In this document: piece by piece, positions 1 through 33,996 of the stretch | Layout: every line of letters starts with the position of its first letter | How positions within the stretch are numbered: the first letter of the stretch is position 1 | Assembly (NCBI GenBank): GCA_903927955.1 | Contig: CAIYOW010000139.1 | Span: 1-33,996 of the forward strand | Source of the DNA: an uncultured Methylococcaceae bacterium | GTDB taxonomy: Bacteria; Pseudomonadota; Gammaproteobacteria; Methylococcales; Methylomonadaceae | Direction of reading: 5' to 3' | DNA length: 33,996 bases | Made by a program: the position numbers and the translations under genes | Notes under the pieces: model-generated | Seen by the model: only the letters and a program-made list of their open reading frames with translations | Told to the model about the DNA's origin: nothing | Databases searched by the model: none

Positions 1-190
1 AAATTAAATTTATTTTTCTTGGTTTTGCAGGGGACTTTTGTGCAGACATAAAATACCACAGTGATGATATGTGATTATTTGCTGGCTTTTCAAGTGGTAG
101 GGTAAAAAACATCGGTGCGGCGGGACATTAATGAGAAATTGGTGTGACTACGAGGTTATTAACGGGCAGCCAACAACAGCATAAGCAGTG

Positions 191-2356
191 CTAAGCTTTG
201 GCGCGGGTGATTTTTAGCACAATGGACAAATCTTTTAGGCGACGCATAATCTTCGCGAGATGGACACGGTTTTTCACAGTCAGGGTAATCAGGTCAACAC
301 TCACCCGATCGTCCTGATCGACCACCGTGACATTTTCAATATTGGCATCCTGTTCGGAAATAGTCGAGGCAATGGTTGCCAGCGAACCACGTTGGTTGAG
401 TATTTCGATACGCAAATCGACCGCGAAGTCGCCGGTCACATTAGGACACCATTCCACATCCAGCCAGCTGGCGTGTTTTTTTCTGATCACCGAACGGTTT
501 CTGCATTCGTGGTCATGCACCACAATGCCCTTGCCGGGATTAAAAAAGCCAATGATAGAATCGCCTGGGATGGGGCGGCAACATTTCGCCAAGGTGATCA
601 CCATGCCTTCAGTGCCTTTGATGATCAGTGGCGTTTTTTGGGTTTGGTTCACATCATCAAGTTTGATATGGGCGTTAATATCATCTTGGGTCAGATATTT
701 GGCGATTAAAAACGGCATCTTGTTGCCCAAGCCAATGTCTTCAAGCAGATCGTCAAGGTTTTTGAGGGACAAAATTTTAAGCAAGGCTTGAATACGGGTT
801 TGCCCGATACCGTCCAATTGCAAGTGCATGGCTTGCAGCTCCTTATCCAGTAAGCGCGTGCCTAGGATAATGGCTTCTTGTTGTTTGAAATGCTTAAGAT
901 AATTGCGGATACTGGAGCGGGCTTTGGCGGTGGTGACATAATTGAGCCAGAGCGGGTTGGGGCGCGCCCACTGGGTGGTGATCACCTCAATGGTCACACC
1001 GTTTTCAAGCTTGGTTTGCAACGGAACCAGCTGCTTGTCAATACGGGCGGACACACAAGCATTGCCCACATCCGTATGCACTGCGTAAGCAAAATCGACC
1101 ACCGTTGCCCCGCGTGGCATTTTGATGATTTTGCCCTTAGGGGTGAACACAAACACCTCCTGAGGGAACAGGTCGATTTTTAAGTTTTCGATAAACTCCA
1201 ACGAATCGCCCGCCGATTGCTGGATTTCCAGCAAATCCCGCAACCATTCGTTGGCGCGCGCCTGGAATTTTGACGATTTGTCATCATCGGATTTGTAAAG
1301 CCAATGCGCGGCTATGCCAGACTCCGCCATCCGGTGCATATCGTGTGTGCGGATTTGCACCTCTATCGGCGTACCATAAGGGCCAATGACGATAGTGTGC
1401 AGCGATTGGTAGCCGTTAGCTTTAGGTAGCGCGATATAGTCCTTAAAACGACCAGGAATGGGTTTGTATAAATTATGGATGATGCCTAAAATCCGGTAAC
1501 AATTGTCGATGCTGTTACTGAAAATACGGAAGGCATAGACATCAAACACTTCCGATAAAGAGACTTTTTTGTGCAGCATTTTTTGGTAAATGCTATACAA
1601 GTTTTTTTCTCGCCCTGACACCTCACAATCCAGTTCGGCTTGTGTCAAACGGCTTTTGATGGAAGCCTCAATGGTGCTGACAATTTTGCTGCGGTTACCA
1701 CGCGCTTTTTTGACAGCATTCTGCAAAACCTTATAACGATACGGGTACATCGCTTCAAAACTTAAGGTTTCTAGCTTGTGGCGGATATTGCTCATGCCGA
1801 GCCGGTTGGCAATAGGGGCGTAAATATCCAGGGTTTCGCGGGCGATGCGGCGCTTTTTCGGCGGCGGCATTATGCCTAGGGTTTGCATGTTATGCAGACG
1901 GTCAGCCAGTTTGACCATAATCACCCGCAAGTCTTTGCCCATCGCCAAAAACATTTTGCGGACATTTTCAGCTTGTGCCTCGGCTTGTGATTGCGTGCCA
2001 ATTTTGCTTAATTTGGTGACACCATCCACTAAGTCAGCCACCTCTTTGCTAAAAGCGATGGTCAAGTCTTTTTTGCTGACAGGGGTGTCTTCTATGACAT
2101 CATGCAGGATGGCCGCCATAATGCCGTTAGCATCCATACGCATTTCTGCCAGGCTGATGGCAACCGAAACGGGATGGCAGATGTATGGCTCGCCGGTTTT
2201 ACGGAACTGCCCCGCGTGGGCTGTGGCACCAAATTGGTAGGCGCGTACACAATCATGGACTTGGCTAGGATCCAAATAGGTGGACAAAACGTCGCACAAC
2301 TGCCGGACCAGCAGGTCTTGATACCTGTCAAGGGGTTCGGCAACTGGCGCTGACAT
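191..2356 (-). CDS. spoT: Bifunctional (p)ppGpp synthetase/hydrolase, RelA/SpoT family
   Basis: 721-aa ORF with HD hydrolase region (HPVSVAISLAEMRMDANGIMAAILHDVIEDT), synthetase region (GRFKDYIALPKANGYQSLHT), TGS (VFVFTPKGKIIKMPRGATVVDFAYAVHTDVG) and C-terminal ACT domain; rpoZ is adjacent. Confidence 0.96.
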   Translation of the reverse strand: MSAPVAEPLDRYQDLLVRQLCDVLSTYLDPSQVHDCVRAYQFGATAHAGQFRKTGEPYICHPVSVAISLAEMRMDANGIMAAILHDVIEDTPVSKKDLTIAFSKEVADLVDGVTKLSKIGTQSQAEAQAENVRKMFLAMGKDLRVIMVKLADRLHNMQTLGIMPPPKKRRIARETLDIYAPIANRLGMSNIRHKLETLSFEAMYPYRYKVLQNAVKKARGNRSKIVSTIEASIKSRLTQAELDCEVSGREKNLYSIYQKMLHKKVSLSEVFDVYAFRIFSNSIDNCYRILGIIHNLYKPIPGRFKDYIALPKANGYQSLHTIVIGPYGTPIEVQIRTHDMHRMAESGIAAHWLYKSDDDKSSKFQARANEWLRDLLEIQQSAGDSLEFIENLKIDLFPQEVFVFTPKGKIIKMPRGATVVDFAYAVHTDVGNACVSARIDKQLVPLQTKLENGVTIEVITTQWARPNPLWLNYVTTAKARSSIRNYLKHFKQQEAIILGTRLLDKELQAMHLQLDGIGQTRIQALLKILSLKNLDDLLEDIGLGNKMPFLIAKYLTQDDINAHIKLDDVNQTQKTPLIIKGTEGMVITLAKCCRPIPGDSIIGFFNPGKGIVVHDHECRNRSVIRKKHASWLDVEWCPNVTGDFAVDLRIEILNQRGSLATIASTISEQDANIENVTVVDQDDRVSVDLITLTVKNRVHLAKIMRRLKDLSIVLKITRAKA

Positions 2357-2368
2357 GGCGGCGAGTGG

Positions 2369-2620
2369 CTAGAACAAGGGTTGGGGCGGCGTACTGTAGT
2401 CAGTGGGTTCGCCGACGCGGTGCAGCAGATGAATGTTGGCCTCGGTGACATGGCCAGCCGCTATCTCGCGTAATGCCAACACCGTGTCCTTATCTTTACC
2501 TCGCGGCACAAATTCAGTGGCGCCGTGGCTAAGCTGGCGTGCCCGCGTACCCGCCAAAATCACCAGCTTAAAGCGGTTTTCCACATGTTCCAAACAGTCT
2601 TCGATGGTTACTCTTGCCAT
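2369..2620 (-). CDS. rpoZ: DNA-directed RNA polymerase omega subunit
   Basis: 83 aa, [33 protein letters not shown]; typical rpoZ-spoT neighbourhood. Confidence 0.96.
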
Positions 2621-2747
2621 TGTTATACCTAAATTAAACGGGGCTATAAAACCACGTTGATTGAAAAGCTAGGGGAGGGGAACACATTATAAAGACAATG
2701 GCAAATATAAACCAGATTGTTATGGTCTTGCCGGAAAATTTTAATTG

Positions 2748-2776
2748 CCGTTGGTAGACATTTCATCTGCCAACGG
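2748..2776. terminator. Hairpin downstream of pgk
   Basis: CCGTTGG ... CCAACGG (2748-2754 / 2770-2776) with extra inner pairing AGA/TCT; followed on + strand by TTTTGTTT and preceded by an AT-rich tract. Polarity ambiguous. Confidence 0.45.
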
Positions 2777-2809
2777 TTTTGTTTACAGCAGATTTAAAGA
2801 TTACGATGC

Positions 2810-3988
2810 TTAAGCGCGGGATTTCAAGATACTGACCGCAGGCAGTTCTTTACCTTCCAAAAACTCCAAGAATGCACCGCCACCGGTTGAGGTGTAAGAA
2901 ATATCATCGTTGATGCCATATTTGTCAATGGCAGCCAGCGTGTCACCGCCCCCGGCAATTGAGAAGGCGGGGCTTTGGGCGATAGCCCGTGACAAAGTTT
3001 CAGTGCCGCCGCCAAACTGGTCAATTTCAAATACGCCCACCGGCCCATTCCAAACAATAGTGCCGGCCGATTTAAGTATCTCGGCGTAATGCTGGGCAGT
3101 GTCCGGGCCAATGTCCAAAATCAGGTCGTCATCCGCAACCTCGGCAACTTGTTTCACGGTGGCTTCGGCAGTTTCCGAAAATTCTTTGGCGCATACCACA
3201 TCGGTAGGGATGGGGATAGCCGCACCAGCCGCTTTAGCGGCGGCGATCAAACGCAATGCTTCGGGTATCAAATCAGGCTCATAAAGTGATTTGCCCACTG
3301 GAAAGCCCGCCGCTGCAATAAACGTATTGGCAATCCCACCGCCGACAATCAATTGGTCAACTTTTTCTGACAAAGATTCCAGTACGGTCAATTTGGTGGA
3401 CACTTTAGAGCCACCGACAATGGCAACCAGTGGCTTAGTTGGCGTTTCCAATGCTTTACCTAGAGCATCCAATTCACTGGCCAATAACGGTCCTGCGCAA
3501 GCAATAGGCGCAAATTTGGCGACGCTGTGGGTAGACGCTTGGGCGCGGTGTGCCGTGCCAAAAGCATCCATGACAAATACATCGCACAAGGCCGCCATTT
3601 TTTCGCCTAAGGCATCACTGTTTTTTTCTTCGCCGACATTAAAACGCACGTTTTCGCACAGCACTACTTCGCCGGGTGCAATGGCAATGCCTTCCAGCCA
3701 ATCTTTTTCCAAGCGCACCGGCTTGCCCAACAGTTCTTGCAAACGGATGGCAACCGGCTTTAATGAGGATTCTTCATCATAGTGACCTTCTTCAGGGCGG
3801 CCCAAATGTGACAACACCATAACTGCAGCACCTTTTGCCAAGGCCAGTTCAATAGTGGGCACACTAGCTTGGATGCGGATATCGCTGGTCACTTTGCCGT
3901 TTTTAATTGGCACGTTCAAGTCCTGGCGAATCAAAACCCGTTTGCCCGTTAAATCTAAATCCACCATTCTTTTAATCGACATAATCAA
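2810..3988 (-). CDS. pgk: Phosphoglycerate kinase (probable start M3, about 3982)
   Basis: 392 aa; [57 protein letters not shown] motifs. Confidence 0.97.
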
Positions 3989-4014
3989 TGCTCTCAGTTA
4001 GTTAAAAATAATAG

Positions 4015-4572
4015 TCAGTCTTGTTTCCATTTGATGGAGCAGCCTATGCTGGGGTTTTGCTGTGTGGAGCAGACGCTTGTTTCGGAGATGTTCCGCATGG
4101 CTAAAAATAATTCGGGTATTGTATCAGCAGGTGCATCTTCGCCGCGACAGGCATCTAAACGCCCCCGGTATTGCAACGCAAATTGGCTATTGTAACCAAA
4201 AAAATCCGGCATGCAGACCGCCCCGTAAGCCTTGGCAATGGCTTGGTCTTCATCCAGTAAATAGGGGAACGGGTAGTGGTACTGTTTGGCAATGCAGCTC
4301 ATGTTATCAAAAGAATCGGCAGGGTAGCCGACCACATCATTAGGCATGATGGCCACCGAGCCGATGCCATAAGCTTGCAACGCCCGCGTGTCGCGGATAA
4401 TACGCGCCCTGATAGCGGTCACATACGGGCAATGGTTGCTGATGAACATGACGAGCAGACCTTTTTCACCCATGCACTGTTGTAAAGACCAGGTGCGATC
4501 GTCCACGCCGGGCAAGTTGAAATCAGGGGCTGGTTTGCCGAATTCACAAACGGGAGGCTGCAATGCTGCCAT
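4015..4572 (-). CDS. Thioredoxin-family/AhpC-TSA-like redoxin
   Basis: 185 aa; APDFNLPGVDDRTWSL, FISNHCPYVTAIRARI (NHCPYV variant), YGAVCMPDFFGYN, C-terminal PSIGCSIKWK. Confidence 0.85.
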   Translation of the reverse strand: MAALQPPVCEFGKPAPDFNLPGVDDRTWSLQQCMGEKGLLVMFISNHCPYVTAIRARIIRDTRALQAYGIGSVAIMPNDVVGYPADSFDNMSCIAKQYHYPFPYLLDEDQAIAKAYGAVCMPDFFGYNSQFALQYRGRLDACRGEDAPADTIPELFLAMRNISETSVCSTQQNPSIGCSIKWKQD

Positions 4573-4611
4573 ACGGTCACCTTAAAAAAGAGTTTAGCGG
4601 GGTTAGAATCG

Positions 4612-4715
4612 CTGCAACACTGCGGCATTCGGCAATAAGTGCTTGCTGATGAGTTGTTGCAGACCATATTCCCCGTTACGGGTTACTTTATTAACTTGAA
4701 ATCTCGTGCGCACTT
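4612..4715 (-). pseudogene. Decayed partial copy of the DUF1415 gene
   Basis: Minus-strand translation reads ...YLLTGKVRTRFQVNKVTRNGEYGLQQLISKHLLPNAAVLQRF*, paralogous to NRTRFSINQSQDWENGLQQLISECLLLDANPA in the intact DUF1415 ORF; 18-nt identity gctgatgagttgttgcag at 4645-4662 and 6234-6251. Confidence 0.75.
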
Positions 4716-4774
4716 TGCCGGTCAAAAGGTAAAAAAGCACATGAATTCAAAATATTGAGGCGTGACAATACGCT

Positions 4775-5704
4775 TTACCTTGTTAGGAATTGGAAAAAAA
4801 TTATTTCATACTCACGAAATATAAAAGTCTGCTCATTTTCTAAATTTAATATAAGTAGCTTAACGAAACCAGGACAGGGATCCTCTTCCACTAGTAAGTT
4901 ATTAACACGAATAATATTATTTTTATCAAGAATTGTGTTAATTTTATTGGTAACATCAATAAAGTGATCTTTTATGCCATAATAGGCTTGACATATTCTT
5001 TGACTAAGAACCATAAACCTATAGCTTCTATATAGCCGATGTAGTGCTTCTCCACATTGAAATGCACTAAAGTCAGCACTAATTTTGTCATTATAGACGC
5101 TATAACAATCACTAATGCCTGTTTTGCCAGATTTTCCTAACCAACTCTCGTAGTAATGTCTATTCGATGCTATCCCTGGCTTCCGACAGCCCGCTAAATA
5201 AGAACCCCTCACCCAGAAAAAGTTATACCACATCCACCCAGCCGCCGATGGAAATAGACCGATTTTATTAATATTTTTATTATTATCAAAAACAGATAGG
5301 GCTTTGGAATGATTCCATAAAGTCATTCGTGTTAAGTAAATATTACTATTGTGGCGTTCGATTGGAAATTTAGAATAACTTACTCCTTTGGAGTGCATGT
5401 AGAAAAAAAAATCGGTTGGGTTATCCTGTGCGAGAGTATATAGCTTATGAATACCTGGATATTCATATTGATTTTTTTCCTCAAAAAAATAATCGACTGA
5501 TGTCGTTGTGACGCCATAAAGCAACCCATCAATCAATATTTTTGCTTCATTCATTGCATTGGCATCACCACTTAAACATAAATATAAATGGCTTGATTTT
5601 AGTAGGTTAGAATATATTATATCTTCAATCTGTCCTTTAACAGAACCAACCCAATTTCCTGGATTGGTTACATACATATAATATATCAAATGAGTTTGAT
5701 TCAT
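4775..5704 (-). CDS. Putative glycosyltransferase-like protein (YxHSKG / FFWVRGSYL type), AT-rich; alternative upstream start 5725
   Basis: MHSKGVSYSKFP ... YLTRMTLWNHSKAL ... GLFPSAAGWMWYNFFWVRGSYLAGCRKP...RHYYESWLG resembles glycosyltransferase-like families with (H)TKG, NFWWA and R(Y)xxE(x)W motifs; visibly lower GC than neighbours. Confidence 0.6.
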   Translation of the reverse strand: MNQTHLIYYMYVTNPGNWVGSVKGQIEDIIYSNLLKSSHLYLCLSGDANAMNEAKILIDGLLYGVTTTSVDYFFEEKNQYEYPGIHKLYTLAQDNPTDFFFYMHSKGVSYSKFPIERHNSNIYLTRMTLWNHSKALSVFDNNKNINKIGLFPSAAGWMWYNFFWVRGSYLAGCRKPGIASNRHYYESWLGKSGKTGISDCYSVYNDKISADFSAFQCGEALHRLYRSYRFMVLSQRICQAYYGIKDHFIDVTNKINTILDKNNIIRVNNLLVEEDPCPGFVKLLILNLENEQTFIFREYEIIFFQFLTR

Positions 5705-5846
5705 AATGCAGGTAAAATTACACAAAGATTGAGGTTAAAATTCAGTAATGACTCGGAAAATTGATTTACAACCAGCCTTACCCAGTTAGCGGTTGCTTTT
5801 TAACCTGAAATTACCGTTTTTCAGTCCAATGAAAGCCACAGCTTTT

Positions 5847-6416
5847 TTACTCCTTTGTACTATAACAAGCCTTAAGCAAAGCCTGCATTTTGGCAAGCCC
5901 TAACTGGCGGGCTAAAGCAATATTGCGCTCAGGGATAAGTTCCGCTTGCGGGTAATGGCTTAAGGCCGTTGCCAAGCTGTCTTCACGCAGCAAATGCAGC
6001 ATGGGGTAGGGTGAACGGTTGGTAAAGTTAGCAGGGTCGTCGTCGCTTGCCCCTTCGAAACAATAATCAGGGTGGAAGCTGGCTAGTTGATAAGTGCCGT
6101 TGTAACCTTGTGCATGCAATAGCTGTTCTGCCACTGCCAAAAAGTCCAGATAATCGTCAAAATGACCTAAATTATGGCTAAAAATAATCAGCGTGGTGGC
6201 AATGGCGGGGTTGGCATCCAGTAACAAGCATTCGCTGATGAGTTGTTGCAGGCCATTTTCCCAGTCTTGCGACTGATTGATGCTGAATCGGGTGCGGTTT
6301 TGTTCTAGTTCCCGTTGCGCGAAAGGGCAGAAATTATGGCCAATGACCACCGCTTTAAGCCAAGTTTGCGTGTTGGCAATGGTGTGTTCAGTAGACTGGG
6401 GCATATTGCAAAGCAC
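5847..6416 (-). CDS. DUF1415 family protein
   Basis: 189 aa; HNFCPFAQRELEQNRTRF...LLDANPAIATTLIIFSH...LGHFDDYLDFLAVAEQLL...YQLASFHPDYCFEGASDDDPANFTNRSPYPMLHLLRE is characteristic of DUF1415. Confidence 0.88.
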   Translation of the reverse strand: MLCNMPQSTEHTIANTQTWLKAVVIGHNFCPFAQRELEQNRTRFSINQSQDWENGLQQLISECLLLDANPAIATTLIIFSHNLGHFDDYLDFLAVAEQLLHAQGYNGTYQLASFHPDYCFEGASDDDPANFTNRSPYPMLHLLREDSLATALSHYPQAELIPERNIALARQLGLAKMQALLKACYSTKE

Positions 6417-6602
6417 AGCGCTGATTATCCGTTGAGGTTAGCGCGTATTGTAACGGCTTGCTCGCCAAAAAGGTAAGGGTTTAATCTTTAGCGAATGCAG
6501 TGTGGCAACCGTTGCCTTAATTATAAAGGCTAAGCTTAGTGTGGGCTTATGGGTAAATTGTACAGCGCAGTATAAATAGGCTGCCTATGGCGGGACATTC
6601 GC

Positions 6603-6633
6603 CGCCAACACCCAATTTAAATGGGTGTTGGCG
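6603..6633. terminator. Near-perfect 12-bp-stem hairpin downstream of the exosortase-tail gene
   Basis: CGCCAACACCCA-atttaaa-TGGGTGTTGGCG, followed on + strand by TTTATT. Confidence 0.55.
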
Positions 6634-6652
6634 TTTATTGCAGAAGCGAAGC

Positions 6653-7588
6653 TTAGTGTGTACGGCGACGCTCCAACATCATCAGCAGAACGCTAGATAG
6701 TAAGCCTAAGCTGAGTGCTGCCAAGTTGGCATCAATTTCCGGTGCAGATTGGATGCCACCACCGTTAATGCCGGGACCTACGATAGGGCCAGCATTAGGG
6801 TCGCTGACGCTGACATTGGTGAGTACAATGTTCTCGTCATTGTAGTTGTAATCGGACGAGTCGCTGTAAGAGTAGGCATACAATGGCTTATTAGGGTCAT
6901 GAAACTTTCCATTAGGGTCGTTAAGCGTACTAGCTTCGTCTTCAAAACCGACAAAAACACCGCTGACAGGGATTTTTACCCCTAGATCAACTGATCCCGT
7001 CCAATTGCCATTAGGGTGTTCGTTACCAATCCGACCTACCTGGCTGGGGTCGAAGGCTTGCGAGTAGACATGCTGGTTGCCATCAACGTTTTGGCTAGCG
7101 TCGGATGACATTTTATACAGCAAGCTATTCCTGTCATCGGCACTGCTGGTAAAGTTAGTGGGTTGGCCATTGCTGTCAAGTTGTTGGGCACTGACCCAAT
7201 AGTTGCCCCAAGGGTGTTCGGGGGTTGGTGGGCTATCAACTCTTGCTGACCCCCATATAGCATCAACCAAGGTCAAGTGGTCGCCCGCTTTGACATTCCA
7301 GCTGACTTCCGAACCAATGCTGGTGATATTGTTGTCGAACACCCAGCTTTGCCCAGCCGTGTCTTTAGCCAGCACACCGTTGATTTCCATGCCCATCATT
7401 TCAGAATAGGCCGCATCGGTGCCAGCAAAATAACCATTGACTGTACCAGATTCGATGGCGGTAAATGAGTAACTGTTAGTATTGATGATGCCAGTATCTT
7501 GATACAAGCCAGTTGGGCCAGCCAATGCATTGGCTTGATGAGCCAACAAAAAAGTTGATACAACAAAAAGGTACGTGAACGGTTTCAT
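6653..7588 (-). CDS. Secreted protein with DUF4114-like region and exosortase (PEP-CTERM/VPEID-like) sorting tail
   Basis: N-terminal signal peptide MKPFTYLFVVSTFLLAHQANA; GVFVGFEDEAS...YNYNDENIVLTNV; C-terminus APEIDANLAALSLGLLSSVLLMMLERRRTH (motif, TM helix, Arg cluster). Confidence 0.75.
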   Translation of the reverse strand: MKPFTYLFVVSTFLLAHQANALAGPTGLYQDTGIINTNSYSFTAIESGTVNGYFAGTDAAYSEMMGMEINGVLAKDTAGQSWVFDNNITSIGSEVSWNVKAGDHLTLVDAIWGSARVDSPPTPEHPWGNYWVSAQQLDSNGQPTNFTSSADDRNSLLYKMSSDASQNVDGNQHVYSQAFDPSQVGRIGNEHPNGNWTGSVDLGVKIPVSGVFVGFEDEASTLNDPNGKFHDPNKPLYAYSYSDSSDYNYNDENIVLTNVSVSDPNAGPIVGPGINGGGIQSAPEIDANLAALSLGLLSSVLLMMLERRRTH

Positions 7589-7921
7589 GTAAAGCGGGCT
7601 CCAGAATGGGGGTGGTAGTTTTAATTGGCAGAAGTTTTTCAGCTAGAAGTTAAAACGTTTATGCCTGATTGTTCACTGCTTAAAACCAAGTGTATTGATG
7701 TGGATTAAGCCCAGCTGATAACCCATAAGAATAAATCACTGGATGTCCAATGTCAAACTAACTTCTTTATAGGTCTTGTCAATATAATGTTCTGTAACGC
7801 CAAGCCATTGTCAAAAGCCGGTTCGCCTTTGGTGGAATTCAGAGGAAGGGTTACAAATATTCCCAGTGGCAAGCGACAATTGGCTAAAATGACGCTTTTT
7901 TAAGGTAAAGGTTTAACGGCA

Positions 7922-8833
7922 ATGAAAATTATCGTGTTGTTGTGGCTAGGTTTGTGCCAGTCCGTGCTAGCCGCACCGGTGCTGTCGGTGACAGAGGCCG
8001 CTGCGGGTATTTATGTGCATTTTGGTGTGCAAGAACTGCCCGATAGCCATAATCATGGGGCTATTGCTAATATTGGTTTTATTGCTGGCGACCGCTGCGT
8101 GGCAGTGATTGACACTGGCGGCAACCCAGAGCAGGGGGCGGCCTTAAAAAGAGCTGTCCAGCATGTCACCGGTAAACCAGTGTGTTATGTGGTCAACACT
8201 CATGTGCATCCTGACCACATCTATGGCAATGGCGCGTTTAAGGGTGAAGGGGTGCAGTTTGTTGGTCACAAGAACCTAGCGAGGGCGATGTCGGCGCGGG
8301 GTCAGTTCTACTTGGATAAAGCAGAATCTGTATTGGCCACCAAAGTGTCCGCCAGCGATCTTGTGTCACCGGATATAGAAGTGGCCAGCGTTACCAAACT
8401 GGATTTGGGCGGGCGGGTGCTGGAAGTGCGGGCGCACCGCACTGCGCACACCGATAGCGACGTGTCGGTTTACGACGCTAAAACTAACACCTTGTGGCTG
8501 TCAGATTTGCTGTTTTTACAGCATATCCCGGTCATTGACGGTAGCCTGAAAGGCTGGCTGGCAGAATTGGAAGTGCTAGAAAAGCAAGCCTATACAATCG
8601 TTATTCCCGGCCATGGCCCGCTGGTCAGCGATTGGCCTAAGGCCATGCAGCCAGAAAAAAGCTATTTGCAGACGCTGCTGACCGATATTAGGACAGCTAT
8701 CAAGCGCGGTGATTATTTGGAATCGGCGCTCAATAGTGTGGGCATTGCTGGCAAAGGGGAGTGGCTATTGTTCGATGAGTTCCACCGCAAGAATGTCACC
8801 ACCGCCTTTGCCGAGTTGGAGTGGGAAGAATAG
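7922..8833 (+). CDS. Metallo-beta-lactamase-fold hydrolase, probably quinoprotein-relay zinc metallohydrolase type
   Basis: 303 aa with signal peptide; NTHVHPDHIYGNGAF (HxHxDH), AHTDSDVSVYD, LWLSDLLF, VIPGHGPLVSDW. Confidence 0.8.
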   Translation: MKIIVLLWLGLCQSVLAAPVLSVTEAAAGIYVHFGVQELPDSHNHGAIANIGFIAGDRCVAVIDTGGNPEQGAALKRAVQHVTGKPVCYVVNTHVHPDHIYGNGAFKGEGVQFVGHKNLARAMSARGQFYLDKAESVLATKVSASDLVSPDIEVASVTKLDLGGRVLEVRAHRTAHTDSDVSVYDAKTNTLWLSDLLFLQHIPVIDGSLKGWLAELEVLEKQAYTIVIPGHGPLVSDWPKAMQPEKSYLQTLLTDIRTAIKRGDYLESALNSVGIAGKGEWLLFDEFHRKNVTTAFAELEWEE

Positions 8834-8839
8834 CGGGGT

Positions 8840-8875
8840 AGGGTGGGGTGGGCACGCTGTCCATGCCCACGGGGG
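8840..8875. repeat. GTAGGGTGGGCAC-type hairpin repeat, copy 1, at convergent junction
   Basis: GTAGGGTGGGgtGGGCACGCTgtccaTGCCCAC; stem GTGGGCA (8848-8854)/TGCCCAC (8864-8870). Confidence 0.6.
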
Positions 8876-8884
8876 TAATGTCTG

Positions 8885-10501
8885 CTAGAAAATTATTTTC
8901 TTTTCCTTCAACAATGTATAAATATCATCAAGCCCCACTTCGTCGGTATTAAATGTCAAATCACCTGTGCCGCCAACGCACAGGCAAATCAGCCCCGCTT
9001 GTTTAATGGCATTAATCAGGCCCGCATCAGCCGATTCCAGCACAGTGGGCGCGTGACCGGAGTCAAACAGCTTCCGTTCCAATTGATAAGCCATAGCAAG
9101 GCTGTGTTCCCCTGTTAATGCCACTGCCGTGGCTTTTTGGCTAAAGCGTGCCGCACGTTCTTCGGCGCTCACTGGGGCGGCCTGCTCCTCTTCGCCCATG
9201 CCAATAATCATACCCGCACCCACAGTGCCGTTGCTCAGGCGGTCAATGACAATGAATGAGCCGGTACCTTGGCTGGTTTTGTAGGGGTCAAACACCACGG
9301 GGGCGTTGACAGAAACAGTGCAGCACCCAATTTCATTCAGTTGCAATGCGCTGGCATCATGATGCGCCATGGTGTTCACGTCAATGCGGTGATGAATTAG
9401 CGGCACTGAGCCGGACACGCTACGGGTGGCGAGCTTAAAAATATACTGGCGGCCCGATGCCAGTGGCTGTTCAGTCATCCACACGATATGCGCCTTGAAT
9501 TGGTCGGCAATAACCGGTTGCAAAGCCTGCTGGCCAACAATCAAATCACCACGGCTAATGTCAATTTCATCTTCCAGTGTCAAGGTGACCGCCATTGGGG
9601 CGAATGCCTCGTCCAAGTTGCCGTCATAGGTGACAATGGATTTTATTTTACTGGATTTGCCCGAAGGCAGGGCGGTGACCAGATCGCCTTTGTGGAAAAC
9701 ACCAGCGGCAACCGTGCCACAAAAACCACGGAAATCAAGGTTGGGGCGGTTGACGTACTGCACCGGAAAACGGGCGTTGGTAAAGTTGCGGTCATGGGCA
9801 ATCGTCACGGTGTTTAACGCTTCCATTAACGGCCCACCGGTAAACCAAGCCATATTTTCACTAGCATTGACCACGTTATCGCCATCCAATGCCGACATGG
9901 GAATAAATAGGATGTCAGTCAAATCCAGATGTTCAACAAAGGTTAGATAGTCTGCTTTTATCTTATTGAAGGTGTCCTCGCTGTAACCGACCAAGTCCAT
10001 CTTGTTGACGGCAACAATAATATGCTTAATGCCCAGCAATGAAGCAATAAAGCTATGGCGCTTGGTTTGGGTTTGCACACCGTAACGGGCATCAATCAAA
10101 ATGATCGCCAAATCGCAAGTGGATGCGCCAGTGGCCATGTTACGGGTGTATTGTTCGTGGCCCGGGGTGTCCGCTATGATAAATTTGCGTGTGGAAGTGG
10201 AAAAATAACGGTACGCCACATCAATGGTGATGCCTTGCTCGCGTTCTGCTTGCAAGCCATCAACCAATAGCGCCAAGTCAATTTTACCCGCGCCAGTAGT
10301 GCCCGATTTGACACTGTCGGCTTGCACGGCTGCCAATTGGTCTTCGTAAATCATTTTGGAATCGTGCAGCAAGCGCCCGATTAATGTGCTTTTGCCGTCA
10401 TCGACGTTGCCGCAAGTCAAAAACCTGAGCATTTCTTTGCTTTCATGTTGCGCCAAATAGGCGTTGATATCAGTGCTGATAAGATCGGATTGGTGGGACA
10501 T
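8885..10501 (-). CDS. cysN: Sulfate adenylyltransferase subunit 1 (GTPase) with degenerate C-terminal APS-kinase-like remnant
   Basis: 538 aa; [48 protein letters not shown]; the last ~90 aa align by eye to an APS kinase domain without its P-loop. Confidence 0.92.
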
Positions 10502-10542
10502 GGTCTCTCTCTGAATACGGTTGTTGGCTGGTTTTAAACAGG

Positions 10543-11451
10543 TTAAAAATACCCTTCGCGTTTTTTCTGCTCCATAGATCCAGCTTGGTCATGGTCAATC
10601 AACCGGCCTTGACGCTCGGAAGTGGTGGTCAACAGCATTTCCTGGATAATTTCCGGCAGCGTGGTGGCGGTCGATTCCACCGCACCGGTCAACGGATAGC
10701 AACCTAAGGTACGGAAACGTACCATTTTCATTTCAATTTTGTCGTCCGGGCCGATCGGCATACGGTCGTCATCAACCATGATCAACATGCCATCCTTGTC
10801 CACCACGGGACGTTCCTTGGCAAAATACAACGGCACAATGGGGATGCTTTCCAGATGGATATATTGCCAGATGTCCAGCTCTGTCCAATTCGACAAAGGA
10901 AAAACGCGGATGCTTTCGCCTTTGTCGATTTTTCCGTTGTAAATGTTCCATAGCTCAGGGCGTTGGTTTTTAGGGTCCCAACGGTGGTTTTTGTCGCGGA
11001 ACGAATAAACCCGTTCTTTCGCCCTCGATTTTTCTTCGTCGCGGCGGGCGCCACCAAAAGCGGCATCAAACTGATGTTTGTCCAAGGCTTGCTTAAGGCC
11101 ATCGGTTTTCATCACATCCGTGTGTTTTTTGCTGCCGTGGCTGAACGGGCCAATACCTTGCGCCACCCCATCCTCATTGATATGGACAATCAAATCCCAG
11201 CCCAAGTCTTTGATATGTTGGTCACGAAAGGCTATCATTTCCTTGAATTTCCAAGTGGTGTCAACATGCAACAGAGGAAACGGCGGCTTGCCCGGAAAAA
11301 AGGCTTTTTTAGTCAGGTGCAGCATCACCGCAGAATCTTTACCGATGGAATACAACATCACAGGACGTTCAAATTCAGCAGCGACTTCACGAATAATGTG
11401 AATGCTTTCAGCTTCAAGTTGTTTTAGGTGAGTCAATTTATAGTCTGTCAT
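10543..11451 (-). CDS. cysD: Sulfate adenylyltransferase subunit 2
   Basis: 302 aa; [62 protein letters not shown]. Confidence 0.96.
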
Positions 11452-11601
11452 TAAAAAAGTCCGCCGGGATGATGTGATCGTTTATCCGAATAGAGGGGAA
11501 ATAGTGGTTATTCTATCTTACATTCAGTCCATAAGTGCAATCCTAGGTTTAATGCGGCTTCTTGCAATGGATCAGCAAAAAAAACCAAAGGCGTGTTTTA
11601 A

Positions 11602-11678
11602 AATTGCTTAACAAAGCCATTGGCGTTTTCGTTCACGCCCTGTTCCCATGAGGCCTAAGGATGTGCAAGGCACACATG
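11602..11678 (-). mobile_element. IS30-family transposase relic (degenerate fragment)
   Basis: Minus-strand translation HVCLAHP*ASWEQGVNENANGFVKQF* matches the IS30-type catalytic block ...HPYASWQRGxNENxNGLxRQ(F/Y); in-frame TAG replaces the Tyr position. Confidence 0.65.
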
Positions 11679-11705
11679 GGTTGAAAGCAAGAAACCTTAA
11701 GGCCG

Positions 11706-14501
11706 TTAGCCTGTATTCCTCATGCCTGCAGCAATGGCATTAATGGTGCGCAGCAATACTCGCAAAGAGCTGTCTTCGCCAATATTGTCATGAAGTTCTG
11801 ATCTAAGTCTGCGTAACAAAACAACCTGTATGTAATTAAGGGGGCCCAAATAACTGTTACGGCTTCGCAATGATGTGGCCAGCATCGGATTGTCCGCCAA
11901 TAATTCATCGGCATTGACGATATCTAAAATCCAACCCACACAGCGCTGATATTCAGCTGAAATCATGTTGTGAACCTGTTTGCCCGTGTCACTGTTGACA
12001 CATAAGCTGGCATATTGCTTAGCTATTTCCATATCGGTTTTACTTAAAGCCATTTGCACATTATCGAGTAGGTTGCGAAAAAATGGCCATTCATGATACA
12101 TGCTTTGTAATGTTTTCAGCCTTTCCGGTTTTCCGGCGCACCAGGCAAAAACACTGTTGCCGATCCCATACCAAGCAGGAAAAGTCTGTCTCGACTGGGC
12201 CCAAGAAAATACCCAGGCGATGGCTCTCACCGACCCCTTGGAGCGGTCTGCCTTTTTGCGGTGCGAAGGACGCGAACCCAAGTTGAGGCGGCCTAATTCA
12301 CTGACTGGCGTCGCTTCATAAAAATAATCAAGGAAACCTTCATTCCGTTCCGTCAATTCACGAAAACTGTTTTCTCCAATCCTTGCCAACTCAGTCATTA
12401 CTGAGTGATATTGTTGATGGTCATGCGTTGATTGCTGGATCAGGCTAGTACTGGCTTTTATTAAACCTGTGATGCCCATGGTCAGTTCATAAACCGCTGT
12501 TTCCATATTGTTGTACCTATAAAACAATATCTCTCCTTGCTCAGTAAACTTTATTTGACCGCGTACTGTATCGGGCGGCTGGGCCAGAATTGCTTCATGG
12601 GTCGGGCCGCCACCGCGACCTACTGTTCCCCCTCGACCGTGGAACAATCTGTTTTTAATGCCGTGCTTATCACATATTGCAATGATCTGCTGCTGTGCCT
12701 GATAAAGATTCCAAGCAGAAGCAAGTATGCCGCCATCCTTGCAGGAGTCTGAGTAACCCAGCATGATTTCTTGGCGTAGATTAGATGCCCTGAGCAATTC
12801 TCGGTAGACCGGAACGTCAAACAAGGTATTAAGCACAGTGGAGATACGCTTGAGATCGTCAATGGTTTCAAACAGTGGGCTTACGCCAATAGAACAATAC
12901 CAATGTCCTCCGATACGCCCTGCCAAACCTGATTGGGTTGCCAATAGCAGCACCTCCATAATATGGCTGGCAGCATGGGTCATAGAAATGACATAGCGGC
13001 CAAAACAGGCTTCCCCCAATTCAGTGCGCATTTGCGCGATAGACCGAAAAACATCCAATGTTTCTCTAGTGCTTTCAGAAAGTCTATTTTTGTCATAGGG
13101 CAGACCGTTGGGGGCAGCAATTGCTTCGCTTAGGATATTAAGCCTGGCGGCTTCGTCCAACTGCTGATAATCAATGCCCAATGAAATGCCCAGGATTTCC
13201 GCGACTGCTTGGCTGTGCCTGCCAGATTCTTGCCTCACGTCCAATTGCATCAGATGGAAACCAAATGTATCCGCAAGCACCAGCAGGTCTTTCAGAAGCA
13301 AATCGGCAATCTCTTCATCGCCATGACTAGATAAGGAATCCTGAATTAATTTTAGGTCAGCAATAAATGCAGAACAGTTATAAATGTAGCCTGCCGATAA
13401 GCCACTACCGTTTTCAATAGACAACTCTATCTGATTAAGGGACTGTTCAATCCGGTATTTCATAAACGCAAGTTTATGCCGATAGGGTTCTTGTAAATAA
13501 GGTCTTCCTATCTGTTGTGCAATAGCTCCTAAAGTAGCCTTATCAGCTTCAAGGCTAAGCAAAAAATCGTCAATGGGTTGGCATAGCTGATATGAAAACG
13601 AAAGTTGATCGCGCAAACTATCTAATCTTTTGCAATATTCCTGAAGTATAGTCCGGGATTGCATACGAAAAGCCAATACAGTTGTTTCCGGCTTGACATT
13701 AGGGTTTCCATCCCGATCGCCACCTATCCACGAACCGAAGCATAAGAATTTTGGAACTTCGATTGATGTGGCTGATTCGCCAAATACATCGTGCAAGGCC
13801 CGCTCAAAATTACGGTACACTTTGGTAGTTGCAAAAAACAATGAGCTTGGAAAATAAGACAGTCCAGTTTCGATTTCATCTACGACCCCTAGGCTATGGG
13901 TACGAATTTCATCCGTTTTCCATAGCAAATGGATTTGGCTTTGTAATGTGTTTTGAACTTCCTTGCGGAAATATCCTTTCAGCCGTGAATCGTTAAGTTT
14001 CTCGTAAGTTACAAAAATATCACGTAATTTTCCTTTTATTGTCCGCCGTTTCGATTCTGTCGGATGGGCGGTCAAAACCGGAAGGTATAATAGTTCATGC
14101 AATAATGTTTGTACTTGTTCGATAGTAACCCCGGACTGCTTGAGAGTTAACAGGGTATCGTGAAATGAACCTTGCCAATAATGTCCTCCATTTTCAGCTA
14201 GTTGTCTTCTTAATTTTAAGGCATAAGATTCTTCAGCGATATTGACAAGGCTAAAGTACAGATTGAAAGCCCGCACCACCTTGTCTATAACTTCTGATGG
14301 CAATTTTTCGATTGTTTCCAGCAACTGTTGTGATTCTGATTTCGATTCTGGTTTGAGGCTTAGCTTATGAAAATCGTTCTGCAATCGTTCGACGATAGCA
14401 GTGATATCCTGGCCCGCAATAGTTTTGAGTTTTTTATCAAATATTGATAATAGCAGGCGCTTGCTACGGGCAAGTTCTTTATCATCATAAAGGGTATGCA
14501 T
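11706..14501 (-). CDS. ppc: Phosphoenolpyruvate carboxylase
   Basis: 931 aa; VLTAHPTESKRRTI, FGSWIGGDRDGNPNV, MLGYSDSCKDGGILAS, FHGRGGTVGRGGGP, C-terminal GMRNTG. Confidence 0.97.
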   Translation of the reverse strand: MHTLYDDKELARSKRLLLSIFDKKLKTIAGQDITAIVERLQNDFHKLSLKPESKSESQQLLETIEKLPSEVIDKVVRAFNLYFSLVNIAEESYALKLRRQLAENGGHYWQGSFHDTLLTLKQSGVTIEQVQTLLHELLYLPVLTAHPTESKRRTIKGKLRDIFVTYEKLNDSRLKGYFRKEVQNTLQSQIHLLWKTDEIRTHSLGVVDEIETGLSYFPSSLFFATTKVYRNFERALHDVFGESATSIEVPKFLCFGSWIGGDRDGNPNVKPETTVLAFRMQSRTILQEYCKRLDSLRDQLSFSYQLCQPIDDFLLSLEADKATLGAIAQQIGRPYLQEPYRHKLAFMKYRIEQSLNQIELSIENGSGLSAGYIYNCSAFIADLKLIQDSLSSHGDEEIADLLLKDLLVLADTFGFHLMQLDVRQESGRHSQAVAEILGISLGIDYQQLDEAARLNILSEAIAAPNGLPYDKNRLSESTRETLDVFRSIAQMRTELGEACFGRYVISMTHAASHIMEVLLLATQSGLAGRIGGHWYCSIGVSPLFETIDDLKRISTVLNTLFDVPVYRELLRASNLRQEIMLGYSDSCKDGGILASAWNLYQAQQQIIAICDKHGIKNRLFHGRGGTVGRGGGPTHEAILAQPPDTVRGQIKFTEQGEILFYRYNNMETAVYELTMGITGLIKASTSLIQQSTHDHQQYHSVMTELARIGENSFRELTERNEGFLDYFYEATPVSELGRLNLGSRPSHRKKADRSKGSVRAIAWVFSWAQSRQTFPAWYGIGNSVFAWCAGKPERLKTLQSMYHEWPFFRNLLDNVQMALSKTDMEIAKQYASLCVNSDTGKQVHNMISAEYQRCVGWILDIVNADELLADNPMLATSLRSRNSYLGPLNYIQVVLLRRLRSELHDNIGEDSSLRVLLRTINAIAAGMRNTG

Positions 14502-14503
14502 CG

Positions 14504-15172
14504 TTATATCTCCACTTGGTAGGGCTTGCGGTTAGCAATAGAAATTTCGTTACGATATTCAGTTAATAACTGAAACTGGCAAGTGTTCAAATCATAATCA
14601 AACACCTCACCAGTTTCTATTTTGTATACCCAACCATGCAGTCTAAGTTCACCTTTGCTTAAACCTGAAGCGACAACCGGATGGGTGTGCAAATTTTCCA
14701 TCTGTGCCAATACATTTTCTTGGATGGTGGCCATCAACAAAGCTTCCCCGTTTCTATCGGCATATTTTTCCGTAATAATTTGTCGAGTAGAATCAGTATG
14801 GGAAAGCCACTGGTTCAATGCGGGCAAGTGCTGGGTTGATGCCGGATCAATAACTGCATTCATAGCCCCACAGTGTGAATGTCCGCAGACAATAATGTCC
14901 TTGACTCCCAGCCCCGCCACTGCAAATTCTATCGTTGCTGCCTCCGCCCCCAGAAAGGCATCGTATCGGGGGACGATATTGCCGGCATTGCGGAGAATGA
15001 ACAATTCCCCGGGTTCGGTTTGGGTCAGCAGGTTTGGGTTAATTCTCGAATCTGAGCAGGTAATAAAAAGAGCCTCGGGCGATTGACCTTGAGCCAGGCG
15101 TTCGAAAAGTTTGCGCTGCGAACCAAACAGCGTGTTTTGAAAATGGTGAATTCCTTCGATGAGTTTCTGCAT
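14504..15172 (-). CDS. Beta-class carbonic anhydrase (ORF extends to 15190; MQKLIEG start at 15172 likely)
   Basis: FITCSDSRINPNLLTQTEPGELFILRNAGNIVP, VCGHSHCGAMNA zinc-site motifs. Confidence 0.94.
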   Translation of the reverse strand: MQKLIEGIHHFQNTLFGSQRKLFERLAQGQSPEALFITCSDSRINPNLLTQTEPGELFILRNAGNIVPRYDAFLGAEAATIEFAVAGLGVKDIIVCGHSHCGAMNAVIDPASTQHLPALNQWLSHTDSTRQIITEKYADRNGEALLMATIQENVLAQMENLHTHPVVASGLSKGELRLHGWVYKIETGEVFDYDLNTCQFQLLTEYRNEISIANRKPYQVEI

Positions 15173-15466
15173 AATTGTTCCCTTTGCCAAGTGAATTTAC
15201 TGGTTGCAGTTTACCGTTGAGATTTTTAATAGTAAAATTGAATAAAACTAAAATAAGCATCGAAAAAAACGATGTTTTTTGTTTGGTTGAGCCGTCAACC
15301 AATAATTAGAAATATTTTATGTGTTGAAATATTGTTTTAAGCTTAAAAACAATACCAACCTTATGGATATTGTTTGGTGGTCTGATCGGGTGCTTCGCTC
15401 AAACAAGCGAACATCTATCAATTAAGCGGAATAATTAAGCCTAAAAAGAGAAGAAATGGGGATGTT

Positions 15467-16414
15467 TTATGACAAATCAGCATCTTTAGGTGCGTTTATC
15501 ATGGGTATGTCCAGTAGGCCAAACAGCCGTGTTTGGGCTTGTTCGAGTATGGCGATTACCGCTGGATGTTTGATTTTGCGCTGGGCTGTAATGGCGTAGA
15601 ACCGCTCGCGGACATTATCAATACGACCCACCATTTGCACGCCATATTGACGCTGAATTTCGCTTGCAACAGCGGTTGGTGCAACAAACAGCCCTGTTGC
15701 GGCTGCAGCGAAGGTTTTTAACAGGGCACTGTCCTCTATTTCCGCTTTGATATCGGGACAAATATCTTCCATGTCGAACCACTGGTCTAGTGAACGCCTT
15801 AAGGCAGTGTTAGTTGTTGGTAAAAGTAAAGGCGCCCCGTTCAAGGAGCGAGGGAAATCATCAATGTAATAGGTGGCTAAAGATGGCGCACCAAATACCG
15901 CCACGCCACATTCACCCAATAAATGGTTAAAAACCCGTGTACCAGCAGCCAGTGTGGCGGGAACATCAGAAAGAACCATGTCCATGCCATGTAACATTAT
16001 TTCAGCCAAAAGGCGTTCCGCCTTGTCTTCAACGCAAATTATTTTTACAGCTTCCCCCAAATTTAAAGCAGGTTCAAGCAGCCGATGTGACATCAGTTTT
16101 GGCAAGGCATCCGCGATACCTACGTTAAACCGTAAACCGCGCTCACCTAAGCGTCCCTTCAGCATATTGTTCAATTCGCGTCCCAATGCAAAAATATCTT
16201 CGGCGTAATTAAACACCATGCGTCCAGTATCAGTCAGTGCTAGTTTTTTGCCCTCCTTGTAAAATAGCTTTTCACCGATAGCTTGCTCAAAAACAGCTAG
16301 TTGACCGCTAATAGTGGGTTGCGCCAGATGCAGTTTCTCACAAGCACGCGTGACGCTGCCTTCTTTGGCGACGTTCCAAAAATAATACAAATGTTGATAA
16401 TTCAGGCGTTCCAT
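15467..16414 (-). CDS. LysR-family transcriptional regulator, NhaR-like (ORF extends to 16531; MERLNYQHLYYFW start at 16414 likely)
   Basis: MERLNYQHLYYFWNVAKEGSVTRACEKLHLAQPTISGQLAVFEQAIGEKLFYKEGKKLALTDTG matches the NhaR-type N-terminal HTH. Confidence 0.85.
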   Translation of the reverse strand: MERLNYQHLYYFWNVAKEGSVTRACEKLHLAQPTISGQLAVFEQAIGEKLFYKEGKKLALTDTGRMVFNYAEDIFALGRELNNMLKGRLGERGLRFNVGIADALPKLMSHRLLEPALNLGEAVKIICVEDKAERLLAEIMLHGMDMVLSDVPATLAAGTRVFNHLLGECGVAVFGAPSLATYYIDDFPRSLNGAPLLLPTTNTALRRSLDQWFDMEDICPDIKAEIEDSALLKTFAAAATGLFVAPTAVASEIQRQYGVQMVGRIDNVRERFYAITAQRKIKHPAVIAILEQAQTRLFGLLDIPMINAPKDADLS

Positions 16415-16813
16415 GGCATTTTTATGGTAACAAGCGATAAAAAGACGAGTTTCAGAAGCGGGGTTTAAGGATAAGCCATCAATCTTCCAATCTGTCGTTG
16501 CTTGATTGAACGCCCCCATTTTCCGCAACAACCTTTGCGTTACAAGCCCCCATCATTTAAGTTGGGCTAACGCTATTCCGTTAAAAAAGTTCATCGTTGA
16601 TCGGGTGTTCCTTGTCAGTCAACCAATGCCTGGTCAAAACAGCCGATTAAAAGCCAATATAGATGCTTAGTTGCTTTTGGGGAACGCTTAGTAGTAATGT
16701 ACAATAAAAATGCAGTTAGGTAAAAATGCCGGACTGTTATGGGGCGTAACCAGATGGTTGCCTGTTTGATGATCAAATTAATCGCTACTTAATTTAAAGG
16801 AGAGTTGGTTTCC

Positions 16814-17215
16814 ATGAAAAATATTTTATTGCTTGCTGCGGCAATGTTGGTTTCGGGCAGTGTTTTGGCAGGTACTGACCACTATCTGCTACGCGAAGGT
16901 AGCCATGTGCATCATTTAAAAATCACTACGCTGAACGAAGACATTTATGTAAGTTCTGATGTCGATTTTGAACCCAATACCACAGAAGCCGGTTCACACA
17001 GCTGTTCTGCCGACATCAAGGGCGAGGCCAAACGCGTTGCTGACAACGAGTTGTTGCTGAAAAAGCATTCAGAAAGCGATGCCACTTATTGCGAATTGAA
17101 AATTCACCTAAGCCCAACCGGCGCAAAAATAGAGCAATCCAAAGATTGTGATAATTTTGCTGCGGGTATTTGCCATTTTTCCAGCGATGATAAAGAGTTG
17201 TTAAAAATAAAATAA
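16814..17215 (+). CDS. Small secreted cysteine-containing hypothetical protein
   Basis: MKNILLLAAAMLVSGSVLAG signal peptide; AAAGGAG ribosome-binding site upstream; ~133 aa. Confidence 0.7.
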   Translation: MKNILLLAAAMLVSGSVLAGTDHYLLREGSHVHHLKITTLNEDIYVSSDVDFEPNTTEAGSHSCSADIKGEAKRVADNELLLKKHSESDATYCELKIHLSPTGAKIEQSKDCDNFAAGICHFSSDDKELLKIK

Positions 17216-17439
17216 TCGCGCGTGACTACCTTCTTTGCCATTAATCCCCGCCATGAGTGTTGACGGCTTAACTGTATTGGCGGGCGATTCTTAGTGTGTT
17301 CCGGCAGCAGCCCGCTAACATTGCCCGGCACACATCAGGTAAGCCGCCATTGTGCATAGCTTGCAAAACTGCGGTTTTTCTTTACTTGCCCATTTAATAA
17401 TATTTTAATAGTTCCAATTTTATTACCGTGAGATGAAGA

Positions 17440-17670
17440 ATGGCTAAAGCACCTAATAAATCAGCCTCTAAAACAGAACCATCAAGTGCTTCCGAGCTTG
17501 AACATGATGATGAAGAGGTCTTTGATGGCGGCGATTTCCCGCTGGCAGAAGGTTTGGTTGAAGATGAAACCATAAAAAGGGATGCCCGTAGAAAAATTGA
17601 GATTTATTGGGAAAAAAAACGCCTCCGAGAGCAATTTGATGATTTTGACGAATCCGAATTTGGCTTTTAA
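17440..17670 (+). CDS. Small acidic protein, PA3496-family-like
   Basis: Acidic N-terminus followed by DARRKIEIYWEKKRLREQFDDFDESEFGF, like the DARRxIExYxExxRLRE family signature. Confidence 0.6.
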   Translation: MAKAPNKSASKTEPSSASELEHDDEEVFDGGDFPLAEGLVEDETIKRDARRKIEIYWEKKRLREQFDDFDESEFGF

Positions 17671-17760
17671 TCGTGCTTGCTAGCGACGTAGACACACCCA
17701 TTCAGTTTGTTAATGGCGTCGGCATCGTGCCGCGCCTTTTGCAAAGGTAAGAGCCATCCG

Positions 17761-17805
17761 GCTGTAGGTGCTTGGTTATGCCTGCGACACCCTACGGCAA
17801 CGGGG
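17761..17805. repeat. Hairpin repeat, copy A
   Basis: GCTGTAGGTG...CACCCTACGGC inverted repeat enclosing GTTATGCCTGCGACACC; related to copy B at 17950-17986. Confidence 0.4.
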
Positions 17806-17947
17806 CTGCTTTGTGGCAAGATTACCCCGCCCACCAGTAGTCGAATCAATCTCATCCATCCAGCCTGTCTTACACTTTCTTCTTGGGTAAATTTAGCTCC
17901 CAAATCCGTATTCAGTAGAAAAATTCACTGACACAGTGCAAAGCAAG

Positions 17948-17986
17948 CGGCGTAGCTATGCCCGCGATACCGTACAGCCGCAGGGG
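17948..17986. repeat. Hairpin repeat, copy B
   Basis: GGCGTAGCTATGCCCGCGATACCGTACAGCC; 19/24 identity to copy A across GyTATGCCyGCGAyACCsTACrGC. Confidence 0.4.
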
Positions 17987-18058
17987 TTGTGCCAATTGCG
18001 ACCTTTCTTTTAAAGCCCCCCCGTTTGTCTTAACCGCCCGCAAAATTTTCTGCAAATC

Positions 18059-18074
18059 TTTACAGTTTTTTTAC
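18059..18074 (+). promoter_or_regulatory. Candidate KdpE operator
   Basis: TTTACAGTTTTTTTAC resembles the E. coli kdp site TTTATACTTTTTTTAC (recalled); lies ~85 nt upstream of the first ORF of the kdp operon. Confidence 0.5.
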
Positions 18075-18094
18075 TGGGATTGCCATTACACTTC

Positions 18095-18118
18095 ATGCTG
18101 TTGTTTTGACAGCAGCAT
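18095..18118. promoter_or_regulatory. Hairpin in kdp leader
   Basis: ATGCTGTTGT-TTTG-ACAGCAGCAT, 10-bp stem with one G.T pair. Confidence 0.4.
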
Positions 18119-18158
18119 TGTTGATTGTTAACGCAGTTATTTTTGTAAAGGCGGGTCT

Positions 18159-18251
18159 ATGAGTGCTATCTATATTGTATTGACAGTGATTTTCTTTATC
18201 GGCACCGTCGCACTGGTTTATGCCTGTGAAAAATTAAGGGGGCAGGCATGA
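18159..18251 (+). CDS. 30-aa single-TM small protein upstream of kdpF
   Basis: MSAIYIVLTVIFFIGTVALVYACEKLRGQA*; stop overlaps kdpF start (ATGA). Absent from the supplied ORF track because of its size. Confidence 0.7.
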   Translation: MSAIYIVLTVIFFIGTVALVYACEKLRGQA

Positions 18252-18337
18252 GCGGATTGTATCTGTTAAGTGCAGTGCTAGTGTTGGCGATTTTCGTTTA
18301 CTTGGTCGCTGCACTGTTTTATCCGGAGAAATTCTAA
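18248..18337 (+). CDS. kdpF: K+-transporting ATPase subunit F
   Basis: MSGLYLLSAVLVLAIFVYLVAALFYPEKF*, typical KdpF; stop overlaps kdpA start (TAATG). Confidence 0.93.
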   Translation: MSGLYLLSAVLVLAIFVYLVAALFYPEKF

Positions 18338-20157
18338 TGACCAGCAACAGTTTTTTTCAAGTGGGGTTATATCTGTTCACCCTGTTGGCTCTGGTCAAAC
18401 CCTTAGGGTGGTATATGGCAAGGGTCTATGAAGGCGAGCCAGTGGGTTTGAACCGAATATTGCTGCCATTGGAAGCGTTGGTTTATCGTCTGGCTGGCGT
18501 GGATTTAAAACAAGAAATGCGTTGGACAGAGTATGCCATTACCATGCTGGTGTTCAATTTATTGGGGTTCTTGGCGGTGTTTGCTTTGCAAAGTCTGCAA
18601 GCCTACTTGCCGTTGAACCCGCAAAAATTGCCCGCTGTCAGTCCTGACTCGTCATTCAATACCGCCGTTAGTTTTATCACCAACACCAATTGGCAAGCTT
18701 ATAGCGGTGAAGTGACCATGAGCTATCTGACCCAGATGCTGGGCTTGACCGTACAGAACTTTGTTTCCGCCGCTGCGGGCATGGCGACATTGGTTGCCTT
18801 GATGCGCGGGTTTACCCGCCGTAAAGCCAATATTATCGGCAATTTTTGGGTGGATATGACCCGTAGCACTTTATATATTTTGATGCCGTTGTCCTTGGTT
18901 TTGGCTTTGGTGCTGGTCGGGCAGGGCGTGGTGCAGACTTTTAAGCCCTACCAAACCGTACCGTTGCTTGAAGCGGTTAGCTATCAACAACCCAAGCTGT
19001 GCGAGGATGGTGTGGTCTTGCAAGATGCCAATGGCAAGCCGGTGATGGAAACGGTGCAAGCCAATGAACAAGTCATAGCGGTGGGTCCCGCCGCTTCGCA
19101 AGTGGCCATTAAGCAGTTGGGTACCAATGGTGGCGGTTTTTTTAATGTCAACTCCTCTCATCCGTTAGAAAACCCAACCCCATTGAGCAACTTCTTGGAA
19201 ATGCTCGCGATACTGCTTATTCCTGCCGCACTGTGCTACACCTTTGGTGTCATGGTGGGTGATGCCCGCCAAGGCTGGACGGTTTTGGCGGCAATGGGCT
19301 TGGTTCTGGTCGCGCTCATTTTGGTGGAAGTGTCGGCGGAACAAGGCGGCAACCCTGCGTTGGCGACTTTGGGTGTCGACCAATCGGCCAATGAGGCGCA
19401 ATCGGGAGGCAATACCGAAGGCAAGGAAACCCGCTTCGGCATCACCAACTCGGCATTGTGGGCAGTGGTCACTACGGCGGCCTCCAACGGTTCGGTCAAT
19501 GCCATGCATGATTCCTTTAGTCCCATTGGCGGGCTAGTGCCGATGTGGTTGATGCAATTGGGCGAGGTGATTTTTGGTGGCGTGGGTTCAGGCCTGTACG
19601 GCATGATTATGTTTGCGATAGTGGCGGTGTTTGTGTCAGGTTTAATGATAGGCCGTACTCCGGAATATCTTGGCAAAAAAATCGAAGCGTTTGAGATGAA
19701 AATGGCCGCCATCACTATTTTGATACCACCCTTGATGGTTTTGGGCGGCAGTGCCATTGCAGTTATGGTGGAGTTCGGCAAGGCGGCGGTTTTTAATCCC
19801 GGCGCACATGGTTTCAGCGAAATATTGTATGCGTTTTCGTCAGCGGGCAACAACAACGGCAGTGCTTTTGGTGGCTTGTCGGCAAACACGCCATTTTACA
19901 ACGCCATATTAGGTGTGGCTATGCTATTTTCGCGTTACTGGCTGGCTGTGCCGGTGCTGGCTATCGCCGGTTCTTTGGCTGCAAAGAAAACCATACCGGT
20001 CGGTCCAGGCACCTTACCCACACATACGCCACTGTTTGTCATGTTGCTGATAGGCACGGTACTGATGGTGGGGGCGCTGACATTTATCCCTGCCTTGGCC
20101 TTAGGCCCAATGGTGGAGCAGTTGCACCTGTTAGGTGTCGGCTCTGTTAAAGGCTGA
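18337..20157 (+). CDS. kdpA: K+-transporting ATPase subunit A
   Basis: 606 aa; SFITNTNWQAYSGE, QLGTNGGGFFNVNSSHPLENPTP, SSAGNNNGSAFGGLS selectivity-filter-like motifs. Confidence 0.97.
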   Translation: MTSNSFFQVGLYLFTLLALVKPLGWYMARVYEGEPVGLNRILLPLEALVYRLAGVDLKQEMRWTEYAITMLVFNLLGFLAVFALQSLQAYLPLNPQKLPAVSPDSSFNTAVSFITNTNWQAYSGEVTMSYLTQMLGLTVQNFVSAAAGMATLVALMRGFTRRKANIIGNFWVDMTRSTLYILMPLSLVLALVLVGQGVVQTFKPYQTVPLLEAVSYQQPKLCEDGVVLQDANGKPVMETVQANEQVIAVGPAASQVAIKQLGTNGGGFFNVNSSHPLENPTPLSNFLEMLAILLIPAALCYTFGVMVGDARQGWTVLAAMGLVLVALILVEVSAEQGGNPALATLGVDQSANEAQSGGNTEGKETRFGITNSALWAVVTTAASNGSVNAMHDSFSPIGGLVPMWLMQLGEVIFGGVGSGLYGMIMFAIVAVFVSGLMIGRTPEYLGKKIEAFEMKMAAITILIPPLMVLGGSAIAVMVEFGKAAVFNPGAHGFSEILYAFSSAGNNNGSAFGGLSANTPFYNAILGVAMLFSRYWLAVPVLAIAGSLAAKKTIPVGPGTLPTHTPLFVMLLIGTVLMVGALTFIPALALGPMVEQLHLLGVGSVKG

Positions 20158-20188
20158 TAGTAACGGACAGCTATTTTAAGGAAACACT

Positions 20189-22261
20189 ATGAGCAATAAA
20201 TCTATTCTGATGTCTTTGGGTGACCCACAAATTCTGGGAGATGCCTTTGTTGAATCTTTCCGTAAGCTTGCCCCACAGCAGCAATGGAAAAATCCGGTGA
20301 TGTTTGTCGTCTATATCGGCAGTATGCTGACCACCTTGCTGTGGCTGGCGGCCCTTAAGGGTAACAGCAGCGACCCGGCCGGTTTTATTTTGGCGATCAC
20401 CTTATGGTTATGGGGTACGGTACTGTTCGCTAACTTTGCTGAAGCGGTTGCCGAAGGGCGCAGCAAGGCGCAAGCGGCCTTCTTGCGTAGTGCCAAGCGC
20501 GATATTGCCGCGAAAAAACTGGATGAGCCCCGTTATGGCGCGAATTATTCCAAAGTTGCCGGTTCCAGCTTGCGGCGCGGTGATGTGGTGTTGATTGAAG
20601 CAGGGGATTTTGTCCCGGCTGATGGTGAAGTGATTGAAGGTGTCGCTTCGGTGGACGAAAGCGCGATCACTGGTGAGAGTGCGCCAGTGATCCGCGAATC
20701 TGGCGGCGATTTTAGTTCGGTGACATGGGGAACACGGGTATTGTCTGATTGGCTGGTGGCATGCGTCACCGCCAACCCCGGCGAAGCGTTTTTAGACCGC
20801 ATGATTGCGATGGTGGAAGGGGCCAAACGGCAAAAAACACCTAACGAAATAGCCTTGACCATTTTGTTGGTGGCCTTGACGCTGGTGTTCCTGATGGCGA
20901 CCGTCACCCTGTTGCCGTTTTCCCTGTATGCCGTCGCCAGTTCAGGTTCAGGGCAACCTATCACCCTGACAGTACTGGTAGCTTTGTTGGTGTGCCTGAT
21001 CCCGACCACTATCGGCGGCCTGTTGTCAGCCATTGGCGTGGCAGGTATCGGACGCATGATGCAAAAAAATGTCATTGCCACTTCAGGCCGGGCGGTGGAA
21101 GCAGCAGGCGATATCGATGTGTTGTTGTTGGATAAGACCGGTACCATCACCTTGGGCAACCGGCAGGCTTCAGCTTTTATAGCCGCTCAGGGAGTAACCG
21201 AAAGAGAGCTGGCGGATGCTGCACAGGTCGCTTCACTGGCGGATGAAACCCCCGAAGGCCGTAGCGTGGTGATTTTGGCAAAACAAAAATACGGCTTTAG
21301 GGAGCGCGATCTGAATTCATTAGGTGCCACCTTCATCCATTTTAGCGCGCAGACCAGAATGAGCGGTGTCAATGTCGATGGAAGGCAGATACGCAAGGGT
21401 GCCGCTGATTCCATTCGCGCCTATGTTGAAGAGCTGGGTGGCAAATTTCCACCAGAACTGTCCAAAGTGGTCGATGATGTGGCGCGTCGCGGCAGCACCC
21501 CGCTGGTGGTGGCGGAAGGTACGCGTGTGCTGGGGGTCATAGAGCTTAAGGACATTGTCAAAGGCGGCATCAAGGAACGCTTTGCCGAATTGCGGCAAAT
21601 GGGCATTAAGACCATCATGATTACCGGTGATAACCGTCTGACTGCCGCCGCCATTGCCGCCGAAGCGGGAGTAGATGATTTTTTGGCTGAAGCGACCCCA
21701 GAGGCTAAGCTTAAATTAATCCGCCAATACCAGGCGGAAGGCCGTTTGGTGGCCATGACAGGGGATGGCACTAACGATGCGCCCGCTTTGGCGCAAGCCG
21801 ATGTGGCGGTGGCAATGAACAGCGGTACGCAAGCCGCAAAAGAAGCGGGCAATATGGTGGATTTGGATTCTAACCCTACCAAGCTGATTGAAATTGTCGA
21901 AACTGGCAAGCAAATGCTGATGACGCGTGGCGCATTGACCACTTTTTCCATTGCCAATGATGTTGCCAAATATTTCGCCATTATCCCCGCCGCGTTCGCC
22001 ACCACATATCCGGTTTTGGACGTGTTGAACGTGATGCACTTGGCAACACCTGCCAGTGCCATTTTGTCGGCGGTTATCTTTAACGCTTTAATTATTGTGG
22101 CATTGATTCCCTTGGCCTTAAAAGGCATTAAGTATAAGCCCGTTGGTGCCGCCACACTGCTACAAAACAACTTATTGGTTTACGGTGTAGGTGGCTTGAT
22201 AGTCCCATTTATTGGCATAAAAGCGATAGACCTGGTTTTGGTTTCGCTGAGCCTCGTTTAA
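20189..22261 (+). CDS. kdpB: K+-transporting P-type ATPase subunit B
   Basis: 690 aa; [70 protein letters not shown]. Confidence 0.98.
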
Positions 22262-22272
22262 AGGAGTTGGCA

Positions 22273-22848
22273 ATGCTTAAACATTTTAGACCTGCGATTA
22301 TTTTATTTTTAATTTTTACGGTGCTGACCGGCGTGGTTTATCCGGCTTTGGTGACGGGTTTGGCCCAATTGCTGTTCCCTAATCAGGCCAATGGCAGTTT
22401 AATGGCGGGCGTAAACGGCAACACCACCGGCTCTCGTCTAATCGGGCAGCCGTTCAATAGCCCTGGCTATTTTTGGGGGCGACCTTCCGCTACCAGTCCC
22501 TTCCCTTATAACGCGGGGGCTTCCAGTGGCTCCAACTTGGGGCCAACTAATCCGGCCTTGCTGGATGCGGTCAAAACCCGGGTGATCGCGTTGCAAGCCG
22601 CCGATCCAGATAATAAAACGGCAGTTCCGGTTGATTTGGTCACTGCCTCAGGCAGTGGACTAGACCCTCACATCAGCCCGGCGGCGGCTGAGTATCAAAT
22701 CAGCCGTGTGGTACAAGCCCGACACCTTTCAGCGGAAAAAATCCGCGAATTGGTTGCCACCCATACCGAACCGCGTCAATGGGGCATGTTCGGTGAGTCC
22801 AGAGTTAATGTCCTGACTTTAAACCTAGCGTTGGACACATTGCATTAA
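22273..22848 (+). CDS. kdpC: K+-transporting ATPase subunit C
   Basis: [63 protein letters not shown]. Confidence 0.97.
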
Positions 22849-22915
22849 TCGCGGATGCTTATGGATGCTGCTGATGCCTACTTAAATAATGACAATTTGA
22901 AGCTACTATCAAAAA

Positions 22916-25702
22916 ATGCAAGCAACTATCAATAATGACCGACCCGATCCAGACCAATTGCTCGCCCGTGTCGCGCGCGACCAAATACGCGCTAGCCGTG
23001 GGCGGCTGAAGATATTTTTTGGCGCATCGGCAGGTGTCGGCAAAACCTACGCCATGTTGCTGGCAGCTAAGGAAAAACGGGCGGAACATATCGACATTGT
23101 CGTTGGCTTGGTGGAGACGCATGGACGTAAAGACACAGCTGCCTTGTTGGAAGGGCTGGAAATGTTACCGCCTAAGCTGATTGACTACCGGTGTACTAGC
23201 TTGTACGAATTCGACTTGGATGCCGCACTTAAGCGTAAACCTTCCATCATCTTGGTGGATGAACTGGCGCACACCAATGCTCAAGATTGCAGGCATCCTA
23301 AGCGCTGGCAGGACATAGAAGAGCTTTTGGAAGCGGGCATAGATGTCTATACGGCACTTAATGTCCAGCATTTGGAAAGCCTTAACGATGATGTCAGCCA
23401 GATTTCCGGTATCCGGGTTTGGGAAACGGTGCCGGATACGGTGTTTGAAGGGGCGGACGAGGTTGAATTGGTGGATCTGCCGCCCGAAGAGCTGCTCAAT
23501 AGGCTTAAAGACGGTAAAGTGTACTTGCCGCAACAGGCCAAAGAGGCCGCCCAGCATTTTTTCCGGAAAGGCAACTTAATTGCCCTGCGTGAACTGGCTT
23601 TGCGACAAACTGCCAGCCGGGTCGATGCGCAAATGCTGAATTACCGCGAAGACCACTGTATCCGTGAAGTCTGGCACGTCAATGAGCGTATTTTGGTGTG
23701 CATTGGCCCCAATGCCTTGGCGGAGCGGCTGGTGCGTGCTGGCAAACGCTTTGCCACCAGTTTACGCGCGGCATGGATAGTGGTCTATGTGGAAACGCCA
23801 GAACTGCAACGCCTGTCCGCACCACAACGGGATAGCGTGTTGCGCATATTGCGTCTTGCCGAACAACTAGGTGCTGAAACGGTGACCCTGAATGCACCGC
23901 AAATGAGTGAGGCCATCATTAAGTTCTCTAATGAACGCAATATCACCAAAATTGTCATGGGCAAACCGACCCGTCGGGGTTGGCAGCGGTTAGTGCTGGG
24001 TTCTGTGGTGGATGTGCTGATAAGCGATGCCCATAATATCAACCTGTATTTGTTGGGTAGCCCCAAGCCCGGGCAGGGCAATGACATAAGCAAGCAAGAT
24101 ACCTCCCTATACCGGAAAAACCCATTGCCTGGGCTAAGCAAACGCCCGGCGCAAAAAGTCAACAGCAAAGGTTATGTCTGGGCTGTTATTGTCACCGTTG
24201 CCAGCACCGCGTTGGCTTATCTGATGTTCGGACGCTTTGAGCTGGCCAATTTAGTCATGGTGTTTTTATTGGGGGTGGTGTTTACGGCCACCCGTTTTGG
24301 TCGTGGCCCATCAATTTTTGCCTCATTTTTAGGGGTGGCCATTTTTGACCTATTGTTCGTACCGCCTTATTACAGCTTTACCGTCGGAGACAGCCAATAT
24401 TTAGTGACCTTGTTGGCTATGTTGATCGTTGCAATGCTGATTAGCAGTCTGATGGCGAATGTCCGTTCCCAAGCCAAAGTGGCGGGGCATAGGGAGCGGC
24501 GGGCGACCGTTTTGTATGCCATGAGCAAAGAACTGACTGCCAGCCAAAGCGAAGATGAAATCGTGCGTGCCGCAGTGCATCATGTCCATGCCGAATTTGG
24601 CAGCCGCAACGTCATTCTTTTCCCGGATGCCAATGGCCGGGTTGTTTATCCGGCGCCCTCTGCCGTTGCTGAATCTTTGCACACGGCTGATCTGAGCGTC
24701 GCGCAATGGGTGATGGATCACAACGAGATTGCCGGACAAGGCACACATACTTTGCCCGGTGCCGAAGCGATTTATTTTCCTTTAAGCGACAAGGCAACCA
24801 TGCTGGGGGTTTTGGTGTTGCTGCCGGTCAATTTGCGCCGGGTGTTCTTGCCCGAACAACAAAAGTTATTGGAAACTTTTCTTGGGCAAATTGCCCAAGC
24901 CATTATCCGTGTGCGCCTGACCGAACAGGCCCGCAAAAGCCAAGTGGCAATGGAAGCCGAGCGTCTTCGTAATTCCCTGCTCAGTTCCATTTCCCATGAT
25001 TTGCGTACGCCCTTGGCCACCATTGTCGGTTCCGCCAGCACCTTGGTGGAAGAGGATAACGCACTTAATCCAGAAGATAAGCGGGAACTTAACCGAGCCA
25101 TTTACGAAGAAGCACAACGCATGTCTAGCTTGGTCAATAATATTTTGGAGATGGCACGTCTGGATGCAGGGGCAGTGGAACTCAACAAGCAGTGGTATCC
25201 GCTCGATGAAATTATTGGTATTGTATTGACACGCTTGCAAAAACGCTTGGCGGGTCGGCAAGTCAGCGTCAAACTGCCGCCCGGCATTCCTATGGTGTTT
25301 GTCGATGCGGTGATGATCGAACAAGTGCTGGTCAATTTGCTCGAGAATGCCTTGCGTTATACGCCAGATGGCAGTTCTTTGGATGTTATGGCCAGCTCCG
25401 CCGTTGGTATGGTGGATATAGCCTTGGCTGACCAAGGTTTAGGGCTTCCTCCAGGCGATGAAAACAAGGTGTTTGAAAAATTTTATCGGGTACGTAAAGA
25501 AGCCGCGCAAAGCGGTGTGGGCTTAGGGCTGGCAATTTGCAAAGCGATCATAGAAGCGCATGGCGGTAGTATCCGCGCAAGCAATCGGCTCGGCGGAGGC
25601 GCACTGTTTTTGTTTAGCATCCCTCAACCTGATATGCCGCCCGCTATGGTACGGGAAGAGCAGGGCTACTTGATTGACCAGAGTGTTATTGGGCAGCCAT
25701 GA
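22916..25702 (+). CDS. kdpD: Osmosensitive K+ channel sensor histidine kinase
   Basis: 928 aa; FFGASAGVGKTYAML, VDELAHTN, USP-like domain, 4 TM region, SSISHDLRTPLATIVGSASTL H-box. Confidence 0.97.
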   Translation: MQATINNDRPDPDQLLARVARDQIRASRGRLKIFFGASAGVGKTYAMLLAAKEKRAEHIDIVVGLVETHGRKDTAALLEGLEMLPPKLIDYRCTSLYEFDLDAALKRKPSIILVDELAHTNAQDCRHPKRWQDIEELLEAGIDVYTALNVQHLESLNDDVSQISGIRVWETVPDTVFEGADEVELVDLPPEELLNRLKDGKVYLPQQAKEAAQHFFRKGNLIALRELALRQTASRVDAQMLNYREDHCIREVWHVNERILVCIGPNALAERLVRAGKRFATSLRAAWIVVYVETPELQRLSAPQRDSVLRILRLAEQLGAETVTLNAPQMSEAIIKFSNERNITKIVMGKPTRRGWQRLVLGSVVDVLISDAHNINLYLLGSPKPGQGNDISKQDTSLYRKNPLPGLSKRPAQKVNSKGYVWAVIVTVASTALAYLMFGRFELANLVMVFLLGVVFTATRFGRGPSIFASFLGVAIFDLLFVPPYYSFTVGDSQYLVTLLAMLIVAMLISSLMANVRSQAKVAGHRERRATVLYAMSKELTASQSEDEIVRAAVHHVHAEFGSRNVILFPDANGRVVYPAPSAVAESLHTADLSVAQWVMDHNEIAGQGTHTLPGAEAIYFPLSDKATMLGVLVLLPVNLRRVFLPEQQKLLETFLGQIAQAIIRVRLTEQARKSQVAMEAERLRNSLLSSISHDLRTPLATIVGSASTLVEEDNALNPEDKRELNRAIYEEAQRMSSLVNNILEMARLDAGAVELNKQWYPLDEIIGIVLTRLQKRLAGRQVSVKLPPGIPMVFVDAVMIEQVLVNLLENALRYTPDGSSLDVMASSAVGMVDIALADQGLGLPPGDENKVFEKFYRVRKEAAQSGVGLGLAICKAIIEAHGGSIRASNRLGGGALFLFSIPQPDMPPAMVREEQGYLIDQSVIGQP

Positions 25703-26394
25703 CTGGTGTAAACCCTGTGGTTGTGGTGATAGAAGATGATCCGGCTATACGTTTGTTTTTACGCACCGGTCTTGCCGCCCACCACTTCAAGGTGTTCGAG
25801 GCGGAGAGCGGTCAACAAGGTATTATTGAAGCGGGGGTACGTAAACCCGATCTGATTATTCTTGATTTGGGCTTGCCGGATATGGATGGCGTTGAAGTTA
25901 TCAAAAGTATCCGCGCATGGTCGGGGCTGCCCATTATCATTTTGTCGGCCCGCAGCACCGAGCAACATAAAATCGATGCACTGGATGCCGGTGCCGACGA
26001 TTACTTGACCAAGCCGTTTGGTTTGGGTGAATTGCTGGCAAGGATACGGGTCGCCCAGCGCCATTCGGTCGGCAGCCCTGCCCAAGAGGAAAATGGGGTG
26101 TTTGTCACCGGTGCGTTGCAAGTCGATTTGCTCAAGCGGCAAATTTTTGTTGGTGGCAACGAAGTCCACCTGACCCCCATACAGTACCGTTTGTTATCTT
26201 TACTGGTCAAAAATGCCGGTAAAGTCTTGACCCACCAATACCTGCTTAAGGAAGTCTGGGGGCCGTCCTATAAAGATAATTCACATTACCTGCGGATATA
26301 CATGAGCCAGCTAAGGCAAAAGCTAGAAACCGATGCAACCCGCCCCGAATATCTGCTGACCGATTCGGGTGTAGGTTATCGGCTTAAAGTCTGA
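25699..26394 (+). CDS. kdpE: Response regulator (OmpR/KdpE type)
   Basis: 231 aa; IEDDPAIRLFLRTGL, LDLGLPDMDGV, winged helix; ATGA overlap with kdpD. Confidence 0.96.
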   Translation: MTGVNPVVVVIEDDPAIRLFLRTGLAAHHFKVFEAESGQQGIIEAGVRKPDLIILDLGLPDMDGVEVIKSIRAWSGLPIIILSARSTEQHKIDALDAGADDYLTKPFGLGELLARIRVAQRHSVGSPAQEENGVFVTGALQVDLLKRQIFVGGNEVHLTPIQYRLLSLLVKNAGKVLTHQYLLKEVWGPSYKDNSHYLRIYMSQLRQKLETDATRPEYLLTDSGVGYRLKV

Positions 26395-26478
26395 CAGCCT
26401 GTAAAAAGATAACAGCAGGCTCGATTCGCCGTTAGGCAAACCACCAACGCCAAGCACTTGACAAACATAAGTGATGCG

Positions 26479-26504
26479 TCGCAATATACTAGAGGGTATA
26501 GCGA
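26479..26504. promoter_or_regulatory. Candidate ModE box upstream of modA
   Basis: TCGCAATATA-ctagaggg-TATAGCGA; inverted TCGC..TATA/TATA.GCGA arms resembling the E. coli-type ModE operator. Confidence 0.55.
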
Positions 26505-26547
26505 TTTTTGCCCATTCTATTTTATATTGTCCTTATCAGGAGGCTGT

Positions 26548-27303
26548 ATGTCCCGTAACACCTTGCACTGTTTGTCATTTGCCCTATTGTTCAGCCTGTC
26601 CAGCCTTGCCAGTGCCGATGTGTTGGTTTTGGCTGCTGCCAGCCTGACCAACGCACTCGGCGATATCAGCAAAACCTATCAGGACAAAACCGGCGAAAAG
26701 GTGGCTATTTCGTTTGCCTCATCATCGGCACTGGCCAAACAAATAGAAAACGGCTTACCCGCTGATATTTTTATTTCCGCCGATTTAAAATGGATGGACT
26801 ACCTCAGCGATAAAGGCAAAATCGACACACCATCACGCCTTAACCTGTTGGGTAACTCGCTCGTTTTAATAGCCCCAAAAGACCAAGGCTTTAGCGCCAT
26901 TTTGGCTAACGGTGGCAATCTGCCGGAAGCTTTTGCGGGTAAGCTTTGCACTGGTGAAACCGAAACCGTTCCGGTGGGCAAATACGCTAAACAAGCCTTG
27001 CAAAAACTCGGCTTTTGGGACGCTCTCAAAGCTAGGATTGTCGGCACCGAAGACGTGCGCGCAGCCCTGGCTTTTGTCGAACGTGGCGAATGTGCCGCCG
27101 GTATTGTTTATAAAACCGATGCCTTGAACAACCCAAAAGTGCAAGTGGTCGGCACTTTTCCCGAAAGCAGTCATCCCGCTATTGTTTACCCGATAGCCAG
27201 GGTCAGCCAGACCGAACAGGCTAAAGCGTTTTTGGCCTATCTGACCCAAGCAGAAGCCGCTAAAGTGTTTGCCCAATACGGCTTTACCCCCTTGCAACCT
27301 TAA
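26548..27303 (+). CDS. modA: Molybdate ABC transporter substrate-binding protein (MSRNTL start after AGGAGG; ORF opens at 26458)
   Basis: VLVLAAASLTNALGDISKTYQDKTGEKVAISFASSSALAKQIENGLPADIFISADLKWMDYL. Confidence 0.95.
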   Translation: MSRNTLHCLSFALLFSLSSLASADVLVLAAASLTNALGDISKTYQDKTGEKVAISFASSSALAKQIENGLPADIFISADLKWMDYLSDKGKIDTPSRLNLLGNSLVLIAPKDQGFSAILANGGNLPEAFAGKLCTGETETVPVGKYAKQALQKLGFWDALKARIVGTEDVRAALAFVERGECAAGIVYKTDALNNPKVQVVGTFPESSHPAIVYPIARVSQTEQAKAFLAYLTQAEAAKVFAQYGFTPLQP

Positions 27304-27313
27304 TGCCGCCAAC

Positions 27314-28006
27314 ATGTTCGATTTGTCAGAACAGGAAATAGCGGCCTTACTGCTGTCTTTGAAGATTGCCACATGGAGTTCAGTGCTCAGTTGCCCGCCC
27401 GCTATTGCTATCGGCTGGGTGCTTGCCCGCTTCCAATTCGCGGGTAAGGCATTGCTGGATGGTCTTATCCATTTGCCCTTGGTGTTGCCGCCGATTGTGC
27501 CGGGCTATTTGCTGCTGTTGCTGCTGGGCAACAACGGGCTGCTGGGGCGTTGGCTCAACCAGCACTTTGGCATCAGTGTCGCTTTTAGCTGGCGCGGTGC
27601 CGTGCTGGCTTCTATGGTAATGGCTTTTCCCTTGATGGTGCGCGCTGTGCGCCTATCAGTCGCCGCCATAGACCCGCGTCTGGAAAATGCCGCCCGAACC
27701 TTGGGCGCCAATCCCTTGCTGGTGTTTTTTTCCATCACCTTGCCACTGGCAGCGCCGGGCATTTTGGCGGGGGTGGTGTTGGGCTTTAGCCGCAGCTTAG
27801 GGGAGTTTGGTGCCACCATCACCTTTGTCGGTAATATCGAAGGCGAAACGCGCACCTTACCATTGGCCATTTATACCGCCACCCAAATGCCCGGTGGCGA
27901 TGACCAAGCCGCACGGCTGGTTGTGCTGTCCATGCTGTTGGCATTGGCTGCATTGGCGGGCAGTGAGCTGTTAAGCCGCAAATTGCACCCCAAAACGGCT
28001 AACTGA
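27314..28006 (+). CDS. modB: Molybdate ABC transporter permease (start MFDLSEQE; ORF opens at 27269)
   Basis: LPLVLPPIVPGYLLLLLLG, ARTLGANPLLVFFSITLPLAAPGILAGVVLGFSRSLGEFGATI. Confidence 0.95.
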   Translation: MFDLSEQEIAALLLSLKIATWSSVLSCPPAIAIGWVLARFQFAGKALLDGLIHLPLVLPPIVPGYLLLLLLGNNGLLGRWLNQHFGISVAFSWRGAVLASMVMAFPLMVRAVRLSVAAIDPRLENAARTLGANPLLVFFSITLPLAAPGILAGVVLGFSRSLGEFGATITFVGNIEGETRTLPLAIYTATQMPGGDDQAARLVVLSMLLALAALAGSELLSRKLHPKTAN

Positions 28007-28008
28007 CT

Positions 28009-28698
28009 ATGTTGGACATCCATATCACTTTGGCAAGGGGGGGGTTTACCTTAACGGCAAAATTGCATAGCACAGCACTCGTGACCGGATTGTTTGGCCC
28101 GTCTGGTGTCGGCAAATCCAGCTTGTTGCAAGGTATTGCCGGATTGCTCAAACCCCGGCACGGGCATATCGCTATTGCTGGCGATACATTGTATTGTTCC
28201 GCACAGGGCATTAACCTACCTCCGCATCGGCGGCGCATTGGCTTTGTGTTCCAAGATGCCTTGCTGTTTCCGCATTTGACAGTACGTAATAATTTGCTGT
28301 ATGGTTATCGCCAGTTATCGGCAACAGAGCGGCGCTTGTCGCTGGATGCTGTGGTGGCTATTTTAGAAATCGGCGCATTGCTGGACAAAAGCCCACAACA
28401 CTTGTCCGGCGGCGAAAAGCAACGGGTCGGTTTGGGGCGGGCATTATTGTCCAGTCCACGTTTGTTGTTGCTGGATGAGCCGTTAGCATCATTGGACGAA
28501 CGCCTTAAACAGCAAATTCTGCCTTTTTTGTTACGGATTCGTGACGAATTGCAGATGCCGATGCTGTATGTTAGCCACGCGCTCCCTGAAATACGCTACT
28601 TAACCGAACATGTTGTCGGTATCCAACCGGGCTTTGTTGATTCAACCATTCCGTTTTCCAGTTATGCCGACCCCAGTGCCACCCCCCCTAACAACTGA
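28009..28698 (+). CDS. modC: Molybdate ABC transporter ATP-binding protein lacking a C-terminal TOBE/Mop domain
   Basis: 229 aa; GPSGVGKSSLLQGIAGL, RRRIGFVFQDALLFPHLTV, LSGGEKQRVGLGRALLSSPRLLLLDEPLASLD. Confidence 0.92.
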   Translation: MLDIHITLARGGFTLTAKLHSTALVTGLFGPSGVGKSSLLQGIAGLLKPRHGHIAIAGDTLYCSAQGINLPPHRRRIGFVFQDALLFPHLTVRNNLLYGYRQLSATERRLSLDAVVAILEIGALLDKSPQHLSGGEKQRVGLGRALLSSPRLLLLDEPLASLDERLKQQILPFLLRIRDELQMPMLYVSHALPEIRYLTEHVVGIQPGFVDSTIPFSSYADPSATPPNN

Positions 28699-29485
28699 CG
28701 GCAACCCGTTAATCCAAGGTGAAATCAAACTGATTGGCGGCCTTAACGAAAAGCTGTTTCGATTGCTAGATGCCATTGACAGCACTGGCTCACTCAACCA
28801 AGCCGCCAAAGCAGTCGGGCTAACCTATAAAGGGGCTTGGGAAATGATAGGGCGTGCCAATAACTTATCGCCAAAATTGCTGGTCACCACCGCCATTGGC
28901 GGAAAACAAGGCGGCGGCACCCGCCTGACCCCAGCTGGCAAGGCATTTTTAAATTTTTTCAAAGGCTTACAGGAAGAGCATAAGCAGTTCTTGGCGCAAC
29001 TTAACCAGCGTATCGCCAGCGATGAAGATATTATTTTTTTACTGAAGAGGTTAATTATGAAAGCCAGTGCACGCAACCAATTTTCCGGCAAAGTTTCAGA
29101 ACTCAAGCTGGGGGCAGTCAGCGCAACTATCGTCATCCGTTTAAAAGGCGGCGAAGATATTGTTGCCAGCATCACCAAAGATGCCGCAGAAAAATTAGGC
29201 ATCAAGCAAGGTGCTGATGTCATTGCTTTAGTCAAAGCCCCACAAGTGGTCATCGTCACCGATTTTGGCGGCTATCAGTTGTCAGCGCGTAACCAACTGC
29301 AAGGCACGGTCACTCACATCCAACCCGGTGCCGTCAATTCCGAAGTGATTATCGGTTTGCAGGGGGGCGACTCAGTTGCGGCAACCGTCACTAATGAGAG
29401 CCTAGAAACATTAGGTCTGGCTATTGGCAGCACCGCAACCGCCATATTCAAAGCCAGCGCAGTCATATTAGGTGTTGCCGTCTAG
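28664..29485 (+). CDS. modE: ModE-type molybdate-responsive regulator with two Mop/TOBE domains (ORF opens at 28610)
   Basis: LLDAIDSTGSLNQAAKAVGLTYKGAWEMIGRANNLS HTH; two Mop repeats SARNQFSGKVSELKLGAVSATI... and SARNQLQGTVTHIQPGAVNSEV... Confidence 0.92.
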   Translation: MPTPVPPPLTTDGNPLIQGEIKLIGGLNEKLFRLLDAIDSTGSLNQAAKAVGLTYKGAWEMIGRANNLSPKLLVTTAIGGKQGGGTRLTPAGKAFLNFFKGLQEEHKQFLAQLNQRIASDEDIIFLLKRLIMKASARNQFSGKVSELKLGAVSATIVIRLKGGEDIVASITKDAAEKLGIKQGADVIALVKAPQVVIVTDFGGYQLSARNQLQGTVTHIQPGAVNSEVIIGLQGGDSVAATVTNESLETLGLAIGSTATAIFKASAVILGVAV

Positions 29486-29499
29486 CATCCGCAAGTCCT

Positions 29500-29529
29500 G
29501 TAGGGTTGGGTACGCTTTTTGTGCCCACC
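29500..29529. repeat. GTAGGGTGGGCAC-type hairpin repeat, copy 2, at convergent junction
   Basis: GTAGGGTTGGGTACGCTTTTTGTGCCCACC; arms TGGGTAC/GTGCCCA. Confidence 0.6.
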
Positions 29530-29554
29530 TGTTTTGTGTTCTCTTGTTGACTGT

Positions 29555-30373
29555 TTATTGGAAAACAAACTTAAGCCCGATAAGGATCAAAATAGTTGCC
29601 AAGGTAGGCCGTAAATAACGCTCAGGAATCTTCGCGCTCAGGTGGCTGCCTAGCCAAATGCCCGGTACAGAACCCAGCAACAAACTGCCCAGCAACACAT
29701 AATCCACATTACCTAACAACCAGTGGCCAAAACCGGCCACGGCAGTCAAAGGAATGGCGTGAGCCAAATCCGTGCCCACAATCTTTAAAGTGGACATCTT
29801 AGGGAACAAGAACAGCAATGCCACTGTACCCAATGCCCCCGCCCCGACTGATGATAGCGTAACCAACACGCCCAGCATCGCGCCAGTCAAAATAGTGGCA
29901 GGAATTTGCCATTTTTTAAAACGCCCCGTATTGTCGAAGTGACTGATTTTATCATCCAGCGGTTTCGCCTCTTCCACTTTACGCATCAAAATACTGCGGT
30001 AAATCAAAGATACTGCCGTCAGCAACAAGGCTATGCCCAAGGTAAAGGTGATTGCCCCCGTAGTTTCTTTGCCCACATCCATAAAATATTTGATGGCAAA
30101 CAGCGTCGTAACCGCCAATGGCAAGCTGCCCGAAGCTAGCCAAGCCACCGTTTTCCATTCGACCGAGCCATGTTTATTATGGTGTACCCAAACACCACTG
30201 GTTTTGGTGATAGCCGCAAACAGCAAATCCGTGCCTACCGCCACAGCAGGCTTAAAACCAAATAAAAACACCAGCAACGGGGTCATCAATGAGCCGCCAC
30301 CCACACCGGTAATGCCCACCAGCATTCCTACCAATAAGCCAGAAAGCGTATAACCATAATTCATCAGCACCAT
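29555..30373 (-). CDS. TSUP (TauE/SafE, DUF81) family permease
   Basis: 272 aa; GMLVGITGVGGGSLMTPLLVFLFGFKPAVAVGTDLLFAAITKTSGVWVHH; GSVPGIWLGSHLSAKIPERYLRPTLA. Confidence 0.92.
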   Translation of the reverse strand: MVLMNYGYTLSGLLVGMLVGITGVGGGSLMTPLLVFLFGFKPAVAVGTDLLFAAITKTSGVWVHHNKHGSVEWKTVAWLASGSLPLAVTTLFAIKYFMDVGKETTGAITFTLGIALLLTAVSLIYRSILMRKVEEAKPLDDKISHFDNTGRFKKWQIPATILTGAMLGVLVTLSSVGAGALGTVALLFLFPKMSTLKIVGTDLAHAIPLTAVAGFGHWLLGNVDYVLLGSLLLGSVPGIWLGSHLSAKIPERYLRPTLATILILIGLKFVFQ

Positions 30374-30536
30374 CCTTTTGTAAGGTCAGGTTAGGTCAAC
30401 TTTCTATTGTACCAACAAAAAGACAGTATTTTTAATGCTAAGTAGTTATATGCAGGGCAAACGCATTTGACTTTTTAAATTATTGCATAATCAACGTGTT
30501 GTATAAAAATGGGCATGGTCACCTCATTAAAAAACC

Positions 30537-31378
30537 GGTAGTCCTGCAATTGGAATGATATACAAAAAGTCAAGTTCTATGAAAATTTCCTAGGGACCGC
30601 GGCACAATCATCGGATTTGATTTCTTGATTGCGCCAATGAACTGCCCGAAATGCCACGCCACCACCACTGTAAAAAACGGCCGCCATCCCAGGACGGATG
30701 TCCAAAAATACCGTTGCAAAGGCTGCGGTCGGCAATTCGTCGAAAACCCAAGGAAACAGTGGGTTAGCCAACAGAAAAAAAGACTGGCCGGTCGCTTGCT
30801 GCTGGAGCGCCCCTTTGCTTGGCGGGCATCGCCCGTGCCGCCGAAGTGTCCGAACGGTGGCTACAAAAGCACGTCAACCGTCTTTACGCCCACGTGGCGC
30901 GGAAAACGGACGCCAAGCCGCGAAAAGGCGCAGCATTGACCCTTGAGCGTGACGAACTCTGGTCGTTTGTGGGCAACAAGGCCAACAAGCAATGGGTCTG
31001 GCCAGCCCTTGGACAGGGACACCCGCGCCATTGTCGGCGTACACATCGGAGACCGCAGCCGGGCCCGGGCGCAGGCACTTTGGGATTCCTTGCCCGAAGC
31101 CTACCGCGAATTGGCGGTCTTTCCACCGATTACTGGGAGGCTTACCGCCAAGTCTTCCCTGAAGACCGCCATGTGGCGTCAGGCAAGGACAGCGGACAGA
31201 CCAACCCTATCGAACGCTTCAACAACACGCTGCGCCATAGGGTGTCACGGCTTGTCAGGAAATCACTCGCCTTCTCCAAAAAATTGGAGAACCCTATCGG
31301 GGCCATTTGGTATTTTGTCCACCACTACAATACTACCAAGCTTGCTTTTTAAGAAAGCATTCCAATTGCAGGACTACC
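30537..31378 (+). mobile_element. IS1-family-like insertion sequence, ~842 bp, with 21-bp perfect terminal inverted repeats
   Basis: Left GGTAGTCCTGCAATTGGAATG (30537-30557) is the exact reverse complement of right CATTCCAATTGCAGGACTACC (31358-31378); transposase pieces inside. Confidence 0.9.
30625..31352 (+). pseudogene. IS1-family transposase, frameshifted
   Basis: MNCPKCHATTTVKNGRHPRTDVQKYRCKGCGRQFVENPRKQWVSQQKK (frame of 30625), LAGIARAAEVSERWLQKHVNRLYAHV...DELWSFVGNKANKQWVW (frame of 30819), DRDTRAIVGVHIGDRSRARAQALWDSLPEAYRELAVF (frame of 30943), then TDYWEAYRQVFPEDRHVASGKDSGQTNPIERFNNTLRHRVSRLVRKSLAFSKKLENPIGAIWYFVHHYNTT (frame of 30819 again). Confidence 0.88.
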
Positions 31379-31381
31379 AAA

Positions 31382-31891
31382 CTATTTCACCGATGCCGAA
31401 AATCCGGCGTTGTTGATGGCTTTAAGAACGGAAGCTTCATTAAAGTTACCTTTCACAAGGCACGATCTTTTGCTGATGGTGGCTGTTTGAACACCAATAA
31501 CAGATTTAACCGCTTCTTCTATTGCAGCAGAACATCCACCACAGCAATTATGAAAACCGACAAATTCTGCACTTGATGATTTTGCATCTATTGCTGCGGT
31601 TTTTATTGCAACTTGATTGTTGTCGCTTTTTCCATAAAATCCGGCGTTAGCAACCGCATCTACTGCGGCCTGTACGACTGTATTGTCGTTAGCAGAAATG
31701 GCAACGCTATAGGTATCCCGGTCTACGCTTACGTTGGCGCCTTTGACGCCAAGCACAGCATGTTCAATCGCTTCTTGGCAAGTCGCACAACAGATATGAA
31801 CGTCGCTCAGCGTGACTTTAGTTACAGCAAATGCTGCATTAGATAATAAATATAAAGTGACCAAGATGAAACTTCTTAAATTTTTGCTCAT
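31382..31891 (-). CDS. Secreted double heavy-metal-associated (HMA)-like domain protein with HxCCxxC motifs
   Basis: Signal peptide MSKNLRSFILVTLYLLSNAAFA; two repeats: VTLSDVHICCATCQEAIEHAV...ANAGFYG and AEFVGFHNCCGGCSAAIEEAV...NNAGFSASVK. Confidence 0.78.
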   Translation of the reverse strand: MSKNLRSFILVTLYLLSNAAFAVTKVTLSDVHICCATCQEAIEHAVLGVKGANVSVDRDTYSVAISANDNTVVQAAVDAVANAGFYGKSDNNQVAIKTAAIDAKSSSAEFVGFHNCCGGCSAAIEEAVKSVIGVQTATISKRSCLVKGNFNEASVLKAINNAGFSASVK

Positions 31892-32019
31892 TGATTATCT
31901 CCAATTGATTTTAAAAATGGATGGGTCAAGGGCTAAACCCCTTCTAATAGCAGCACATAATCAACGTATGGTGTTTTTATTTAAAGTCAACTCAGATCAC
32001 TTCGATTGCTTTACAACGT

Positions 32020-33195
32020 TTATTTGTTATAACCCGCCAGCTCCACATAACCCTGTCCAGAAATTGGCTTGCTTTGTTTGGTGCCGATTACTTTAACCGC
32101 ACCTTCCCAATAACGGTAACTGACATTCAGTTCTTGATCGTTGATTAAAGGAACAATTTCAAGTTCAAGCGCTTGGCTAGGGACTGACAAGCGCCAACGC
32201 GAGGGATAGGTTATTTTTGAATGCGGACTTTTCCAGCTATCCAGCTGCGTTATGGTGGCATCGTGGTCTTTGAGTGCTATTTTGGTGTTGTCTGCCAATA
32301 TAAATGAACCGGAGCTATTGCTGTCATGCTGACCATCTTTGCGGCGTAATTGATAAAACATCAATTCGGTATTATCAGATAATTGCAGGGCAAACCAATC
32401 CCAGCCACTTTGCTCATTGGACAAAGCGCTGGTGCTCCATTCCCTGTCCATCCAACTGGTGCCGGTAACAGTAAATGGTTTACCGCCAACACTGACAATA
32501 CCCTTAGTTTCTAAGCGCGGATAGGAATAATAGTAGGAGGCATTGCCCGGTTCGGGGCTTTTTTGGCTTAAACCTTGATCGCCTTGCCTGACATAGCCTT
32601 TGGGTGATGTCAGTAACAGATCAATAGCAAAGCCGCCGCTGTTAGCGTGTAAGCGGAGAGGGAAGTCTACTTCGCCTTCCGTTTTTGCCGACCAGTCATA
32701 AAGCCAGACCTGATAGCTTTTATTAGAAGCCCCCGCCAGATCGTTTCCAGCGCGGCTAAAGCGTTCATCTGTATAAAAGCGGTTTGCCTCCACATCGGTT
32801 AAGGTCAAATGTGCCATGTACATTTGATTGCTGCGCCAAGCCGAATTTGATTCCGGCAAACCAGGCTTCAAGGCAAAACGAAAGAAGGTCAGCTCGTAAC
32901 CAAATTGTCGTTGTTGTGGATTTTTTAGGTTACCGGTGAAATACCACCATTCCGAGCGGAATTGATTGTGTGGGCCGTGGTCGCTTGGCAACGAAAAGGC
33001 TTGTGGCTTATACGCCCGCGCAAAGCCTTTGCTATCGTTGGATAATACTGACCCAATTGATCCGTTATCTTTTGCTGGGCTTAAGTTTTTTTGATTATCC
33101 TCGACGGTATTGCTTGTCGATCGAAACGGGAAGATTTGCAGCCAAACCATGCCCAGCAATAGCAATACAATAGCAATCAAGAATTTGGTTTTCAT
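32020..33195 (-). CDS. AttH/CrtC-like (carotenoid 1,2-hydratase/lipocalin-like) exported protein
   Basis: 391 aa; SEWWYFTGNLKNPQQRQFGYELTFFRFAL, GTSWMDREWSTSALSNEQSGWDWFALQLSDNTELMFYQLR. Confidence 0.85.
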   Translation of the reverse strand: MKTKFLIAIVLLLLGMVWLQIFPFRSTSNTVEDNQKNLSPAKDNGSIGSVLSNDSKGFARAYKPQAFSLPSDHGPHNQFRSEWWYFTGNLKNPQQRQFGYELTFFRFALKPGLPESNSAWRSNQMYMAHLTLTDVEANRFYTDERFSRAGNDLAGASNKSYQVWLYDWSAKTEGEVDFPLRLHANSGGFAIDLLLTSPKGYVRQGDQGLSQKSPEPGNASYYYSYPRLETKGIVSVGGKPFTVTGTSWMDREWSTSALSNEQSGWDWFALQLSDNTELMFYQLRRKDGQHDSNSSGSFILADNTKIALKDHDATITQLDSWKSPHSKITYPSRWRLSVPSQALELEIVPLINDQELNVSYRYWEGAVKVIGTKQSKPISGQGYVELAGYNK

Positions 33196-33996
33196 TCTGT
33201 ACGCAAGGCTTCTGCGGGGTGGGTTTGGGCCATTTTTAAGGCTGGAAATACGCCCGCCAACAAGGCCGCTACAAAGGCTAAAACGATGCCTTGGAAAAGC
33301 ACTCCCGAATCAAAATAAAATGCCATCGTCCAGCCGAATGAATGTTGGTAAACCACAAAAATTAATACATAAGCGACGATAAAGCCGACCGGAATAGCCA
33401 ATAATCCGGCCACCAAGCCCATCAATCCGGTTTCACCGATTATCAGCACGCTGAGTTGGCGGGATGTAATGCCAATAGCGCGTAAAATTCCTAGCTGGCG
33501 TGTCCGCTCAAACTGTAAGGCCATCAAGGCGCTGAACACGCCGACAAAAGCAATCGCGGCTGACAGCCAACGTAAGGCTTCGGTGATGGTAAAAGTCTGC
33601 TCGAACAGTTCCATAGAAGCTTTATAAATAGCCTGATTCGATTTTACAACTTGCTGCCCCGTCAATAATTGGCTAATCCGGCTTTCCAGATTTTTTAAAT
33701 CCGCACCCGCACGGGCATAAACGCCAATGCCGGTGTAACCCAAATCAGGCCAATAACGCAGGTAATTCTGCCTACTCATAATCAAATGGCCTTGGTCGCC
33801 ACTGTAATCTGTATTGATGCCGATAACTTCAAAATCTAGTGCGCCTTGATTGGTTTTCAAGTCAATTTTTTGGCCTATCCGAATGGCGTGGTGATAAGCA
33901 TAAGGCTCAGTAACGATGACGGTTGGCTGGTGTTCTAGCCTGTCCCAGAGACTATTGTCTATATTATCTGATGTTACGCAGCCCGTAATATCTGCA
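33192..33996 (-). CDS. FtsX-type ABC transporter permease, C-terminal part (truncated by window edge)
   Basis: Frame stays open from the listed ORF to 33996 (ADITGCVTSDNIDNSLWDRLEHQPTVIVTEPYAYHHAIRIGQKIDLKTNQGALDFEV...); C-terminal ALRWLSAAIAFVGVFSALMALQFERTRQLGILRAIGITSRQL...; ATGA overlap with the downstream gene. Confidence 0.88.
   Translation of the reverse strand, partial: ADITGCVTSDNIDNSLWDRLEHQPTVIVTEPYAYHHAIRIGQKIDLKTNQGALDFEVIGINTDYSGDQGHLIMSRQNYLRYWPDLGYTGIGVYARAGADLKNLESRISQLLTGQQVVKSNQAIYKASMELFEQTFTITEALRWLSAAIAFVGVFSALMALQFERTRQLGILRAIGITSRQLSVLIIGETGLMGLVAGLLAIPVGFIVAYVLIFVVYQHSFGWTMAFYFDSGVLFQGIVLAFVAALLAGVFPALKMAQTHPAEALRTE

Follow-up and report, generated by a model that had tools for sequence, protein, structure and literature searches.

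The window, that is, the whole stretch of 33,996 nt of DNA from an uncultured Methylococcaceae bacterium that was analysed, harbors a kdp locus in which a short ORF precedes kdpF. We annotated the following features, all on the forward strand:

18059..18075, + strand: KdpE-box-like direct repeat TTTACAGTTTTTTTACT, 14/17 identity to the E. coli KdpE site
18087..18092, + strand: -10-like TACACT (TAGACT in most relatives), in a block that stays conserved when the 5' regions of 15 relatives are aligned
18147..18151, + strand: Shine-Dalgarno-like AAAGG before the short ORF, read from the sequence; AAGGNGG is conserved in relatives
18159..18251, + strand: gene for a 30-aa single-pass membrane peptide, cistron 1 of the kdp operon, ATG start
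18248..18337, + strand: kdpF, 29 aa (PF09604, E=3.1e-7; TIGR02115, E=3e-7)
18337..20157, + strand: kdpA (PF03814, E=4e-241)
20189..22261, + strand: kdpB, P-type ATPase subunit (PF00122 and PF00702, operon position)
22267..22848, + strand: kdpC (PF02669, E=1.5e-77)
22916..25702, + strand: kdpD, sensor kinase (PF02702, E=5e-95)
25699..26394, + strand: kdpE, response regulator, overlapping the kdpD end (receiver and DNA-binding sequence, read by eye, and position)

The ORF at 18159-18251 translates as MSAIYIVLTVIFFIGTVALVYACEKLRGQA and is present exactly as an earlier, sequence-only reading of this DNA had written it. The two overlaps claimed there are also borne out by the coordinates. The TGA of the short ORF (18249-18251) shares bases with the kdpF ATG (18248-18250), forming ATGA, and the last base of the kdpF TAA (18337) is the first base of kdpA, giving TAATG with a one-base overlap. 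Upstream of the short ORF, on the same strand, an acidic 76-aa ORF (MAKAPNKSASK...) is found at 17440-17670.

The repeat TTTACAGTTTTTTTACT was the sole match in the window at up to 3 mismatches to the E. coli KdpE site, which we take to be TTTATACTTTTTTTACA; 0.22 such matches were expected. This KdpE-like box lies about 100 nt before the start of the short ORF in the window and in most relatives. In the 5' region of the relatives, AAGGNGG and the block TTTACAGTTTTTTTAC...TTAGACT are conserved, and most of the remainder is variable. The kdp transcript is predicted to start a few bases downstream of TACACT. Because the conserved upstream block resembles the E. coli KdpE site, the short ORF is most likely the first cistron of a KdpE-controlled mRNA made from this predicted promoter. 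An imperfect hairpin, ATGCTGTTGTTTTGACAGCAGCAT, is located between the KdpE-like box and the short ORF (18095-18118), and relatives often display GCTGGAATCAGC near the equivalent position. An Rfam search of 17000-19000 gave no match at E<=1, so no known riboswitch explains this region.

The encoded peptide belongs to a family with one membrane helix and the logo MD-x2-[YF]-L-x5-FF-A-x4-[YL]-x3-C-[ED]-[RK]-L. Its members are mostly 26–34 aa long, typically 26–27 or 30 residues. Conserved positions are D2 (83%), L6, F12 (70%), F13 (86%) and Y/L19, followed in the C-terminal part by C23 (67%), E/D24 (78%), R/K25 (71%) and L26 (80%). The window peptide, encoded next to kdpF and kdpA like the family, carries Y5, FF at 12-13, L19, C23, E24, K25 and L26; it departs from the logo with S at position 2, where D is commoner, and with I at positions 6 and 14. 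There is a single strongly hydrophobic membrane-spanning stretch, with a mean Kyte-Doolittle value of 2.5 over 19 residues. In the first 5 residues of 176 members we counted 152 acidic versus 2 basic residues, and the C-terminal part is net basic. Since the N-terminus is acidic and the end net basic, the peptide probably sits N-out, C-in in the inner membrane, according to the positive-inside rule. Periodicity of conservation along a helical face was not significant (646/2000 shuffles). Searches of Pfam, NCBIfam and PDB sequences gave nothing significant for the family peptide, and the family has no Pfam or NCBIfam model.

We then compared the window's own genome with 40 relatives, from the same genus up to the same order. 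Of these 41 genomes, 18 gave a peptide match next to kdpA, and a more divergent copy (L027) is present in the 19th genome with kdpA (G039), so that all 19 kdpA genomes of the set have the peptide. It lies at -178..-85 from kdpA in almost all of these relatives and starts at -193 in two. The genomes of the set that lack kdpA contained no convincing peptide, and matches away from kdp were weak (E>=0.18). Nonsynonymous over synonymous differences per site (pN/pS, uncorrected distances, pooled over 15 loci) came to 0.44 in frame and to 0.45 for the start of KdpA. The same DNA gave 0.93 and 1.12 in the two other forward readings and 0.99 in antisense, and none of 500 column shuffles reached a pN/pS as low as 0.44. 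The frame is thus under purifying selection close to that on KdpA, and the ORF at 18159-18251 is almost certainly the genuine protein-coding gene that it had been claimed to be.

For a wider view, KdpA searches of Pseudomonadota genomes, named genome contigs and plasmids yielded 216 usable kdp upstream regions; phyla beyond Pseudomonadota were sampled via the named contigs and plasmids. Iterated profiles of the peptide and of KdpF, run in competition, detected the peptide in 177 and KdpF in 213 of the 216 loci. The peptide was present in 93/124 loci of the whole-genome sample, in 9/13 of the plasmids and in 75/79 of the named contigs. The named-contig set, ranked by closeness to a consensus KdpA, does not amount to an unbiased census. 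Not one of 2682 antisense decoy fragments matched the family profile, even at E<1. The sequence-only reading, which had asked for such a survey, had suggested VxFFxxxxxxVxxCExL-type peptides upstream of kdp genes in some bacteria. The pattern of a central FF and a C-E-x-L end is real, and it is far wider than that reading could show.

Proteobacterial carriers include Methylobacter, Rhizobium, Bradyrhizobium, Methylobacterium, Sphingomonas, Chromobacterium and Pandoraea. Further carriers are found among Acidobacteria, Binatia, Planctomycetes, Chloroflexi, Nitrospira, Myxococcales and Gemmatimonadetes, together with a Bacteroidetes bin, Deinococcus radiodurans and Streptomyces (taxon assignments of MAGs are those in the record titles). 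Besides the 216-locus set, the peptide occurs in Nonomuraea, Arthrobacter, a Rhodococcus (sp. ZPP) and Deinococcus psychrotolerans. The profile search of the 216 loci did not detect it in those with Enterobacterales-type and Pseudomonas-type KdpF, nor did a profile search detect it in the sampled Listeria, Lactiplantibacillus, Enterococcus, Halobacterium and one Kapaibacterium. Some of the 39 negatives (e.g. L047, L136, L139, L142) contain an ORF that looks similar by eye and scores below threshold. Presence of the peptide is strongly clustered on the KdpA tree, with 5 changes versus 12.6 in shuffles.

The specificity of the linkage was tested with a 72-member profile against 299 whole genomes. 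All matches with E<=1.3e-4 but one adjoin a detected kdpA, and therefore the family is bound to kdp. In the lone exception (G359), the contig carrying the peptide breaks off a short distance beyond kdpF. Weaker matches (E>2e-4) were partly located inside large unrelated ORFs and partly diverged true copies.

The stop of the peptide gene overlaps the next start in 61 of 176 loci, and the others mostly show gaps of 0–18 nt. The gene order is not constant. At L254 (genome G454) and at two Deinococcus loci (L251, L159) the kdp operon is rearranged, kdpB preceding the peptide gene and kdpA. G454 has the order kdpB-peptide-kdpA-kdpC-kdpD, with the peptide shortly after kdpB and no recognised kdpF; in Deinococcus psychrotolerans the peptide begins 8 nt past the kdpB stop, with kdpF-kdpA next. 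Two loci (L143, L146) display the order kdpF-peptide-kdpA. Our search found no natural fusions of the peptide with KdpF or KdpA. A long open frame around the G454 peptide, considered as a fusion, proved to be merely an open frame overlapping kdpB in another frame. Since the peptide stays beside kdpA through these rearrangements and keeps its protein sequence, its best interpretation is that of a functional partner to the pump.

Additional small ORFs were noticed near kdpA in some of the loci. Bradyrhizobium-type loci contain a third small hydrophobic ORF of 29–38 aa between kdpF and kdpA, at about -109 to -4 or -13 from kdpA (L084, L085, L087, L088, L095, L104, L185, L189, L193, L197, L199, L200, L210), and these operons may thus encode three micropeptides. 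In one phylum branch (groups f192/f202: L083, L086, L094, L097, L098, L115), the kdpF-kdpA gap holds, within the final ~250 nt upstream of kdpA, an open frame whose end repeatedly resembles FRMG[IL]xxDYPxFxRK. This is possibly another small kdp-linked protein.

What could the peptide do? It is probably an accessory part of the Kdp pump, either a (fifth) single-pass subunit or a modulator. Its gene, first in the K+-starvation-induced operon, would be translated into a single-pass inner-membrane micropeptide, which would pack against membrane helices of the pump (KdpA, KdpF or KdpB) through its FF motif and its cytoplasmic C-[ED]-[RK]-L end. As an accessory subunit it would stabilise, assemble or tune the pump, and would represent a second KdpF-like part; the Enterobacterial pump would work without this part or would have lost it. 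It is quite possible, though we say so tentatively, that the peptide is a fifth ancestral subunit, kept with kdpA in most sampled phyla and lost in the Enterobacterial lineage that supplied the biochemical and structural KdpFABC models, in which case the widespread pump would be five-part. That it is a stoichiometric fifth subunit can likewise be suggested only with reserve. Pumps of the Enterobacteria type and of Pseudomonas seem to function in its absence, so the peptide cannot be universally required for Kdp pumps.

The single helix is conserved as a hydrophobic sequence and gives no direct hint of the partner. Nearly all genomes with kdpA also have KdpD, which makes co-occurrence a weak test of pump versus sensor. 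Among the kdpA genomes of the phylum sample, G389 is the one complete carrier with no KdpD match, and kdpD-bearing genomes of the Enterobacteria type and Pseudomonas type are without the peptide. For these two reasons we lean to the pump rather than the sensor KdpD as the putative partner.

The strongest of the alternatives, although unlikely, is a regulatory micropeptide that binds and inhibits or tunes KdpB/KdpA, as phospholamban and sarcolipin do with P2A pumps, or that modulates KdpD. Animals have small single-helix regulators of P-type ATPases (reviewed in PMC10654040), a two-hybrid assay showed binding of M. tuberculosis KdpF to KdpD (PMC3618439), and kdpD is also found in nearly all carriers. 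However, the linkage is to kdpF/kdpA and not to kdpD, at least one complete carrier genome lacks a KdpD match, and the kdpD-bearing genomes without the peptide argue in the same direction.

The proposed accessory part of the pump shares several features with KdpF: a size of ~30 aa, a single membrane helix, a gene directly before kdpA and a common transcript. One could imagine a diverged KdpF duplicate that shares the role of KdpF, in a pump with two KdpF-like helices. Equal size, equal place and a similar N-terminal M[SD]xxYL would fit with this, as would the weak match of the two profiles over 23 columns and the presence of the peptide in G454, where kdpF is unrecognised. Yet the hhalign probability of that match is just 12%, and nearly all loci keep both genes side by side. 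The C-termini also differ: KdpF ends in [YR]PE[KR]F and the family peptide in C-[ED]-[RK]-L, the window peptide closing with C-E-K-L-R-G-Q-A. In the window, the true KdpF sits between the peptide and kdpA, so the peptide gene is not the one immediately before kdpA. The window peptide had no match to PF09604 or TIGR02115 at E<=10, and among 72 relatives we found 1 weak match to a KdpF model (NF011326, E=0.027). The peptide and KdpF profiles each separate their own members, in agreement with the earlier claim that the two are distinct, and duplication with a shared role is improbable.

One annotated 'KdpF' (WP_226922329, Roseateles sp. XES5, L152:1502-1675) was examined as a peptide-KdpF fusion and rejected. 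It is KdpF extended in its own frame to an upstream start, and the extension runs over the true peptide gene, MSDVIFLALGCGAFIVFAAYAGALDRL, which is read in another frame.

It is very unlikely that the gene is a translated leader whose translation merely couples or times ribosome entry into kdpF, with the peptide itself idle. The ATGA in the window and the overlapping starts in about a third of the loci are what such a leader would produce, but the majority of loci have no overlap with kdpF, the amino acid sequence is kept across phyla, and the upstream region is without an Rfam element. In Deinococcus and G454, moreover, the gene is internal to the operon, behind kdpB, and two loci have it after kdpF. 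The sequence-only reading had considered that the ORF might lack conservation or serve as a coupling device only; the first is contradicted by the conservation across phyla, and the second by the loci in which the peptide gene is not the leader of kdpF. A chance ORF or artefact without coding function, as suggested by the short hydrophobic ORFs that six-frame listings often contain, has hardly any probability left and is, judging from the sequences, already refuted by in-frame selection, position, multi-phylum conservation and the zero decoy matches.

The claim that the gene is unannotated holds in part. On alphaproteobacterial plasmids it is absent from the annotation or entered as 'hypothetical protein'. 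In Mycetohabitans, a 34-aa family member directly before kdpF and kdpA is called 'potassium ABC transporter ATPase' (e.g. WP_212667346). This name is a misnomer, as the protein belongs neither to the ABC transporters nor to the ATPases. Our literature search found no description of the peptide gene, and the papers it returned on a small subunit all concern KdpF. A single-helix accessory peptide of a transporter is a known kind of protein; this family, and how far it extends, seem not to have been described in the literature searched. AcrZ, CydX, sarcolipin/phospholamban and FXYD are likewise single-helix peptides associated, through their genes or in a complex, with a large membrane enzyme, a comparison of how they work, with no sequence relation to our peptide detected.

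The kdpZ and kdpY genes of C. acetobutylicum encode small hydrophobic peptides. They belong to the operon kdpZYABCXDE and, as cited in PMC5401905 from Treuner-Lange et al. 1997, are two genes that lie before kdpA on one K+-regulated transcript. They would be the clearest precedent, likened by gene position and description. The family profile matched none of the Bacillota loci that we sampled (Listeria, Lactiplantibacillus, Enterococcus, Niallia). Niallia taxi (L252) has a 37-aa ORF in the equivalent place, MEDLLMLFIIGMSLTSMYELIKWSARKTARNEQEGQK, which overlaps kdpF at -238 to -124 from the kdpA match and does not match the family profile.

For Mycobacterium smegmatis (PMC5401905) and Caulobacter (PMC8552747), '5' UTRs' of about 100–120 nt have been reported ahead of kdpF, the kdp mRNA of Mycobacterium smegmatis beginning 120 nt upstream of that gene. 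These '5' UTRs' are long enough to hold the peptide gene, which may be a candidate explanation for them. Rhodococcus sp. ZPP, a relative of Mycobacterium smegmatis, carries the gene.

For KdpFABC, a textbook ion pump, many structures are available, and the structural work consulted here was done on the E. coli complex (PMC6255902). Since the peptide follows Kdp in many phyla and was undetected in Enterobacteria-type operons, the textbook Enterobacteria-type pump may miss an accessory part carried by most other versions. A family profile model would allow the annotation to be corrected in many genomes. If most bacterial Kdp operons encode an extra conserved helix, models of how the pump is assembled, regulated and shut off will have to be tested in a carrier species.
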